Shown here: positions 1-64,000 of the stretch, in pieces
Position numbering within the stretch: position 1 is the stretch's first letter
Layout of the letters: every line of letters starts with the position of its first letter
NCBI GenBank assembly: GCA_003217735.2
Contig: CP031585.1
Span: 744,001-808,000, forward strand
Reading direction: 5' to 3'
DNA: 64,000 nucleotides
DNA from: Marinibacterium anthonyi
GTDB taxonomy: Bacteria; Pseudomonadota; Alphaproteobacteria; Rhodobacterales; Rhodobacteraceae
The notes under the pieces: generated by a model
Database searches by the model: none
Seen by the model: the letters and a program-made list of their open reading frames with translations, nothing else
What the model was told of the DNA's origin: nothing
Program-made: the position numbers and the translations under genes

Positions 1-959
1 AAGGTCTTCACCGCCTCGGGGTGTTTGGTGGCCGCGTTCATGCCAAGCGCGATGTCGGGGTGGTCGGTGACATAGCAGGGCTCGTCCGCGCTCAGGCGCG
101 GGGGCGGGAAGGCGCCCATTTCGAAATCGACGCCCTGGCCTTCGAACGGCGCGGTTTCCCACGATCCGCCGGGGAACATGGCGGCGCGGCCCAGGGTGAA
201 CATGTTCTGGCTGTCGGCATAGGATTGCGCGGAATAGCCGGGGCCCAGGTAGTCGGCCCAGCGGGCCAGCACGCGATAGGGTTCGACCCAGGGCTCGTCG
301 GTCAGCTTCTCGGTGCCTTCGATCACGGCCTTCCGGCCGGCTTCGCCCTTGTAATAGGTCGGGCCGATGTTCTGGTATCCCATCGATGCCGTGCCCCATT
401 CGTCGGCCACGCCGATGGTCATGGGACTATAGCCGCCGTCTTCCTTGATCGCGTCGGCCACGGCCCAGAATTCGTCGATCGTGGTGGGCGGTTCCAGCCC
501 CAGTTCGGCAAAGGCGTCCTTGTTGTAGATGAACCCGTGCAGCACCGACGCCATCGGGACGCAGAAGGTCGATGCGCCGTCGTCGGTCGACCAGGCGACC
601 TTGGCCAGGTCCGAGAAATTGTCCATGCCGTCCAGATCGGTCAGGTCGGCCAGCTGGCCGCGCTGGAACATCGACAGCGACAGGTCAAAAGGCCGGCACG
701 TGATGATGTCGCCGGCGGTGCCGCTGTCGAGTTTGGCGTTCAGCGAGGCATTGTACTGTGTCGACACGGTGGGCGCGAAGGTCACGTTGATATCTGGGTG
801 GGCCGCGTTGAAGGCCGGCAGGATTTCGTTCCGCCAGATCAACAGGTCGTCGTTGCGCCAGCTTTCAATGGTCAGTTCGGCCACGTCCTGAGCGAGAGCG
901 GGACCGGCGGCAGCGACGAGCACTGCTACCGATACGGCAGAGAGACGGTCTTTCTTCAT
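1..959 (-). CDS. Sugar ABC transporter substrate-binding protein (3' part outside window)
   Basis: Periplasmic binding protein of a carbohydrate ABC importer; about 319 residues are visible and the C-terminus lies beyond base 1. It begins MKKDRLSAVSVAVLVAAAG, a typical Sec signal peptide with probable cleavage after ALA-Q. The mature part looks like family-1 extracellular solute-binding proteins: an early ESWRNDDLLIWR segment, a central YNKDAFAELGLEPP segment and a GRAAMFPGGSW segment. The ATG at 957-959 is preceded by an AAGGGAA ribosome site. It lies 122 bases downstream of nagA on the same strand, so it probably belongs to the amino-sugar operon, with permease genes expected further left. 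An N-acetylglucosamine or chito-oligosaccharide substrate is inferred from context only. Confidence 0.9.
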   Translation of the reverse strand, partial: MKKDRLSAVSVAVLVAAAGPALAQDVAELTIESWRNDDLLIWRNEILPAFNAAHPDINVTFAPTVSTQYNASLNAKLDSGTAGDIITCRPFDLSLSMFQRGQLADLTDLDGMDNFSDLAKVAWSTDDGASTFCVPMASVLHGFIYNKDAFAELGLEPPTTIDEFWAVADAIKEDGGYSPMTIGVADEWGTASMGYQNIGPTYYKGEAGRKAVIEGTEKLTDEPWVEPYRVLARWADYLGPGYSAQSYADSQNMFTLGRAAMFPGGSWETAPFEGQGVDFEMGAFPPPRLSADEPCYVTDHPDIALGMNAATKHPEAVKT

Positions 960-1081
960 CGGATTCGGTTCCCTTGCGAAGGTATTGTGACGCCGATTTC
1001 AAACCAGCCTGCCGCAATTATCAACCGATAAGATGCCAAAAAGTGACCAATTTGAAACCAAGGGGCGAATTGCCCGCAAAT

Positions 1082-2203
1082 TCACAGGATCGGATTGCCC
1101 CTGACAAAGGCCTGGGCAAGCTCCAGGCCGTCATCCAGGACGACCAGCGATGCCGCCCGGCCCGGCAGGATCCGGCCGAGGTCCGCAAACCCAAGGTAAT
1201 CCGCTGCCCGGGTCGAGGTCATGGCCGACACCAGTTCCATCGGCAGGCCCAGCGACATCAGCGACTGGAACACCCTGATCATCGTCGCGGCACTGCCGGC
1301 GCGGGTTTCGGGGTGGTCCTTCAGGTGGATATCCAGGCCATTCTTGATCACGGTCCGTCGCCCGCCCCGGGTGACGATTTCGCCATCGGGCAGCCCGGCG
1401 ACGCCGACCGCATCGGTAATCGCATAAAGTTGGGGGATGGCGCGGACGGCGGCCAGCAGCGTGGTGGGTTTCACATGGCGCAGGTCGCCCACGATCTCGG
1501 CATGGGTGGCATGGGCCAGCGCCCAGGACGCAACGCCGGGGTCCTTGTGATCCACCGGGGTCATGGCGTTGAACAGGTGGGTAAAACCGGTGAACCCGGC
1601 CGCAAAGGCGCTGTCGATCGTCGCCAGGTCGGCCACCGAATGGCCGATCTGGACCCGGGTGCCGCCTGCCGCCAGCAACCGGGCAACCTCCATTCCGCGG
1701 GGGATCTCGGGCGCGACCGTGGCCACGCGCAGCGGCACCATCGCCGCCCATTTCGCCGCCAGGTCCGTGTCGCCGTCCATCGGGGCATCCTGCGCGCCCA
1801 GCCGTTTGGGGTTGATGAACGGGCCTTCCAGGTGGGCGCCGCGGATCTCGGCTTCGCCCGCCCGCGGATCGGCCATCGCGCCGGCAATGGCATCCAGCGT
1901 GCCTTCGATCACCTCGGCGGTCGAGGTCGAGGTTGTCGGCAGGATCGCGACGGTGCCGTTTTGCGCATGAAACCGGACCATTGTGCGCACGGCTTCGACC
2001 CCTTCCAGGCAATCCTTGCCGCCACCGCCATGCACGTGCGGATCAATGAAACCGGGCAGGATGAACGGGGCCTTCGGCGTGTCGCCCGGCGCCAGCATGC
2101 GGCCTGTGATCGCCTTGATCTTCGACCCTTCGAACGTGACACGGCCATCGACCCAGCCATTTGGAGTAAGGATGCGGCCTTCGGCGTCGTGCACGTGTGT
2201 CAT
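1082..2203 (-). CDS. nagA: N-acetylglucosamine-6-phosphate deacetylase
   Basis: Cytosolic amidohydrolase that deacetylates GlcNAc-6-phosphate to glucosamine-6-phosphate. The 373-residue length is normal for the family. Visible motifs are the metal-site HVH (about 56-58), LEGPF with the metal-binding Glu (125-129), GHS (187-189), THLFNAM (208-214) and TDA with the catalytic Asp (about 263-265). The open frame continues upstream, but the start MTHVHDAEG at 2203 fits homologues and overlaps the stop of the upstream GntR gene by one base (TGATG), which implies translational coupling. Its neighbours (a BadF-type sugar kinase, a GntR regulator and a sugar-binding protein) form a coherent amino-sugar catabolic operon. 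No glucosamine-6-phosphate deaminase (nagB) is visible here. Confidence 0.93.
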   Translation of the reverse strand: MTHVHDAEGRILTPNGWVDGRVTFEGSKIKAITGRMLAPGDTPKAPFILPGFIDPHVHGGGGKDCLEGVEAVRTMVRFHAQNGTVAILPTTSTSTAEVIEGTLDAIAGAMADPRAGEAEIRGAHLEGPFINPKRLGAQDAPMDGDTDLAAKWAAMVPLRVATVAPEIPRGMEVARLLAAGGTRVQIGHSVADLATIDSAFAAGFTGFTHLFNAMTPVDHKDPGVASWALAHATHAEIVGDLRHVKPTTLLAAVRAIPQLYAITDAVGVAGLPDGEIVTRGGRRTVIKNGLDIHLKDHPETRAGSAATMIRVFQSLMSLGLPMELVSAMTSTRAADYLGFADLGRILPGRAASLVVLDDGLELAQAFVRGNPIL

Positions 2204-2949
2204 CAGATGTCCAGTTCGGTTGAGATATAGAAACGGTCGCCCTTGAAATACGACCGGGTGAATTCCACCGCGCGGTCGTCCGAGGCAAAGCCAAGCCGGT
2301 GCAGGACCATCAGCGCCGAGTCGACCGGCACCTGCAGGTGCCGCGCCAATTCCGGCGTGGCCAGCGTGGCGCCGTAGCGTTGCACGACCTTGACCGGCCG
2401 CATGCCCTTTTCCTCCATCGCGGCATAAAGCGACCCCGACGGTTCGAAATCGGGGTCCACCGCGAACAGCGGGATGACGGCGTGTTCCAGGCACAGGATG
2501 GATTCCTCGGTCGCGCGCAGCCGTTCCAGCCGCATCACCCGCGATCCGGGCGCCAGCCCGAGGTTGAAGGATTCATCGGGCTGGATCGCGCCGACCTGCT
2601 TGGCGATCACCCGGTTCACCGGGATCATCCCGCGGCTTTTCATGTCCTGTGTGAACCCGCTCAGCGGGGCCTTGGGCGACAGAACGCGCGGTGTGATGAA
2701 CGTGCCCGACCCCAGCCGGCGATCCACCACGCCGCTGTCTTCCAGCAGCGCCAGCGCGCGGCGCAACGTGGTGCGCGACACGCCAAGCTGGTCGCACAGC
2801 TTGCGTTCCGACGGCAGCGCGTCGCCGGGATGCAGAAAGCCTTCGCGCACGGCATTCTCGATCGCGCGCGCCAATTGCGCGCTGCGCAGACCGGCAGATG
2901 CCTGTTGCAGCTTATTTTCCAGGAATTCGATAAGGTTGTCGCTGCTCAT
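2203..2949 (-). CDS. GntR-family regulator with UTRA effector domain (NagR-like)
   Basis: Transcription factor of 248 residues. The N-terminal winged helix (about 20-90) contains the family signature PSERKLCDQLGVSRTTLRRAL. The C-terminal half is a UTRA ligand-binding domain of the HutC/NagR subfamily, recognisable from MRLERLRATEESILCLE and EFTRSYFKGDRFYIS near the end. It sits inside the amino-sugar operon, overlapping the kinase stop-start by ATGA at 2946-2949 and nagA by one base, so it is probably an autoregulated repressor that responds to a phosphorylated amino sugar such as GlcNAc-6-P or GlcN-6-P. The effector is inferred from family and context. I could not identify its operator. Confidence 0.9.
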   Translation of the reverse strand: MSSDNLIEFLENKLQQASAGLRSAQLARAIENAVREGFLHPGDALPSERKLCDQLGVSRTTLRRALALLEDSGVVDRRLGSGTFITPRVLSPKAPLSGFTQDMKSRGMIPVNRVIAKQVGAIQPDESFNLGLAPGSRVMRLERLRATEESILCLEHAVIPLFAVDPDFEPSGSLYAAMEEKGMRPVKVVQRYGATLATPELARHLQVPVDSALMVLHRLGFASDDRAVEFTRSYFKGDRFYISTELDI

Positions 2950-3890
2950 TCGCCGACCCGCTCCGCTTTGCCGCCCTCGACCAGGGCCGGATCAGGATAG
3001 CCAACAGCGGCAGTGATTTCACGCGGAGCCTGTCCCATGGCAATCAGGCGGCACCCCTCGACGGCATCGGCTTGCGGCACGTCGAACCCCCGGCCGATCC
3101 GGGCGCCCAGGCCGGGCTTCAATGCCTCTGCCAGGCCCCCGTTGAAATAAAGCGGCGCATCCTCGGGCAAGTCCAGCAGGCCGACCAGCTCCGCCAACTC
3201 GCGGATGGCGCCATCCAGGATCCCCTGCGCCTCGGGGCAGCCGGCCCTTGCGGCGTCCAGCGCGATCGGGGCCAGCGCCGCGACATGGTTGGGCCTGAGG
3301 CTGGCCACCATGTCCTGGAATCCCGCATAACCACCGATCCGATCGAACAGCAGGCGGGACAGGTCGGTCTGGACGATCAGCCCCTCGATGGCCCGCACCC
3401 CGTGACGCAGGACTTTCCGCCCGATCCAGAAACCCGACCCGCGGTCCCCGCCGGCCCAGCCGAACCCGTCGCGCCGGATCGACCGGCCATCGGCCAGCAA
3501 TCGGTGCCCGACCGCCCCGGTTCCTGCAATGATCAACCCGGCCGGCCGCCCGCCGCCCGCTCCGATCAGCGCGGCATATCCATCCGTCACGACTTCGCAG
3601 GTCCCGAAGGCGGGCAGCGCCGCGTAGAATATGGCGCGGCTTTTCGGGGGCAGGGTGCCCGCGGCGCCGATGACCGTGTTCACCCCGTCCAGCAGGGCGG
3701 CGTCATGCCTGATCGCGGCGGCGCAGGCGCGCCACGCCTGGGTGACGCTGCCTGCGGCCTCAAGCGGATCGGTCGAGACATTGCACGATCCCGCGCGCGC
3801 CTCGGCCAATTGCGTGCCGGTGCTGGAACAAAGCCGCGCCCGGGTCGACGTGCCGCCGCCATCGACGCAGAAGATCAGTTCGGTGTTCAT
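2946..3890 (-). CDS. BadF/BadG/BcrA/BcrD-type ATPase, probable N-acetylglucosamine kinase
   Basis: ASKHA-fold sugar kinase of 314 residues, expected to phosphorylate GlcNAc (or a related amino sugar) to the 6-phosphate used by NagA. The phosphate-1 loop DGGGTSTRA is at about residues 10-18, a second ATP-binding segment reads IIAGTGAVGH, and GGDRGSGFWIGRKVL follows, all typical of this kinase group. The downstream GntR gene overlaps it by ATGA. Its start codon lies directly against the stop of the preceding hypothetical ORF (3891-3893), with a GGAG stretch about 12 bases upstream. The kinase family is seen in the sequence; the exact substrate is inferred from nagA and gntR. Confidence 0.88.
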   Translation of the reverse strand: MNTELIFCVDGGGTSTRARLCSSTGTQLAEARAGSCNVSTDPLEAAGSVTQAWRACAAAIRHDAALLDGVNTVIGAAGTLPPKSRAIFYAALPAFGTCEVVTDGYAALIGAGGGRPAGLIIAGTGAVGHRLLADGRSIRRDGFGWAGGDRGSGFWIGRKVLRHGVRAIEGLIVQTDLSRLLFDRIGGYAGFQDMVASLRPNHVAALAPIALDAARAGCPEAQGILDGAIRELAELVGLLDLPEDAPLYFNGGLAEALKPGLGARIGRGFDVPQADAVEGCRLIAMGQAPREITAAVGYPDPALVEGGKAERVGE

Positions 3891-4739
3891 TCAGGCCCGT
3901 ACTCCGCTTGCCATCCCGTTTTTCTGCAATGGCATTCGGGACGCCGGGTCAAGCAAAGCGCCCGCCCGAGTGGCCGGCAAGCTGCCGTCGTCGTCCGGAC
4001 TCGCGGTGTCGGGGGATTCGCGCAGCTCCGGCAATTGGGCGGGCTCTGTGACCCGCGCCGCCGTGACGTCGCGACGAAGCTGCAGCGCCAAGGTCAGGGC
4101 GCGTGCGGAAACCGGGCTTTCCCTCATGTCCCCAATGGCCTTCGCCTTGCCGGGTGCGGTCGCCCGATGTTGGGCGCGCTGGCTGGCGAATGACGTGGCG
4201 ATCGCCGTCGTCATTGCGCTGGCTTGGGCGGCATTGCCCGTGTCGAAGAACCGCGCGTTGCACTCTTCGGTACGGTGGATCAACGTCTTGATCGCGGTGC
4301 GGGACGCCAGAAAACCGGGCTCGTTGAGGCTGATATCTCCACTGATGCCCGGCCGCGGATCCTTGTCGTGGGCCGACGTGTCTCTTGCCTCGGATGTCTT
4401 TGCCCGGGCGCTCGAACCGGGTGCGTCGTTGCGGGGCAGGTGCTGGATGGCTCCGTCCGGCCCAGGCACGTCCAGAATTCGGGGCGGCACGCAATGGGCG
4501 CAAGGGCGTGGGCGATTCGGCGCGATGCTGCCGTTTGCGTTTAGGTTCAAGGGGGTCGTCCCGCTCAGCCGCGCCGCGCCGTTGCGCGCGGCCTTGATTG
4601 GTGCGGCATGGGCCGCCGCCGCCGTGCCGCTGGTCGCCAACACCGAAGCCGAGACCGGCTTCGATGTCTGCGGCTGAACAATGTCATCCGCCATGCGGTC
4701 GAGCGTTCGGCCTGGCGACCGGAAGATCAGAACCTTCAC
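3891..4739 (-). CDS. Hypothetical low-complexity protein upstream of the sugar kinase
   Basis: Uncertain open frame of 282 codons, rich in Ala, Pro, Ser and Arg, with no recognised domain, signal peptide or membrane segment. Two points favour a real gene: the GTG at 4739 has a good AGGAAAGG ribosome site, and its stop abuts the kinase ATG without a spacer, as in a coupled operon. Against it are the low complexity and the presence of an equally long open frame on the other strand (3631-4677), common in GC-rich DNA. A disordered segment around residues 145-200 has a few hydrophobic positions but no motif I know. Function unknown. Confidence 0.35.
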   Translation of the reverse strand: MKVLIFRSPGRTLDRMADDIVQPQTSKPVSASVLATSGTAAAAHAAPIKAARNGAARLSGTTPLNLNANGSIAPNRPRPCAHCVPPRILDVPGPDGAIQHLPRNDAPGSSARAKTSEARDTSAHDKDPRPGISGDISLNEPGFLASRTAIKTLIHRTEECNARFFDTGNAAQASAMTTAIATSFASQRAQHRATAPGKAKAIGDMRESPVSARALTLALQLRRDVTAARVTEPAQLPELRESPDTASPDDDGSLPATRAGALLDPASRMPLQKNGMASGVRA

Positions 4740-5704
4740 CTGAAACCTTTCCTCGCCGGACTGACCGGCATGTCTTGCGACGATTGGAGGAATGATTTCA
4801 AAAAGTACCGATCAGATCAACCGGTATCTTTTCGGTATCAATCTGGGTCGTGCAGCGGGCCGCAACATGGGTTCTGGTTTGTCCTGTCGCATGCATCAAA
4901 GGCAGAAACCTTGGGGCGCACGGTGCCGGAGCTTATGGCGGATACGGGGTAAGGGAAGCGGGCCGCGCCCAAGACTTGACGTTTGACGCGTTCGAGGTCG
5001 GACCTGGTGACCTTATGCCATGCTGAAAGGGGAATGTGGCCCATTCGGCGGACACGTCCGGTCTGTTTCGCGCGAACAACCGCGCCAGTGACGTGCGGCA
5101 TATCACTTCGGATCCGTGGCACACCTTTGAACCGCGCTGGCGCCTGATCCAGTGTCCCGCCGTCCTTGGGGGTATCGGTCGTGACGACTGCACTTCCCCT
5201 GGTCACAATATCGCTAAGCGAATGCCGGCCGTGCCGGCGGATGCCAGGCGCAGCTTTTGCCGCGCTCGCGGGTGTTGCGTCTGGACCTTTACCGGAACCG
5301 TGATGGTCCGCGTCACTGCCGCGGGCCGCTTCTTGTCACGTTGCCCTTCGATTGGGTGACTCATGGAGGCGTAGCAATACCGCTGACGGGTCGCCTCGCC
5401 ACGGCCTTTGCCTGAACACCGGATCCCGGCAACAGGACGTTCAGTATATTGATGCAATCACGGCCGTCCGTCGGTCCAAGTCTCCCCGCATTGTGGCGCA
5501 CGCTGGGTTGCCAAGTGGACTTGCGCGATTCCGTAAGCGTTGCGTGGACCCCCGACAGGGTGGTGGACGAGACGCTGCAATATGAACAACGGCGCCGCGC
5601 CGTGGTGCGGTGGAAAAACCGATGCCGTCTTTGTTCAAACACATTGGTGGGCGCATTGGCCTGGGATGTGTCGGCATCAGCGGCGCGTTCGGAGCGCAGG
5701 CGTC
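4740..5704. other. Gene-poor interval (~965 bases)
   Basis: I find no convincing gene. Short frames exist on both strands (for example 4838-5206 and 5203-5457 on the minus strand) but are Arg/Pro-rich, match no family I recognise and lack clear ribosome sites. By eye the part around 4785-4870 is richer in A+T than the flanks, so it could hold the promoter of the minus-strand amino-sugar operon. The remainder may be decayed coding sequence. Confidence 0.5.
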
Positions 5705-7480
5705 TCATGCGGCAAAATGTTCAGAGTCGAACCCGAAATCGGTTCTTTGCCCGCGTTCAGTACGAAACCGCGACACGAGTTCGGTCAGCTCGTGCGATTC
5801 GGCCTTCAGAGTATGCGTCGCGGCCGTGGCCTCTTCCGCCATGGCGGCGTTCTGCTGGGTCGCGCTGTCCAACTGGTTCATACCGGTCGTAATCTCGCTG
5901 AGCCCTTCGGATTGTTCCACCGCGCTGGAAGCGATTCGGGTGATATGGTGCGAAATGTCGGTAACTTGCCGGACGATCGCCGAGAGAGCCTCCCCCGTCC
6001 GACCGACCAGTGTCACGCCCCGTTCCACGTGGTGAGACGCGCCGCCGATCAGTGACTTGATCTGCAGCGCCGCCTCCGAGGAACGCTGCGCCAGGGCACG
6101 CACTTCGGTCGCCACCACGGCAAAGCCCTTGCCGGCCTCGCCCGCACGGGCCGCTTCGACACCGGCGTTCAGCGCCAGAAGATTGGTCTGGAACGCGATG
6201 TCGTCGATGACCGCGATGATCTGCTGGATCTGGTTGGAACTGGTCTCGATCTCGTTCATCGCCTCGACCGCATCCTTGACGATCTCGCCCGAGCGATCCG
6301 CGTCCGTCCGCGCGCCCAGGACGATCCCCTCGACCTCCTTGGCGCCGTCGGCGGCCGCCTTGATGCTGGTGGTCAGTTCGTCCAGCGCGGCAACGGCTTC
6401 TTCCAGCGTCGCCGCCTGGGTTTCTGTCCGACTGGAAAGATTTTCCGAAGCGCGGCTGATGTCCTCGGCGCCGTTTCGGATGCTTTCCGCGTTGTTGCGC
6501 ACCGTGGTCATGGCACCGTGCAGCCCTTCCAGGGTCTGGTTGAAATGCGTGCGCAGCATTTCGTATTCTTCCCCGAACGGGTCATTGATAATGCAGGTCA
6601 GATCGCCTGCGGCCAGCGCCTTCAGCCCCGCGCTGATCCGGGTGACCGCCAATTGTTGCAACTCCTGCTGCTTGGCCAGCTGGTCATTGGCGGCTTCGAC
6701 CTTGGCGGAGGCTTCGCGGGCAAGGGCATCCGCCTCCTCTGCCAGGATGAGCTTCTGACGCTGGTCCTCGAGAGCGCGCGCGATCTTTCCGACCTCGTCA
6801 CCCTTGGTCACATGAGGAATGTCGGTATCCAGCTCGCCGTTGGACACGCGGGCCATGGCCCGCGTGACTTCGGCCAGCGGCTGGGACACCCAGCGGCGCA
6901 TGAGGTAGGCCGTTACCCCGAGGCCGATGGCAAGCACGAGGATGGAATTCATCCAGGTATTCAGGATCTCGCGGCGCAGGGCGGCCATTTTCTCTTTCGC
7001 GCTCCAGGCGCTGCCCACGACACCGACCAGTGTCCGGTCTGCGCCCATGGTCACCGGGCTGGCCAGAAGGTAGCCGCTGTCGCTGCGCTGCACCGTGCCC
7101 GTCTCGCGGACGCGGTTGGCCAGGTTGGCAAGCGCCGACCGGGTCTCGGACGAGAGAGAGCCCGATTCGATCGCCACGGCCCCTTCGGCATCGTAGGCGG
7201 TCATGCCAAGAAGCGAGCCGGCATTGTCGGCCAGCACCACCGCGAATTCCTCTTCGATCTTTTCCAGCTTTCCGAAACGAAGGGAGCCGGCCGCATGGTC
7301 GGCGACGTTGTTCGTCGCCAGCATCGAATGATCCTGGATTTGCGATGTCATCATGCGTTTGATCAGCCATGTGGACTGTAGCGACATGATCACGGTCACC
7401 GAAGCCGCGCTGGCAAGGACCAGCAGCAAGGCTTTCATGAAAACCGGCAACCCTCTGAATTTCTGGATCTGCGTCGTCAT
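5705..7480 (-). CDS. Methyl-accepting chemotaxis protein
   Basis: Transmembrane chemoreceptor of 591 residues. A short cytoplasmic N-terminus is followed by a membrane helix (about 12-32), a periplasmic sensor region of roughly 140 residues, a second membrane helix (about 180-200), a HAMP linker (PLAEVTRAMARVSNGELD), a coiled coil and a C-terminal signalling hairpin with the conserved tip region VATEVRALAQRSSEAA. There is no obvious CheR-tethering pentapeptide at the C-terminus. The ATG at 7480 was chosen over a GTG/ATG further out because GGAGGGG lies about 8 bases upstream. It follows the sensor-like gene at 7501-8067 closely and is probably cotranscribed with it. The ligand is not predictable from sequence alone. 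Confidence 0.95.
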   Translation of the reverse strand: MTTQIQKFRGLPVFMKALLLVLASAASVTVIMSLQSTWLIKRMMTSQIQDHSMLATNNVADHAAGSLRFGKLEKIEEEFAVVLADNAGSLLGMTAYDAEGAVAIESGSLSSETRSALANLANRVRETGTVQRSDSGYLLASPVTMGADRTLVGVVGSAWSAKEKMAALRREILNTWMNSILVLAIGLGVTAYLMRRWVSQPLAEVTRAMARVSNGELDTDIPHVTKGDEVGKIARALEDQRQKLILAEEADALAREASAKVEAANDQLAKQQELQQLAVTRISAGLKALAAGDLTCIINDPFGEEYEMLRTHFNQTLEGLHGAMTTVRNNAESIRNGAEDISRASENLSSRTETQAATLEEAVAALDELTTSIKAAADGAKEVEGIVLGARTDADRSGEIVKDAVEAMNEIETSSNQIQQIIAVIDDIAFQTNLLALNAGVEAARAGEAGKGFAVVATEVRALAQRSSEAALQIKSLIGGASHHVERGVTLVGRTGEALSAIVRQVTDISHHITRIASSAVEQSEGLSEITTGMNQLDSATQQNAAMAEEATAATHTLKAESHELTELVSRFRTERGQRTDFGFDSEHFAA

Positions 7481-7500
7481 CGTCGGCCCCTCCTTCGGGA

Positions 7501-8067
7501 TCACATGAGGGTCTCGGCGTTGACACCAACGGTCATCGCGCCGACCACCTCGCCAGTCTCCCGGTTCACGATCGGGATCGAGATCTGGCCCACGAATGTC
7601 TGCGAGGATTCATCGAATTCGACTTCGCTGAAGTGGGTGGCGTCGGGGCCTTTGGGGTATGTTTCGGTGAACTTCGCCTCGTCCCCCTGCCACATGTCCG
7701 ACGTCGGCGCCGTGGCCGCGACGTTCAGGCCATGGGCGTCCATGATGAAGATCTCGGCGATCGCGCCGCCGCCGCTTTCGACATGGCGGCGCAGGAAGTC
7801 CGCTGCGCTGTTGTCGATGACCGGGGTGATCGTGGGCGTGTCGGCCTGGCCGATCTCGGCCCGCCAGGCCCGGTCGAGCGCATCGATCTGGTCGGCGGTG
7901 ATCCCGTCGTGGCGGGCGTTCTGGGCCATGATCGCGGTGACCAGGATCGGATCGTCCGACCAGGTCCGAATCTCGGTATCGAGAAAGTCCTGGAGCATCG
8001 GGGTGAAGTCGTCGGCCGAGGCCGGCAGGGCAAGCGCCGCCAGAACGGCGATCGAAACTAGTCGCAT
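7501..8067 (-). CDS. Secreted single-Cache/PAS-like sensor domain protein
   Basis: Predicted periplasmic protein of 188 residues. It starts MRLVSIAVLAALALPASA, a clear Sec signal peptide, and an AGG site in GGAGGTTTTC precedes the ATG at 8067. The mature part contains FIMDAHGLNVAATAPTSD, then a Trp-Gln-Gly-Asp-Glu stretch, VGQISIPIVNRETGEVVG and AMTVGVN, the typical strand pattern of periplasmic Cache/PDC sensor domains. There is no membrane anchor or signalling domain. It lies directly upstream of the chemoreceptor gene (about 20 bases between stop and start), so a role as a soluble ligand-binding partner for that receptor is plausible but inferred. Confidence 0.8.
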   Translation of the reverse strand: MRLVSIAVLAALALPASADDFTPMLQDFLDTEIRTWSDDPILVTAIMAQNARHDGITADQIDALDRAWRAEIGQADTPTITPVIDNSAADFLRRHVESGGGAIAEIFIMDAHGLNVAATAPTSDMWQGDEAKFTETYPKGPDATHFSEVEFDESSQTFVGQISIPIVNRETGEVVGAMTVGVNAETLM

Positions 8068-8145
8068 GGGCAGAAAACCTCCGTCGCGTACAGTCATCCA
8101 AGACGCTTAGTCCAGAATCCCTGCGACGGTCTTAACGGGCGAATT

Positions 8146-9120
8146 TTAGCGTTTTTCGCCCGGGCGCGCCCATTGGGCGGCGACGCGGCGTACAAAGGCG
8201 GTGCAATCTGCGGCGTCGGTGATGGGCAGCATGTGGCCCCGGTCCGGCAGGTGATCGCAACCCAGCCCGTATTTCGCCATGCCGTCGCCCTGCAGCGCGA
8301 CATCCAGCAGCGCGTCCTCGGCGCCAAACAGGATCGCGCCGGGGGTCTTCAGGCGGTCGTCGTATCGGCGGCTGACCTCGCCGACCCGGTCGGCGGCCAT
8401 GTAATCCTCGACCGTGGCGAGAAAGGCGTGCGGGCGCAGGCCAAGCGCGCCGCCACCGCGTTCCAGGAAATCGGCGGGCCAGGGTTCTGGGCGAAAGACC
8501 TCGTCCAGCGTCTGCACCGCATGGGACCGCGCCATCGGGATCGCCCAGGTATGGGCCAGCAGGCGGCGCATGGTCCGGTTGGGCATGTTCAGCCCGTCGA
8601 AAGCGGACGAAGGCTTGTCGTTGGGCACCGTCAGCGGCGCGATCAGGGCCAGCGCGGCCGGGGTATCGGGACGGTCGACCGCCATGGCCAGCGACACCGC
8701 GCCGCCCAGCGAATGACCGACCAGAACGGGGCGCGTGACCCCAAGCCGATCCAGCAGGTCCCAGATCATCCGGGCCTGTTCGCCCAGATCGGCCTGTGCC
8801 GGGCCGTCGCGGCGCGAATAGCCGCAGCCGGGACGATCGACCACCACCAGGCGAAAGTCGTCCCTGAGCAGGTCGGTCATGGCATAGGTGAAATGCTGCA
8901 TGTACCCACCCAGTCCGTGGATCATCACCAGGACAGGCGCGTCCCGGGGTCCCAGGTCGAGGTAGTGGATCGCCCCTCCGGCGACTTCGGCGATCCGGCC
9001 GGCCTGCGGAACCATCGAGGGCACGTCCGCCGCCAGCTTTTGCGTCTTGCGATACCCGATCCCAAGGAACACGCCCATCGAAACGAGCATCAGGGCGAGG
9101 ATGACGATGATGATCTGCAT
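8146..9120 (-). CDS. Membrane-anchored alpha/beta hydrolase
   Basis: Alpha/beta-hydrolase-fold protein of 324 residues with an N-terminal membrane helix (IIIVILALMLVSMGVFLGI). The oxyanion-hole region reads MIHGLGGYMQHFTYA, the nucleophile elbow is GHSLGG (about 140), an acid is expected in LFGAEDALLD and the catalytic His in LPDRGHMLPI. The fold resembles haloperoxidase, epoxide hydrolase and esterase-like hydrolases; the substrate cannot be read from sequence. It is transcribed away from the alkaline phosphatase gene, and the shared 200-base promoter region contains a Zur-box-like palindrome. Confidence 0.88.
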   Translation of the reverse strand: MQIIIVILALMLVSMGVFLGIGYRKTQKLAADVPSMVPQAGRIAEVAGGAIHYLDLGPRDAPVLVMIHGLGGYMQHFTYAMTDLLRDDFRLVVVDRPGCGYSRRDGPAQADLGEQARMIWDLLDRLGVTRPVLVGHSLGGAVSLAMAVDRPDTPAALALIAPLTVPNDKPSSAFDGLNMPNRTMRRLLAHTWAIPMARSHAVQTLDEVFRPEPWPADFLERGGGALGLRPHAFLATVEDYMAADRVGEVSRRYDDRLKTPGAILFGAEDALLDVALQGDGMAKYGLGCDHLPDRGHMLPITDAADCTAFVRRVAAQWARPGEKR

Positions 9121-9211
9121 CTGGCTGACTCTTCCGTCCGGACCGGGCGGTTCACCCGGGCCGACACTGACAGACGCGCCTCATATTGCAAGCGCAGCAT
9201 GCTCTCGGCGC

Positions 9212-9224
9212 GTTATGGTATAAC
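9212..9224. promoter_or_regulatory. Zur-box-like palindrome in divergent promoter
   Basis: The arms CGTTAT and ATAACG (9211-9225) flank GGT, giving GTTATGGTATAAC. This matches the proteobacterial Zur core GTTATANTATAAC at 11 of the 12 fixed positions, from memory of that consensus. It lies about 100 bases before the alkaline phosphatase ATG and about 90 before the hydrolase ATG. Zur binding is an inference. Confidence 0.55.
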
Positions 9225-9322
9225 GTAATTCGCAGAAATGACTGGGAAATCACGCGATGGTGATCATTCTGTTACATGGCGGATCTACACCGCGAGCGAT
9301 CAATTATCCGATGGAGACGGAC

Positions 9323-10807
9323 ATGAAAAAGACGCTGTCGCTGATCGCGATGCTCGCCGGCACGACCGCCATGGCCCAGGACCTGCCGCAGCAGTCGAGC
9401 GCCTGGTACACCGATGCCCAGAGCATCCTTGAACGCCATCTCGCCCGTACGCCGAACACCAAGAAGGCCAAGAACATCATCCTGATGATCGCCGACGGCA
9501 ACGGCGTGGGCACCAACTATGCCACCCGTGTCTACGTCGGCCAGAAGAACGGCGGCATGGGCGAGGAATACGTTCTGCCCTACGAACAGCCGGACTTCTA
9601 CAGCGCGCTGGTGAAGACCTACAACATCAACGCCCAGACCCCGGATTCGGCGCCCACCGCCGGGTCGATGAACACCGGCGTCAAGCAACGCTTCAACCTG
9701 ATCAACCTTGGCGAGAACGCGATCCACGACGATTGCACCACCGAGGCCGACAACAAGCTGACGCTGTTTTCCGAGCTGATGACGGATGCGGGCAAGTCGG
9801 TCGGCGTGGTCACCACCGCGCGCCTGACCCATGCCACGCCGGCGGCCGCCTATGCCAAGACCGCCAACCGCAACTGGGAAGACGCCGTGCCGGAAGGCTG
9901 CGACGGATCCACGGACATCGCGACCCAGCTGATCGACGCGCTGGAAGCCGGCACCGTCGACATCGCCATGGGCGGTGGCGCGCGCTATTTCGTGCCCAAG
10001 GGCGCGGCGACCCCGAACGGCGGCTCGGGCCACCGTCCCGACGATGTCGACCTGCTGGCCCGCGCGCAGGCCGCCGGCATCCAGTACGCCCATGACAAGG
10101 ACACGCTGGCCGCGCTCGACAAAAGCAAGCCGATCCTGGGCATGTGGACCGACAGCCATGCCTCCTACGCCGTGGACCGTCCCGACAGCGAACCGTCGCT
10201 GGCCGACATGACCAAGGCCGCCATCGAATACCTCAGCCAGAACGAAGACGGCTATTACCTGGAAATCGAAGCCGGCCGCGTCGACCACGCCAACCACGCC
10301 GGCAACGCCTACCGCGCCGTCACCGATGGCGAGGCCTGGGCCGAGGCCGTCGCCATGGCCGACCAGCTGACCGACGACGAGGACACGCTGCTGATCGTCA
10401 CCGCGGACCACGAACACGCCATCGCCTTCAACGGCTATTGCGGCCGCGGCTCGGACATTCTGGGCCTGTGCATGGGGGTATCGCAGAAGGGCATCGAGAA
10501 CGACGGCGAACCGCTGACCGCCGCCGACGGCAAGCCCTACACCGTGATCGGTTACCTCAACGGGTCGGGTTCGGTGCTGAAGGAACAGGCTGACGGCACC
10601 TTCTCGGGCGGCCGTGGCGACCTGACCCAGGACCAGGTGACCGACGTCGATTACGTGCAGGAGGCGCTGATCCCGATGTCCTCGGAATCGCACTCGGGCG
10701 AAGACGTGGCGGTGTTCGCCAAGGGCCCCGGCGCGTATCTGTTCGATGGCGTCCTGGAACAGAACTACATCTTCCACGTGATGAACCACGCGGCCAACGC
10801 CGAATGA
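9323..10807 (+). CDS. Alkaline phosphatase, secreted
   Basis: Periplasmic phosphomonoesterase of the PhoA superfamily, 494 residues; enzymes of this family use two zinc ions and a magnesium ion. Start MKKTLSLIAMLAGTTAMA at 9323 is a signal peptide with a GGAGACGG ribosome site upstream; the open frame begins further out. Motifs in order: metal-binding Asp in LMIADGNGVG, nucleophile Ser in TPDSAPTAGS, metal-binding EIEAGRVDHANHAGN, VTADHEHAIA and the last His ligand in SESHSGEDV. A strong hairpin follows the gene, so cotranscription with the ABC genes downstream may be partial. The Zur-like palindrome upstream suggests zinc rather than, or as well as, phosphate control. Confidence 0.93.
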   Translation: MKKTLSLIAMLAGTTAMAQDLPQQSSAWYTDAQSILERHLARTPNTKKAKNIILMIADGNGVGTNYATRVYVGQKNGGMGEEYVLPYEQPDFYSALVKTYNINAQTPDSAPTAGSMNTGVKQRFNLINLGENAIHDDCTTEADNKLTLFSELMTDAGKSVGVVTTARLTHATPAAAYAKTANRNWEDAVPEGCDGSTDIATQLIDALEAGTVDIAMGGGARYFVPKGAATPNGGSGHRPDDVDLLARAQAAGIQYAHDKDTLAALDKSKPILGMWTDSHASYAVDRPDSEPSLADMTKAAIEYLSQNEDGYYLEIEAGRVDHANHAGNAYRAVTDGEAWAEAVAMADQLTDDEDTLLIVTADHEHAIAFNGYCGRGSDILGLCMGVSQKGIENDGEPLTAADGKPYTVIGYLNGSGSVLKEQADGTFSGGRGDLTQDQVTDVDYVQEALIPMSSESHSGEDVAVFAKGPGAYLFDGVLEQNYIFHVMNHAANAE

Positions 10808-10829
10808 TCCTGATCGCGTGACTGTCCGG

Positions 10830-10853
10830 AGAGGGCCGGGTCTCCGGCCCTCT
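10830..10853 (+). terminator. Strong hairpin after alkaline phosphatase
   Basis: Perfect 10-base arms AGAGGGCCGG and CCGGCCCTCT with a four-base loop, 22 bases after the stop and followed by TCC rather than a T run. Probable terminator or attenuator. TCCGGA boxes at 10825, 10861 and 10883 surround it, the last two forming a second 8-base inverted repeat (TTCCGGAC/GTCCGGAA). Confidence 0.6.
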
Positions 10854-10909
10854 TCCACATTCCGGACCGGGCGTGTTTCCTGTCCGGAAAGACGAAAGGA
10901 GGGCATCCC

Positions 10910-11344
10910 ATGCCTCTCGACCGCCGGGCCTTCATGGCCGCCACCGCCGCGACGCTGATCCTGCCGGGACGGGGCCGTGCCGCGGCGGATCCGATCAAGT
11001 TGCGCGATCTCTACAACAAGGACCGAAGCTTTTCTGATCTTGCGCTGTCGCTGGAAGGCCGGCGCATCCGCGTCGAAGGCTACATGGCGCCCCCGCTGAA
11101 GGCCGACAGCACGTTCTTTGTCCTGACCAAGATCCCCATGGCCGTCTGCCCGTTCTGTGAAAGCGAGGCGGAATGGCCCGACGACATCATGGCCGTCTAT
11201 ACCAAGCGGGTGGTCGACGTGGTGCCGTTCAACGTGGGTATCGTGACCAGCGGCACGCTGGACCTGGGCGCGCACACGGATGCCGAAACCGGGTTCCTCA
11301 GCATGATCCGGCTGGACGACGCGACCTATGACCGGCGCGGCTGA
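10910..11344 (+). CDS. Tat-exported small protein of zinc-type ABC operon (DUF3299-like)
   Basis: Protein of 144 residues beginning MPLDRRAFMAATAATLILPG, a twin-arginine signal with a cut near GRAAA. The mature domain reads LEGRRIRVEGYMAPPL, then FFVLTKIPMAVCPFCESEAEWP, ending with a small beta-rich part. The CPFC motif could bind metal or form a disulphide. The AAAGGAGG ribosome site before 10910 is strong. The next gene, an ABC ATPase, starts inside its 3' end (17 bases shared). As I recall, small periplasmic proteins of this type accompany FtsX-like zinc ABC systems (for example the Pseudomonas PA4063-PA4066 cluster); this link is from memory and should be tested by search. Confidence 0.75.
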   Translation: MPLDRRAFMAATAATLILPGRGRAAADPIKLRDLYNKDRSFSDLALSLEGRRIRVEGYMAPPLKADSTFFVLTKIPMAVCPFCESEAEWPDDIMAVYTKRVVDVVPFNVGIVTSGTLDLGAHTDAETGFLSMIRLDDATYDRRG

Positions 11345-12053
11345 GGCGCTGCGCATCGCGGGCCTGACGGTGCCGGGGCGGGGCGGGCGGACGATCCTGT
11401 CGGTGGATGAATTGACCGTGCCGGGGGGCCAGAGCCTTGGGATCCGGGGGGCGTCGGGCGCGGGCAAGTCGACGCTGCTTTACGCCATCGCCGGCCTGAT
11501 CGAGGGCGCGACAGGGCAGGTGCTGTGGAACGGGACCGACCTGCTGGGTCTGACGGCGGACCGGCGGGGGGCGTTTCGGGCGGCGCACATGGGCTTCATC
11601 TTCCAGGATTTCCTGTTGTTCGAGGAACTCAGCGGGATCGACAATGCCAGTTTGCCGGCGCTCTTTGCCCCGCGTGCCAAGCGCGCGGCGATCGGCCAAA
11701 GGGCGCGGGACCTGCTGGACCGGCTGGGCATTGCGGAACCGGCACGGGGCGTCGACAGCTATTCGGGCGGCGAACGCCAGAGGGTCGGCATTGCCCGGGC
11801 GCTGGCCAATGACGCGGGCATCCTGCTGGCCGACGAGCCGACCGCCAGCCTGCATCGCGATGCGGCGGATGCGCTGATCCGGGACCTGTCCGACATGGCG
11901 GGCGAACAGGGCAAGACGTTGATCGTGGTCAGCCATGACACGGCGCTGCTGGACCGGATGGACCGGGTGGTGACCGTTGCCGACGGGCGGATCGAGACTG
12001 GGAACGCGACCGGGGCCGAGACCGGGGCCGAGACCGGGGACGTCTTCGCATGA
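11328..12053 (+). CDS. ABC transporter ATP-binding protein (LolD/MacB type)
   Basis: Nucleotide-binding subunit of 241 residues with Walker A GASGAGKST (about 44-52), Q-loop FIFQDF, signature YSGGERQRVG, Walker B ILLADEP and the H-loop His in VVSHD. This is the subfamily that pairs with FtsX-like permeases. It overlaps the upstream gene by 17 bases and the permease start by ATGA (12050-12053), so the three form one translational unit. The C-terminal tail is a short in-frame repeat (ATGAETGAETG) encoded by 12-base DNA repeats and is unlikely to be part of the catalytic domain. Confidence 0.93.
   Translation: MTGAAEALRIAGLTVPGRGGRTILSVDELTVPGGQSLGIRGASGAGKSTLLYAIAGLIEGATGQVLWNGTDLLGLTADRRGAFRAAHMGFIFQDFLLFEELSGIDNASLPALFAPRAKRAAIGQRARDLLDRLGIAEPARGVDSYSGGERQRVGIARALANDAGILLADEPTASLHRDAADALIRDLSDMAGEQGKTLIVVSHDTALLDRMDRVVTVADGRIETGNATGAETGAETGDVFA
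12009..12039. repeat. In-frame 12-base tandem repeat
   Basis: ACCGGGGCCGAG occurs twice in tandem (12009-12020, 12021-12032) followed by ACCGGGG. It encodes the Glu-Thr-Gly-Ala tail of the ABC ATPase and may vary in copy number between strains. Confidence 0.85.
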
Positions 12054-13375
12054 TGTCGCTCTGGTACGGGTTCGGCGCCTGGGCGCAGGATGCAATATGG
12101 CTGGTCCTGATGCTGTTGCCGGCGGCGCTCGTGGGGTCTGTTGTCCTGCGGGGGCTGCGGCCCTGGCCGCTGGTGCGGGCCATGCTCTGGCGGTTCCGGG
12201 GGCCGAACCTTCTGTTCGTGCTGCTGATCGCCGTGGCCGTCGGGCTGGGGATCGGCCTGCTGGCCCAGGAACGGGGGCTGCGCGCCGGGACGGCGGCAGC
12301 GGCCGACAAGTTCGACCTGGTCGTCGCCGCGCCGGGCAGCGAGATGACCATGCTGCTGGCCGCCGTCTACCTGCAGCCCAGCGATGTCGGGCTGCTGTCG
12401 GGCGCGATCTATGACGAGGTCGCGCATCACCCGAACGTGGCCCTGGCTGCGCCGCTGGGCTTCGGCGACAGCTACCTCGGCGCTCCGGTGGTCGGCACCA
12501 TCGGCGATTTCGTCCTGCACCTGAGCGACGGCAACATCGAGGGCCGGTTGTTCGAGACGTCCGCCGAGGCAGTGGCCGGCGCCCTGGCTCCGGTGACGAT
12601 CGGCGGGCATTTCTCGCCCGCCCATGGCATCGGCGACGTGGCCGGGGACGAGGACAACGCCCATGCCCACGAGGGCGCGGAGTACACGGTTGTGGGCCGG
12701 ATGGCGCCCACCGGTACGCCCTGGGACCGGGCGCTGATCGTTCCGATCGAGGCGGTCTGGGAGGTTCACGGCCTGGCCAACGGACATGGCGCGGACGCGG
12801 GTGACGCCATCGGCCCGCCCTTCGATCCGGAATATTTCCCCGGCACCCCGGCCATCGTGGTCCGGTCCGACGCGCTCTGGGCCAATTACGCGCTGCGTTC
12901 GGCCTTTACCCGCGATGCCGAGTCGATGGCCTTTTTCCCCGGCGCCGTGCTGTCCCAGCTGTACCGGGTGATGGGCGACGTACGCCAGGCCATGTCGGTC
13001 ATGGCGCTGGTCAGCCAGGTGCTGGTGGCGGCAAGCGTGCTGGTCGGGCTGCTGATCCTGATCCGCCTGTTCCGCCGTCAACTGGCGCTGCTGCGCGCCC
13101 TGGGCGCGCCGGCGCGGTTCGTCTTCGCGGTGGTCTGGTCCTACGCGGCGAGCCTTCTGGCAGCCGGTGCCTGCCTGGGCCTGGTCACCGGCTGGCTGTC
13201 GGCGCAGCTGATCAGCCGGATCCTGTCGGTGCGCACCGACATCGTGATCACCGCGCCGCTGGGCTGGCCGGAGTTTCATTTCGCCGCCGGATTTCTCAGC
13301 GTCGCGACGGTCCTGTCGCTGTTGCCCGGGCTGGCCGTGCGCCGCATTCCCATCGTCGACGCCCTGCGCAGCTGA
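12050..13375 (+). CDS. FtsX-like ABC permease with histidine-containing loop
   Basis: Membrane subunit of 441 residues. Helices lie near residues 15-40 and 60-75, then a periplasmic domain of about 240 residues, then three C-terminal helices (about 320-345, 365-390, 415-435) as in FtsX/MacB permeases. The periplasmic domain carries HAHEGAEYTVVGRMAPTGTP and VHGLANGHGADAGD, with several His and acidic residues suited to metal binding. Family members exist for lipoprotein export, macrolides and, in PA4065/ZrgB-type systems, zinc; the His-bearing loop, the DUF3299-like partner and the upstream Zur-like box favour zinc here, by inference. Confidence 0.88.
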   Translation: MMSLWYGFGAWAQDAIWLVLMLLPAALVGSVVLRGLRPWPLVRAMLWRFRGPNLLFVLLIAVAVGLGIGLLAQERGLRAGTAAAADKFDLVVAAPGSEMTMLLAAVYLQPSDVGLLSGAIYDEVAHHPNVALAAPLGFGDSYLGAPVVGTIGDFVLHLSDGNIEGRLFETSAEAVAGALAPVTIGGHFSPAHGIGDVAGDEDNAHAHEGAEYTVVGRMAPTGTPWDRALIVPIEAVWEVHGLANGHGADAGDAIGPPFDPEYFPGTPAIVVRSDALWANYALRSAFTRDAESMAFFPGAVLSQLYRVMGDVRQAMSVMALVSQVLVAASVLVGLLILIRLFRRQLALLRALGAPARFVFAVVWSYAASLLAAGACLGLVTGWLSAQLISRILSVRTDIVITAPLGWPEFHFAAGFLSVATVLSLLPGLAVRRIPIVDALRS

Positions 13376-13391
13376 GGCGCGCGGACCCCGG

Positions 13392-13440
13392 GATTTTCTG
13401 CCCGCAGAAAATCCGGCCAAGAAAATTCGGCGAATTTTCT
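13392..13440. repeat. Two adjacent perfect inverted repeats sharing AGAAAAT
   Basis: First palindrome: GATTTTCTGC (13392-13401), CC, GCAGAAAATC (13404-13413). Second: AGAAAATTC (13420-13428), GGC, GAATTTTCT (13432-13440). Both contain AGAAAAT/ATTTTCT. They lie 16 bases after the permease stop and could terminate that operon, or be two sites for one dimeric protein. Confidence 0.75.
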
Positions 13441-13549
13441 CGAACCCCGCCCCGACGTCTTGCTGCTTTCCGTCATCCGATGCCGCAAACGGGCAAGGCG
13501 CCCCCGTCAGGGTCTGCAATCCTCGGCACCGAAAACAAGGAGATCCGCA

Positions 13550-14857
13550 ATGAGCAGAGCCCCCGACGCGATCATCATCGGCACCGGCGTCATCGGCGCC
13601 GCCATCGCCTTCGAGCTGGCCAAGGCGGGCTGGAAGACCCTTTCGCTGGACCGCAATGCCCAGGCCGGCCACGGGTCGACCGCCGGGTCCTGCGCCATCA
13701 TCCGGATGCATTATTCCACCTTCGACGGCACCGCCTTTGCCTGGGAAGGCTATCACTACTGGCGCGACTGGGCGGACTACCTGGCGCTTGGCAAGGATGT
13801 TCCGCTGGCCCAGTTCCGCGAAACCGGCTGCATGGTGATGAAGGCGGAAACCAACGATTACCTGGCCAATCACATCAGGTATTCCTCCGAACTCGACTGC
13901 CCGTTCGAGGAATGGACGCCCGAGCAGATCCGCAAGACGCTTCCGATCTACGCGCTCGACAGCTTCGCCCCGCCCAAGCGCGCCGATCATCCCGATTTCG
14001 GCAAGCCCAACGGCAGTTCCATGTCCGGCGCTGTCTACTGGCCCAACGGCGGCTATGTCACCGACCCGGCGCTGTCGGCCCAGAACCTGATGGCCGCCGC
14101 CGCGCTGCATGGCGCCGAAACCCGTCTGCGCGCCGAGGTGGCCGAGATCCTGACCGGGAATGGCCGGGTCCAGGGCGTGAAGCTTGCCAGCGGAGAAGAG
14201 ATCCACGCCCCGGTGGTGGTCAACGTCGCCGGCCCCGGGTCGGCCCATATCAACCGGCTGGCCGGGGTCACCGGCGACATGACCATCGAAACCCGCCCGT
14301 TGCGCCAGGAGGTCACCCATGTGCCCGCGCCCGCGGGGTTCGACTTTGAAAACGACGGGCTGATCGTTTCAGACAGCGACATTGCCGTCTATGTCCGCCC
14401 CGAACACGGCAACCACATCCTGATCGGGTCCGAGGATCCGGAATGCGATCCCCACGACTGGGCCGCCAGCGACACCGATTACAACCACGATTTCACCGAC
14501 CAGTGGACCACACAGGCCATGCGCTATGCCCAGCGGGTGCCCGACCTTGGCATCCCGTCGAAAATGCGCGGCGTGGTCGACCTTTACGATGCTTCGACCG
14601 ACTGGATCCCGATCTACGACAAGTCCGCTCTGCCCGGGTTCTACATGGCCTGCGGTACCAGCGGGAACCAGTTCAAGAACGCCCCCATCGCCGGCAAGAT
14701 GATGGCCGCCCTGATCGCCCATTGCGAAGGCGGGCACGATCACGACACCAGCCCGCTGCAGTTCACGCTGCCCTATATCGGCCGCGACATCGACGTTGGC
14801 TTCTATTCGCGCAAGCGCGAGATCAACACCGCGTCCAGCTTCTCGGTCCTGGGCTAG
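13550..14857 (+). CDS. FAD-dependent amine/amino-acid oxidoreductase (DAO family)
   Basis: Flavoprotein of 435 residues, similar in layout to the sarcosine oxidase beta and glycine oxidase families. The N-terminal Rossmann motif is IIIGTGVIGAAIAFELAKAG (about 8-27), followed by LDRNAQAGHGSTAGSCAI, where the GSTAGSCA stretch is typical of the family. A substrate-domain segment contains RPLRQEVTHV, and the C-terminal FAD-binding part reads ACGTSGNQFKNAP. The ATG at 13550 has AAGGAG 8 bases upstream; the frame is open further up, but that part lacks homology-like features. It stands alone between two hairpin elements; the substrate is unknown. Confidence 0.9.
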   Translation: MSRAPDAIIIGTGVIGAAIAFELAKAGWKTLSLDRNAQAGHGSTAGSCAIIRMHYSTFDGTAFAWEGYHYWRDWADYLALGKDVPLAQFRETGCMVMKAETNDYLANHIRYSSELDCPFEEWTPEQIRKTLPIYALDSFAPPKRADHPDFGKPNGSSMSGAVYWPNGGYVTDPALSAQNLMAAAALHGAETRLRAEVAEILTGNGRVQGVKLASGEEIHAPVVVNVAGPGSAHINRLAGVTGDMTIETRPLRQEVTHVPAPAGFDFENDGLIVSDSDIAVYVRPEHGNHILIGSEDPECDPHDWAASDTDYNHDFTDQWTTQAMRYAQRVPDLGIPSKMRGVVDLYDASTDWIPIYDKSALPGFYMACGTSGNQFKNAPIAGKMMAALIAHCEGGHDHDTSPLQFTLPYIGRDIDVGFYSRKREINTASSFSVLG

Positions 14858-14875
14858 GTCGCCGTTCTGACCGCA

Positions 14876-14900
14876 TGACAGGCCCCATCGGGGCCGGTCA
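14876..14900 (+). terminator. Hairpin after the DAO oxidoreductase
   Basis: TGAC-A-GGCCCC, loop ATC, GGGGCC-G-GTCA: a stem of ten pairs with one internal mismatch, 18 bases after the stop, then CTTGCTTTCC. Probable factor-independent terminator of the upstream gene. Confidence 0.6.
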
Positions 14901-14945
14901 CTTGCTTTCCGCGCGTTGGCTTGCCCCGGTTCCGATTGATGCGAT

Positions 14946-14981
14946 GTGTGCATATGGCGATTTAAGTCGCCATATGCACAC
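14946..14981. repeat. 36-base near-perfect palindrome between convergent genes
   Basis: Arms GTGTGCATATGGCGA (14946-14960) and TCGCCATATGCACAC (14967-14981) match at all 15 positions around TTTAAG. Each arm contains an NdeI-type CATATG. It lies between the ends of two converging genes and has no T run, so it is not a standard terminator. Confidence 0.85.
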
Positions 14982-15095
14982 GCCCGAATTGTCCTGCCCC
15001 GCCTCGCGACCCCGCGTCACGCTGACCCGCACGCGGACAGCGACATGTCGAGGCTGCGGGAGGGACGGGAAGGATGATCCAGAAGGGGCGGTCCA

Positions 15096-15485
15096 TCAGG
15101 CCACGCAGACGGCCCAGGCCCAGGCCATGGCCAGGTAGGTCAGCTGGTGGCCGGCCTGGTCGGTGCCGGCCGCCCGCCAGAACCCCGCTTCCATCGGCCC
15201 GTGTTTCTTGCGCATCGACCAGCGCGCCTTGGCCCAGTCGATGTGGAAATGCACCACCCATTCGGCGGCCACGACCCAGAGCGTGAAGAAGACCGGTGCG
15301 CCCATGATGACGAAGACGATGATCGAGCCCAGGGCATGGACCCCGGCATGTTCGGCGCGGCCCAGGTGCAGGTAGGTTTCGCGTCCCGACAACATGCGGG
15401 GGGTCTGCATGTAATAGTCCGCGAACATGTGCTTGATCTGAAGAAGAACAAGCAGGATCAGCATCTGTCCGGTCACGTCGCTCAA
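15096..15485 (-). CDS. DUF3307-like small membrane protein
   Basis: Integral membrane protein of about 129 residues with probably three or four helices. It contains QIKHMFADYYMQTPRML, then HAGVHALGSIIVF and AEWVVHFHIDWAKA, the spaced His/Asp pattern that I associate with DUF3307 family proteins. I chose the TTG at 15485, which gives (M)SDVTGQMLILLVLLQ and has GAGGGGG about 10 bases upstream; the first ATG, at 15464, would start at MLILLVLL without a clear ribosome site. The longer frame to 15596 reads Arg-rich and is unlikely. Function unknown. Confidence 0.7.
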   Translation of the reverse strand: MSDVTGQMLILLVLLQIKHMFADYYMQTPRMLSGRETYLHLGRAEHAGVHALGSIIVFVIMGAPVFFTLWVVAAEWVVHFHIDWAKARWSMRKKHGPMEAGFWRAAGTDQAGHQLTYLAMAWAWAVCVA

Positions 15486-15702
15486 GGCTCGCAGCCCCCT
15501 CAATCTGAACGCTGAGTTTACCTTATGGTGTTCGACGTCACACCGCAATCGGGGGGATGGACGATCGCGGCCCACTGCAATTCGTCGCGCCATCACACTG
15601 AGAACCCATTGATTTCGCCGCCCTTGACTTGATAACGTCCCGTTCTAGTGCAAGCCTCCTTCCGACCGCCTGCCCCGGCCAGGGGGTGACTGACAGAGAC
15701 GG

Positions 15703-18700
15703 ATTTCCAACATCGAACGCTCTCTCTTTTCCTTCATCTGGAAGAATTCGAAACGCGACCAGCTGATCCTGCTCGCCGTGACGTCCACGCTGTTCCCGAT
15801 GCTCTACCTGACGCTGGAACTGCCCAAGCGGATCATCAACGACGCGGTCGGGGCGCAGACCGTCCCGATCGAATATTTCGGGATGCAGTTCGAACAGGTC
15901 CCCTTCTTGATGATCATGTGTGCGGCCTTCCTGCTGGCGGTGCTGGCGCATGGCCTGCTGAAGATGCGCATCAACACGATGAAGGGGATCATGTCGGAAC
16001 GGATGCTGCGCCGGTTCCGCTATATCCTGATCCACCGCATCCTGCGGTTTCCGCCGCCCTATTTCGAACGGGTGAGCCAGGGCGAACTGGTGTCGATGAT
16101 CACCGCCGAAAGCGAGCCGATGGGCGGGCTGATGGGCGACATGCTGTCCCAGCCGGTGCTGCAGGCGGGCCAGATGGCGACGATCCTGTTCTTCCTGTTC
16201 GCGCAAAGCTTCTGGTTCGGGCTGGCCGCCGTTGCGCTGATCCCGCTGCAGGCCTGGCTGATCCCGAAGCTGCAGCGCCAGATCAACAGGCTGAACAAGA
16301 AACGCATCATCCAGGTGCGCGCGCTGGCCGGCGAGATCGGCGAAAGCGCCGCAGGCTCCAGCGCGATCCGCACCCACGGCGGCTGGCGTCACCGGATGGC
16401 TGCGATCACGGATCGCCTGGGCCAGCTTTACGCGATCCGGTTCGAGATCTACCGGAAGAAGTTCTTCATGAAGTTCCTCAACAACTTCATCGGACAGCTG
16501 ACACCGTTCTTCTTCTTCACGATCGGCGGTTACCTGGTGATCAAGGGCCATGTCACGCTGGGCGCCCTGGTCGCCGCGCTGGCGGCCTACAAGGACCTCA
16601 GTTCGCCCTGGAAGGAACTGCTGGACTATTACAACCAGACCCAGGACATGGCGATCCGCTGGGACGTCATCATCGAACGCTTTGCGCCGTCGGGGATGAT
16701 CGACGAGAAGCTGTTCGAAGGCGAACCCGAGGAATTGCCGCGCCTGAACGGGGATATCGTGCTGGACCATGTCACCATCCGCGACGCGGACGGCAATGCG
16801 GTTCTGGACGATATCGACGTGTCGCTCCCGGGTGGCAAGGTGATCGGCATCGCGGCCCCCAGCGCCGAGGACCGGCGCGCGTTCTCGGAACTGCTGGTGC
16901 GCGAGGTGACGCCGTCGTCCGGGCGGGTGGTGCTGTCGGGGCAGTCGATCCTCGAGATGCACCAGTCGGTACTGGCGGCGCGGATCGGGCGGGTGACATC
17001 GCGCCCGGTGCTGTTCAAGGGCACGTTCGGCGACAACGTGATGATGCCGCTGCGGCCCTTCCCCCGCAATGGCAGCTTTGATCCGTCGTCCGCCGCCGAG
17101 GCGCTGCATGCCGGCAATTCGCCGGACCCGATCGAAGCGGACTGGTTCGACCCGACCCGCGCCGGTGTCGCCGACGAGGCGGAACTGCGCGCCTGGTGGG
17201 GCCAGCTGATCGAGGGCATGGGATCGGGCACGACGCTGTTCCGGCGCGGTCTGGAACAGAAGTTCGAGGAACGCGTGCATCCCGACCTGGCCCGCAAGCT
17301 GGTCGACATCCGCCCCGCGATCCAGGATGCGGTGCGCGCTTCGGGCCTGCGCCGGCATGCCTATTTCTTCAAGCCCGACCTGTATAATTCGGCCCTGCCC
17401 GTGGCCGAGAACCTGCTGTACGCCACCCCGCGCTTCCCCGTCACGCGCGAGGTTCTGGCCGCCCAGGGCGAGTTCCTGGCGCAATTGCGCGCGCTGGAAC
17501 TGGATGTGCCGCTGGTCGCGTTGACCCGGGACGTGATCGAGATGCTGCGCCAGATCTTTGGCATGGATGGCACCGATCACCCGCTGTTCCGCCGGCTGGG
17601 GCTGGATACCGCGACCTACGAGGCGACGCTGGAACTGATCGACAAGCTGGGCGATATCTCGGTCGAGACACTGCCGCCCGAGGACCTTGCGCTGTTGCTG
17701 ACGGTGCCGTTCGGGATATCGGCCGAACAGATCGGCCCGGCGTTCCCCGAGGCGGTCAAGGCACGGATCCTGGACATCCGTCAAAGCCACGCCGCGACCC
17801 TGCAGCAAAGCCTGGCCGGTGTCTTTGCGCCGCTGTCGCCCGAGGCCTACGCACCCGGCCTGACGGTGCTGGAAAACGCCATGTACGGCCGGGTTTCGGA
17901 AGCCGCCGGCGCCAAGGCGGACGATCTGCGCCGGGTGGTGGCCGAGGCGCTGATCGAACAGGGCATGAAGGGCGAGATCCTGCAGCTGATCTTCGACGTG
18001 CCGATCGCGCTGGGGGGGCAGGGGCTGCCGGCCTATTTCGCCGAGCCGCTGTCGTTCAGCCGCGCCACGATCAAGCGGCCCGACGTGCTGATCCTGGACC
18101 AGGCGTTCCAGAGCTTCGACATGGAAACCCAGGTGTCGCTGTTCAAGAACCTGCGGGTGCTGCTGCCCGAGGCGACGCTGATCTACATCGACGACAAGTT
18201 CGAGGACAGCGAACGGTTCGACGCCTTCTACGAGATCCGCCAGGGGCGGATGATCTCGGACGGGGCGCGCGACATGGTCGAGACCGACAGCGCCGCCAGC
18301 GCCGACCTGGCCCGCAAGCTGCGGGCGCTGGAGCTGACGCCGCTGTTCTCGGGCCTGAACCGCAAGCAGCTGCGGCTGCTGGCCTTCGGGGCCCGCTGGT
18401 TCGAAGCCGAGGCGGGCGAGGTGATCTTTCGCAAGGGCGACGAGCCGACGGACGGCGCCTACATGGTGATCGAGGGCGAGGCGGGGCTGTACCTGCCACA
18501 GGAGGACGACGAAGACCGGCTGATCACCAAGGTCGGGCCGGGGACTTTGGTGGGCGAGCTGGGGCTGATCCGAAAGGTGCCGCGCGCGCTGTCGATGCAG
18601 GCGGAAACCGGGCTGGTCTGCCTGCGCATCGGCGAGGAGGAATTCCTGGCGGTGGTGGAAAACGATGCGGCGACGGCCTTCAAGCTGCTTCAGGTGGTCG

Positions 18701-18720
18701 CGGGCTACGTGTCGAGCTAA
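15703..18720 (+). CDS. ABC-transporter-like protein with cyclic-nucleotide-binding domain, degenerate ATPase
   Basis: About 1005 residues: an ABC exporter-type membrane domain (roughly 1-330), an expanded ABC-like domain (340-860), and a cNMP-binding domain (about 880-1005; GEVIFRKGDEPTDGAYMVI, VGELGLI). The Walker A position reads GIAAPSAEDRRAFSELL with no Gly-Lys-Ser/Thr. The signature region is EPLSFSRATIKRP and Walker B is DVLILDQAFQSFD. ATP hydrolysis is therefore doubtful. The first normal start is GTG 15778, which would cut the first membrane helix; in-frame homology-like sequence NIERSLFSFIWKNSKRDQ begins upstream, where only ATT (15703) or ATC (15712) is available after the TGA at 15691. 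The substrate is unknown; regulation by a cyclic nucleotide is inferred. Confidence 0.85.
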   Translation: MSNIERSLFSFIWKNSKRDQLILLAVTSTLFPMLYLTLELPKRIINDAVGAQTVPIEYFGMQFEQVPFLMIMCAAFLLAVLAHGLLKMRINTMKGIMSERMLRRFRYILIHRILRFPPPYFERVSQGELVSMITAESEPMGGLMGDMLSQPVLQAGQMATILFFLFAQSFWFGLAAVALIPLQAWLIPKLQRQINRLNKKRIIQVRALAGEIGESAAGSSAIRTHGGWRHRMAAITDRLGQLYAIRFEIYRKKFFMKFLNNFIGQLTPFFFFTIGGYLVIKGHVTLGALVAALAAYKDLSSPWKELLDYYNQTQDMAIRWDVIIERFAPSGMIDEKLFEGEPEELPRLNGDIVLDHVTIRDADGNAVLDDIDVSLPGGKVIGIAAPSAEDRRAFSELLVREVTPSSGRVVLSGQSILEMHQSVLAARIGRVTSRPVLFKGTFGDNVMMPLRPFPRNGSFDPSSAAEALHAGNSPDPIEADWFDPTRAGVADEAELRAWWGQLIEGMGSGTTLFRRGLEQKFEERVHPDLARKLVDIRPAIQDAVRASGLRRHAYFFKPDLYNSALPVAENLLYATPRFPVTREVLAAQGEFLAQLRALELDVPLVALTRDVIEMLRQIFGMDGTDHPLFRRLGLDTATYEATLELIDKLGDISVETLPPEDLALLLTVPFGISAEQIGPAFPEAVKARILDIRQSHAATLQQSLAGVFAPLSPEAYAPGLTVLENAMYGRVSEAAGAKADDLRRVVAEALIEQGMKGEILQLIFDVPIALGGQGLPAYFAEPLSFSRATIKRPDVLILDQAFQSFDMETQVSLFKNLRVLLPEATLIYIDDKFEDSERFDAFYEIRQGRMISDGARDMVETDSAASADLARKLRALELTPLFSGLNRKQLRLLAFGARWFEAEAGEVIFRKGDEPTDGAYMVIEGEAGLYLPQEDDEDRLITKVGPGTLVGELGLIRKVPRALSMQAETGLVCLRIGEEEFLAVVENDAATAFKLLQVVAGYVSS

Positions 18721-18873
18721 GCGCATGTGGACGGGCCGGGCCGCGCGCGCAGGCTCCCGCCCACCCACCCCGCCTGCGCGCGCGACCCTCATCGCAAGCG
18801 GTGCCGTGACGCGGTGGGGCGGGGCGATTGAATGCTTGAAATGCCGCCGCCAGTGCGGCACATCCCCTGCAGC

Positions 18874-18950
18874 GGTCCCTTAGCTCAACTGGATAGAGCA
18901 GCTGACTTCTAATCAGCAGGTTTGGGGTTCGAGTCCTCAAGGGATCGCCA
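18874..18950 (+). tRNA. tRNA-Arg (anticodon TCT)
   Basis: A 77-base cloverleaf. Acceptor GGTCCCT pairs with AGGGATC (one G-T pair), the D arm is GCTCAACTGGATAGAGC, the anticodon arm is GCTGA-CTTCTAA-TCAGC with TCT, and the T arm contains GGTTCGAGTCC. Discriminator G and an encoded CCA end at 18950. It reads AGA codons. Confidence 0.96.
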
Positions 18951-19397
18951 GTTTCTCGAAATGCCAATGAAGCATAAGCTTGCACGTTTTGGCGCCTTCC
19001 ATGCACACCCCCTGTCAAACGCTTTATGCGCCGACGCGGTGTGGGGCTCGAACCTTTGTTGGCAACTGCGCAGATTGGCTGTGAAGCACGAAGCTGACGT
19101 TCGTGCTCTGTGCAGCGAAAGTCTCAAATGAGCTGATGCCGTTGAAAAACTGCCCTGCTGGCCCCGGCTGATGTTGCGCTGCAGAACGGCCATGCGGGAT
19201 CTCAGGACGGCCCGCTGCCCGTCTTGGCACACTGGTTCGCGGCTCTGATGCCCGTTGCGGTGATGGGTCTGTGATAGGGCTGGGGCTGGCGGTCATGGTG
19301 GCGCAGTGCGGGAACGCGGGCGCCTGATCCATCATGGCGCGCAAGCAAAGGGCCCGGTCCGTGCGACCGGGCCTGTCTTGTTGCCACAAGGGGCAGA
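18951..19397. other. Gene-poor interval after tRNA-Arg
   Basis: No gene recognised in about 450 bases. Short frames have no family resemblance. The right end contains the terminator of the alcohol dehydrogenase gene. A place next to a tRNA is a common integration target, but no integrase or convincing duplicated tRNA end is visible. Confidence 0.5.
19351..19373 (-). terminator. Terminator hairpin of zinc alcohol dehydrogenase
   Basis: Arms GGCCCGGT and ACCGGGCC with a 7-base loop. Read on the minus strand it lies 25 bases after the dehydrogenase stop and is followed by CTTTG. Confidence 0.6.
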
Positions 19398-20414
19398 TCA
19401 GACTCGCAGCAGCGTCTTGATGGCGCGGCGTTCGTCCATGGCGGCATAGCCTTCGGCCACGTCCTTCAGGTCGATCTCCAGGTCGAAGACCTTGCCCGGA
19501 TTGAACGTGCGCTTGAGGATACCGTCGATCAGGTCCGGCAGGAACCGGCGCACAGGGGCGGGGCCGCCCAGCAGCTGACGCTGTGCAAAGAACAGCTCTT
19601 GCCCGTCGAAGGTCACGCCATGGGGCACGCCGACAAAGCCGATGGCACCACCGGGCCGCGCGGCGTAGATCGCCTGTTGCATCGACTGCTGGTGGCCGAC
19701 GCATTCCATCACCGCATCCGCGCCGACATTGCCGGTCAGTTCGCGGATCCTGGCGATGCCGTCCTCGCCACGCTCGGCAACGATGTCGGTGGCTCCGAAT
19801 TCCAGCGCGAGATCCTGGCGCGACTTGTGGCGGGACATGGCGATGATGCGCTCGGCACCCATCTGTTTGGCGGACAGCACAGCCATCAGCCCCACGGCGC
19901 CATCACCGACGACCGCCACGGTCATGCCGGGCTTCACGCCGGCGGCGTCGCAGGCAAAGTAGCCGGTGCCATAGACGTCCGAGGCTGCCAGCAGCGAGGG
20001 GATCAGGTCTTCGTCCGGATGTTCGTCCAGCGCGACCAGCGAGCCGTCGGCCAGCGGAACGCGGGCGAGGGGGGCCTGCGCCCCGGTCATGAACTCGCGC
20101 TGTTCGCAGGAAGACTGGAAGCCGTGGCGGCAATGGGGACAGGTGTTGTCGGACAGCACAAAGCTGCCGACCACGAACTGGCCAGGCTTCACGCTGGTCA
20201 CCGCGTCACCGACCGCTTCGACCACGCCGCAGTATTCGTGGCCCATGGCCTGCGGACCGTCCATCGGTTGATCGCCGCGATAGGGCCAGAGATCCGAGCC
20301 ACAGACGCAGGACGCTGCGAGGCGGATGATCGCATCGGTGGGCTTCTGGATCACGGGTTCCGCGACCTCTTCGAAGCGGACGTCGTTCTTGCCGTAAAGC
20401 ATGGTTGCTTTCAT
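19398..20414 (-). CDS. Zinc-dependent alcohol dehydrogenase (MDR family)
   Basis: Medium-chain dehydrogenase of 338 residues. Catalytic zinc ligands are expected in SCVCGSDLW (Cys about 38) and GHEYCG (His-Glu about 59-60). The structural zinc lobe shows CPHCRHGFQSSC. The NAD(P)-binding Rossmann motif is VVGDGAVGLMAVL. It resembles threonine dehydrogenase and FDH-like enzymes that oxidise or reduce small alcohols and aldehydes. It is the first gene of a cluster of NAD(P)-dependent oxidoreductases; a 29-base element about 75-100 bases upstream is shared with the SDR gene at 22180-22920, suggesting joint regulation, perhaps by aldehydes. Confidence 0.93.
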   Translation of the reverse strand: MKATMLYGKNDVRFEEVAEPVIQKPTDAIIRLAASCVCGSDLWPYRGDQPMDGPQAMGHEYCGVVEAVGDAVTSVKPGQFVVGSFVLSDNTCPHCRHGFQSSCEQREFMTGAQAPLARVPLADGSLVALDEHPDEDLIPSLLAASDVYGTGYFACDAAGVKPGMTVAVVGDGAVGLMAVLSAKQMGAERIIAMSRHKSRQDLALEFGATDIVAERGEDGIARIRELTGNVGADAVMECVGHQQSMQQAIYAARPGGAIGFVGVPHGVTFDGQELFFAQRQLLGGPAPVRRFLPDLIDGILKRTFNPGKVFDLEIDLKDVAEGYAAMDERRAIKTLLRV

Positions 20415-20487
20415 GGGGCAGCCTTTCTGTCGTTTCGTGCCTTGTGAAAAAGGCTCCCGCGCAATCTAGTGCAGGAACCTGATGGCG

Positions 20488-20516
20488 ATTATCCGGAAAG
20501 TGACGCATGCTTTGAT
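20488..20516. promoter_or_regulatory. Shared promoter element, copy 1 (ADH)
   Basis: ATTATCCG at 20488-20495 and ATGCTTTGAT at 20507-20516. The same two blocks with the same 19-base offset occur at 23010-23038 before the SDR gene; 20 of 29 positions agree. Both lie upstream of minus-strand oxidoreductase genes at similar distances. Confidence 0.5.
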
Positions 20517-20533
20517 GCGCCCTGTTCATGAAT

Positions 20534-20882
20534 TCAGGTCCGTCGGGGATCGCGACGTTGCAGGTCGTGGTGCTGATCTCCTTCGGGCCCGCCCCGCTTT
20601 CCGGTGCCCAGAAGCGAGATCAGCGCAGCCTCCTGTTCGCTCAGGGCGCAATCGAAGACCGCCGCGTTGTCCGGGATGCAAGACGGAGTGATCGACTTGG
20701 GGATCACGGCGTGGCCCAGTTCGAGATGCCGGCGGAGGATGACCCGGGGGGGGCGTTATGCCATGTCCTGGCGCGATCCGGACGATATCGGGAAGGGTCA
20801 GCGGATCATTCTCGGGCGCTGGCTCTCCCCGGTAGCGCATCACGCCGCCGATCGACGACCGGGCCTGCGTGACGAGTCCGGG
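20534..20882 (-). pseudogene. Aldo/keto reductase relic (C-terminal half, frameshifted)
   Basis: Reading the minus strand from about 20882 gives GGVMRYRGEPAPENDPLTLP and DIVRIAPGHGITP, the middle of a 2,5-diketo-gluconate reductase-type aldo/keto reductase. At a run of eight G (20746-20753 on the plus strand) the frame breaks. In the next frame it continues VILRRHLELGHAVIPKSITP, NAAVFDCALSEQEAALISLL and GTGKRGG up to a stop at 20534. The PKS motif and the tail are family hallmarks. The N-terminal half with the catalytic Asp and Tyr is missing. The homopolymer break could be a sequencing error, but the missing front half shows that it is a relic. Confidence 0.8.
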
Positions 20883-20986
20883 GGCGTCGCGGAACGGGGC
20901 CATCGACGCGGCGGCGGCCAGGGTCGAAGGCAACCGCTATACCGAGGCGCTGCAAGCCGCGACCGGGGACTGAACCCGGCGCACCG

Positions 20987-21880
20987 TCATCCGCGATAGC
21001 GCAGCGCGTCGCGGATGACGGCAAAGGCCGGCGATGCCTGCAGGCGGGACGGGTAGTACAGGTGGTAGCCGTCGAAGGGCGGCGACCATTCCTGCAGAAC
21101 CGCCTCCAGCCTGCCAGCCTCCAGATGCTTGTGCAGGTGGTAGTCAGGCAGATAGCACAAGCCTCGCCCGTCAAGACAGGCGTTGATGATGATATCCGCA
21201 TCGTTCGATGTCAGCTGCCCCTCGACCCGCACGTTCAGGGGCTTGCCCTGGTGCTCGTATTCCCACGGATAGAGGCCACCCAGCGTCGGCAGGCGCAAGT
21301 TGATGCAATTGTGCTTGATCAGATCGTGCGGTGTATCCGGCCGGCCATGTTCGGCGAAATAGGACGGCGCACCGACGGTCAGCATTCGCAGGTCCGGGCC
21401 GATGCGCACCGCGATCATGTCCTTCTCCACCGCCTCCCCCAGCCGCACACCGGCGTCAAAGCGCTGTTCTACGATGTCCGTCATGCTTTGCTGCACCGCC
21501 AGTTCCAGCCGGATCTCGGGATACTCGGCCAGCACCGGCGAGAGCTTGGGCCAGATTATCCCAAGCCCCGCGTGACGCGAGGTGGTGATGCGCACCAACC
21601 CGGCCGGCCGGGCGCGCATCTCGTCGAGGCTCGCAAGCCGTTTTTCGATCTCGTCGAAGGCGGGGCGCAGGGTCTCGGCCAGCTGTTCGCCCGCTGTCGT
21701 GGGCGATACATTGCGCGTCGTGCGGGTCAGCAGGCGCAGGTCCAGCCGCTCTTCCAGGCGCTTGACCGTGTGCGACAGGGAGCTTTGCGAGGTGCCGAGC
21801 CGCGCCGCTGCGCGGGTAAAACTGCGCTCCTCGCAGACCGCGAGGAAGGCCATCAGGTCGCCCAGTTCGTCGCGCTTCAT
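20987..21880 (-). CDS. LysR-family transcriptional regulator
   Basis: Regulator of 297 residues with an N-terminal winged helix (FTRAAARLGTSQSSLSHTVK, about 20-40) and a LysR substrate-binding domain. It is the subfamily that commonly lies beside aldo/keto reductases, alcohol dehydrogenases and SDRs (it contains DAGVRLGEAVEKDMIAVRIG). Start ATG 21880 (MKRDELGDLMAFL) has AGGAG 10 bases upstream; the longer frame to 21919 is not needed. It probably controls the surrounding oxidoreductase genes; the inducer is unknown. Confidence 0.92.
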   Translation of the reverse strand: MKRDELGDLMAFLAVCEERSFTRAAARLGTSQSSLSHTVKRLEERLDLRLLTRTTRNVSPTTAGEQLAETLRPAFDEIEKRLASLDEMRARPAGLVRITTSRHAGLGIIWPKLSPVLAEYPEIRLELAVQQSMTDIVEQRFDAGVRLGEAVEKDMIAVRIGPDLRMLTVGAPSYFAEHGRPDTPHDLIKHNCINLRLPTLGGLYPWEYEHQGKPLNVRVEGQLTSNDADIIINACLDGRGLCYLPDYHLHKHLEAGRLEAVLQEWSPPFDGYHLYYPSRLQASPAFAVIRDALRYRG

Positions 21881-22000
21881 CCATGTTTCTCCTGCATGAA
21901 ACTGTTCTGGATGCATCATCCAATCGCTTCAATGTGGAATTTGATATTGGATTGCAACCAGTGGTGATGCCACTTTCACAACGCGATCCGGGGATTTGAA

Positions 22001-22108
22001 ATGAATTCAATCGCCTATGCCGCGCAGACGGCAGGCGCGCCCTTCATGCGCGAAGGCGGACAGGAACGGCGGGTGGCCGAGGCGGCGGGCCACCGGTTCA
22101 ACGTCTGA
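22001..22108 (+). pseudogene. Short remnant resembling N-terminus of an alcohol dehydrogenase
   Basis: A 35-codon frame, MNSIAYAAQTAGAPFMREGG and onward, stops at 22108. The start resembles the N-terminus of NAD(P)-dependent alcohol dehydrogenases of the YahK/AdhA type (AYAA...), and the rest does not continue that fold. It lies divergent to lysR, where such a gene would be expected. Most likely a deletion remnant, possibly a chance small ORF. Confidence 0.3.
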
Positions 22109-22131
22109 TGTTTGCCGAGGCGCGGAATGAA

Positions 22132-22158
22132 AGCGCCCCGCAGATCCTGCGTGGCGCT
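22132..22158 (-). terminator. Terminator hairpin after SDR gene
   Basis: AGCGCC and GGCGCT enclose an inner stem CGCAG/CTGCG with loop ATC. On the minus strand it follows the SDR stop by about 20 bases and is followed by TTTC. It may act in both directions. Confidence 0.6.
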
Positions 22159-22179
22159 GTTTCGTTTCTGATACGAGGG

Positions 22180-22920
22180 TTACATGGCCTGCCGCGTCGG
22201 CCGGAACAGGATCTCGTTGATGTCGATGTCGGCGGGCTGGCTCAGCGCGAAGACGACCGCGCGGGCAAAGCTTGATGCGGGGATCGCCTGCTGGGCGTAG
22301 AAATCCGCGATGGCTTCATGCACACCCTCGGCCTTGACCGACCCGGGCAGTTCGGTGTCGACGGCGCCGGGCGACAGGATCGTGGTGCGCAGCGGGCCGT
22401 AGTCCTTCACCTCCTGGCGCAGGGCCTCGGCGATGGCGCGGACGCCGAACTTGGTCGCGCAATAGACCGCCCCAGCCGGGTTGACCACGTGGCCCGCAAC
22501 CGACGACACGAACAGGTTGTGACCAAAGCCCTGCTGCTGGAACACCGGCAGGACCGCACCGATTCCGTACAGCACGCCCTTCAGGTTCACATCGATGCAC
22601 TGGTCCCATTCCGCCACGCGCTTCATGCCCAGTGGCGCCAGGGGCATGACGCCCGCGTTGTGGAGCATGGCGTCGATCTTGCCGAATTGCGCCCTGGCAT
22701 CGGTGACGAAGGCTTCGACCTGTGCGTTTTTCGTGACGTCGACGGTAAAGGCAGCGGCATTGTCCGCGCCCAGCTCTGCCACCAATGCATCAAGCTTGTC
22801 GCGGCGGCGCGCGCCCAGGGCCACCTTGGCCCCTTCCTTCACAAGGTGACGGGCGGTTTCGGCGCCAAGCCCGGAGCTGGCGCCGGTGATCACGATGACC
22901 TTGTCTGCGAGGGTCTCCAT
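22180..22920 (-). CDS. Short-chain dehydrogenase/reductase
   Basis: Classical SDR of 246 residues from [19 protein letters not shown]. Cofactor motif TGASSGLG (about 11-18), NAG in [10 protein letters not shown], catalytic Ser in FVSSVAG and Tyr-Lys in YCATK, then SPGAVDTEL. Start 22920 has AAAGGA upstream; the longer frame is less likely. It belongs to the YdfG/serine-3-dehydrogenase-like group that reduces small carbonyl compounds, probably with NADPH. It shares an upstream element with the zinc dehydrogenase gene. Confidence 0.92.
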
Positions 22921-23009
22921 CGGGAGTGTCCTTTCGTTGTCCATTCTTGCCAACCTGCGCTGCGGGCGCGGTCGTCGTGGATTTGAGATAGGCCTGAGGG
23001 GATCGCCGG

Positions 23010-23038
23010 ATTAGCCGCATGAACGCGAATGCTTTGAT
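23010..23038. promoter_or_regulatory. Shared promoter element, copy 2 (SDR)
   Basis: ATTAGCCG at 23010-23017 and ATGCTTTGAT at 23029-23038, matching the copy at 20488-20516 with identical spacing. About 90-118 bases upstream of the SDR ATG. Confidence 0.5.
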
Positions 23039-23070
23039 CTTCCGGCTTCATGAGTTGGCCGGAGAATAGC

Positions 23071-23403
23071 CCCTATTCATATCGGGCGCGCGTGACCCAA
23101 CGGCTGATTTTCCCGATAACCATATCGGCCGATCCGGCTTGGCGCAGGGGCGATGAAGAAGCGGCGATGAAAAAGGGGCCCCCGATCCTCGCGGATGACC
23201 GGAAGGTGCCTGAACAGACCTTCCTCTTCGCCGCTGGACGACACCGACCACGACCGCAAGTGGGACATCACCGAGGCCGAGGCGTTCCCCCCGGATTGCC
23301 CCGGACGATGTGTCCGGGCCGTCTGCGACAAGCGCCTGCGCCGACCTTGATTGATATGCGCTGAGCATAAACCCAAGAAGAATTGACCCGCTAATCATAT
23401 CGG
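23071..23403. promoter_or_regulatory. Three copies of an operator-like 16-mer; otherwise gene-free interval
   Basis: CCCCTATTCATATCGG (23071-23086), CCGATAACCATATCGG (23113-23128) and CCGCTAATCATATCGG (23388-23403). The middle copy is an inverted repeat CCGATA-ACCA-TATCGG. The third lies 46 bases before the ATG of the reductase gene at 23449. The whole interval 22921-23448 has no gene I can support; it may contain a decayed one at 23161-23355. Confidence 0.55.
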
Positions 23404-23420
23404 TGAAAAGGCGCAAATTA

Positions 23421-23448
23421 GGTCCTGAGCAACAAAAGGATCAGGACC
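23421..23448 (+). promoter_or_regulatory. Leader inverted repeat covering ribosome site
   Basis: GGTCCTGA (23421-23428) and TCAGGACC (23441-23448) are perfect inverted arms around a 12-base loop that holds AAAGGA. The second arm ends directly at the ATG (23449). In mRNA this could affect translation initiation; equally it may be a protein-binding site. Confidence 0.45.
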
Positions 23449-24081
23449 ATGGCACTGCACAGCATAGGGATCATCGGCGCAGGGTGGCTTGGCGGCAGCG
23501 TGGGACGGGCCATTGCAGCCGCCGGCCACGACGTGCTGTTCGCCTCGCGTCACCCGGAGCGTATCAAGCATCTGACGGAAGATCTTCCGTCTTCACGGGT
23601 CGGAACGCTGGTCGCGGCGGCGGGGCAGGACATCGTCCTGCTGTCGACACCTTTCGATGCACTGGAAGGGGTCGCCGCGCAGTACGGGGACGCCCTGACC
23701 GGCAAAATCCTCATCGACGCGACGAACCCCCCGGGCCGCAGCGCCGCCGGCCGTGAAGGCGAGCGGATCGGCGTGGCGCAGCTGGTGCGCGACATGTTCC
23801 CCGACACCCGCCTCGTGCGCTGCTTCTCCGCCGTCGATGCCACCTGCATCGAAGAAGGCCATGGATATGGCGAGGCAGGTCCGCTGGGCGTGCCGCTCGC
23901 CTCGGACGACGCGGACGCGCTTGCCACCGTCTGCGCCCTTGTTCGCGATGCGGACTGCGTGCCGGTCCCCACCGGCCCCCTTGAAACGGCCAGACTTTTC
24001 CAGCGAGGCGCCGCCGCCTTTCGCGCAAACACCAATGCCGCCCGGCTGCGGGACCTGATGGGTCTCGCGCAGGCGGCCTGA
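23449..24081 (+). CDS. NAD(P)-binding reductase of the F420/NADP-oxidoreductase-like family
   Basis: Protein of 210 residues with an N-terminal Rossmann motif IGIIGAGWLGGSVGRAI (about 5-21) and DATNPPG, as in coenzyme-F420:NADP oxidoreductase-like and 6-phosphogluconate-dehydrogenase-like small reductases. The second half has LVRCFSAVD and a C-terminal helical part. F420 use is not implied: many bacterial members act on other substrates or are uncharacterised. The MFS gene starts 12 bases after its stop, so the two are an operon. Control may involve the 16-mer operator at 23388 and the leader hairpin. Confidence 0.82.
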   Translation: MALHSIGIIGAGWLGGSVGRAIAAAGHDVLFASRHPERIKHLTEDLPSSRVGTLVAAAGQDIVLLSTPFDALEGVAAQYGDALTGKILIDATNPPGRSAAGREGERIGVAQLVRDMFPDTRLVRCFSAVDATCIEEGHGYGEAGPLGVPLASDDADALATVCALVRDADCVPVPTGPLETARLFQRGAAAFRANTNAARLRDLMGLAQAA

Positions 24082-24092
24082 AAGAACAGATC

Positions 24093-25478
24093 ATGACATC
24101 CGAACCGACGCGCCATCCGCGCGCCATCCTCGCAATCATCCTTGTCAGTTACCTGATGATCATCCTCGACGTGTCCATCGTCATCACCGGCCTGCCGCTG
24201 ATCCAGAAAGACCTGGGCTTCAGTCAGGCGCAGTTGAGCTGGGTTCAGTCGATCTATACGCTGGCCTTCGGTGGCTTCCTGCTGCTGGGGGCCCGCGCCG
24301 GCGACATCCTTGGACGGCGCAAGACGTTTCAGGCCGGGCTGGTGATCTTCACCGTGGCGTCCCTGTTCATCGGCATCGCGCAGAGCGCGGCCTGGATGAT
24401 CGCCGCGCGCGGTGTGCAGGGCTTTGGCGCGGCCATCCTTGCCCCCTCGACGCTGGCGCTCTTGTCCTATTCCTTTCCGGAGGGGCGCGAACGCACGCGG
24501 GCAACGGCCTGGTATGGCTCCGCCGCGGGCATCGGCGCGGCCTGCGGGCTGGTTCTGGGCGGGGTGCTGGCGCAGACCCTGTCCTGGCGCGTGGGGTTCT
24601 TCATCAACCTGCCCGTGGGGGTGGGGATGATCGTCCTTGGCGCGCGCTATGTCGAGGAAACCGCACCGACGCCGGGCCGCTTCGATCTGCCTGGAGCCAT
24701 GCTGTCCACGCTTGGCTTCGGCGCGCTGATCTGGGGCGTTCTCGAGACCGCCGAGCGGGGATGGGAATACACCCCGGCGCTCTGGGCCATCGGCATCGGC
24801 TTTGCGGTGATCGCCGCCTTCGTGGCGCACGAGACGCGCGCCGCGCAGCCGATCATGCCGCTGCGGCTTTTCGACAGCCGTGAACGGGTCGGGGCCTACA
24901 TGGCGCGTTTCCTCTATCTTGCGGCAATGGTCGGTTTCTTCTTTTTCTCGACGCAGTTCATGCAGGATGTCGATGGGTTCACGCCGTTGCAGGCGGGGCT
25001 GGGGTTCCTGCCGATGACCCTGGTGAACTTCCTCGTGGCGACACGGGTGCCGGACCTTACCGACAGAATGGGCAACCGGGCGCTGATGCTGCTGGGTATC
25101 GCCGTGACAGCCTTCGGCATGGGCTGGCTTGCGCAGGCCGAGGCCGGTGGCGGCTATGTCGTGAACATCGCCCTGCCGATGGCGCTGATCGGTGCGGGAC
25201 AGGGGTTCTGCTTCGGCCCGCTGACGGCAAGCGGCATCGCGGGCACCCGCAAGGAGGATGCGGGCGCCGCCTCGGGCCTCGTGAACGTGGCGCACCAGAT
25301 GGGAATGTCGTTCGGCCTTGCCCTGCTGGTCGCGGCGGGCGCGATGTTCGGCGGCGAGAGCTTTGCCGACAGCTACCACGCGGCAATGACCACCGGCGCG
25401 GTCCTGCTGGCTCTGTCCTACCTGTCGGTCTGGACGCTGATCCCGGCCCGCGCAAAGGCGCCCGCTGTGGCGCAATGA
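24093..25478 (+). CDS. MFS drug/efflux transporter, DHA2 type
   Basis: Membrane transporter of 461 residues with about 14 predicted helices, as in the DHA2 (EmrB/QacA) group. Helix 1 contains LVSYLMIILDVSIVITGLPL, the motif A loop reads GARAGDILGRRKTF, and motif C in helix 5 is GSAAGIGAACGLVLGGVL. It probably exports a toxic organic compound by proton antiport. Located 12 bases after the small reductase gene and just before the Pao-type enzyme genes. Confidence 0.92.
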   Translation: MTSEPTRHPRAILAIILVSYLMIILDVSIVITGLPLIQKDLGFSQAQLSWVQSIYTLAFGGFLLLGARAGDILGRRKTFQAGLVIFTVASLFIGIAQSAAWMIAARGVQGFGAAILAPSTLALLSYSFPEGRERTRATAWYGSAAGIGAACGLVLGGVLAQTLSWRVGFFINLPVGVGMIVLGARYVEETAPTPGRFDLPGAMLSTLGFGALIWGVLETAERGWEYTPALWAIGIGFAVIAAFVAHETRAAQPIMPLRLFDSRERVGAYMARFLYLAAMVGFFFFSTQFMQDVDGFTPLQAGLGFLPMTLVNFLVATRVPDLTDRMGNRALMLLGIAVTAFGMGWLAQAEAGGGYVVNIALPMALIGAGQGFCFGPLTASGIAGTRKEDAGAASGLVNVAHQMGMSFGLALLVAAGAMFGGESFADSYHAAMTTGAVLLALSYLSVWTLIPARAKAPAVAQ

Positions 25479-25605
25479 TCGATTTATGCGGCAGGGCGAT
25501 AGGGCCTTGCTGCATCTCTGCATAGTTAATCCGCCACGGCGCCATACCTCATGTGCATGAGACAGAACGGGCCGCCAAGGCCATTCCGACAGGAAGGATG
25601 ACCCC

Positions 25606-26250
25606 ATGTCCCCACCCATCGAATTCCGACTCCGCCGCCGCGTGTTCCTGACCGGGACCGCCGTTGCAGCTGTGTCCACCGGTTTGCGGGCCGGCGCCGG
25701 CGCGGCACAGTCCGCCACGCCGGCAATGCCCGGTGCCGACACCAGCACCGTCACCCTGATGGTCAACGGCGAAGCCCGCGAGATCACGGTCGACAACCGC
25801 ACCACTCTGCTGGACGCCTTGCGCGAGACCCTGCAATTGACCGGCACCAAGAAGGGCTGCGACCACGGCCAGTGCGGGGCCTGCACCTGCACGGTGAACG
25901 GCACCCGTGTGAACTCGTGCCTGTCGCTTGCCGTCATGCATGACGGCGACGAGGTCGAGACCATCGAAGGCATCGGCACGCCGGACCGGATGGATCCGAT
26001 GCAGGCGGCCTTTGTCGAACACGACGGCTTCCAGTGTGGCTACTGCACCCCGGGCCAGATCCAATCGGGGCGCGCCGTGATCGACGAGATCCGCGCCGGC
26101 ATCCCCTCCCATGTCACCGGAGACCTGACCGCCGAGATCGCCATCACCGACGCCGAGATCCGCGAGCGGATGTCCGGCAACATCTGCCGCTGCGGGGCCT
26201 ATGCCAACATCCTCGCCGCCATCACCCAGGTTGCGGAGGACCAGGCATGA
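25606..26250 (+). CDS. paoA: Periplasmic aldehyde oxidoreductase, [2Fe-2S] subunit (PaoA type)
   Basis: Iron-sulphur subunit of a molybdenum aldehyde oxidoreductase, 214 residues (E. coli PaoA is about 229). Tat signal [19 protein letters not shown] at the N-terminus exports the folded complex. The plant-type cluster ligands are in [18 protein letters not shown], and the second cluster in CGYCTPGQ and [17 protein letters not shown] precedes the ATG. paoB starts in its stop codon (ATGA). The heterotrimer oxidises aromatic and other aldehydes in the periplasm. Confidence 0.93.
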
Positions 26251-27197
26251 GAGCGTTTTCCTACGAGAAACCCACGGATGTGGCCGCGGCCGCGGCGCGT
26301 GCGGCCGAGGTCGAGGGCGCAAAGTTCCTTGCCGGCGGCACCAACCTGCTCGACCTGATGAAGCTCGAGATCGAGACGCCGGTGCATCTGATCGACGTGA
26401 ACGGCCTCGGGCTCGACGAGATCACGGAAACCCAGGACGGCGGCCTGCGCATCGGGACGCTGGTGTCCAACACCGCGCTGTCGGCCGATGCCCGCATCCG
26501 CCGCGACTACCCCCTGCTGACCCGCGCGATCGCGGCCGGTGCCAGCGGCCAGCTGCGCAACAAGGCCACCACGGGCGGCAACCTGCTGCAACGCACCCGC
26601 TGCCCGTATTTCTATGACACGGCGATGCCCTGCAACAAACGGGTTCCCGGTTCCGGCTGCGGTGCCCTGACCGAAGGGGCCTTCTCGCGCCAGCTCGGCG
26701 TGATCGGCACCTCGGATGCCTGCATCGCGACGCATCCCAGTGACATGGCCGTCGCCATGCGCGCGCTGGATGCCGTGGTCGAGACGGTCACCCCCAACGG
26801 CATGACCCGCCAGATCGCGCTGGAAGATTTCCACCTGCTGCCCGGCGACACGCCCGAGCAGGAGAACGCCCTGATGCCGGGCGAGCTGATCACCCACGTG
26901 GCGCTGCCCGCCCCCGTCGGCGGCACGCAGAGCTATCACAAGGTGCGCGACCGGGCGTCCTATGCCTTTGCCCTCGTCTCTGTCGCGCTGATCCGTCAGG
27001 CCGATGGCACGGGCCGCGTGGCGCTTGGCGGTGTCGCCCCGAAACCCTGGCGCAGGCCCGAGGCCGATGCGGAGCTGCCCAACGGCGCCCGTGCGGTCAT
27101 CGCCCGCCTGCTCGAAGGCGCCAGCCCGACCGAGGAAAACGCCTTCAAGATCACCCTCGCCGAGCGGACCCTCGCCGCCATGCTGAAGGAGGCCTGA
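26247..27197 (+). CDS. paoB: Periplasmic aldehyde oxidoreductase, FAD subunit (PaoB type)
   Basis: FAD-binding subunit of 316 residues (PaoB about 318). FAD-binding segments are [14 protein letters not shown] (about 25-38) and [16 protein letters not shown]. The insert [20 protein letters not shown] followed by CG supplies the cysteines that in PaoB hold an extra [4Fe-4S] cluster, which distinguishes it from ordinary xanthine dehydrogenase FAD subunits. The frame is open upstream, but ATG 26247 overlaps the paoA stop by ATGA. No signal peptide, in line with export together with PaoA. Confidence 0.93.
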
Positions 27198-27198
27198 A

Positions 27199-29388
27199 AT
27201 GCAGTTCAACGAACCCGCCGGCACCAACCTGTTCGACACCGCCAGGATCGTCGGAAAGGCCCACACCCGCATCGACGGCCCGCTGAAGGTCACCGGGACC
27301 GCGCCCTATGCCTATGAACGCCACGACGTGGTCGAAGGCCAGGTCGTGGGCTACCCGGTGCTGGCGACCATCGCGCAAGGCACCATCACCGCCATGCGCA
27401 CCGATGCGGCCCAAGCAATGCCCGGGGTGATCGACGTGATCACCGCCCTCGACGTGGGCGCCATGCCGCAGCCGATTTCGTGGAACGTGGCACCGCTGTT
27501 CGGTGGCGCGGAGGTGGCACACTATCACCAGGCGATCGCCGTCGTCGTCGCCGAGACGTTCGAGCAGGCGCGCGCCGCCGCGGCTCTGGTCGAGACCGAC
27601 TACGACGTGGCCGAGCCGGGGTCCTACGACCTCAGGGCGGCCTGGGAGGAGGTCCGCGATGACCGTTCCGACGCCACGCGCACGGGTGATTTCGAGACCG
27701 CCTTCGACGCGGCTCCGGTCACCATAGACCGCACCTACAGCACGCCGTCGCACAGTCATTCCATGATGGAGCCGCCCGCAACCATCGCCCATTGGCAGGA
27801 TGGCCGCCTGACGGTCTGGACATCGAACCAGATGATCGAGTGGGCCCGCCGGTCGTTGGCGACAACCTTCGACATGGACGAAGCGGACGTCCGCGTGGAC
27901 AGCCCCTATATCGGCGGCGGCTTCGGGACAAAGTTGGTCCTGCGCGCGGATGCGATCATGGCGGCCCAGGCCGCGCGGCGCATCGGGCGCCCCGTGAAGG
28001 TGGCGATGCCCCGGCCCATGGTCATGAACAACACCTCGCACCGGGCCTCGACCATCCAGCGTATCCGCATCGGCGCGGACCGCGACGGCCGCATCACCGC
28101 CATCGCGCACGAGGCCATTGCCCACGCGATGGAAGGCGGACGCGGAGAGAACGCCATCGGTCAGACGCATGCCTTCTACGCGGGCGAGAACCGGCTGGTG
28201 AAGCTGCACCTCGCCCGGATGGCCCTGCCGGAAGAGAACGCCATGCGCGCGCCGGGAGAGGCTTCGGGCCTGATGGCGCTGGAAATGGCGATGGACGAGC
28301 TGGCCGAAGAACTTGGGATGGACCCGGTCGAGGTCCGCATCGTCAACGACACGCAGGTCCATCCAGAGGATGGGCGCCCCTTCTCGGAGCGGCACTATGT
28401 CGAATGCCTGCGCACGGGGGCCGAGGCCTTTGGCTGGGCGGATCGCAACACCACGCCGGGTGCGATGCGCGATGGTGACTGGCTGATCGGCCACGGTGTG
28501 GCGGGGGCGTATCGTGGCGGTCCCGCGACCGGCTCCGGCGCGCGGCTGACGTTGACACCTGAGGGACGCGTGATCGTCGAGACATCGATGACCGACATCG
28601 GCACCGGATCCTACACGATCCTGGCGCAGACGGCGGCCGAGGTCATGGGCGTCACCCTCGATGATGTCGAGGTCCGGCTGGGCGACAGTCTCTATCCCGC
28701 TTCAAGCGGCTCGGGCGGCCAGTGGGGCGCGGCTTCCTCGACCGCCGGGGTCTATGCGGCAGCCGTTGCGCTGCGGCAGGCGATCGCGGATCACCTTGGG
28801 CATGAAGTCGACACGCTTGCATTCGAAGGCGGCGCCGTGCGTACACCGGACAAGCAGTTGCCGCTGGCCGGGCTGGCCGACAGCGACATCACCGCCGAGG
28901 ACGCAATCCAGTTCGGCAGCCAACGTCGCGACCAGGTCGTTTCGACCTTCGGCGCGCATTTCGTCGAGGTGGCGGTGAACGCCTACACCGGCGAGACGCG
29001 GCTGCGTCGGATGCTGGCGGTCTGCGATGCGGGCCGGATCCTCAACCCGATCACCGCGCGGTCTCAGGTCATCGGCGGCATGGTCATGGGCGTGGGCGCC
29101 GCGCTGATGGAGGATGCGGCCATCGACACCGGGCGCGGCTTCTTCCCGGCGCATGACCTGGCCGGATACGAAGTGCCGGTTCATGCCGATATCCCCGAGC
29201 AGGAGGTGATCTTTCTCGATACGGTCGATCCGGTCTCGACACCGCTGAAGGCGAAGGGCGTGGGCGAGCTGGGACTGTGCGGCGTTGCCGCCGCCGTCGC
29301 CAACGCGGTGCGCAATGCCACCGGCGCGCGCGTCCGCGACTATCCGGTCACGCTGGACCGCTACATCGATCAGATGCCAACGGCCTGA
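27199..29388 (+). CDS. paoC: Periplasmic aldehyde oxidoreductase, molybdopterin subunit (PaoC type)
   Basis: Large catalytic subunit of 729 residues (PaoC about 732), binding the molybdenum-cytosine dinucleotide cofactor. It contains YIGGGFGTKLVLRADAI, an MCD-binding region GIGTGSYTILAQTAAEVMG-like (residues about 455-475), SSGSGGQWGAASS, and the active-site Glu in KGVGELGLCG near the C-terminus. It starts one base after the paoB stop. No PaoD/XdhC-type maturation gene follows, so that factor must be encoded elsewhere. Confidence 0.93.
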   Translation: MQFNEPAGTNLFDTARIVGKAHTRIDGPLKVTGTAPYAYERHDVVEGQVVGYPVLATIAQGTITAMRTDAAQAMPGVIDVITALDVGAMPQPISWNVAPLFGGAEVAHYHQAIAVVVAETFEQARAAAALVETDYDVAEPGSYDLRAAWEEVRDDRSDATRTGDFETAFDAAPVTIDRTYSTPSHSHSMMEPPATIAHWQDGRLTVWTSNQMIEWARRSLATTFDMDEADVRVDSPYIGGGFGTKLVLRADAIMAAQAARRIGRPVKVAMPRPMVMNNTSHRASTIQRIRIGADRDGRITAIAHEAIAHAMEGGRGENAIGQTHAFYAGENRLVKLHLARMALPEENAMRAPGEASGLMALEMAMDELAEELGMDPVEVRIVNDTQVHPEDGRPFSERHYVECLRTGAEAFGWADRNTTPGAMRDGDWLIGHGVAGAYRGGPATGSGARLTLTPEGRVIVETSMTDIGTGSYTILAQTAAEVMGVTLDDVEVRLGDSLYPASSGSGGQWGAASSTAGVYAAAVALRQAIADHLGHEVDTLAFEGGAVRTPDKQLPLAGLADSDITAEDAIQFGSQRRDQVVSTFGAHFVEVAVNAYTGETRLRRMLAVCDAGRILNPITARSQVIGGMVMGVGAALMEDAAIDTGRGFFPAHDLAGYEVPVHADIPEQEVIFLDTVDPVSTPLKAKGVGELGLCGVAAAVANAVRNATGARVRDYPVTLDRYIDQMPTA

Positions 29389-29407
29389 TCCAAGCGGCTA
29401 CTCCAGA

Positions 29408-29432
29408 GGCGCTCCCGTCGCTCGGGGGCGCC
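29408..29432 (+). terminator. Hairpin between paoC and the cupin gene
   Basis: GGCGCTCCCG and CGGGGGCGCC form a ten-pair stem with one T-G pair and a five-base loop, 20 bases after the paoC stop. No T run; it may attenuate rather than end transcription. Confidence 0.5.
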
Positions 29433-29460
29433 GAAAGACCCTGTTTCCAAAGGACACGAT

Positions 29461-29940
29461 ATGAAGAAATGCCTGCAAGCCGCTGCCGTCGTCGGCGCGT
29501 CCGCCCTGCCTGTCGAAGCCCAGGAAAGCCCGCTTTCGGTCATTCGCGGTGCCGAGACCGAAACCTCGGCCGGACCCGAAGACTACTTCACTGGCAGCGT
29601 CATCGTCGGCCCGCTGTTCTCGGCTCCGGGCGAGGCGCGCCTCGGGGGTGGGCTGGTGCAGTTCGAGGCCGGCGCGCACACCGCCTGGCACACCCATCCG
29701 CTGGGTCAGACATTGTACATCACCAAGGGCATCGCCTGGGTGCAGGAAGAGGGGGGCGCCATCGTCGAGGCGCGGCCCGGCGATATCGTGCAGATCCCCG
29801 CGGATGTGAAGCACTGGCACGGTGCGGCGCCGGGCAGCGCCATGGCCCATTTCGCCATTGCCGAAGCGGTGGACGGATCGGCGGTTACCTGGATGGAAAA
29901 GGTCGCCCCCGAAGACTACGCGGCCGGCCCCGCCCAGTAA
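29461..29940 (+). CDS. Secreted cupin of the bacterial hydroxynitrile-lyase type
   Basis: Small beta-barrel protein of 159 residues with a short signal-like N-terminus ([20 protein letters not shown]). The cupin core shows metal ligands in [16 protein letters not shown] (two His and Gln) and a final His in [18 protein letters not shown]. This arrangement closely matches the small manganese-dependent cupins described as hydroxynitrile lyases from Granulicella and Acidobacterium (from memory), which are often annotated as carboxymuconolactone decarboxylase-associated cupins. Its place right behind an aldehyde oxidoreductase is notable since hydroxynitrile lyases release or use aldehydes. Activity here is inferred. 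Confidence 0.85.
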
Positions 29941-30004
29941 CCTAGCCATCTGCGCGCCTTCATCGAAGCCCGGCCCGCGAAGGTCGGGCTTTGTTGCGCC
30001 TGCA

Positions 30005-30208
30005 TCAGCCGAATGGTTCGGTGGCGCCCCATCGCGTGTCCCTCTCCGGGGCCCGCTTTGGGCCACACTCTGGGCCAAGCCATCGCGTCGACGTCGAAAG
30101 CCCGATGCCAGGATCATCCGCAATCACGCGCCGTGTCCGGCCGCGTGTCAGGGCCAGTCGAACCGCCTTGCGCCGAAACTCCGGCGTCGGTCCGTTCCCG
30201 GTCCCCAT
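30005..30208 (-). pseudogene. Transposase OrfA remnant (IS3-like)
   Basis: A 67-codon frame starts MGTGNGPTPEFRRKAVRLAL and resembles the helix-turn-helix start of IS3-type OrfA (PEFRRKAVRLAL, then GLSTSTRWL). It degenerates after about 45 residues into sequence without resemblance. No OrfB or terminal inverted repeats are visible. The surrounding interval 29941-30314 holds nothing else. Confidence 0.55.
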
Positions 30209-30314
30209 GGAACACCCCCCCCCCGTTCCCCCGGTCGGTGCTCTCTCCTTTTTCAGGGCAGGTCAAAGGCCACGCCGAACGCAACCGTCGCCGTCGCGGC
30301 GCAGGCCCCAAGGC

Positions 30315-31622
30315 CTACCGCTCGATGTCGTGGGTCCGTTCGTGCCCGCCCGCACCGGGTTCGGGGTCGGCGATGGGCTGGGCATAGCCACCTGCGCCAT
30401 TGGCCCGTTCGATCTCGGCCAGTTCCTCGCCCTTGAAAGCCGCTTCGAAGGCGCGCAGACGTTTGTAGATCGACAGCAACTCGACGATCGTGGTCCAGGA
30501 ATTCACCAGGAACTGGAACGAGGAACTGACCTGCCCGAAGGCCGTCAGGATCTGCTGCCAGATCCCCATGGTGATCTTGCCCGCCACGATGGTGGGCACC
30601 AGGATGATGTTGACGAAGATGTTGTCCGCCTGAAGGTAAAACCCCCGGGCGACGTTGAAATACATGTAGTGGAAGTACAGCCGGAAGTAGTTATGCCGCA
30701 CGTTGGCGAACAGCTGTGCCACGGTGGGCGGCTGGGCGCGGTCGGGGTCGTCCTCGCCATAGACCAGCTCCTTGCGATAGGCCGCTTCGACCCGCTGGTT
30801 GAGGAATTCCAGACCCGGCAGCTTGATCCCCACGATCGCCAGAAGCGCGGTTCCGAAGGCGGCCCAGAACACCAGCGCCACGAAAAGCGGGTGCGGAATG
30901 GCCCCCACAAGGGGCAGGTCGGTGACGTATTGCGACAGGCTCCACAGAACCGGCAGGAAGGCGATCAGCGTCATCACCGCGTCCACGACCGACACGCCCA
31001 GCCCTTCCATGATCGAGGCAAAGCGCATGGTGTCTTCCTGCACCCGCTGCGACGCGCCTTCGATATTGCGGATCGTGGGCCAGCGCGACATGTAATAATC
31101 GTTCATCGCGGTGCGCCAGCGGAACACGTAATGGCTGACGAAGAACCGGGTGACCACGAAGATCAGCGTCGCGACCAGGGCGATTTCGGCGAAGACGAAC
31201 AGCAGCCCGTAAAGGTCCGCGGCCGTGACCGTGCCGTCCCCGGTCAGGGCGGTCTGGAACTGGTCGAAGAAGGGGCGACGCCAGTTGTTGATCGCCACGC
31301 TGACCTGCACGCCGTAATAGGTCGTGAACAGGATGAAGGCCGATCCAAGGATCGACCACAACTGCCAGCGGTGCGGTGCATAGATGAACCAGAACGCCGC
31401 GAAGATCGCCACCCAGACCACGTAGAAGATGTAAAACATCAGGAAGGACGGGGTGTAGAAATACTGAAGCCCCACGATGGGATCCGCGGGCTCGGCCATG
31501 TCGAAGCCAAGCGCGGTGCCGATCTGTGTGCCGGCGCCGTACCAGACCAGCATGCCAAGGACGGTCCAGACCGCGACCGAGATGAAGAAGAGCTTTGGTT
31601 TCGGGAAGAAGGATTCGAACAC
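30315..31622 (-). CDS. sbmA: SbmA/BacA-family peptide transporter
   Basis: Inner-membrane protein of 435 residues (E. coli SbmA is about 406) with about seven helices. Family segments include [15 protein letters not shown] near the start, [33 protein letters not shown] and [16 protein letters not shown]. SbmA/BacA imports antimicrobial peptides, microcins and bleomycin with the proton gradient, and BacA is required for rhizobial symbiosis. The start is a GTG at 31622 without a strong ribosome site; ATGs further in are too deep. The last 30 residues are a polar tail of Gly, Glu and His. Confidence 0.92.
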
Positions 31623-31912
31623 GGAGCCGCAATTTCAAATTGAGGGAGCTGAGACTGCTCCGGATGTGTCGGATGACCCGGTTGCGCCGGATCCGCCGAA
31701 GATGATCGTGCGTAGCTTGCGGCAGAACCGGAAGTCAAATGACCAATCCGGTCGCGCACGTTCACGTTTTCGGAAACCCCGGAAGCGGCGCCTTTATGCC
31801 TTTCCCATGCGGAACGGGCTGTGTTTCGGGCGAAACCTGATCGGCCGCCCCGGTGCCGCCGCCCTTTCGGGGTGCGGGGCCGGGACGGCGCGCGGCTGAC
31901 CTTCGGCGGCTT

Positions 31913-32893
31913 TTACGTGCCGGTCAGACTGGCACGGCCGGTTGCGGCCTCGTCCCGGACCTCCCTCAGGCGCAGCGCGATCTGGTCCAGATGGGTATCG
32001 CAGGTTCCACAGCAGCCGCCCCAGATGTCCATCCGCGGAAAGCGGCGGGCCACGTCGGCCATGCGGTGGCCCAGGTCCACCGGGTCGCCTTCTTCCAGGT
32101 GGCCCAGTTTGCACAGCGCGATCTTGTCCATCTTCGCCGCGTTGGGCCGGATACAGCGCAGCCGGTCCTGCCAGGGGCCGGGTTCCAGCGCCGGTTCGAA
32201 TTCCTCAGGGTGCGAACAGTTCAGCGCGTAGAAGGCCGGGTAGCCGTCGGTGGCCGTCTCGATATCCTTGATCGCCTGGCGCAGCGTCGCGCCGGAAGCC
32301 AGGCGGGAACTGGAGGTCAGCGAGAACGACACCGCCAGCGGCATGTCCACCGCGCGCGCCGCCCGCACCACGCCGCGCGCCTCGGCCGGGTTGTTGAAGG
32401 TCACCGCCCAGGCCAGATCGGCCCCGGCCCGTTTCAGGGTGTGCATCTGGGCGGCGTGGTATTCGGCCGCTTCGTCTTCGGTGATCGTGCGGTTCAGGCT
32501 GTAGGCATCGCCCCGGGGCCCGATATACCCCACGACCCGCGCCTCCGGCAGCTGGCCCTGGTATTCCTGCGCAAGGGACCTCAGGAAATCTGTCGACCGG
32601 ATGTTGGCCTCGGCCAGGCTGTCGGGCGAATAGCCCAGCAGCGCGCCCCAGTCCCGGCTGGCGCGATAGTCGAACCCGCCGATCAGGGCGGCCATCCCGT
32701 GCCGGGCGGCCACGTCCAGGTAGCGGCGGTACATGCCGCGGATCGTCTCGGCGGCGGCCGGATTGCCAAGCAGCGGGAACATGGCGAAATGCGGCAGGTC
32801 ATAGCCCCACTTGTACATGATCTCGGTCTCGATGCCGCCTTCGGTCAGCCAGGTCAGGCCCGGCGCGCGGCGGGGAATGTCGGTATGGGTCAT
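31913..32893 (-). CDS. Homocysteine S-methyltransferase family protein
   Basis: Zinc-dependent methyltransferase of 326 residues, similar to MmuM and betaine-homocysteine methyltransferase. The N-terminal TEGGIETEIMYKWG, NCSHPEEFEPAL with the first Cys ligand (about 222) and the pair in WGGCCGTCDTHL (about 293-304) give the canonical three-cysteine zinc site. Methyl donors of the family include S-methylmethionine and betaines. A TetR gene is divergent, 196 bases away, and a repressor-target relation is plausible. The 290 bases between this gene and sbmA show no gene. Confidence 0.9.
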   Translation of the reverse strand: MTHTDIPRRAPGLTWLTEGGIETEIMYKWGYDLPHFAMFPLLGNPAAAETIRGMYRRYLDVAARHGMAALIGGFDYRASRDWGALLGYSPDSLAEANIRSTDFLRSLAQEYQGQLPEARVVGYIGPRGDAYSLNRTITEDEAAEYHAAQMHTLKRAGADLAWAVTFNNPAEARGVVRAARAVDMPLAVSFSLTSSSRLASGATLRQAIKDIETATDGYPAFYALNCSHPEEFEPALEPGPWQDRLRCIRPNAAKMDKIALCKLGHLEEGDPVDLGHRMADVARRFPRMDIWGGCCGTCDTHLDQIALRLREVRDEAATGRASLTGT

Positions 32894-33089
32894 CTTGAAT
32901 GGTTCTTTCGGATAATGCGTGACTGGTGCGAAGAATGGACTTTGCCCGTGCCGGGCGATAGAAATCCCGTGGTCCAGTGCCCTGTTGGCCTGGTTCTTCC
33001 CTTGGTTTCAAAGGGATGTGTTGGTGTCAGGGAACGCGTCGGGGTCGTGAGGGCGCAGAACTGCACCCGTGGTGCAGTGACGTGGCGGA

Positions 33090-33722
33090 ATGTTCCCGAT
33101 GCAGAAGAAACCCGATACCCGGACCCGGATCCTGGACATCGCCGAGGCCGGCGTGCTGTCCAAGGGGTTCGGCGCGACCTCGATCGACGAGATCATCGCC
33201 GAGGCGGGCATATCGAAGAACGGGTTCTTCTATCACTTCCGGGACAAGAACGAACTCGCCCGGGCGCTGCTGCAACGTTACCTTGATACCGAGGAAGCGG
33301 TCCTGGACGATGTCTTTGACCGCGCGCGCGAGCTGCACGAGGATCCGCTGCACGCCTTCCTGATCGGGCTCAAGCTGTTGTCGGAAATGATGGCCGATCT
33401 GCCCAACGGGCATCCCGGCTGCCTGGTGGCGACCTTCTGCTATTCGGAACGGATGTTCGACCAGAAGGTGCGCGACCTGAACCGATCCGCCGTCATGATC
33501 TGGCGCGCGCGGTTCCTGGCCATGCTGGAGGAGATCGCCGCCATCTACCCGCCCCGGGACAAGGTGGATCTGCGGGCGCTGGCCGATATGATCTCGAACA
33601 CGGTCGAGGGCGGCATCGTCCTGTCGAAGGCGGTGGCCGAACCGGCGCTGCTGGCGGAACAGATCATGCTGTTGCGGTCCTACATCCGCCTGCTGTTCGA
33701 TCCCGCCGCCGACCGGCGGTGA
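33090..33722 (+). CDS. TetR/AcrR-family transcriptional regulator
   Basis: Regulator of 210 residues. The N-terminal DNA-binding domain reads TRTRILDIAEAGVLSKGFGA, then TSIDEIIAEAGISKNGFFYH and FRDKNELARALLQRYL, a canonical TetR helix-turn-helix. The helical C-terminal ligand domain has no recognisable specificity. Divergent from the homocysteine methyltransferase gene and converging on the polyol dehydrogenase gene. ATG 33090 and 33099 are both possible. Confidence 0.92.
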   Translation: MFPMQKKPDTRTRILDIAEAGVLSKGFGATSIDEIIAEAGISKNGFFYHFRDKNELARALLQRYLDTEEAVLDDVFDRARELHEDPLHAFLIGLKLLSEMMADLPNGHPGCLVATFCYSERMFDQKVRDLNRSAVMIWRARFLAMLEEIAAIYPPRDKVDLRALADMISNTVEGGIVLSKAVAEPALLAEQIMLLRSYIRLLFDPAADRR

Positions 33723-33743
33723 TGGACCTGGCCCGGGGCCCGG

Positions 33744-34736
33744 TCAGACCGTCGCCTGGATCTTCAGGCTGCCCGGGGCGGGGTGACCTGCGAAGACGGC
33801 ACGGACCTCTTCAAGGGGCAACCGATGTGTCACCAGCCGGGCGGCATCGGCGCGGCAGGCGTCAAGGGTCTTCAGCGCGTCGGGCAGGTTGTGGTTCAGG
33901 GAATGCGACCCGGCCAGCGTGATCTGGCGGCGGAACAGTTCGAAGGGCGCGATGTCGATCCGGGCATCCGACGGGCAGACCCCGAAGAACAGCCCCGCGC
34001 CGCCATTGGCGACATAGCGGATGAGCTGGCCGGCGACGGCAGGCACGCCGGTGGCGTCGATGGCCAGGTCCGTGGCCTGTTCGCGGTCGGCCAGGTCCGT
34101 GCTGCCCGAGGCGATGGGCTGAAAGCCCAGGTCCGCGACCAGGGCCAGGCGATCTTCGTTCAGATCCACCAGCGCCACGTCTGCCATGCCGCGTGCGCGC
34201 AGCACCACGGCCAGCAGCAGCCCGATGGGACCGGCGCCGAAGATCAGCGCATTCCGGGCCTGTTCGGCGCGCGCCGCGCCCAGCCCGTTCAGCACGCAGC
34301 CGACCGGTTCGGCCAGTGCGGCGATGTCAAAGGGCATGTCGCCGATCGGATGCACGGCCGATGCCTTCACGACGCTTTGTTCGGCAAAGCCGCCGTGGCG
34401 GGTGACGCCATAGGCCTGCAGCCCGGTGCACAGATGCGCCCAGCCCCGGCGGCAGGCCGGGCAGGCGCCGCATTCGATGTTGGGATCGACGACGACGGCG
34501 TCTCCGGGGGCGATCGTGTCCACGCCTTTCCCGATCTCGGTGACGACCCCGGCGTATTCGTGGCCCGGCACTACCGGAAAGGCCGAGGTGCCGTAATTGC
34601 CGCGCAGGACCTCGATATCGGTGTGGCAGATGCCGCTGGACCGGACCTGCACCACCACCTCGCCCGGGCCGGGGCGGGGATCGGGCAGGTCGGTCAAATC
34701 CAGTTCGTTGCGACCCGTGAACAGGATGGCGCGCAT
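33744..34736 (-). CDS. Zinc-dependent polyol (sorbitol/xylitol-type) dehydrogenase
   Basis: Medium-chain dehydrogenase of 330 residues. Catalytic zinc ligands lie in SSGICHTDIEV (Cys about 37) and VPGHEYAGVV (His-Glu about 58-59); structural zinc in CGACPACRRGWAHLC; Rossmann motif IFGAGPIGLLLAVVL. It follows mtlK with one base between stop and start, so it belongs to the polyol operon, where R. sphaeroides has other genes. It probably oxidises a further sugar alcohol (for example galactitol, arabitol or xylitol). The exact substrate is unknown. Confidence 0.9.
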   Translation of the reverse strand: MRAILFTGRNELDLTDLPDPRPGPGEVVVQVRSSGICHTDIEVLRGNYGTSAFPVVPGHEYAGVVTEIGKGVDTIAPGDAVVVDPNIECGACPACRRGWAHLCTGLQAYGVTRHGGFAEQSVVKASAVHPIGDMPFDIAALAEPVGCVLNGLGAARAEQARNALIFGAGPIGLLLAVVLRARGMADVALVDLNEDRLALVADLGFQPIASGSTDLADREQATDLAIDATGVPAVAGQLIRYVANGGAGLFFGVCPSDARIDIAPFELFRRQITLAGSHSLNHNLPDALKTLDACRADAARLVTHRLPLEEVRAVFAGHPAPGSLKIQATV

Positions 34737-34737
34737 G

Positions 34738-36213
34738 TCAGTCGTCCTTGAGATAGGCGGTCAGCGCCGCCCGTGTGCCACCGGCCCAGATCAGCGTCAG
34801 CCAGCGGATGAAGGCCTGCGCGAAGCGGGGATCGTCGGCCAGCGCGCCGTAGAAATGGCGCTGCTCCAGCCAGGCCTGCGGGTCATCCCTTGCGGCCTTG
34901 GCGACGATGACCAGCTCATCCCAGACCGGATCGTTCGGCGCGATCCGGGATCCGTCCTCGCGGGTCCCTTCGCACATCCGCGCCCATAGAGCCTGGCTCA
35001 GCGCCAGCCCTTCCAGCGGTGTGCCAGTGGCCACCGCGTCGCGGATCACCGGCAGCACGGCGCCGGTATGGCGGTTGGACCCGTCGAAGGCCACACGGCG
35101 CACGGTGTCGGCGATCCTGGGGTTGGAAAACCGCTGGTCGATCAGGTCGACATAGGCCTGGGGCGTCATGCCGGGCACGTCGTGGACATGCGGGGCCATC
35201 TCCTCAAGTGCGATCTTGCGGAAAAGCCCCTTGATCAGCGGGTCTGACATGGTGTCGTGGATCGTCTCGACATGCAGGATCTCGGCCGGGGCGGCGATGA
35301 TCTGGTGGCCGCCGTTGAGAATGCGCAGCTTCATCGCCTCGTAGTCGTGGACAAGGTCGGTAAGCGTGACGCCGACCCGTTCCAGCGGCGGGCGGCCGGC
35401 GCAGAAGCGGTCCTCGATCACCCATTGGCGAAAGTTCTCGTGCGTCACCGGCACGGCGTCGTCGATGCCGAAGTCATGCACCAGCGCCAGTTCCTTCGGC
35501 CCGGTGGCGGGGACGATGCAATCGACCATGGAATTGGGGAAGGTGACGTGGGTTTCGATCCAGTCGGCCAGGTCCGGGTCGATCTTTTGCGCCAGCGTCG
35601 TCACAACCGAATGGAGGATCGTGCCGTTGCCGGGAAGGTTGTCGCAGCTCATGCAGGTGAACGGGCCGTCGCCTGCCGCGCGGCGGCGGGCCAGTGCGGC
35701 GACGATGGCGCCGAAGGCCGTGCGCGGCGCAAGGGGCTGGGCGATGTCGTGGGCGATATCGGGGTGGGTCGGGTCGAACTTCTTGGTGGCCGGGTCCAGG
35801 AAATAACCGCCTTCGGTCACTGTCATCGCCACGATGCGGATCGCCGGGTCCGACATCCGGTCGATCAGCGGGCCATTGCCTTCGGTCACGGGCACGTAGC
35901 CGATCATCGATCCCACGACCTCGGCCGAGGTGCCTTTCGGGTCCAGTTCGATCAGCGTGGTCAGGTAATCCTGTGCGGCCAGTTTCAGCCGCTGCGCCTC
36001 GTCATTGGGGCGGATGCCGGCGCCGATGATGGCCCAGTCCTGCGCCTGGCCCTGCTGCATGAGCCGATGCAGGTACCACGACTGGTGTGCGCGGTGGAAA
36101 TTGCCAAGGCCGATATGGACGATGCCGGGGGTCAGCGCGGCGCGGTCATAGGTGGGGCGGGCGATGTCCGGGGGGAGATCGGGCAGGGCGGCGGTGCAAA
36201 GCTTGATCGCCAT
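34738..36213 (-). CDS. mtlK: Mannitol 2-dehydrogenase (long-chain polyol dehydrogenase)
   Basis: Polyol dehydrogenase of 491 residues that oxidises D-mannitol to D-fructose (also arabitol and sorbitol in relatives) with NAD. It starts MAIKLCTAALPDLPPDIARP and contains VHIGLGNFHRAHQSWYLHRL, EGGYFLDPATKKFD, and the catalytic Lys region MKLRILNGGHQIIAAPAEIL-like (about residues 295-315) with the N-G-x-H motif. The size matches Rhodobacter and Pseudomonas enzymes. It follows smoS, separated by 77 bases with a GC hairpin. Confidence 0.94.
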   Translation of the reverse strand: MAIKLCTAALPDLPPDIARPTYDRAALTPGIVHIGLGNFHRAHQSWYLHRLMQQGQAQDWAIIGAGIRPNDEAQRLKLAAQDYLTTLIELDPKGTSAEVVGSMIGYVPVTEGNGPLIDRMSDPAIRIVAMTVTEGGYFLDPATKKFDPTHPDIAHDIAQPLAPRTAFGAIVAALARRRAAGDGPFTCMSCDNLPGNGTILHSVVTTLAQKIDPDLADWIETHVTFPNSMVDCIVPATGPKELALVHDFGIDDAVPVTHENFRQWVIEDRFCAGRPPLERVGVTLTDLVHDYEAMKLRILNGGHQIIAAPAEILHVETIHDTMSDPLIKGLFRKIALEEMAPHVHDVPGMTPQAYVDLIDQRFSNPRIADTVRRVAFDGSNRHTGAVLPVIRDAVATGTPLEGLALSQALWARMCEGTREDGSRIAPNDPVWDELVIVAKAARDDPQAWLEQRHFYGALADDPRFAQAFIRWLTLIWAGGTRAALTAYLKDD

Positions 36214-36233
36214 CGGAACCTCTTGGGGTTGCC

Positions 36234-36250
36234 GGGGGCCCCTGGCCCCC
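36234..36250 (-). terminator. GC hairpin between smoS and mtlK
   Basis: GGGGGCC and GGCCCCC around CCT. It lies 20-60 bases between the smoS stop and the mtlK start, with no T run. It may protect the upstream mRNA or reduce read-through. Confidence 0.4.
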
Positions 36251-36290
36251 CGTCGGTTTCATGCAAGACGCTGCCTCGGGCGCTGGCGCC

Positions 36291-37064
36291 TCAGCTCATC
36301 CACTGACCGCCATCGACGTTGTAGGTCTGCGAGACGATGTAGTCGGCTTCGGACGAGGCCAGGAACACCGCCATGCCCGACAGGTCGTCGGGCGTGGCAT
36401 AGCGGCCCGCGGGCACGCCGGCCTCGACCTCGCGGCGTTTCTGGCCGGGTTCCTTGCCTTCGAGCCTGGCGAACATGGCGTCCACGTGGACCCAGTGTTC
36501 GCCGTCCACCACGCCGGGCGCGATGGCGTTGACGTTGATGCCGTGCTTGATCAGGTTCAGCCCGGCGGATTGGGTCATCGAGATCACGGCGGCCTTGGTC
36601 GAGCAATAGACCAGCACCAGCGCCTCGCCGCGTCGTCCGGCCTGGCTGGCCATGTTGATGATCTTGCCGCCGTGACCCTGGCTGATCATCTGCCGCGCGG
36701 CGGCCTGCATGGTGAACAGCGTGCCGGCGACGTTGACGGAATACAGCCTGTCATAGCTTTCGCGGGTGATGTCGACGGTTTCGGCGGCGTCGAACAGCGC
36801 GGCGTTGTTGATCAGGATGTCGAGCTTGCCGGCCTTGCCCACGACAGAGCCGATGGCCGCGTCGATGCTGGCCTGGGCGGTCACGTCGATATGCACGGCA
36901 TAGGCGCCCATGCCCAGTTCGGCGGCGGTCGCTTCGGCGGCGTCCATGTTGATGTCGCCGATGGCCACGGTGGCGCCTTCGCGCAGGTAGGCGGCGGCAA
37001 AGCCCTTGCCGATGCCACGCGCGGCGCCGGTGATCAGGGCGGATTTTCCATCCAGTCGTTTCAT
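36291..37064 (-). CDS. smoS: Sorbitol (galactitol) dehydrogenase, SDR family
   Basis: Short-chain dehydrogenase of 257 residues very similar to R. sphaeroides SmoS as I remember it: [20 protein letters not shown] at the start, [41 protein letters not shown] with the catalytic Tyr, [16 protein letters not shown] and the end [10 protein letters not shown]. The family oxidises D-sorbitol to D-fructose and galactitol to D-tagatose with NAD. Its ATG overlaps the smoK stop by ATGA. The galactitol-to-tagatose activity fits the PfkB and GatZ genes of the divergent arm. Confidence 0.95.
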
Positions 37065-38065
37065 GCGATGCGAAGTCCTTGAGCGTCGAATTTGTGGATC
37101 TTGGTTTCGTCCGGGGTCAGCCAGACCCTGTCCCGGTGATGCACGCCGAATTCGCCGTCCACGCGCACGGTCAGGGCGTCGGCCAGGCCGGTGTCGTGGA
37201 CATGCAGGAAAGTGTCCGACCCCAGGTGTTCCGACACGCTGATCACCCCCGACCAGGCGCCGCTTTCGGTCGACGCCTGCAGGTGTTCGGGGCGGATGCC
37301 TATGGTGTGGGCGCCGTATTTCTCGGCCTCGGGGCCTTCGATGAAATTCATCCGGGGCGAGCCGATGAAGCCCGCGACGAACTTGTTGCGCGGCGCGCGG
37401 TACAGATCCAGCGGGCTGCCCACCTGTTCGACCACGCCGGCCTGCAGCACGACGATCTTGTCGGCCATGGTCATCGCCTCGACCTGGTCGTGGGTGACGT
37501 AGATCATCGTGGTTTCAAGTTTTTCGTGCAGTTCCGAGATTTCCATCCGCATGCCCACCCGCAGCGCCGCGTCGAGGTTCGACAGCGGTTCGTCGAACAG
37601 GAAGGCCGAGGGTTCGCGCACGATGGCCCGGCCGATGGCGACCCGCTGGCGTTGCCCGCCCGACAATTGCCCCGGGCGGCGGTCCAGGTAGTCGGTCAGG
37701 TTCAGCGCGCGGGCGGCGTCGGCGATGCGGCGGTCCTGTTCGTCCCGTGCGATGCCCGCCATCTTCATCGGAAAGGCGATGTTCTTGCGCACCGACATGT
37801 GCGGGTACAAGGCGTAGCTTTGGAACACCATCGCCAGTCCGCGCTTGGCGGGGGGCAGGCCGGTGGCGTCCTGGCCGTCGATCTCGATCACGCCGGCGGT
37901 CATGTCCTCGAGCCCGGCGATCAGGCGCAGCAGCGTGGACTTGCCGCAGCCCGAAGGGCCGACGAAGACCACGAATTCCCCGTCCTCGATTTCCAGGTCC
38001 AGCGGCGGGATGACCGTGACCTCGCCAAAGGCCTTCTTGACCTGCTTGAGCTGAATGCGTCCCAT
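37061..38065 (-). CDS. smoK: Polyol ABC transporter ATP-binding protein
   Basis: Carbohydrate (CUT1) ABC ATPase of 334 residues: Walker [10 protein letters not shown] (about 37-45), signature [15 protein letters not shown], Walker [13 protein letters not shown]-loop VTHD, and a C-terminal regulatory domain ending in IGIRPEHL and later residues. The open frame reaches 38578, but ATG 38065 ([16 protein letters not shown]) with GGGAGCGAG upstream is the family start. It energises the SmoEFG importer. Confidence 0.95.
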
Positions 38066-38076
38066 AAGCTCGCTCC

Positions 38077-38910
38077 CTACTTCACCGCGCCGAACGTCAG
38101 GCCGCGGACGAGTTGTTTCTGGCTGAACCAGCCCATGATGAGGATCGGCGCGATGGCCATGACCGAGGCCGCCGAAAGTTTCGCGTAAAACAGCCCTTCG
38201 GGGCTGGAATAGCTGGCGATGAAGGCCGTGAGCGGCGCCGCCTTGGCGGCCGTCAGGTTCAGCGTCCAGAAGGCTTCGTTCCAGGCCAGGATCACGTTCA
38301 GCAGCACGGTCGAGGCCATGCCCGGGATCGCCATCGGCGTCAGCACGTATATGACCTCTTCCCGCAGCGACGCCCCATCCATGCGGGCCGCTTCCAGGAT
38401 CTCGCCCGGGATCTCGCGGAAATAGGTGTAAAGCATCCAGATGATGATCGGCAGGTTGATCATCATCAGCACGAACACCAGGCCCACGCGGCTGTCGAGA
38501 ATGCCGAGATCGCGGAAGATCAGGTAGATGGGGACCAGCACGCCGACGGGTGGCAGCATCTTGGTCGACAGCATCCACATCAGCACGTCCTTGGTGCGCG
38601 GACCGGGCACAAAGGCCATGGCCCAGGCTGCCGGGATCGCGATGACCAGCCCCAGGATGGTCGAGCCCAGCGAGATCACCACCGAATTGGTGAAATGCTT
38701 GAAGTAATCCGACCGCGCCTGCACGGCGCTGTAAGCTTCGGTGGTCCAGTGGGTGTTGAACAGGATCTCCAGCGGGGCCTTGATCGCGTCGCCTTCGGAT
38801 TTCAGCGACAGGATGACGATCCAGAGCACCGGGAAGAACATCATCAGGCCAAGCAGGCCGGCGACGAGGGTGGTGATCGTCTTGCGGGGTGTCGATACGG
38901 CGCGTGCCAT
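38077..38910 (-). CDS. smoG: Polyol ABC transporter permease
   Basis: Inner-membrane permease of 277 residues with six helices and the MalG-type EAA loop [20 protein letters not shown] (about residues 190-209). It starts [20 protein letters not shown]. It partners SmoF, and SmoK begins 11 bases after its stop. CUT1 family. Confidence 0.94.
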
Positions 38911-38920
38911 CAGGTCCTCC

Positions 38921-39793
38921 TCACGCGTCCAGGTTCTTGCCGATCATCCGCATCAGGAAGATCGCGACGATATTGGCCAGGATGATGGCGATCACGCCCC
39001 CGGCGGATCCCATGCCCACGTCGTATTGCAGCAGCGACGAGACATAGATCAGGTAGGTCAGGTTGGTCGTCGACACGCCCGGACCGCCATTGGTGGTCAC
39101 CAGGATTTCGGCGAAGATCGACAAAAGAAAGATCGTCTGGATCAGGATCACCACGGTGATCGCGCGCGCCAGGTGCGGCAGCATGATGTAGAAGAACCGC
39201 GCCGGCCAGCTGGCGCCGTCCATCTCGGCGGCCTCCAGCTGTTCCTGGTCCAGCGACTGAAGCGCCGTCAGCAGGATCAGCGTGGCAAAGGGCAGCCATT
39301 GCCAGCTGACGATCAGGATGATCGACAACAGGGGGATCTGGCTGAAGAAGTCTATGGGCTGCATCCCCAGGCCCTTGGCGATATGCCCGAAGATCCCGTT
39401 GACCGGGTTCATGAACATGTTCTTCCACACCAGCCCCGACACCGTCGGCATCACGAAGAACGGTGCGATCACCATGATCCGGATGATCCCCTGGCCCCAC
39501 ATCGGCTGATCCAGCAGCAGGGCGAACAGGATACCCCCCACCACCGTGATCAGCAGGACACCCGCCACCAGCAGCAGCGTGTTCAGCATCGCCGCCTTGA
39601 AGCTGGGGTCGGTGACGAACCAGTAATAGTTCTCCCACCCGACAAAGGGATTGTCGCCTGGCATCAACAGGTTGTAACGCAGGAACGAAAAATACAGCGT
39701 CATCGAAAGCGGGATGATCATCCAGCCGAGCAACAGTAGCACGGCGGGCGAAATCATCAGCCTTGCGGCGGAACGCGAAGCTTTGGTCGCCAT
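38921..39793 (-). CDS. smoF: Polyol ABC transporter permease
   Basis: Inner-membrane permease of 290 residues with six helices and EAA loop EAAEMDGASWPARFFYIMLP. ATG 39793 (MATKASRSAARLMI) has GGGAGGGG upstream, so the longer frame to 39823 is rejected. It is the first permease after the binding protein; a hairpin in the gap probably lowers its expression relative to SmoE. Confidence 0.94.
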   Translation of the reverse strand: MATKASRSAARLMISPAVLLLLGWMIIPLSMTLYFSFLRYNLLMPGDNPFVGWENYYWFVTDPSFKAAMLNTLLLVAGVLLITVVGGILFALLLDQPMWGQGIIRIMVIAPFFVMPTVSGLVWKNMFMNPVNGIFGHIAKGLGMQPIDFFSQIPLLSIILIVSWQWLPFATLILLTALQSLDQEQLEAAEMDGASWPARFFYIMLPHLARAITVVILIQTIFLLSIFAEILVTTNGGPGVSTTNLTYLIYVSSLLQYDVGMGSAGGVIAIILANIVAIFLMRMIGKNLDA

Positions 39794-39879
39794 GAACCCC
39801 TCCCTTGGTCGCATGGTCAGCATTGAAGGCAGGATCCGGTCCGGGTCCTCGCTGCAAGGCTGAGCGGAGGCGTTGCCAA

Positions 39880-39909
39880 AGCGGGCCGACCAGGGTCGGC
39901 CGACCCGCT
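39880..39909 (-). terminator. Attenuator-type hairpin after smoE
   Basis: On the minus strand AGCG-GGTC-GGCCGAC, loop CCTG, GTCGGCC-CGCT, then TTTGG; the GGTC is a bulge. It starts 10 bases after the smoE stop. Hairpins at this place in binding-protein operons usually stabilise the upstream message and allow partial read-through. Confidence 0.5.
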
Positions 39910-39919
39910 CCGGGAGGAG

Positions 39920-41233
39920 TTACTTGATGTATCCGGCCTTGGTCATTTCGCGCACGGCGAACTTCTGGCTGTTGGCCAGGGCCTGATCCACGGTCTGCTG
40001 TCCGGCCAGCGCGGCCGAGATCTGCTGGCCGACGTAGTTGCCGATACCCTGGAATTCCGGGATCGCGACGAACTGGACGCCGGTGTAGGGCACCGGATCC
40101 TTCGTGGCATCCGCCGGGTTCGCGGCCAGGATCGATTTCTCGACCGTCTGGGCGAAGGGCGCGGCTTCCAGGTAGGCCTCGTTCTGGTAGGTCGACTTGC
40201 GCGTGCCGGGAGGTGCGGCGACCCAGCCCTTGGTCTCGCCCACCAGGTTGATGTATTCTTCGGAGGTGGCCCAGGCCAGGAACTCCTTGGCGACGTCGAC
40301 CTTCTTGGAACTTGCCGGGACGGCCAGCGCCCAGGCCCAGAACCAGCCGGTGCCCTTGTCGGTCACTTCCTTCGGCGCCTGGAAGAATCCGGTCTTGTCG
40401 GCGACCGAGGATTCATCGGGGTTGTAGATATAGCCCGCCGCGGATGTCGCATCGACCCAGGTGGCGCACTTGCCGTCGGCAAACAGCGCGCGGTTCTCGT
40501 TGTGGCCGTTGGCGGTGGCGCCCGGAGGCCCGTATTTCGTCATCAGGTCGACGTAATAGGTGATCGCCGCGTTCCATTCGGGGCTGTCGATCGTCGGGTT
40601 CCAGTCCATATCGAACCAGCGGCCGCCGAATGCGTTCACCAGCGGGCCGACAAAGGCCATGTTCTCGCCCCAGCCGGCCTTGCCGCGCTGGCAGGTGCCG
40701 AAGATGCCATTGTCGGGATCGTTCAGCTTGGCGACCATTTCCTCGAACTGGTCATAGGTGATCTGTTCGTCGGGAACCTCGATGCCGGCCTTTTCGAACA
40801 GGTCGGTGCGGTAGAAGGTGAACGAACTTTCGGCATAGAACGGCACCGCGTAAAGCTTGCCGTCGGCCGACAGGCCATTGCGGACCGGTTCGAAGATGTC
40901 GTCGTAATTGTAATCGTCGCCCAGGTCGTCAAGCGGGGCCAGCCAGCCCTGCTTGCCCCAGATCGGGGCTTCGTAGGCGCCGATGGTGACGATGTCGAAG
41001 GACCCGCCGTTTGTGGCGATGTCGGTGGTCACACGCTGGCGCAGGACGTTCTCCTCCAGAACGACCCAGTTGAGCGTGTTGCCGGTGGCTTCCTCGAATT
41101 TCGGCGCCAGTTCCTGCATGATGATCATGTCGGAATTGTTCACCGTCGCGATGGTCAGCTCTTCGGCCCAGGCGGCCACGGCCGAGACCGAGACCAGAAC
41201 GGACGCGCCGAACAGGGCTGTCTTCAGTTTCAT
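39920..41233 (-). CDS. smoE: Polyol ABC transporter substrate-binding protein
   Basis: Periplasmic binding protein of 437 residues with signal peptide MKLKTALFGASVLVSVSAVA (cut near AWA-E). The mature chain starts EELTIATVNNSDMIIMQELA and contains FDIVTIGAYEAPIWGKQGWL, YAVPFYAESSFTFYRTDLF and GWFWAWALAVPASSKK, which match sorbitol/mannitol-binding SmoE proteins as I remember them. First gene of the transport operon, with an AGGTAAAG ribosome site; a palindrome 73 bases upstream is a candidate operator. Confidence 0.94.
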   Translation of the reverse strand: MKLKTALFGASVLVSVSAVAAWAEELTIATVNNSDMIIMQELAPKFEEATGNTLNWVVLEENVLRQRVTTDIATNGGSFDIVTIGAYEAPIWGKQGWLAPLDDLGDDYNYDDIFEPVRNGLSADGKLYAVPFYAESSFTFYRTDLFEKAGIEVPDEQITYDQFEEMVAKLNDPDNGIFGTCQRGKAGWGENMAFVGPLVNAFGGRWFDMDWNPTIDSPEWNAAITYYVDLMTKYGPPGATANGHNENRALFADGKCATWVDATSAAGYIYNPDESSVADKTGFFQAPKEVTDKGTGWFWAWALAVPASSKKVDVAKEFLAWATSEEYINLVGETKGWVAAPPGTRKSTYQNEAYLEAAPFAQTVEKSILAANPADATKDPVPYTGVQFVAIPEFQGIGNYVGQQISAALAGQQTVDQALANSQKFAVREMTKAGYIK

Positions 41234-41305
41234 CTTTACCTCCCATTGGTTCCTTCAAACGAACTGCGCACACCTAAGCGGCCCTCTGAACGCAAGTCAA
41301 TGAAA

Positions 41306-41321
41306 GTTTACACCCGTAAAT
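41306..41321. promoter_or_regulatory. Candidate LacI-type operator before smoE
   Basis: GTTTAC-ACCC-GTAAAT, a palindrome with arms TTTAC/GTAAA, in the gap between the LacI gene end and smoE. A very similar GTTTAC-GCGC-GTAGTG lies at 42446-42461. Both fit a LacI-family dimer site. Confidence 0.6.
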
Positions 41322-41345
41322 TTAATTGCTGCGGCGCAGAAACTT

Positions 41346-42371
41346 TCAGGCGGAGTCCCTAAGCACCAGTCGTCCCTCGAAATATTGTTCGGGGCGCTCG
41401 CCTTCGATTTCCTTGCCCTCGATGATATCGAATAACGTGTGCACGCTTCCCTCGGCGATCGCCTTGTAATCCTGTGCGACGGTGGTCAGCGGCGGGCAGG
41501 TGAATCGGGACCAGGGATGGTCGTCATGCCCGGCGATTCGCAGCGCGCATCCGGGACCGTGGCCGACACGCAGTCCCTTCTGGTAGGCGGCGGCGATCAG
41601 GCCGATCGCCAGCCGGTCATTGGAACACAGCACCGTGTCCGACGGCAGGCTCCGGTCCGAGATCAGCTGGATGCCGCCCTCCAGTCCGATCTGTTCGAAG
41701 TCCCAGGTCCCGCCCTTGGCCTGGATCACCTTGGGGTCGTGACCCAGCCGCTCCATCGCCATCGTGTAGGCTTCGCGCCGCTTGTTGGCGTTGGGGTTCA
41801 CCGGGGGCATCTCGAAGAAGCAGGGCGGTTCGCCGGTGCGGCACAGGTAATCCACGATCATCGTGATACTCTGGACATTATCGAGCCCGACAAAAGCTTT
41901 ACCGACTTTCACGTTGCTGTCGAAGACGACGGTCGGCACCTCCTGGGTGAACCGTTCGACCGCCTCGATATCCGAACTGCGCCCCAGTGGCGCGATCAGG
42001 GCGCCCGCCGGACGCAGCGACGCCAATGTCGCCAATGCGTTGTTTTCCAGGTCGGTCTGGCCATGGGCGCTGAAGATCGCGGGCCAGTAGCCGGCATCGA
42101 TGCACTGCCGTTCGATCAGGCGGACCATCTCGGCGAAGAACGGGTCGGCCAGGTAGGGCACGATGATCCCGATGATCTTCGTCAGCTTCCGATTCTGGTT
42201 TATCGCAAACAGGTTGGGGCGGTAGTCGAACTCTTCCAGGGCGCCTTCGATGCGCTCGCGCGTGGACTTCCGGACGCTCGTGGGGTCGTGGAAGTATTTC
42301 GACAACGTCGGGCGGGATATTCCGCTAACCGTCGCGAATTCCTCCATATTCCTGATCCGCTTGTCACCCAT
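41346..42371 (-). CDS. LacI-family transcriptional regulator of polyol genes
   Basis: Repressor of 341 residues. The N-terminal helix-turn-helix reads MEEFATVSGISRPTLSKYFH with the hinge RIEGALEEFDYRPNLFA, followed by a periplasmic-binding-protein-like sugar domain (IIGIIVPYLADPFFAEMVRL). It lies between the smoEFGKS-mtlK arm and the divergent kinase-gatZ arm, so it probably controls both, with a polyol or ketose as inducer. Ends 112 bases before smoE. Confidence 0.93.
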   Translation of the reverse strand: MGDKRIRNMEEFATVSGISRPTLSKYFHDPTSVRKSTRERIEGALEEFDYRPNLFAINQNRKLTKIIGIIVPYLADPFFAEMVRLIERQCIDAGYWPAIFSAHGQTDLENNALATLASLRPAGALIAPLGRSSDIEAVERFTQEVPTVVFDSNVKVGKAFVGLDNVQSITMIVDYLCRTGEPPCFFEMPPVNPNANKRREAYTMAMERLGHDPKVIQAKGGTWDFEQIGLEGGIQLISDRSLPSDTVLCSNDRLAIGLIAAAYQKGLRVGHGPGCALRIAGHDDHPWSRFTCPPLTTVAQDYKAIAEGSVHTLFDIIEGKEIEGERPEQYFEGRLVLRDSA

Positions 42372-42445
42372 GAAGTCCTGTCCGTTGCTGATGGTTCACG
42401 TGGTGAAGGTACTGTTGGCGCCTCCTGACGCGAAGATCCAAAATT

Positions 42446-42461
42446 GTTTACGCGCGTAGTG
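42446..42461. promoter_or_regulatory. Candidate LacI-type operator in divergent promoter
   Basis: GTTTAC-GCGC-GTAGTG, matching the site before smoE in the left arm and spacer length. It lies just upstream of TTGACT (42469-42474), a possible -35 box for the plus-strand kinase gene, and 75 bases before the regulator's own start. Confidence 0.55.
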
Positions 42462-42604
42462 TTTCCTGTTGACTTTAGGAGGGGCCGCCTGCAACGGTCA
42501 AGAGGGGCGCTGAGGAGGGCCCCGGCAGGGGCGCGGGTCATCGGCCCGCGCTGGTAACGGAGGAGGCCCGGGCGCGCCCCGGCTGCTTTAACGCGCGGAT
42601 TGCA

Positions 42605-43549
42605 ATGAAGAAGATCGTCGTCATCGGGGAAATCCTCGTGGAGATCATGGCCGACACGCAAGGGCGGGGGTTCCTTGCGCCACAGGCCCTGACCGGGCCC
42701 TTTCCATCGGGCGCGCCTGCGATCTTTGCCAGCCAGGCCGCGCGGATGGGCCAGCCCGTCGCCATCGTCTCGGCCGTGGGGGACGACGATTTCGGGCGGG
42801 TGAACCTGGACCGGCTGACCGGGGATGGCGTGGATGTCTCGGGCGTCTACATCGACCCGGACCGGCCCACCGGCACCGCCTTTGTCCGCTACCGCGCGGA
42901 TGGCGCGCGGGATTTCGTTTTCAACATACGCCACAGTGCGTGCGGCACCCTGCATGTGACCGATGCGGTCAGCGCCCTGATCGACAGTGTCGATCACGTG
43001 CACATCATGGGATCGTCGCTGTCCTCCGCCGAATTCGTCGACCTGAACCTGCAGGCCGGCGAAAAGGTGCGCGCGCGGGGCGGCACCGTGTCCTTCGACC
43101 CGAACCTGCGCAAGGAGATCCTGACCGCCCCCGGCATGGCCGACGCCATGGTGCGGATCCTGGCGATGACCGATCTATACCTGCCCAGCGGCGATGAGCT
43201 GACCCTGCTGACCCAGTTCAAGGACCAGGCCGGCGCCATCGACGAACTGCTGGGCGGCGGCATCAAGGCGATCGTCCACAAGAACGGGGCGCAGGGCGCC
43301 ACCTATCACGACGCCGACCAGACCATCGCCGCCCAAGCCTTTCAGGTCGGGGAAATCGATCCAACCGGCGCAGGCGACTGTTTCGGCGGCACCTTCACAA
43401 CGCTCTGGCTGCGCGGCGCCGCCCCCGAGGAGGCGCTGCGCCTTGCCATGGCCAGCGGCGCGCTGGCCGTCACCCGGCGCGGCCCCATGGAAGGCGCCGC
43501 CGACCGCGCCACGCTCGACGCCTTTCTTCGCACGCAGGAGCCCGCATGA
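42605..43549 (+). CDS. PfkB-family ketose kinase (probable D-tagatose/fructose kinase)
   Basis: Ribokinase-family kinase of 314 residues. It starts MKKIVVIGEILVEIMADTQG, has the N-terminal PfkB region FPSGAPAIFASQAARMGQPV and the C-terminal signature DPTGAGDCFGGTF with the catalytic Asp. Expected to phosphorylate the ketose made by SmoS/MtlK at O6. The next gene (GatZ type) overlaps by ATGA, which favours D-tagatose as substrate, as in the Agrobacterium altritol/galactitol pathways (from memory). D-fructose is the alternative. Confidence 0.88.
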   Translation: MKKIVVIGEILVEIMADTQGRGFLAPQALTGPFPSGAPAIFASQAARMGQPVAIVSAVGDDDFGRVNLDRLTGDGVDVSGVYIDPDRPTGTAFVRYRADGARDFVFNIRHSACGTLHVTDAVSALIDSVDHVHIMGSSLSSAEFVDLNLQAGEKVRARGGTVSFDPNLRKEILTAPGMADAMVRILAMTDLYLPSGDELTLLTQFKDQAGAIDELLGGGIKAIVHKNGAQGATYHDADQTIAAQAFQVGEIDPTGAGDCFGGTFTTLWLRGAAPEEALRLAMASGALAVTRRGPMEGAADRATLDAFLRTQEPA

Positions 43550-44805
43550 CCCATCCGCTGCTTGCCATTCCCGAAGCCTATCGCCGGGGCGACCACCTGG
43601 GCATCACCTCGGTCTGTTCGGCCCATCCGATCGTCATCGAGGCGGCGCTGGGGCTGGCGCGCGACCGGGGCAAGACCGTGCTGATCGAGGCGACCTGCAA
43701 CCAGGTGAACCAGGACGGCGGCTATACCGGCATGACGCCGGCGGACTTCCGGGCCTTTGTCGAGGGCATCGCCGACAAGGTCGGCTTTGACAAGGCGGGC
43801 ATCGTTCTGGGCGGCGATCACCTGGGGCCGAACCCGTGGAAGCACCTGCCGGCGGACCAGGCCATGGACAAGGCCTGCGCCATGATCGCGGCCTATGCCG
43901 AGGCCGGGTTTACCAAGTTGCACCTGGACACGTCGATGGGGTGCGACGGCGAACCGGACGCGCTGAAGGACGAGGACACCGCCGCCCGTGCCGCCCGCCT
44001 GGCCGAGGTGGCCGAACGGCACAAGGGCGCCTTGGACCCGGTCTACGTGATCGGGACCGAAGTGCCGGTGCCCGGTGGCGCGACCCATGACCTGGACCAG
44101 TTGGAGTTGACCGCGCCCGACGCCGTGGCCGCGACCCATGACGTGCACCGATGGGCCTTCGCGGCGCGTGGGCTGGCAGGGGCGTTCGACCGGGTCATCG
44201 CCCTGGTCGTCCAGCCCGGCGTGGAATTCGGCCACACCGACGTCGTGCATTTCGACGCGCAGAAAGCCGCGCCGCTGTCCGCCACGCTGCAGGCCTATCC
44301 CGGCATCGTCTTCGAGGCCCATTCGACCGATTACCAGGGCGCGGCGGGCCTGCGGGACCTGGTCAGCGGCGGTTTTGCCATCCTCAAGGTCGGCCCCTGG
44401 CTGACGTTCGCCCTGCGCGAGGCGCTGTATGCGCTGGACGGGCTGGCCGACGTGCTGGAGGGGCATGTGCCCGAGGGCCGTCTGATGGCGACGATGGAGG
44501 CGGTGATGCAGGAGGCGCCGGGCAATTGGCAGCGGTATTACCACGGCGCCGAACCCGATCTGTGGCTGCAGCGCCATTTCAGCTTTTCGGACCGCATTCG
44601 GTATTACTGGCCGTCGGACCGGGCCAGCCACGCGGTCGAAGCCCTTCTGGACCGCATCGTGACAAGGCCGATCCCCGGCCCGGTGCGCAGCCAGTTCTTC
44701 CCAAGGTACGGCGTGGGCGATGCCCCGATGTGCGGCCGCGACCTTCTGATCGCCGCCGTCCGCGACGTGCTCGAACTTTACGACGGCGCGGTGTCGCCCG
44801 ACTGA
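43546..44805 (+). CDS. gatZ: GatZ/KbaZ-family protein, probable D-tagatose-6-phosphate 4-epimerase
   Basis: Protein of 419 residues, full length for the COG4573 family: LGITSVCSAHPIVIEAAL, LIEATCNQVNQDGGYTGM, GIVLGGDHLGPNPWKHLP, TKLHLDTSMGC and FEAHSTDYQGAAGLRDLV. It was first known as a non-catalytic partner of tagatose-bisphosphate aldolase (GatY/KbaY). In Agrobacterium a homologue was reported to act alone as D-tagatose-6-phosphate 4-epimerase giving fructose 6-phosphate. No gatY is present here, which favours the epimerase role. Translationally coupled to the kinase by ATGA. Confidence 0.88.
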   Translation: MTHPLLAIPEAYRRGDHLGITSVCSAHPIVIEAALGLARDRGKTVLIEATCNQVNQDGGYTGMTPADFRAFVEGIADKVGFDKAGIVLGGDHLGPNPWKHLPADQAMDKACAMIAAYAEAGFTKLHLDTSMGCDGEPDALKDEDTAARAARLAEVAERHKGALDPVYVIGTEVPVPGGATHDLDQLELTAPDAVAATHDVHRWAFAARGLAGAFDRVIALVVQPGVEFGHTDVVHFDAQKAAPLSATLQAYPGIVFEAHSTDYQGAAGLRDLVSGGFAILKVGPWLTFALREALYALDGLADVLEGHVPEGRLMATMEAVMQEAPGNWQRYYHGAEPDLWLQRHFSFSDRIRYYWPSDRASHAVEALLDRIVTRPIPGPVRSQFFPRYGVGDAPMCGRDLLIAAVRDVLELYDGAVSPD

Positions 44806-45148
44806 AGCCGCCACGGCCAACCCGACCGCCAATCGGTTTTCGGCTGACGCCGCACGCACCGCGTGCATTCCCTGTCGGGTGCAATGACCCGGTCGGCGGG
44901 CATTCTGTGGCTCTATGGTCCTGTTTCGAAACCACCTCCAGCGACCGTCTATGCAGGCCATCTTGCGTCTGTTAAGGAAAATTCCGTGTTGTCGGGCCCG
45001 GATAGGTTGTCGGGCGGGGTAACATGGATCGGGTCTTGCCAGAGCCTCCTTTGAAATCGTGCCAGATCCCCGCGCCCGTTTGCGGGGTCTTGCGTATCCG
45101 GAACGTGGTCGAATGCAGCGCCGAACGAATGATCAAGGGGCCGATCGC
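44806..45148. other. Intergenic interval between gatZ and cyclase gene
   Basis: No gene seen in 343 bases. It should contain the gatZ terminator (weak hairpin near 44840-44858 followed by TTTTC) and the cyclase promoter, neither clearly identifiable. GTCGGGC occurs at 44993 and again at 45009. Confidence 0.4.
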
Positions 45149-47377
45149 ATGGACCCGGGCCGCCGCGCGCCCGATTTCGGGGCCGGGGCCGATACTGGTC
45201 CTCATTCTGGTCCTCATTCTGGTCCTCATTCTGGGCCTGATACTGGACGCGACGCCGGGAAGGACCGGTTTTCCTTTCCGCTGAAGCCCACGATCCTGCT
45301 GGTGGTCATGGCGGTGACCGTGCCGGTGCTGCTGGCCATCATCCAGATCAATTACAAGTCCACCGACCGGGTTGTGCGCGCCCATGCCTTCAAGCTGGTG
45401 GAACAGTTCCGCGCCGAGACGATCGAGGATATCGCCGCCGAGTTCACCGCACTGACCGCGCAGATCGCGACCTCGGCCGAACTGGGGCACCAGGACCCCA
45501 GTTTCTATTCCGACGATCGCGCGCTTGGCTACCTGTTCCGCGAACTGCAGTACAGCAAGACCGCGCTGAACGTTTATGTCGGGCTTGAAGACGGGTCCTT
45601 CCGGCAGGCGCGGCGTCTGCACGACACGTCCGTCCCGATCGAAGGCACGCTGCCGCCCGAGGGCGCTGAATACGCCTATCGCCTGCTGGAACCGGCGCCG
45701 GGACAGCCGGTGATGGACCGCTACGTCTTTCTGTCCCCAGATCAGCAGAAGCTGGGCGAGGTTTCCGCCGAAAGCGATTACGACCCGCGCCAGCGCGCCT
45801 GGTATCGCCAGGCGGTCGCGGCCGGCACGACCATGATGACCGACCCCGAACTGTTCTGGGCTTTCGGGTTGGTCGGCTTCACCGTCGCCGCCCCGTTCTC
45901 GGCGGATGGAGAGCTGAAGGGCGTCGTGGCCGTCGACGTGACGCTGGACAATTTCTCGGATTACCTGGCCCAGAACCCGCTGAGCCCCAACAGCGTCAGT
46001 TACCTGCTGGACGGGCGGGGCAATGTTCTGGCCGCTTCCGACGGGTCGGCGGCCTTTGGCGAAGCCAACCAGGACGTCGAGCTGCCCCATGTCACCGATG
46101 TCGGCAATCGTCTGGTGGCGCTGGCCTATGCCAACCGGCCGCAGGACCGCGACATCGACGTCTATCCCTATTCCGAAGGCGACGAGGACTACATCGTCGG
46201 CCTGTCCGATTTCCAGGGCTCCGTGGGCAAGCCCTGGCGGCTGATGGTGCTGACGCCGCTGACCGATTTCACGTCCGACCTGGTCCAGAACAACCGCCAG
46301 ATGGTGATCCTTGGCCTGGCCGCGGTGGTCATCCAGATGATCGTCATCTACCTGGCGGCCAGCCTCGTCGCCTCGCCGCTGAAGCGGCTGTCGGCCAAGG
46401 TGCAGAAGATCCAGGCGCTGGAGCCCGCCGACGGCATCCCGGTGGTGCATTCTCGCGTGCGCGAGATCGTCGTGCTGTCGAAGGCGATCGAGACGCTGGA
46501 TATCGCCGTTCAGGCCTTTGCCCGGTTCGTCCCCGTCGGCCTGGTGCGTCAGTTGCTGATGTCGGACCAACGGCTGGACATCGGCGGGCAAAGCAAGTTC
46601 CTGACGATCTTCTTTTCCGACATGGAAGGGTTTTCGTCGCTGGCCGAACGCATCGCCTCGCGCGAATTGCTGCAGCGGATATCGACCATGCTGGAACTGG
46701 TGTCGCGCTGCGTGCACGAGGAAAGCGGCACGATCGACAAGTTCGTGGGCGACGGGGTGATGGCCTTCTGGGGGGCGCCGGCGTCGCTGGACGATCATGC
46801 CTGGCATGCCTGTGTCGCCGCGCTGCGGATCCAGCACATGCTGGACCGGATGAACGCCACCTGGCGCGATGAAGAGGCGCCCGAGATGCGGCTGAGGGTG
46901 GGGATCCATTCCGACGCCGTGCTGGTGGGCAACGTCGGGTCCAAGGAACGGATGAGCTACACGGTCCTGGGCGACGGCGTGAACATCGCGGCCCGTCTGG
47001 AAGCGCTGAACAAGGAATACGGGACGCTGATCTGCATCAGCCACGACACCTTCCGCGAGGCCGGCGACCGGCTGTGCGTGCGTCCCATCGACGAGGTGTC
47101 CGTAAAGGGCCGCCGGGCCAAGTTCACTGTCTACGAACTGCTGGGCGCCTACGCGGCCGGGCGCGACATGGAACCGACGGCCGAGGATCTCGAGATCGCG
47201 CGCATCACCCGGTTCGCCTTTGATGCGCTGGTGGCGGGCGACCGGGTGACCGCGCTGGCCCGCTACCGCGAGGTCCTGGCGCTGCGCCCCGACGATCCGG
47301 TCGCCCGGGTCCATGCCGATCGCATTTCCGCCGACGCCCCCAAGCTGGTCAGCGAGGTTTCCAATGAACGCCCATGA
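45149..47377 (+). CDS. Membrane-bound class III adenylate/guanylate cyclase with Cache domain
   Basis: Sensor enzyme of about 742 residues making cAMP or cGMP. A Gly/Pro/His/Ser repeat N-terminus (15-33) precedes membrane helix 1 (about 47-67), a large periplasmic dCache domain (YDPRQRAWYRQAVAAGTTMM, VAAPFSADGELKGVVAVDVT), helix 2 (about 383-407), a HAMP-like linker and the cyclase domain (about 480-660) with metal Asp residues in TIFFSDMEGFSSLAERI and KFVGDGVMAFWG, and SYTVLGDGVNIAARLEAL. ATG 45149 has AAGGGG upstream; 45113 and 45059 are alternatives. The methyltransferase gene overlaps its 3' end. The cNMP-binding ABC protein at 15.7 kb could be a distant reader of the product, which is speculative. 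Confidence 0.92.
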   Translation: MDPGRRAPDFGAGADTGPHSGPHSGPHSGPDTGRDAGKDRFSFPLKPTILLVVMAVTVPVLLAIIQINYKSTDRVVRAHAFKLVEQFRAETIEDIAAEFTALTAQIATSAELGHQDPSFYSDDRALGYLFRELQYSKTALNVYVGLEDGSFRQARRLHDTSVPIEGTLPPEGAEYAYRLLEPAPGQPVMDRYVFLSPDQQKLGEVSAESDYDPRQRAWYRQAVAAGTTMMTDPELFWAFGLVGFTVAAPFSADGELKGVVAVDVTLDNFSDYLAQNPLSPNSVSYLLDGRGNVLAASDGSAAFGEANQDVELPHVTDVGNRLVALAYANRPQDRDIDVYPYSEGDEDYIVGLSDFQGSVGKPWRLMVLTPLTDFTSDLVQNNRQMVILGLAAVVIQMIVIYLAASLVASPLKRLSAKVQKIQALEPADGIPVVHSRVREIVVLSKAIETLDIAVQAFARFVPVGLVRQLLMSDQRLDIGGQSKFLTIFFSDMEGFSSLAERIASRELLQRISTMLELVSRCVHEESGTIDKFVGDGVMAFWGAPASLDDHAWHACVAALRIQHMLDRMNATWRDEEAPEMRLRVGIHSDAVLVGNVGSKERMSYTVLGDGVNIAARLEALNKEYGTLICISHDTFREAGDRLCVRPIDEVSVKGRRAKFTVYELLGAYAAGRDMEPTAEDLEIARITRFAFDALVAGDRVTALARYREVLALRPDDPVARVHADRISADAPKLVSEVSNERP
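45197..45232. repeat. Triple 12-base tandem repeat in cyclase N-terminus
   Basis: CTGGTCCTCATT occurs three times without change, flanked by diverged units (ending GATACTGG on each side). It encodes Gly-Pro-His-Ser repeats before the first membrane helix. Confidence 0.9.
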
Positions 47378-48059
47378 CATGCCCAAGGCCGCGGCCTTCC
47401 GGCCAAGCGCCTATTCGGCCGTGGTCCTGCGCCAGCTGCTGGCCCTGCGCGACCGCCTGCCGGGCGCCCGGGTCCTGGATATCGGCTGCGGCAGCGGCGT
47501 GTTGCTGGCCGGCGCCGCGCGGCTGGGCGCCACGTCGCTGTGCGGCATCGACATCGAACCGGCGGCGGCCGACGAAACCGCGCGGCTGCTGGGAACACTG
47601 GACGAAGAGGTCGCGATCGAAACCTGGCAGGGCAGCCTGTACGACCCCGTCGCCGGGCGCCGGTTCGACGTGATCCTGGCCAACCTGCCGCATTTCCCGA
47701 TGGACACCGCCTCGGTCGAGGATCGCCTGTCGACCTGGTCCTGTGGCGGCGACAACGGGCGCCGGTTGCTGGATCCGGTCATTGCCGGCATCGGCGAGCA
47801 CCTTGAACCGGACGGATTTGCGCTGGTCGCCCACAACGCCTTTGTCGGACTGGATCAGACGCTGGACTATGCGGCGACGCATGGTCTGAAAGCGCAGGTC
47901 GTCGACGGCATCCTGACCCCCATCGCGCCGGAAAAGCTGCTGCACATGACGCCCCAGGTGCTGGCCCGCGAAGCCGGCAGGACGATCCACGATTTCGGTG
48001 GCCATATCTTCGCCGACGTGGCCGTGGTGCTGATCGAACCGGCCGGATCCGCAAGGTGA
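47364..48059 (+). CDS. Class I SAM-dependent methyltransferase
   Basis: Methyltransferase of 231 residues. The SAM-binding motif I is VLDIGCGSGVLLAGAARLG (about 36-54), the acidic motif II GIDIEPAAADE, and motif IV ILANLPHFPMD, a variant of the NPPY/NLPY motif found in N-methyltransferases of the HemK/PrmC and PrmA type. ATG 47364 has GAGG upstream and starts inside the cyclase gene (14 bases overlap); the ABC fusion gene starts in its stop codon. The substrate is unknown: a protein glutamine, a nucleic-acid base or a small molecule are all possible. Confidence 0.85.
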   Translation: MNAHDMPKAAAFRPSAYSAVVLRQLLALRDRLPGARVLDIGCGSGVLLAGAARLGATSLCGIDIEPAAADETARLLGTLDEEVAIETWQGSLYDPVAGRRFDVILANLPHFPMDTASVEDRLSTWSCGGDNGRRLLDPVIAGIGEHLEPDGFALVAHNAFVGLDQTLDYAATHGLKAQVVDGILTPIAPEKLLHMTPQVLAREAGRTIHDFGGHIFADVAVVLIEPAGSAR

Positions 48060-49717
48060 GGATCCTCCTTGCAAGATGGCTGGCGGGCGTTCTGCTCGCC
48101 CTGGCGCTGGTGGGTCCGGCTTTGGCGCAGTCTCCGGAGTCGACGCTGAACGCCCTGCTGGGCGAGGTCCGCGCCGGCATGCCCGCCAATTGCGATGCGC
48201 CCGAAGCCGATGCGCTGGTGCGCGTGCTGTGTTCGGGGCACCTGCGGGTGGGCGTGCGCGATTCCTATCCGCTGTTCGCGACGGTGCAGGATGGCGAACG
48301 CCATGGCTACGACATCGACGTCGCGCGCGCCATCGCGCAGCGGCTGGGGGTCGAACCGGTCTGGATCCCGGTCAAGCCCGCCACGCGGATTTCCACCCTG
48401 GCCGAAGGCGGCGCGGACGTGGTGATCGCCACCATGGGCCACAACACCCGCCGTGACGCCGAGGCGACCTTTATCCGCCCGCATTACTACCAGTCCGAAA
48501 CGACCATCGTCGGCCCGAAGTCCATCCAGATCCATTCCTGGGACGACCTTTTCAACCGCACCGTCTGCACGACGATCGGCAATTACGCGAACGCCCGGAT
48601 CGTGTCGCGCGACGTGCGGGTGATGCTTTACGATGCTGCCGGCCGCCTGCCGGAGGCGCTGCGCGACGGGACCTGCCGGCTGGCCGCGCAGGACGACAGT
48701 TTCTTCGCCGCCTACCTGGCCCAGGACGGTTTCGGCGACCAGTTCGAACGCAAGTTCGGCTTTGACCAGGTGCCCTGGGGCATGGCCGTCGCGGCCGACG
48801 GGGCCGACGGGCTGGCCCAGGCGCTGGAACTGGTCAGCCTGATCATGCACCGCGACGGCGGTTTCCTTGAGATCGCCCAGCGGGACGGGATATTCACCGA
48901 GTTCCTGCAAAGCCAGCAGGCGCTGTTCAACAATCCCGAATGCATCGGCGCGGCGGGCTTCGCGGCCCCTGACTGCCTGATCCCCGCGCTGGAAGCCGAT
49001 CCGCCGCCCACCGCCTTCCTGCCCCAGGTCGAAGCCTTCCTGGCCTGGACCAAGGACACCTTCGGCGTCAGCCCCGCGCTGCCCATGCTGATGACCCAGC
49101 CGGCCTGGGACCTGTTCATCGCGGGCGTGGTCAATTCGCTGATCCTGGTCGCCGGCGCGCTGGCCGCGACGCTGGCCTTCGCGCTGTTCGTGGGGTTCAT
49201 TTCGGCGTTGCCATACCGGCCGGTGCGTTTCCTGGCCTGGCTGGTGGTGGTGACGCTGCAATCCTCGCCGGTGCTGCTGACGCTGGTGGTGGTGACGGCC
49301 GTCGCCCAGGCGCTGTTCACCTATTCCTCGGCCGTGGCGCTTGGCGCCGCCATCGTGGCGCTGGGGCTGATGAACGGCTGCAACGCGGGCCAGGCCATCG
49401 GCGAGGCAGCCGAGAGCATCCGGCGCGAACGCGGGCTGGGCCGGGGGCTGACGATGCCGCTGTTCGGGGCCGCCGTCAGCCGGTCGCTGACGCAGCTGCT
49501 GTCCTTCCTGGTGAACGCCGCCAAGGGAACCCCGGTCGCCAGCTTCACCGGCGCGCCGGAACTGCTGGCCGCGCTGACCGACATCACGTCCTTTGCCGCC
49601 GGGCGGGTGGCGACCTACACGATCGTGCTGGTCTTCTACATGATCGTGGTCTGGTTCGTCGTCTGGGTCTGCAACCGCGTGCGCGCCCGGATCGAAAGAA
49701 CGGGTGCCGGGGCATGA
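48056..49717 (+). CDS. Amino-acid ABC transporter: fused binding protein and permease
   Basis: Protein of 553 residues. A signal peptide or first helix (MRILLARWLAGVLLALALVG) precedes a family-3 solute-binding domain (about 60-290: LRVGVRDSYPLFATVQDGER, GYDIDVARAIAQRLG, GGADVVIATMGHNTRRDA). It is followed by a MetI-like permease domain (about 350-545) with helix FIAGVVNSLILVAGALAATL and EAA loop EAAESIRRERGLGRG. Such fusions are known for amino-acid importers. Starts with GTG in a GTGA overlap with the methyltransferase. No ATPase gene is in the operon. Confidence 0.88.
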   Translation: MRILLARWLAGVLLALALVGPALAQSPESTLNALLGEVRAGMPANCDAPEADALVRVLCSGHLRVGVRDSYPLFATVQDGERHGYDIDVARAIAQRLGVEPVWIPVKPATRISTLAEGGADVVIATMGHNTRRDAEATFIRPHYYQSETTIVGPKSIQIHSWDDLFNRTVCTTIGNYANARIVSRDVRVMLYDAAGRLPEALRDGTCRLAAQDDSFFAAYLAQDGFGDQFERKFGFDQVPWGMAVAADGADGLAQALELVSLIMHRDGGFLEIAQRDGIFTEFLQSQQALFNNPECIGAAGFAAPDCLIPALEADPPPTAFLPQVEAFLAWTKDTFGVSPALPMLMTQPAWDLFIAGVVNSLILVAGALAATLAFALFVGFISALPYRPVRFLAWLVVVTLQSSPVLLTLVVVTAVAQALFTYSSAVALGAAIVALGLMNGCNAGQAIGEAAESIRRERGLGRGLTMPLFGAAVSRSLTQLLSFLVNAAKGTPVASFTGAPELLAALTDITSFAAGRVATYTIVLVFYMIVVWFVVWVCNRVRARIERTGAGA

Positions 49718-50367
49718 TCACGCTGATGCAGCTTCTGAAGTCCGATTATCCCGCCGACCTGGCCTCGGCCATGGTCGTCAATTTCCAGATCGCCGGCCTG
49801 GCGCTGGCCATCGGCCTGGCGCTTGGATTCCCGCTGGCATTGGCGCTGGCCGGGGGCAAGGGCTGGCGGCGGGCGGTGGCGCCGGTCCTGGGGATCCTGC
49901 GCGCGGCGCCGACCTTCGTGGTGATGTTCTTCCTGCTGAACGTCATCCCGCGCGACTTCGCCATCGCGGGCATCCCGCTGGCCCCGTCGGGTGCGATGAT
50001 CGTGGCCCTGTCGCTGGCGCCCTACGCGGCGTCCTACGTCGGCGACAACGGCAGCGACGCCATCCGCGCCCTGCGCCAGGGCTCGCCCGACCGGGCGCTG
50101 CTGTTCCTGCCCAACATCGTGCGGGCGTTTTTCGTGCTGGTCATGTCGTCGTCCACCGGCGCGGCCATCGGCGTGAACGAAGGCGTGTCCGTGGTGCTGC
50201 GCCAGGCCGAACACTGGCCGGACCTGGGCGACAAGCTGGTGGTCTTCGCCATCGGCGTGCTGGCCTTCGGCATCGTCTTCCAGGCCGGTTTCGCGCTGAT
50301 GCGGCTGAGCGTGGCCTGGCTGGGCCGCCGCCGCCGCACCGGTCAGACAGGCCAGACGGGCGTCTGA
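49714..50367 (+). CDS. Amino-acid ABC transporter permease
   Basis: MetI-like permease of 217 residues with about five helices, HisM/GlnP type: VNFQIAGLALAIGLALGFPL near the start and RALRQGSPDRALLFLPNIVR in the EAA-loop position. It overlaps the upstream fusion gene by ATGA and would form a heterodimer with its permease half. The partner ATPase must come from elsewhere. Converges on the nucleotidase gene, with 28 bases between stop codons. Confidence 0.88.
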   Translation: MITLMQLLKSDYPADLASAMVVNFQIAGLALAIGLALGFPLALALAGGKGWRRAVAPVLGILRAAPTFVVMFFLLNVIPRDFAIAGIPLAPSGAMIVALSLAPYAASYVGDNGSDAIRALRQGSPDRALLFLPNIVRAFFVLVMSSSTGAAIGVNEGVSVVLRQAEHWPDLGDKLVVFAIGVLAFGIVFQAGFALMRLSVAWLGRRRRTGQTGQTGV

Positions 50368-50395
50368 CGGCGCCCGTTCCCGGGCGCCGAAAAGG

Positions 50396-52354
50396 TCACA
50401 GGCGGATCCGGTAGCGCGCGAACCCGTCCGGGCCGTCGCCCGCCGGTTCGATATCCACGCCTTCGACCTTGTGGATATAGGCGGCCGCCCCGGGTCCGGT
50501 ATCGAACAGAACGGTCGTCCCGTCCATCGGAGCAAAGGTCCAGTTGGCATCGGCCGACGGGCTCACGGTGCCCTGATCGACGATATAGCGCACGATCACG
50601 TCGCGGTTGGTGTCCGGGCCTTCGAAGATCACGGTCGACGGGTTCGCCCCGGGGAAATGCCCGCCACCGCCGGCCCGGTAATTGTTGGTGGCGACGATGA
50701 AGTCCTGCGCCGGATCGATGGGTGCGCCGTCGAAGGTCAGGTTGACGATCCGGTGGGCATCGGGGGCAACCACCGCGCCCGTGTTGTCGTAGCGCGAGGG
50801 CTGCGACAGGTCGATCTGGTAGTCCACCCCGTCGATCACGTCGAAATTGTACGACGGGAAGTCGGGGTTCAGCAGCACCTGGTCTTCCGCGCCGCGGTTG
50901 ATCTGGTTGAACATCCCGGCCGAGCGTTCCAGCCATTCGCGCACATCGGCCCCGGTGATCCGCACGGCGCGCACCGTGTTGGGGTAAAGGTACAGGTCGG
51001 CCACGTTCTTGATGGCGATCGGGCCCTTGGCGACCTCGGTGTAATAGGTCGGGCCGCCGCGTCCGCCGGCCTTGAAGGGGGCGGCGGCCGACAGGATCGG
51101 CAGGCCTTCGTTCTCGGTGCCTTCCATCATCTGACCGATGTACCAGGTCTGCGCGTTCGACACGATCTGGACCGACGGGTCATCGGCGACCAGCGCGAAA
51201 TAGCTGTAAAGCGGCGCGTCCGTTTCGCCCACGGCACGGCGGATGTATTCCAGCGTCGCCTCGTGCTCGGGTTCGACCGAACCCAGGATCCCCTTGTCGC
51301 CGTCCACCAGAGGCGTGATCGACCGGTCTTCCTCGCGCCGGTAGATCGGGCGGGCCTCGGACGTCGACGACGCGATGCGCCAGGTATTGCCGTCGCGTTC
51401 CAGCAGCAGGTCGATCAGCCCCATGTGGCTGCCCCAGAAACCGGCCATGACGGCGGGTTTGCCCATGATCGTGCCGGCCTTTGCATCGACGCCGGGGGTG
51501 TCGGCATAGTCGGGGCCGGGAAAGACGCGGTGATGGTGGCCGGTCAGGATCACGTCGATCCCGTCGACCGCCGCCAGCGGGATCGCGGCGTTTTCCTGTC
51601 CGTCGACATGGTCGGCCTCGCCGATGCCGGAATGGCACAGCGCGATGACCAGGTCGGCACCCTGTTCGCGCATTTCGGGCACCCAAGCCCTGGCGGCATC
51701 GACGATGTCGCGGGTCTGGACGCTGCCTTCCAGGTGCTTGCGGTCCCAGTTCATGATCTGCGGCGGCGTGAAGCCGATGATGCCGATCCGGATCGTGTGT
51801 TTCTCTCCGGCGCCGTCCTTGACCGATCGGTCGACGATCACGTAGGGCGGCACCAGCGTCTTGTCGTCACGCGGCGAGGCGCCCATTTCCTTGACCACGT
51901 TGGCGCAGACCACCGGGAAATCGGTGCCGGCGACGGAATTCGCAAGGAACCCCAGCCCGTAGTTGAATTCGTGGTTTCCCAGGGTTGATCCTTCGATCCC
52001 CAGCGTGTTCATCGCAGTGACCATCGGATGGCTGTCGCCTTCGGCCATGCCCCGTTCATAGGCGATGTAGTCGCCCATCGGGTTGCCTTGCAGGAAATCC
52101 CCGTTGTCCAGCAGGATGGAATTCGTGGCCTCGTCGCGGATGCCCTGGATCAGGGTCGCCGTACGCGCCAGCCCGTGGGTGTCGACGGGCTTGTCGGCGT
52201 AATAATCGTAGGGCCAGACATGCACGTGGATGTCCGTCGTCTCCATGATGCGCAGGTGGGCCTGGCCGGCCTGCGCCCGGGCCGCGAAGGGATGAAGGGC
52301 GATGAAGCCAGCGGTGGAGGCCAGGAACCCCCGGCGGTTCAGTAGGATCGGCAT
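50396..52354 (-). CDS. Tat-exported 2',3'-cyclic-nucleotide phosphodiesterase / 5'-nucleotidase
   Basis: Periplasmic metallophosphoesterase of 652 residues, CpdB/YfkN type. Tat signal LNRRGFLASTAGFIAL at the N-terminus (start ATG 52354; the longer frame to 52393 is unlikely). Metal-binding motifs METTDIHVHVWPYDYYADK, LLDNGDFLQGNPMGDY, GNHEFNYGLGFL, ALCHSGIGEA and ILTGHHHRVFPGP are in the normal order; the C-terminal 5'-nucleotidase domain has ATNNYRAGGGGHFPGA. It salvages phosphate and nucleosides from cyclic or linear nucleotides outside the cytoplasm. It stands alone on its strand. Confidence 0.92.
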   Translation of the reverse strand: MPILLNRRGFLASTAGFIALHPFAARAQAGQAHLRIMETTDIHVHVWPYDYYADKPVDTHGLARTATLIQGIRDEATNSILLDNGDFLQGNPMGDYIAYERGMAEGDSHPMVTAMNTLGIEGSTLGNHEFNYGLGFLANSVAGTDFPVVCANVVKEMGASPRDDKTLVPPYVIVDRSVKDGAGEKHTIRIGIIGFTPPQIMNWDRKHLEGSVQTRDIVDAARAWVPEMREQGADLVIALCHSGIGEADHVDGQENAAIPLAAVDGIDVILTGHHHRVFPGPDYADTPGVDAKAGTIMGKPAVMAGFWGSHMGLIDLLLERDGNTWRIASSTSEARPIYRREEDRSITPLVDGDKGILGSVEPEHEATLEYIRRAVGETDAPLYSYFALVADDPSVQIVSNAQTWYIGQMMEGTENEGLPILSAAAPFKAGGRGGPTYYTEVAKGPIAIKNVADLYLYPNTVRAVRITGADVREWLERSAGMFNQINRGAEDQVLLNPDFPSYNFDVIDGVDYQIDLSQPSRYDNTGAVVAPDAHRIVNLTFDGAPIDPAQDFIVATNNYRAGGGGHFPGANPSTVIFEGPDTNRDVIVRYIVDQGTVSPSADANWTFAPMDGTTVLFDTGPGAAAYIHKVEGVDIEPAGDGPDGFARYRIRL

Positions 52355-52441
52355 CGCGGAAAACCTCGGGTCTGCGGATGTGTCGCGTGACACGATACTG
52401 CTGCAGAATGACCGCCATGCGACATCGGAAAATTGCGAAAT

Positions 52442-52457
52442 GCGCGACTTTTCGCGC
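52442..52457 (-). terminator. Terminator of the atp operon
   Basis: Perfect stem GCGCGA-AAAG-TCGCGC on the minus strand, 25 bases after the atpG stop, followed by ATTTCGCAATTTTCC. Good candidate for a factor-independent terminator. Confidence 0.7.
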
Positions 52458-52481
52458 GGCTGGCGTCAAAGGGGGCGGGCG

Positions 52482-53327
52482 TCAGGGCGCCATCAGGCTG
52501 CCGGTCGCCAGTTCCATGATCTCTTCGGTGATCTCTTCCTGCCGCAGGCGCCGGGCTGTTGCGACCAGGTCCTGAAGCGAGGTCGTGACATTGTCATGGG
52601 CGGCGATCATCGCCCGCATCCGGGCTTCGTTCTCGGCGGCGAAGGACAGCATCACCGCCTCGCTGAGTTCGGCAAAGATGTATTCCTCGACCAGCCGTTC
52701 CAGCAGCAGCCCCGGCTCAAGCGTCAGCAGCGGGCGGTCGCGGTTGCGGGGCAGGGGAAAGCGGTCGTAATCAAAGGGGATCAGGTGGCGCATCTCGACC
52801 TTCAGCCCAGCCGAGGCCCCGGGCAGGGCATGGATCAGCCACACCTGCGAGGCACCGCCATGGGCCAGCCGGTCATAGACCGCCTCGGCGATGCGCGACG
52901 CCAGCGGCGAGGTCTGGGCGGGATGGGCGATCATGGCGTCCGACCAGGCGACGGGCAGCTGCCGTTCCTGCGCCGAAAGAAACCCCCGGTCGCCGACGAT
53001 CAGCAGATCGTGCGGGGCGTCCAGCAGCGGGGCGGCGGACTCGAAGACCTTTTCGTTGAAGGTGCCCGCAAAGCCCTGTTCGGCGGCGATCAGCACGACG
53101 ATGGGCTTTCCGGTGGGACCATTGGCGGCGGGCGCGCGGCCGCCGGGCAGGAAGCTGAGCGCATGACCGATGGCGTCGCCGATCGTGTCGGCATAGGTGC
53201 GAATGCTTTCCACATGCTCGTGCGCTTCCTGCACGCGGGACGCCGCGATGCCGCGCATGGCCGAGATCACCGAGGACAGTTTGTGAACCGTCTCGATCCG
53301 GGCCTCGATATGGGCGGATTCGCTTAT
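52482..53327 (-). CDS. atpG: N-type F-ATPase subunit gamma
   Basis: Central stalk subunit. From ATA at 53327 it has 281 residues starting (M)[20 protein letters not shown], then [18 protein letters not shown], and ends [18 protein letters not shown], the conserved paired helices of the shaft. No ATG, GTG or TTG exists in frame before GTG 53270, which would remove 19 residues of the N-terminal helix. The ATA overlaps the atpA stop TAA as ATAA, just as other genes in the operon overlap by ATGA, so I prefer this rare start. The GTG is the fallback. Last gene of the operon. Confidence 0.85.
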
Positions 53328-54862
53328 CGGTCGTCTCCCGTCGTGGCCTGCATGTCGCGCGCCAGTGCCGTGACCTCGGCCACCAGTCTGGCGCGCAGGG
53401 CGTCGGGCAGCTTGCCGGTCTTCTCCAGCTCCTGCAGCGCGTCCGGAACGCGGGCGTCCAGCCGGGCGGGCAGCTGGGTGCGCAGGGCGGGCAGGGCGTT
53501 CTCGGACAGCTTGTCCAGCACCCCTTCGGCCAGCGCCGCCAGCAGCGCCACCTGGTCGCCCAGCCGCAGGCCCGCATAGCGCGGCTGGGTCAGCAGCGCG
53601 CGGATCCGTTCCCCCCGCGTGATCTGGGCCTGGACGCGCGGGTTCGACAGGCCGCCAAAGCGGGTGAACATCTCAAGCTCAAGAAACTGCGCGTAATCCA
53701 GCCGGACCCGGCCCGCCACCGCGTGCATCGCCGGTTTCTGCGCCTTGCCGCCGACCCGGCTGACCGACAGGCCCACGTCCACGGCGGGCCGTTGCCCGGC
53801 GGCGAACAGGTGCGACGACAGCGCGATCTGCCCGTCGGTGATCGAAATCAGGTTGGTCGGGATATAGGCCGACAGGTTCCCGGCATCGGTTTCCGCAATC
53901 GGCAGTGCGGTCAGCGACCCGCCGCCCAGCTCTGGCGACAGTTTCGCGGCGCGTTCCAGCAGGCGGGCGTGCAGGTAGAAGATATCGCCGGGATAGGCCT
54001 CGCGCCCCGGCGGTTCGCGGGTCAGCAGCGCCAGTTCGCGGTGGGTGGCGGCGTGGCGGGTCAGGTCGTCGATGACGATCAGCGCGTGCTGTCCCCGGTC
54101 GCGGAAGTATTCGGCCATCGCCATCCCCGCGAAAGGGGCGATCCATTGCAGCCCGGGCGCGGCGGCCGCGCCGCCGACGACAAAGATGCAGCGATCGGCA
54201 TTGCCGTGCTGGCGGACGGCGGCGATCACCCGTTCGACGGCCGTGGCCCGCTGGCCGACGGCGACATAGACGCAGACCACGTCGGAATTCTTCTGGTTCA
54301 CGATGGCATCGATGGCCAATGCGGTCTTGCCGGTCGACCGGTCGCCCACGATCAGCTCGCGCTGGCCCCGGCCCACGGCGAACAGGCTGTCCACCACCAG
54401 CAGGCCGGTTTCCAGCGGTTCCGACACCAGGTCGCGTTCGATGATCTCGGGCGCGGGGCGTTCGACGGGCATCTGCGTTTCGGCATGGATGGCGGAGCCG
54501 CCATCCAGTGGACGGCCCAGCGGGTCGATGACCCGGCCCAGCAATGCCTCGCCCACCGGGACGCGGACCACGTCGCCGGTATCGCTGACCCCCTCGCCGA
54601 CATGGACCGAGGCCGTGTCGTCCAGCAGCACAGCGTCGATCCCGTCGCGGTCCAGGCTGTGGGCAAAGGCATAGGATCCCCCGGCGCAGCGCAGCAGCGC
54701 GCCAAGGGGCGCGTCGGGCAGGCCCGAGACGCGGGCGATCCCGTCGGCCAGGTGGGTGACGCGGCCAAGGGTTTCGGCTTCGGGGGACAGATCGGTCTTG
54801 TCCAGCCGGTGCCGGCTGGCCTCGAGCCAGCCCGAAAGGGCTGGAGAGAGGGGCTCAGTCAT
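53324..54862 (-). CDS. atpA: N-type F-ATPase subunit alpha
   Basis: Non-catalytic nucleotide-binding subunit of 512 residues. P-loop [15 protein letters not shown] (about 169-183), [17 protein letters not shown], the [12 protein letters not shown] region and the C-terminal [13 protein letters not shown] are all present. It overlaps atpF by 8 bases and atpG by ATAA. Divergent in detail from housekeeping alpha subunits, as is usual for N-ATPases, so it is a second, accessory enzyme. Confidence 0.95.
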
Positions 54863-55601
54863 GGGTGGTCAGCTCCGCCTTGATGCGGTCGAGGTCGGCC
54901 CGCAATGTGTTGCGGGCCAGCGCGTGGTCCGTTGTCAGTTCCAGCCCGGCGATCAGCGTGGCGTCGGTTTCGATCCGGACCGACACGGAGTGGCCCAGCA
55001 CGTCGCCCAGCCGCCTTTCGATCGTCGCGCGGTCGTCGTCCGCCACCGCCCGTGCCGCGCGGATCGTCACCGGCCCGTCGCGACCGATCCCGGTGCGGGT
55101 CGCCTCCGGCAGGTCCGCGACCGCCTGGGCCAGCCCGTCGATGAAACCCGCGATGCGGCCCGCCTCGGGCAGGCGGTCCAGCAGGCGGTCCAGCAGGCGG
55201 GCGGCGATCTCGGTCGCCAGCACCCCGGCGTCGTCCGTCAGCCCGCGTTCCAGCCGTGACCGCTCGCGGTCCAGCTCCGCCGCCTGCCGCTGGCGCAGGG
55301 TTTCCAGCTCGGCGCGGGTTTCCTCGGCCAGGCGTTTCTTTTCCCGCTCCGCCTCCTCGCGCGCCTGGGCCATCAGCGAGTTGCGCTCGGCGGCCAGGCT
55401 TTCGCGGGCGGCGGCGGCTTCATCCCTGGCCGCCCTGGCTTCGGCCCTGGCGGCCTCGGCCTGATCGAAGGCGGCGTCGGTGGCGGCCTGGCGGTCGGCG
55501 ATCATCCTGGTCACGGGCCGGAACAGGAACCGCGCAAGCAGCCAGATCAGGATGGCCGCGTTGACCGTTTGCAGGCCGATGGTCCACCAGTCGATGGTCA
55601 T
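54855..55601 (-). CDS. atpF: N-type F-ATPase subunit b with delta-like C-terminus
   Basis: Peripheral stalk subunit of 248 residues, much longer than the usual b subunit of about 160. One membrane helix ([20 protein letters not shown]), a long Ala/Arg/Glu coiled coil (about 40-130) and a C-terminal domain with [20 protein letters not shown] and [16 protein letters not shown]. The latter resembles the end of subunit delta (DPSLIGG..., RGQLERL...). N-ATPase operons have no atpH, and this fusion-like tail probably takes its role. Confidence 0.92.
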
Positions 55602-55604
55602 GGA

Positions 55605-55853
55605 TCAGACGAAGGGATTGGCGAAAAGGACCAGCAGCGCGATCACCAGCGTGTAGATCGCCATGGTTTCGATCATCGCAAGACCCACGAACAGCGTCCG
55701 GCTCAGCGTGCCTGCCGCCTCGGGCTGGCGCGCGATGGCGTCCATGGCGGCGGCGACGGCGCGGCCTTCGCCAAGCGCCGGGCCGATGGCGCCCATGCCC
55801 ACGGCAAGGGCTGCCGAGATGATCGAAACGATTTCGACAAGGTTGTCGGTCAT
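55605..55853 (-). CDS. atpE: N-type F-ATPase subunit c
   Basis: Rotor-ring subunit of 82 residues with two helices and the loop ARQPEA. Helix 1 has GPALGEGRA with Glu29, and helix 2 has AMIETMAIYTLV with Glu62, Thr63 and Tyr67. Aligned by the ARQPEA loop to the Ilyobacter tartaricus c subunit (Q32, E65, S66, Y70), the ligand Q32 is replaced by Glu, giving two carboxylates per site, as reported for N-ATPase rotors. Coupling to Na+ or H+ cannot be decided from this. Confidence 0.94.
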   Translation of the reverse strand: MTDNLVEIVSIISAALAVGMGAIGPALGEGRAVAAAMDAIARQPEAAGTLSRTLFVGLAMIETMAIYTLVIALLVLFANPFV

Positions 55854-56557
55854 GGAGCGGTCTCCTTTGAAGCTTGGGGAAGGGGATCCCCGCCATCGAG
55901 TTCGTCGCCCACGGCGGCGCCGATGAAGACGGTGGCAAGGATCGCGAAGATATAGGCCTGCACGGCGCCGGTCAGCAGTTCCAGCGCCATCAGCGGGATC
56001 GGAACGAACAGCCCGGCCAGCGCCAGCACGATGCCGACGATGAACACGCCGCTCATCACATTGCCGAACAGGCGCACGACCAGCGAAAAGGTGCGGGTGA
56101 TCTGTTCGACCAGGTTCAGCGGGATCATCACCCAGGACGGTTCGGCGAAGGTGGCCAGATAGCCTTTCAGCCCGCGTCCCCTGATGCCGTATGCGATGGT
56201 GGCGGCCAGCACGATCAGCGCCAGCGCCGCATCGGTTTCCACATGGGCGGTGGGCGGTTCGATCCCGGGAACCAGCGACAGCCAGTTGGCCAGCAGCACG
56301 AAGATCAGGATGGTGCCGATCAGCGCCCGGTAGGGGGCGGGATCGCGGTTCATCGTCTCGCGGATCTGGCTGTCGATGGTGGTGACCAGCAGTTCCAGCA
56401 CCACCTGGGTCTTGCCGGGCCGCAGTTTCAGGTTGCGGGTCAGCAGCGCGGATCCCCCGGCCAGCAGGATCATCAGACCCCAGGTCACGACGACGGGGCC
56501 GGTGACCGGCACCGGGCCGATGTGAAAAAGCGGTTCGATGGAAAGCGGGTTTTCCAT
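55850..56557 (-). CDS. atpB: N-type F-ATPase subunit a
   Basis: Stator membrane subunit of 235 residues with five or six helices. The essential Arg lies in TRTFSLVVRLFGNVMSGVFI, and the C-terminal helix GAVQAYIFAILATVFIGAAV contains the conserved Gln/Tyr segment. Forms the ion half-channels with the c ring. Overlaps atpE by ATGA; one base separates it from atpR. Confidence 0.94.
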   Translation of the reverse strand: MENPLSIEPLFHIGPVPVTGPVVVTWGLMILLAGGSALLTRNLKLRPGKTQVVLELLVTTIDSQIRETMNRDPAPYRALIGTILIFVLLANWLSLVPGIEPPTAHVETDAALALIVLAATIAYGIRGRGLKGYLATFAEPSWVMIPLNLVEQITRTFSLVVRLFGNVMSGVFIVGIVLALAGLFVPIPLMALELLTGAVQAYIFAILATVFIGAAVGDELDGGDPLPQASKETAP

Positions 56558-56558
56558 G

Positions 56559-56840
56559 TCAGCCTTCCTTCCGGGTGCGGCGGATCACCACCTGGCGCGC
56601 GACGACCACCCCCAGGGCGCCGCCCAGCAGGGGGGCCGCGCCCTGTTGGGCCAACAGGACCATGACCACCGCCAGAACGCCGAGGCGCAGCAGTTGCAGC
56701 CCGATGGCCCGCGCGGGCGAACCTTCTTCGAGGTAAAGCGCCGTGACCCGTTTCAGCGACGCGAAATGGACCAGCCCCAAGACCAGCCCCAGGGCCAGCC
56801 CGATGGCGAAACCGATGGCGTCGGGAAGATAGGGCGTCAT
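56559..56840 (-). CDS. atpR: N-type F-ATPase accessory membrane protein AtpR
   Basis: Protein of 93 residues with three probable helices (MTPYLPDAIGFAIGLALGLV; then ARAIGLQLLRLGVLAVVMVL; then GGALGVVVARQVVIRRT). The place between atpQ and atpB and the size identify it as AtpR, found only in N-ATPase operons; a role in assembly or ion binding was proposed, not proven. ATG 56840 overlaps the atpQ stop by ATGA, so I prefer it to 56855. Confidence 0.85.
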   Translation of the reverse strand: MTPYLPDAIGFAIGLALGLVLGLVHFASLKRVTALYLEEGSPARAIGLQLLRLGVLAVVMVLLAQQGAAPLLGGALGVVVARQVVIRRTRKEG

Positions 56841-57102
56841 TTCCGGTGCATCCATTTCCAGGCGGCGTGAAAGCCGATGGCGGCGCCCAGGAAGATCCCG
56901 GCGCCGGTGAAGAAGACACCACTGTCAAACGCCCGGTCCAGCAGCCGCCCCAGCCAGACGCCCAGCAGCATCGGCGTCACGATGGCCCAGCCGAGGATGC
57001 CGATCTGGCCCAGCCGCGCACCCAGCGAAGGTTCGGGCGTTTCGCGGTGCATCCGGTCGCGTTGCACGGCGCGGCGGGCGGCTTCCTCGACCCGGTCATC
57101 GG

Positions 57103-57106
<4 letters not shown>
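56837..57106 (-). CDS. atpQ: N-type F-ATPase accessory membrane protein AtpQ (AtpI/AtpZ-like)
   Basis: Protein of 89 residues with a polar N-terminus and two helices (IGILGWAIVTPMLLGVWLGR and GVFFTGAGIFLGAAIGFHAA), ending WKWMHRK. It resembles AtpI/AtpZ family proteins that help assemble the c ring or carry magnesium/calcium. It overlaps atpC (57103-57106) and atpR by ATGA. Confidence 0.88.
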
Positions 57107-59045
<1,939 letters not shown>

Positions 59046-59119
59046 TCAAATCGCCGCTGCCCTGCGGCGGGCGGAAAAAAACCGGACCGCGAAACTGGGG
59101 TGCGCAGCTTCTGGGCCGG

Positions 59120-61735
59120 TCATGCGCCATGGCCCGCCACAGCCCCCACGCGCCGGCGCAGCGCCTTCGAAAGGCCGGGCGCAACCACCAGCGGCAGGCA
59201 GGTCAGCGCGATCACCCCAAGGTCGGCCCATCCCAGCGCCACGGTGCCCAGGATCGTCTGCAGCGGCGCCCAGTAGAGGGCCAGCGCCTGCAAACCGATC
59301 ATCCCCGCCACGGCCAGCACCAGCCAGGGGTTCGACAACATCCCGATCGCCCAAGCCGACCGCGTGTCGGACCGGAAGGCAAAGACCGCGATCTCCTGCA
59401 TCAGGACCAGGGCCGTGAAGGCGACGGTGCGGGCCAGGATCTCGTCCTGGGGCAGGTAATGGTAGAAGAGGCCAAGGCACGCGACGGCCATGTAGCCGCC
59501 GAAAGCCGCCATGCCCAGAACGCCCTTGCGGGTCAGGACGGTCTCGTCGCGGTGCAGCGGCGGGCGGCGCATCTGTTCGGGTTCGCCCGGTTCAAGGCCA
59601 AGCGCCACGGCAGACACGCCGTCGGTCAAAAGGTTCAGCCAGAGGATCTGGAAGGGCAGCAGGATCAGCGGGCCGCCGATCAGCAGGTTGAGGCTGAGCG
59701 CGGTGGCCTCGGCGGAATTGGAGGACAGCAGGTAGCGGACGAACTTGCGGATATTGGCGAACTGACGGCGCCCTTCGGCGATGGCGCGCAGGATGGTGGC
59801 GAAATTGTCGTCCAGCAGCACCAGGTCGGCGGCCTCCTTGGCGACGTCGGTGCCGCGTTGCCCCATGGCCATGCCGATGTCGGCCTTGCGCAGGGCCGGG
59901 GCGTCGTTCACCCCGTCACCGGTCATGGCGACGATGGCGCCCAGGCTTTGCAGGCTTTCCACGATGCGCGTCTTGTGGATCGGCGCGGTACGGGCAAAGA
60001 TCACGTCCTGGCGCACCGCTTCGGCCAGCGCCTCGTCATCCATCGCGTCCAGCTCTGCCCCGCTGATCGCCCGGTTGGCGCGCAGGCCGACCATGGCGGC
60101 GATGGCCTGCCCGGTCTTGACGCTGTCGCCGGTGATCATCACCACGCGGATACCGGCGCCATGGCAGGCGCGCACCGCATCGGCGACCTCGGGGCGGGGA
60201 GGGTCCAGAAGACCGGCAAAACCCAGCAGGGTCAGGTTGGCTTCCTTCAGGTCCTCGGGGGTTTCCGCCCGGCGCGCGGCAATCGCGATCACCCGCAGAC
60301 CCTGTTCCGCCATGGATCCCTGCAGCGCGTCCAGTTCGTTGCGCTGCTCGGCGCCCAGGGGCAGGTCCTGCCCGCCAATTCGGGCCGAGGAACAGGCCGC
60401 CAGCACCGCCTCGGGCGCGCCCTTGACGCACAACGTGGGCTGGCCGGCGCCGTCGGGGGCGACGACGCCCATCCGCTTGCGTTCGCTGGAAAAGGGCGCT
60501 TCGGCGCTGCGGGCATTGCGGTCGGGGATCGGCGCCCAGGCCTTCATGGCCAGCGTGATCAGCGCGCCTTCGGTCGGGTCGCCGATCATGGTCCAGTCGG
60601 GCTGGCGGTCGAGCTTGGCATCGTTGCAGACCTGCGCGGCGTGCAGCAGGCGGGCCAGGTCCGGATCATCCGCCGCGCGCACCGGTTGGCCATCGCGCAG
60701 GATCCGCCCGGCGGGGTCGTAGCCCGTGCCGGTCACCTCGTAGCGGGCATCCGGCGTGGCGACCACGGTGGCGGTCATCTTGTTTTCGGTCAGCGTGCCG
60801 GTCTTGTCGGTGCAGATGACCGACGCCGCGCCCAGCGTTTCCGCCGCCTGCAACCGCCGCAGCAGCGCCTTCTGGCGCACCATTGCCGAGGCACCGATGG
60901 CCAGCGTCAGGGTCACCACCACCGGCAGGCCTTCGGGCACCACGGCGACGGCCATCGACAGCGCCGTCAGAACCATGTCCAGCAGGTCGCGCCCGGCGAT
61001 CAGCCCGATCACCAGGATCGCGCCGGCCACCCCCATGCCGACAAAGCCCAGCTGCCGGCCCAGCCGCGCAAGCTGGCGCTGCAGCCGCGTGGTCTTTTCG
61101 CCGACCTGTTCCGTCAATCGGGCGATCTGGCCGAAACTGGTGGCCGATCCGGTGGCCACCACGACGCCTTCGCCCCGGCCACCGACGACCATCGTGCCCA
61201 TGAAGGCGCGCGGTTCGGGGTCCTGCGGGCTGAGGTCCACCGGGACGGATTCGCCGGTCAGGATGCTTTCGTCCAGCCGCAGCCCCGCCGCCGTGATCAG
61301 CCGGATATCGGCGGGCACCTTCTGCCCCTCGGACAGCACCACAAGGTCGCCGGGCACCAGTTCGTCGGCGGGCAGCATCATGGGCCGGCCGTCGCGAATG
61401 ACCTCGGCCATGGGCGCCAGCATGTCGCGCAGCGCCTCGATCGCGCGTTCGGCGCGCCATTCCTGGACAAAGCCCAGGATGGCGTTCAGCACCACGATCA
61501 CCGCGATGGCGGCGGCATCGATCAGCTCTCCCAACGCGGCGGCAAGGACGGCGGCGACCAGCAGGATGATGACCAGCGGGCTGGAGAAATTGCGCACAAG
61601 GATCGGCAGGGCCGACACGCTCCGCCCGCTCCCGATCCGGTTCTCGCCGTTTTCGATCAGCCGCCGGGCGGCCTCGGCCGAGGTGAGGCCGGCGGAGTCG
61701 GGCGCCTCGCGGCGCGCGGAAGAGGTATCGGTCAT
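59120..61735 (-). CDS. P-type cation-transporting ATPase (type II, Ca2+/Na+-like)
   Basis: Ion pump of 871 residues with an N-terminal cation-ATPase domain (LTSAEAARRLIENGENRIGS), an actuator segment containing LTGESVPV, helix 4 motif VPEGLPVVVTL typical of calcium pumps, phosphorylation site CTDKTGTLTENKM, and hinge TGDGVNDAPAL. The C-terminal cation-ATPase domain has six helices. Ions could be Ca2+, Na+ or Mn2+. It lies directly upstream of the N-ATPase operon on the same strand (137 bases), and such pairing is known in other N-ATPase loci, suggesting a joint role in ion export. Confidence 0.93.
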   Translation of the reverse strand: MTDTSSARREAPDSAGLTSAEAARRLIENGENRIGSGRSVSALPILVRNFSSPLVIILLVAAVLAAALGELIDAAAIAVIVVLNAILGFVQEWRAERAIEALRDMLAPMAEVIRDGRPMMLPADELVPGDLVVLSEGQKVPADIRLITAAGLRLDESILTGESVPVDLSPQDPEPRAFMGTMVVGGRGEGVVVATGSATSFGQIARLTEQVGEKTTRLQRQLARLGRQLGFVGMGVAGAILVIGLIAGRDLLDMVLTALSMAVAVVPEGLPVVVTLTLAIGASAMVRQKALLRRLQAAETLGAASVICTDKTGTLTENKMTATVVATPDARYEVTGTGYDPAGRILRDGQPVRAADDPDLARLLHAAQVCNDAKLDRQPDWTMIGDPTEGALITLAMKAWAPIPDRNARSAEAPFSSERKRMGVVAPDGAGQPTLCVKGAPEAVLAACSSARIGGQDLPLGAEQRNELDALQGSMAEQGLRVIAIAARRAETPEDLKEANLTLLGFAGLLDPPRPEVADAVRACHGAGIRVVMITGDSVKTGQAIAAMVGLRANRAISGAELDAMDDEALAEAVRQDVIFARTAPIHKTRIVESLQSLGAIVAMTGDGVNDAPALRKADIGMAMGQRGTDVAKEAADLVLLDDNFATILRAIAEGRRQFANIRKFVRYLLSSNSAEATALSLNLLIGGPLILLPFQILWLNLLTDGVSAVALGLEPGEPEQMRRPPLHRDETVLTRKGVLGMAAFGGYMAVACLGLFYHYLPQDEILARTVAFTALVLMQEIAVFAFRSDTRSAWAIGMLSNPWLVLAVAGMIGLQALALYWAPLQTILGTVALGWADLGVIALTCLPLVVAPGLSKALRRRVGAVAGHGA

Positions 61736-62046
61736 GGCTGGGCGGACCTGATGAGACGGCGCATCCGCCGCGGGCCTGCCCGCGGCGTAACCCAGACCTA
61801 GCAGTCAATGACCCGTCACGCACGGTTCCGCGCAGGCGATGACGGGCCAAGCGGCAACCTGTCGCGGACCGGGGGCGGCCGGGCCCAGTTTGCCCACATG
61901 TCGTGCATATTATTTCATGCATTTTCCGGGCGCATCGAAACCGAGCGGCGGGCGCGTGTCGCCAAAAGGTGGAATTATGCACAACCCTGAGGTAATTGGG
62001 GGAGGTTCCCGGGCCGGATCGGCCGCATGTTCAAGAGGTAAAGCCC
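61736..62046. other. Divergent promoter interval (~310 bases)
   Basis: No gene. It separates the P-type ATPase (minus) from the flavin oxidase (plus) and should hold both promoters. The A+T-rich part near 61903-61926 (CATATTATTTCATGCATTTT) is the best candidate promoter core. Confidence 0.45.
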
Positions 62047-63645
62047 GTGAGCGAAATCACTTCGCCGTCCGTCTCGATCCGGGAGCCTTCCCTTTCCGAC
62101 ACGCTGGCCCGGTTCGCCGCCGCTGCCATCCAGACCCTTGGGCCCGACAAGGTCGACGGCCCGGCCAATGACCTGCTGAGCGACACGCTGCACCGCGAGC
62201 CGGCCGACCATGTCATCCTGCGCCCCGGATCGACCGCGGATGTGCAGGCGGCGCTGGAGCTGGCGCGCAGCCATGGCCAATCGGTGCATCCCTACAGCAC
62301 CGGGCGGAACTGGGGCTACGGCACGTCCTATCCGGCGGACGACCGGACGCGCGTGCTGCTGGACCTGTCGGGCATGAACCGCATCCTCGCCTTCGACGCG
62401 ACGCTGGGCATCGTGACGGTGGAACCCGGCGTGCGGCAGGGCGATCTGGCGGCCTTCCTGGCCGAGCGCGGCGCGCCCTTCATTACGCCGACCACCGGCG
62501 CCGGGCCCAGCCCGTCGCTGATCGGCAATGCGCTGGAACGGGGCTATGGGCTGACCCCCATCGGGGATCATTTCGGCGCCATCATGGGGATCGAGGCGGT
62601 GCTGGCCGATGGCACGGTCTATCGGTCGCCCTTCATGCCCGAGGCGCCGGACGGGCCGCAGCCGGTCTATAAATACGGCACAGGTCCTTACATCGACGGC
62701 GTGTTCAGCCAGGCGGGCAACGCGGTGGTGACCCGCATGACCCTGCGGCTGGCGCCGAAACCGCAACGGATCGAAACCTTCTATTTCATCGTTCGCGACG
62801 ACGCGCATCTTGAGGCATGCATCGACGCGATCCGCTACATGCTGCTGGAAAGCGGCATGCCGATCAGCGGCATCAACTTCGTCAACGGCAGCCGGATGCA
62901 GGCCCAGGTGGGCGGCAACGGCACCATGAGCGTCGCCAAGTGGTTCGGGACAGGCGTTCTGTTTGGCGACAAGGAGATGGTGAAGGCCAGCCGGGCCTGT
63001 GTCCGCCGGGCGCTGAAGGGGCTGGTGCGGCGGGTGTTCTTTCTGAACGAGGACCGCCTGGCGCTGGCGCGCAAGGCCTATGGCGTGTTGCGCAAGACCG
63101 GGCGCGGCGCGGCGCTTGAACCCTTCCTGGTCAATTCTGAAAACCTTCTGGGCATCCTTGGTGGGCAACCCAGCGAATTCGGCATGCCGCTGGCCTATGC
63201 GAAGAACCCGGGCGGGATGCCGGACAAGGGGCTGGACCCGGCGCGCGATGGCTGTGGGCTGCTGTGGTATGTGCCCATCGTGCCGATGCGGGGCGAAGAT
63301 GCGCGGCGTTACGCCAACATGGTCGGCCGGATCTGCGGTAAGTACGGGTTCGACGACATGATCACCTTCAGCTCGCTGTCGCCGACGGCCTTCGACAGCA
63401 CCGTGCCGCTGATCTTCGATCCGACCGAGGAAGGGTCGGCCAAAGCCATGGCCTGTCTGCGCGACCTGATCGAGGAAGGCCGGCGCGAGGGGTTCCATCC
63501 CTATCGCTATCACGGCCGGACCATGGACCTGGCCACCGCCTGCCAGCCGACCTTCTGGGATACGGCGGCACGGGTGAAATCGGCGCTGGACCCCGATCAC
63601 CTGATCTCGCCCGGGCGCTACACGGCGCCCAACGACGCGGCGTGA
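62047..63645 (+). CDS. FAD-linked oxidase of the vanillyl-alcohol oxidase / 4-cresol dehydrogenase type
   Basis: Flavoenzyme of 532 residues. The FAD-binding PP-loop region contains SVHPYSTGRNWGYGTSYPAD (about 80-99), VEPGVRQGDLAAFL, TPTTGAGPSPSLIGNALERG and GDHFGAIMGIEAVLADG. The C-terminal substrate domain ends HLISPGRY, the family's usual end. Relatives oxidise p-substituted phenols or eugenol, or act as lignin-related oxidases. GTG 62047 (VSEITSPSVSIREPS) has GAGG nine bases upstream; the longer frame is less likely. A putative TetR site and another gene follow. Confidence 0.9.
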   Translation: MSEITSPSVSIREPSLSDTLARFAAAAIQTLGPDKVDGPANDLLSDTLHREPADHVILRPGSTADVQAALELARSHGQSVHPYSTGRNWGYGTSYPADDRTRVLLDLSGMNRILAFDATLGIVTVEPGVRQGDLAAFLAERGAPFITPTTGAGPSPSLIGNALERGYGLTPIGDHFGAIMGIEAVLADGTVYRSPFMPEAPDGPQPVYKYGTGPYIDGVFSQAGNAVVTRMTLRLAPKPQRIETFYFIVRDDAHLEACIDAIRYMLLESGMPISGINFVNGSRMQAQVGGNGTMSVAKWFGTGVLFGDKEMVKASRACVRRALKGLVRRVFFLNEDRLALARKAYGVLRKTGRGAALEPFLVNSENLLGILGGQPSEFGMPLAYAKNPGGMPDKGLDPARDGCGLLWYVPIVPMRGEDARRYANMVGRICGKYGFDDMITFSSLSPTAFDSTVPLIFDPTEEGSAKAMACLRDLIEEGRREGFHPYRYHGRTMDLATACQPTFWDTAARVKSALDPDHLISPGRYTAPNDAA

Positions 63646-63744
63646 ACTTGCCGACAGGATTTTCGAAACCATCACAGCTATTACGTCTGTGGTAGTTTCC
63701 TGTTTGTTAGTGAAGTTCTGAAAGACACTTCTGCGGGAACAAAA

Positions 63745-63758
63745 TGACCGGGCGGTCA
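63745..63758. promoter_or_regulatory. TetR-type operator-like palindrome
   Basis: TGACCG-GG-CGGTCA, a perfect palindrome with a two-base spacer, 20 bases before the next ATG. The form is common for TetR-family operators. The cognate regulator is not identified. Confidence 0.55.
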
Positions 63759-63777
63759 ATTCGTTTACGGAGAAGCG

Positions 63778-64000
63778 ATGTTTCAGCACAATCCGAAAGA
63801 TCCTGAGTTTCACATGGCCTTCCCGCCGCCGGCAAGTCAGCCGCCAATCCAGAAACTGAAGCGCAAGCCGGATTTCTGGTATTTCTGGAGGGAGTTCGAG
63901 ACATGCCGCCGCATCTACGGATTGCGGCGCTCGGCGATGTCATCCGTTCTGGGCGATGGCGCGCTGCGGCTGGCCGCGACCAGTGCGATGCGCCTGGATA
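63778..64000 (+). CDS. Unrecognised protein, N-terminal part only
   Basis: Frame open from ATG 63778 to the window end (74 codons). It starts MFQHNPKDPEFHMAFPPPAS and continues KLKRKPDFWYFWREFETCRR, with a GGAG ribosome site 7 bases upstream. No signal peptide. I do not recognise the family; aromatic and basic residues suggest a cytosolic protein or one close to the membrane. Probably controlled by the palindrome at 63745. Confidence 0.6.
   Translation, partial: MFQHNPKDPEFHMAFPPPASQPPIQKLKRKPDFWYFWREFETCRRIYGLRRSAMSSVLGDGALRLAATSAMRLD

Follow-up and report, generated by a model that had tools for sequence, protein, structure and literature searches.

Described relatives and the phoA module

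The closest described systems to the locus considered here are PA4063-PA4066 of Pseudomonas aeruginosa and the ZrgABCDE genes of Vibrio, which combine a Zur-type site with an ABC ATPase and a separate FtsX-type permease. One report describes PA4063-PA4066 as Zur regulated and proposes a pyochelin-cobalt exporter, with export ascribed to PA4064-PA4065 (PMC11481552). The same combination is found in the window, by which we mean the whole analyzed stretch of 64,000 nucleotides from Marinibacterium anthonyi, and PA4066 is the best fold match of the window's small exported protein. The window unit differs from both systems in that a ZrgA/DUF2796 gene is absent, Pfam does not assign the small protein to DUF3299, the FtsX permease has no MacB_PCD match, and phoA precedes the unit.

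The site, the conservation of the module, the motif match, and the fold resemblance were obtained by computation, and from these we infer Zur binding, the direction of control, metal handling, and induction by zinc starvation. Our preferred reading, to which we assign a probability of roughly 0.6, is that a conserved module of PhoA, a small Tat protein, and an ATPase-FtsX pair has acquired a Zur-binding site at its promoter. Zinc-loaded Zur would probably repress the unit, so that zinc shortage would raise PhoA and, via read-through, the ABC machine. That machine would most likely handle periplasmic metal for PhoA (scavenging, loading, or removal of the wrong metal) rather than import zinc as ZnuABC does. 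It is counter-intuitive under this reading that a zinc-needing phosphatase would be induced by zinc starvation.

The phoA gene (9323..10807, plus strand) encodes a secreted alkaline phosphatase matching PF00245 at 4.3e-103 (345.9 bits against a cut-off of 24.4), and its best sequence match among solved structures is 4kjd, an intestinal-type alkaline phosphatase (3.2e-92). The start at 9323 (MKKTLSLIAML...) is likelier than one at 9257, as two same-genus genomes have the identical start sequence. A gap of 102 nt separates phoA from the Tat gene and contains a strong 12-pair hairpin (10828..10855, plus strand). Stems of at least 9 pairs occur in 87 of 95 phoA-Tat gaps, compared with 5 of 95 windows of 102 nt placed at random in these loci. 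The hairpin may leave the ABC unit uncoupled from phoA. Beyond the gap, the genes for the small Tat-exported protein (10910..11344), the ABC ATPase (11328..12053), and the FtsX-like permease (12050..13375), all on the plus strand, overlap one another. An earlier note on this DNA had described one overlapping unit, which phoA does not join; the identities first given there to the phosphatase, the ATPase (PF00005, 5.4e-29), and the permease (PF02687) were borne out.

The small Tat protein carries an invariant CPFC...WP motif and has no Pfam match; within its family, 5 of 13 proteins match TAT_signal. Its AlphaFold model (pLDDT 79) gave PA4066 (4hsp) as the top PDB fold match (E 1.2e-3, TM 0.52), while profile comparison with DUF3299 was weak (probability 12.5%, P 0.0023) and a PDB sequence search with the family returned a best E of only 0.51. 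Of the 31 rows planned for the structure alignment of this family (A2), 28 were used, and three were omitted for a stop falling within the chosen reference. In the permease, H192, H207, H240, and H246 are histidine in 100, 99, 100, and 95% of 117 aligned rows (104 distinct rows, the window being counted twice). No PF12704 (MacB_PCD) match was found in it at E≤10, and a PDB sequence search with it gave nothing at E≤1; its structure alignment (A3) combined the window sequence with 26 of the 68 permeases that were usable. LolCDE/MacB had been named as possible closest relatives. The permease fold does resemble LolE and MacB, and LolD is the best match of the ATPase, whose subfamily is shared; however, at 153.6 bits the ATPase falls far below the curated LolD cut-off of 307.75, and the phosphatase neighbor, the conserved histidines, and the Tat partner set the window unit apart.

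The absence of a DUF2796 protein noted earlier applies to the window unit but not to the genome, where a cluster of ZrgA/DUF2796, ABC, and MacB_PCD-FtsX genes with two DUF3299 matches lies at C1:4308053 to about C1:4311624. A PF10986 protein and a PF12704 match are present at locus L021, outside the window unit. With the true ZrgA/DUF2796 cluster at another place in the genome, the window unit represents a paralogous system. Its FtsX is homologous to that of the ZrgA cluster, with 25% identity and common AHG and TGTPxDR...H segments. The suggested likeness to PA4063-PA4066 and Zrg survives in this paralogous form, and the PA4066 fold match together with the conserved FtsX histidines makes it good for PA4063-PA4066; PA4066 was compared as a structure, and the other likeness was drawn through the genome's own ZrgA cluster.

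In 23 of 27 loci, phoA is followed by the genes for the Tat protein and the ABC ATPase, FtsX is present in 21 of these 23 (all those with DNA covering the position), and a PhoA match was found in 78 of 80 named loci. The phoA-ABC linkage is conserved across genera, mostly where no Zur box is detectable. Placing a phosphatase under zinc control had been called an unusual combination; the linkage is not peculiar to this genome, and the Zur box belongs to a minority of promoters. These data bear on the best-surviving alternative, namely, that the ABC unit exports a metallophore or metal complex and that phoA is a neighbor sharing a regulator rather than a client. The pyochelin-cobalt export proposed for the Zur-regulated PA4063-PA4066, the PA4066 fold of the Tat protein, and an FtsX fold that matches MacB as well as LolE are consistent with export. 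A linkage of phoA to the unit that extends over many families is, however, difficult to account for unless the two are functionally tied, and we regard this alternative as unlikely but not negligible.

A Zur-box-like site ahead of phoA

The sequence GTTATGGTATAAC lies at 9212-9224 of the window and forms the palindromic core of a Zur-box-like 21-mer, GCGCGTTATGGTATAACGTAA (9208..9228, no strand). The match to the Zur core claimed earlier is exact, and on a matrix trained solely on the zur/znuA promoters of 27 genomes the site scores 16.8 bits, a value reached by 0 of 200 shuffles (99.9% point, 13.3). As a control, the pstS promoters of the 27 genomes scored at most 8.0. The corresponding phoA promoters of two same-genus genomes score 25.0 and 22.9, and the genome's own znuA/zur site, a member of the training set, scores 14.9. 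In Paracoccus denitrificans, the Zur regulon (znuABC-zur, aztABCD, and COG0523) has a very similar palindromic motif. In gel shifts, Zur of that species bound promoters with very similar sites, for example, pden4140, GTTACGATATAACAT (PMC5387054). Relative to the pden4140 site, the same-genus G001 box, GTTACGTTATAACAT, has 1 difference in 15 positions and the window box has 3. The RNA-seq paper on zinc in Paracoccus uses neither the word phosphatase nor FtsX in its main text; the first absence speaks against the preferred reading, though it concerns the wording of the paper rather than the gene content of the strain.

A zur gene, as had been anticipated, is present at C1:2215675-2216142; it was not in the list from the initial family search, and its PF01475 match at the locus (26.9 bits) exceeds the cut-off of 23.1. 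It lies opposite znuA (PF01297), with adjoining genes readable as znuC and znuB, and the divergent znuA/zur promoter has two boxes, as does its counterpart in P. denitrificans. The expectation that znu and zur promoters share the box was also upheld: the motif recurs in this genome at the znuA/zur promoter, at another znu-type locus that includes a COG0523 gene, at the ZrgA cluster, and at a COG0523 GTPase gene standing alone. A genome-wide scan with a 21-position sequence-only model, a test of low power, reported one site at E≤10 (C1:5186285, COG0523, E 0.6); the window box was not among its results, nor were the ZrgA-cluster site and the C3 site, and the scan gives no support for the window box. 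Overall, we regard it as very likely that this marine-type bacterium has a Zur switch ahead of phoA, whose product is a zinc enzyme that scavenges phosphate, and of the linked ABC machine.

A weak Pho-box-like site (9258..9279, plus strand) also lies upstream of phoA. It scores 7.7 on the Pho matrix, which 0 of 200 shuffles reached and which is below the 8.5 cut-off used elsewhere, and its second repeat reads as degenerate. A sigma-70-like site was sought at this promoter and not found. Some 50 bp separate the Zur-type box from the presumed Pho/-35 region downstream of it, and the box is not clearly over a promoter; this position could indicate a mode of action other than induction by zinc starvation.

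Zur and Pho sites among related phoA promoters

In the first set, a Zur box was present at 8 of 27 phoA promoters, and every Zur score of at least 10 in these loci sits in the phoA promoter or the phoA/Tat gap. The set was then extended to 126 loci, of which 100 had a distinct phoA match of at least 430 amino acids and 98 of these at least 200 bp upstream; Phaeobacter J2-8 (L196) was dropped from the 98, though its promoter scores 24.1. Cut-offs (Zur, 15; Pho, 8.5) were chosen after the first scores, and counts were also made at 8 to 20. A Zur box of at least 15 was present in 20 of the 98 promoters, compared with 1 of 588 random segments that were not kept clear of true boxes, and was absent from 78, which weighs against the preferred reading. 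Pho boxes (at least 8.5) occurred in 28. Both sites were found in 6 promoters, a Zur box only in 14, a Pho box only in 22, and neither in 56; mutual exclusion of the two sites was rejected (Fisher p = 1.0). Compared with a classical Pho-regulated phoA, the module shares the alkaline phosphatase and, in some relatives, Pho boxes, and differs in its linked ABC-FtsX unit, its minority of Zur boxes, and the weak Pho-like site in the window. Loci with a Zur box are scattered over lineages, with tree clustering not beyond that of shuffles (86 of 500 as low). Many relatives carry the same module with a Pho site in place of, or besides, the Zur box, and both sites have most likely been gained or lost repeatedly.

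In the six promoters with both sites, the Zur center lies 25 to 73 bp upstream of the Pho center. A site at such a distance upstream of the promoter region is in a usual position for an activator. This arrangement favors a second alternative, that Zur acts as an activator and, when zinc is present, aids transcription of a zinc-requiring phosphatase from upstream of Pho/-35, so that the enzyme would be made only when its metal is available. Most Zur targets, however, are repressed. Zur boxes of their own stand immediately before the Tat-ATPase-FtsX unit in G228 and G369 (among 95 loci) and in Phaeobacter J2-8, and one stands before a PCuAC gene in Roseibium; these boxes lie within about 5 to 60 nt of the start codon, as is typical of a repressor site. 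Zur activation has been reported in Caulobacter (PMC4176598) and Synechococcus (PMC9337993). We consider activation less probable than metallophore export and continue to prefer repression by zinc-loaded Zur.

In G144, where the Tat unit stands alone, a strong box (22.1) lies about 210 bp from the Tat gene; this box carries little weight owing to this distance and because it is closer to a divergent gene.

The window box lies between two divergent genes and might instead serve the alpha/beta-hydrolase gene (8146-9120, minus strand), a very unlikely reading, as a hydrolase match accompanies phoA only in three same-genus loci of the 27 and in 0 of 80 named loci, whereas in other genera it is phoA that keeps the box. 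Exact matches to GTTATNNNATAAC number 3 in the 6.81-Mb genome, against 0 for the reversed control pattern; with one mismatch allowed, the count is 16 against 13 in the control, and the simple pattern is therefore weak beyond exact matches. One exact site (C1:298234, L001) was rejected, scoring only 6.3 on the matrix with no recognized zinc gene adjoining, as was a one-mismatch match before pstS (L017) that overlaps the Pho box of that promoter. Such pattern counts would fit a chance match or the site of another regulator, but the matrix score and conservation at corresponding phoA promoters make this the least probable explanation of all.

Zinc, phosphate, and a possible metallation role

Among the matches listed in searches of the open-access literature, we saw none that describes a Zur-regulated alkaline phosphatase or a PhoA-Tat-ABC operon. 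Should the preferred reading be true, zinc and phosphate would meet at a single promoter, that of a conserved phosphatase-ABC module carrying Pho and Zur sites, and the ABC unit would be a candidate for the machine that supplies secreted alkaline phosphatase with zinc in zinc-poor seawater, a hint that one conserved gene set handles both zinc and phosphate shortage. A bolder and quite tentative extension, rather doubtful, is that the Tat protein, ATPase, FtsX, and in some cases PCuAC form a dedicated ATP-driven periplasmic metallation machine for alkaline phosphatase, with the promoter as an evolutionary switch point at which control by PhoB (phosphate) and Zur (zinc) has repeatedly been exchanged or combined; this could be a genetic basis of zinc-phosphorus co-limitation in marine bacteria.

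Many relatives have a further gene in the module, for a PCuAC-like chaperone; it was found in 49 of 126 loci, a count that includes duplicates and match positions not checked one by one. By reading, the long His-rich N-terminal stretch of the relatives' fifth gene is absent from the five PCuAC matches (one under cut-off) in the M. anthonyi genome. The PCuAC-like gene reads as His-rich in five loci, and in Roseibium and Roseitalea it carries a Zur-type site of its own.

A candidate Zur box upstream of phoA

A direct sequence check placed the candidate Zur-box core GTTATGGTATAAC at 9212-9224 of the window, upstream of phoA (PF00245; likelier start 9323), from which an alpha/beta hydrolase gene (8146-9120) diverges. 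Three overlapping genes begin 102 nt after phoA, encoding a small protein that bears a Tat-type signal (Tat protein, 10910-11344), an ABC ATPase (11328-12053) and an FtsX-like permease (12050-13375), together termed the ABC unit. The exact box pattern was found at 3 sites in the genome versus 0 for a reversed-pattern control, and with one mismatch allowed the counts were 16 and 13; the pattern alone was therefore not decisive, and a Zur matrix was built with zur/znuA promoters taken from 27 genomes (M. anthonyi, two of the genus and 24 of the family). A Pho matrix was derived from the pstS promoters of the same 27 genomes, and phoA promoters were kept out of matrix building entirely.

On the Zur matrix, the phoA promoter of M. 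anthonyi scored 16.8 bits, those of its two congeners G001 and G002 scored 25.0 and 22.9, and those of genomes G228, G067, G254, G207 and G183 scored 19.9, 17.3, 16.2, 21.5 and 20.8, respectively; the remaining 19 of 27 scored 3.9 or less. As controls, the 27 pstS promoters reached at most 8.0, and the 99.9% point of pooled shuffles was 13.3. When the 27 loci were scanned over their full length, Zur matches of at least 10 were confined to the phoA promoter or the intergenic gap between phoA and the Tat gene. An exact GTTATNNNATAAC site at C1:298234-298246, which precedes a small secreted protein without a Pfam match, scored only 6.3.

The earlier note had proposed looking for a zur gene in this genome and for znu promoters sharing the box, and both were found. 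The zur gene adjoins genes reading as znuC and znuB and lies opposite znuA. One box there carries one core mismatch and scores 14.9, although it belongs to the sites used for training; another box at this place is weaker. On a 180-kb contig (C3:3000-12000), a further znuA-type set accompanied by a COG0523 gene has a site scoring 16.2, and a lone COG0523 GTPase gene has one scoring 26.7. A DUF2796 protein, previously called missing, exists in the genome, but in its own ZrgA (PF10986)-ABC-FtsX cluster (C1:4308500-4316500), which has a Zur-type site of 22.2. Two DUF3299 matches lie just past this cluster (C1:4308053-4308988), and on its divergent side two proteins read as membrane-fusion-like and one as RND-pump-like. 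G001 contains a second Zur-like reading frame with one in-frame TGA (C23:1361-1822).

Conservation of the phoA-ABC module and its regulatory sites

Relatives of phoA (E ≤ 1e-100) were present in 26 of 295 family genomes, M. anthonyi included, and in G001 through a genus search. The Tat protein and ABC ATPase genes come after phoA at 23 of the 27 loci, with FtsX in the 21 whose DNA covered it; no Tat-ATPase unit follows phoA in G216, G068 or G110, and the G001 contig stops after phoA. The Tat protein family occurred in 42 of 394 family genomes, six of which (G048, G085, G101, G127, G144 and G274) lacked a phoA match at 1e-100; at these six loci, the PhoA match was weaker or broken up in three and absent in three. 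Among the matches listed, 80 named loci were picked by Tat similarity alone, and PhoA was matched in 78 and Tat protein, ATPase and FtsX together in 77. No PhoA match was found in L184, which begins at a contig end, or in L214. The named loci span Roseobacteraceae, Paracoccaceae, Stappiaceae, Aurantimonadaceae, Devosiaceae, Halomonadaceae and Rhodospirillaceae. In Rhodobacter capsulatus SP108 (L260), phoA and the Tat gene are adjacent and have a Zur site scoring 16.5, but the matches to ABC and FtsX are found on the other side and run in the opposite direction.

Some named loci duplicate unnamed ones; with identical phoA proteins removed, 98 distinct phoA promoters were analyzed. Zur sites (at least 15) were found in 20, Pho sites (at least 8.5) in 28, both in 6 and neither in 56, the two being independent of each other (Fisher p 1.0); 1 of 588 random 280-bp segments from the same loci reached the Zur cut-off. 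On a phoA tree built by a quick method, the Zur label required 17 changes, at least 12 of them forced by starred branches, compared to a mean of 18.6 for shuffled labels (86 of 500 as low); the label is thus scattered, without a single origin. The window phoA stood apart from both same-genus phoA genes, though the divergent hydrolase adjoins all three; gene exchange is possible, judging from this quick tree with some open forks.

Among 95 phoA/Tat gaps, Zur sites of at least 15 were found in two (L055 of G228 and L178 of G369) and Pho sites of at least 8.5 in seven, and Phaeobacter sp. J2-8 has an additional gap Zur box of 22.5; the ABC unit itself can therefore carry either site type. Of the 95 gaps, 87 contain a stem with 9 pairs or more (median 12), including the strong window hairpin at 10828-10855, compared to a mean longest stem of 6.4 in shuffled controls and stems of at least 9 pairs in 5 of 95 random windows. 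One to four T residues followed the stem within 8 bases in 74 of 95 gaps, and hairpin position is retained across relatives while its sequence varies. A terminator scan of the window did not flag the hairpin. It may lower ABC gene expression relative to phoA, or end transcripts; if it stops transcripts, the phoA box would govern the ABC unit by read-through only.

The 80 named loci (among the matches listed) span 781 kb, in which Zur sites of at least 15 numbered 14 in phoA promoters, 2 in phoA/Tat gaps and 3 elsewhere. Two of the latter (L192 and L254, Roseibium) precede a fifth gene after FtsX encoding an exported PCuAC-like protein; the third (L257 at 5390, score 28.0, Roseicyclus MAG) lies beyond that gene. 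The protein matched PF04314 in 4 of 4 scanned and was His-rich in all five cases read (L189, 7466-8059; L254, 7408-7953; L229, up to 6058; L257, 4232-4708; L228, 7618-8130), with stretches that terminate in HSHAGH[QN]H or a similar sequence. Weaker Zur-type sites occupy the same place before the fifth gene in L189 and L229 (13.6 and 13.5), and for Roseibium, Roseitalea and L228 the sites immediately ahead of it score 13-18. PCuAC-like matches were found in 49 of 126 loci, duplicates included; in the window, a DAO-family gene comes after FtsX and the PCuAC-like gene is absent at that place.

Properties of the encoded proteins

Residues 28-490 of the window PhoA align with 4kjd, an intestinal-type enzyme of solved structure (3.2e-92). 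The PDSA, THA, E..R.DH..H, TADH and SHSGED segments, which hold the catalytic serine and metal ligands, were all matched. By sequence, animal-type enzymes (E 1e-75 or better) are closer to it, with E. coli-type entries reaching approximately 4e-28 at best.

Within the Tat protein, a CPFC...WP segment is invariant. Its AlphaFold model (pLDDT 79) found its best PDB match in 4hsp, PA4066 of P. aeruginosa (E 1.2e-3, probability 1.0, TM 0.52). As no PDB match reached E 0.001 and those ranking next, largely OB-fold proteins, were only slightly worse, the modeled likeness to PA4066 is suggestive of a similar fold and not proof. A Tat profile was colinear with 16 DUF3299 sequences over 83 columns, a weak match.

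The permease model (pLDDT 88.8) is similar to LolE and MacB, whose type acts at the periplasmic side. Histidines H192, H207, H240 and H246 are kept in 95-100% of 117 rows, and H192 and H240 are common to the window permease and that of the ZrgA cluster (25% identity over 354 columns).

Proposed control and function

No report of a Zur-regulated alkaline phosphatase or a phoA-Tat-ATPase-FtsX operon was found among the literature matches listed, mostly judged from the listing entries. None of PMC6103462, PMC4176598 and PMC5387054 uses the word "phosphatase" in its main text; looking for alkaline phosphatase in the main text of PMC7174638 gave no result, and it appears only as an abbreviation or reagent in PMC6336718 and PMC5007448.

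Paracoccus denitrificans Zur binds promoters with very similar sites in a zinc-dependent manner, according to passages of PMC5387054. Here, zinc-bound Zur would probably repress the window unit, and zinc shortage would raise the phosphatase and ABC machine together; where a Pho site is present, the same gene set would answer phosphate shortage. The main rival on function is that the ABC unit instead exports, like PA4064-65, for which excerpts of PMC11481552 propose pyochelin-cobalt export. A rival on the direction of control is that Zur might activate, as described for Caulobacter and Synechococcus in extracts of PMC4176598 and PMC9337993. As PhoA is the constant partner, the ABC machine probably serves the metal supply of PhoA. 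In E. coli, PhoA activity drops without zinc, as stated in a passage of PMC8316085, where alkaline phosphatase is used as an assay control. For Pseudovibrio under phosphate limitation, passages of PMC5348524 suggest that phosphatases may increase metal demand.
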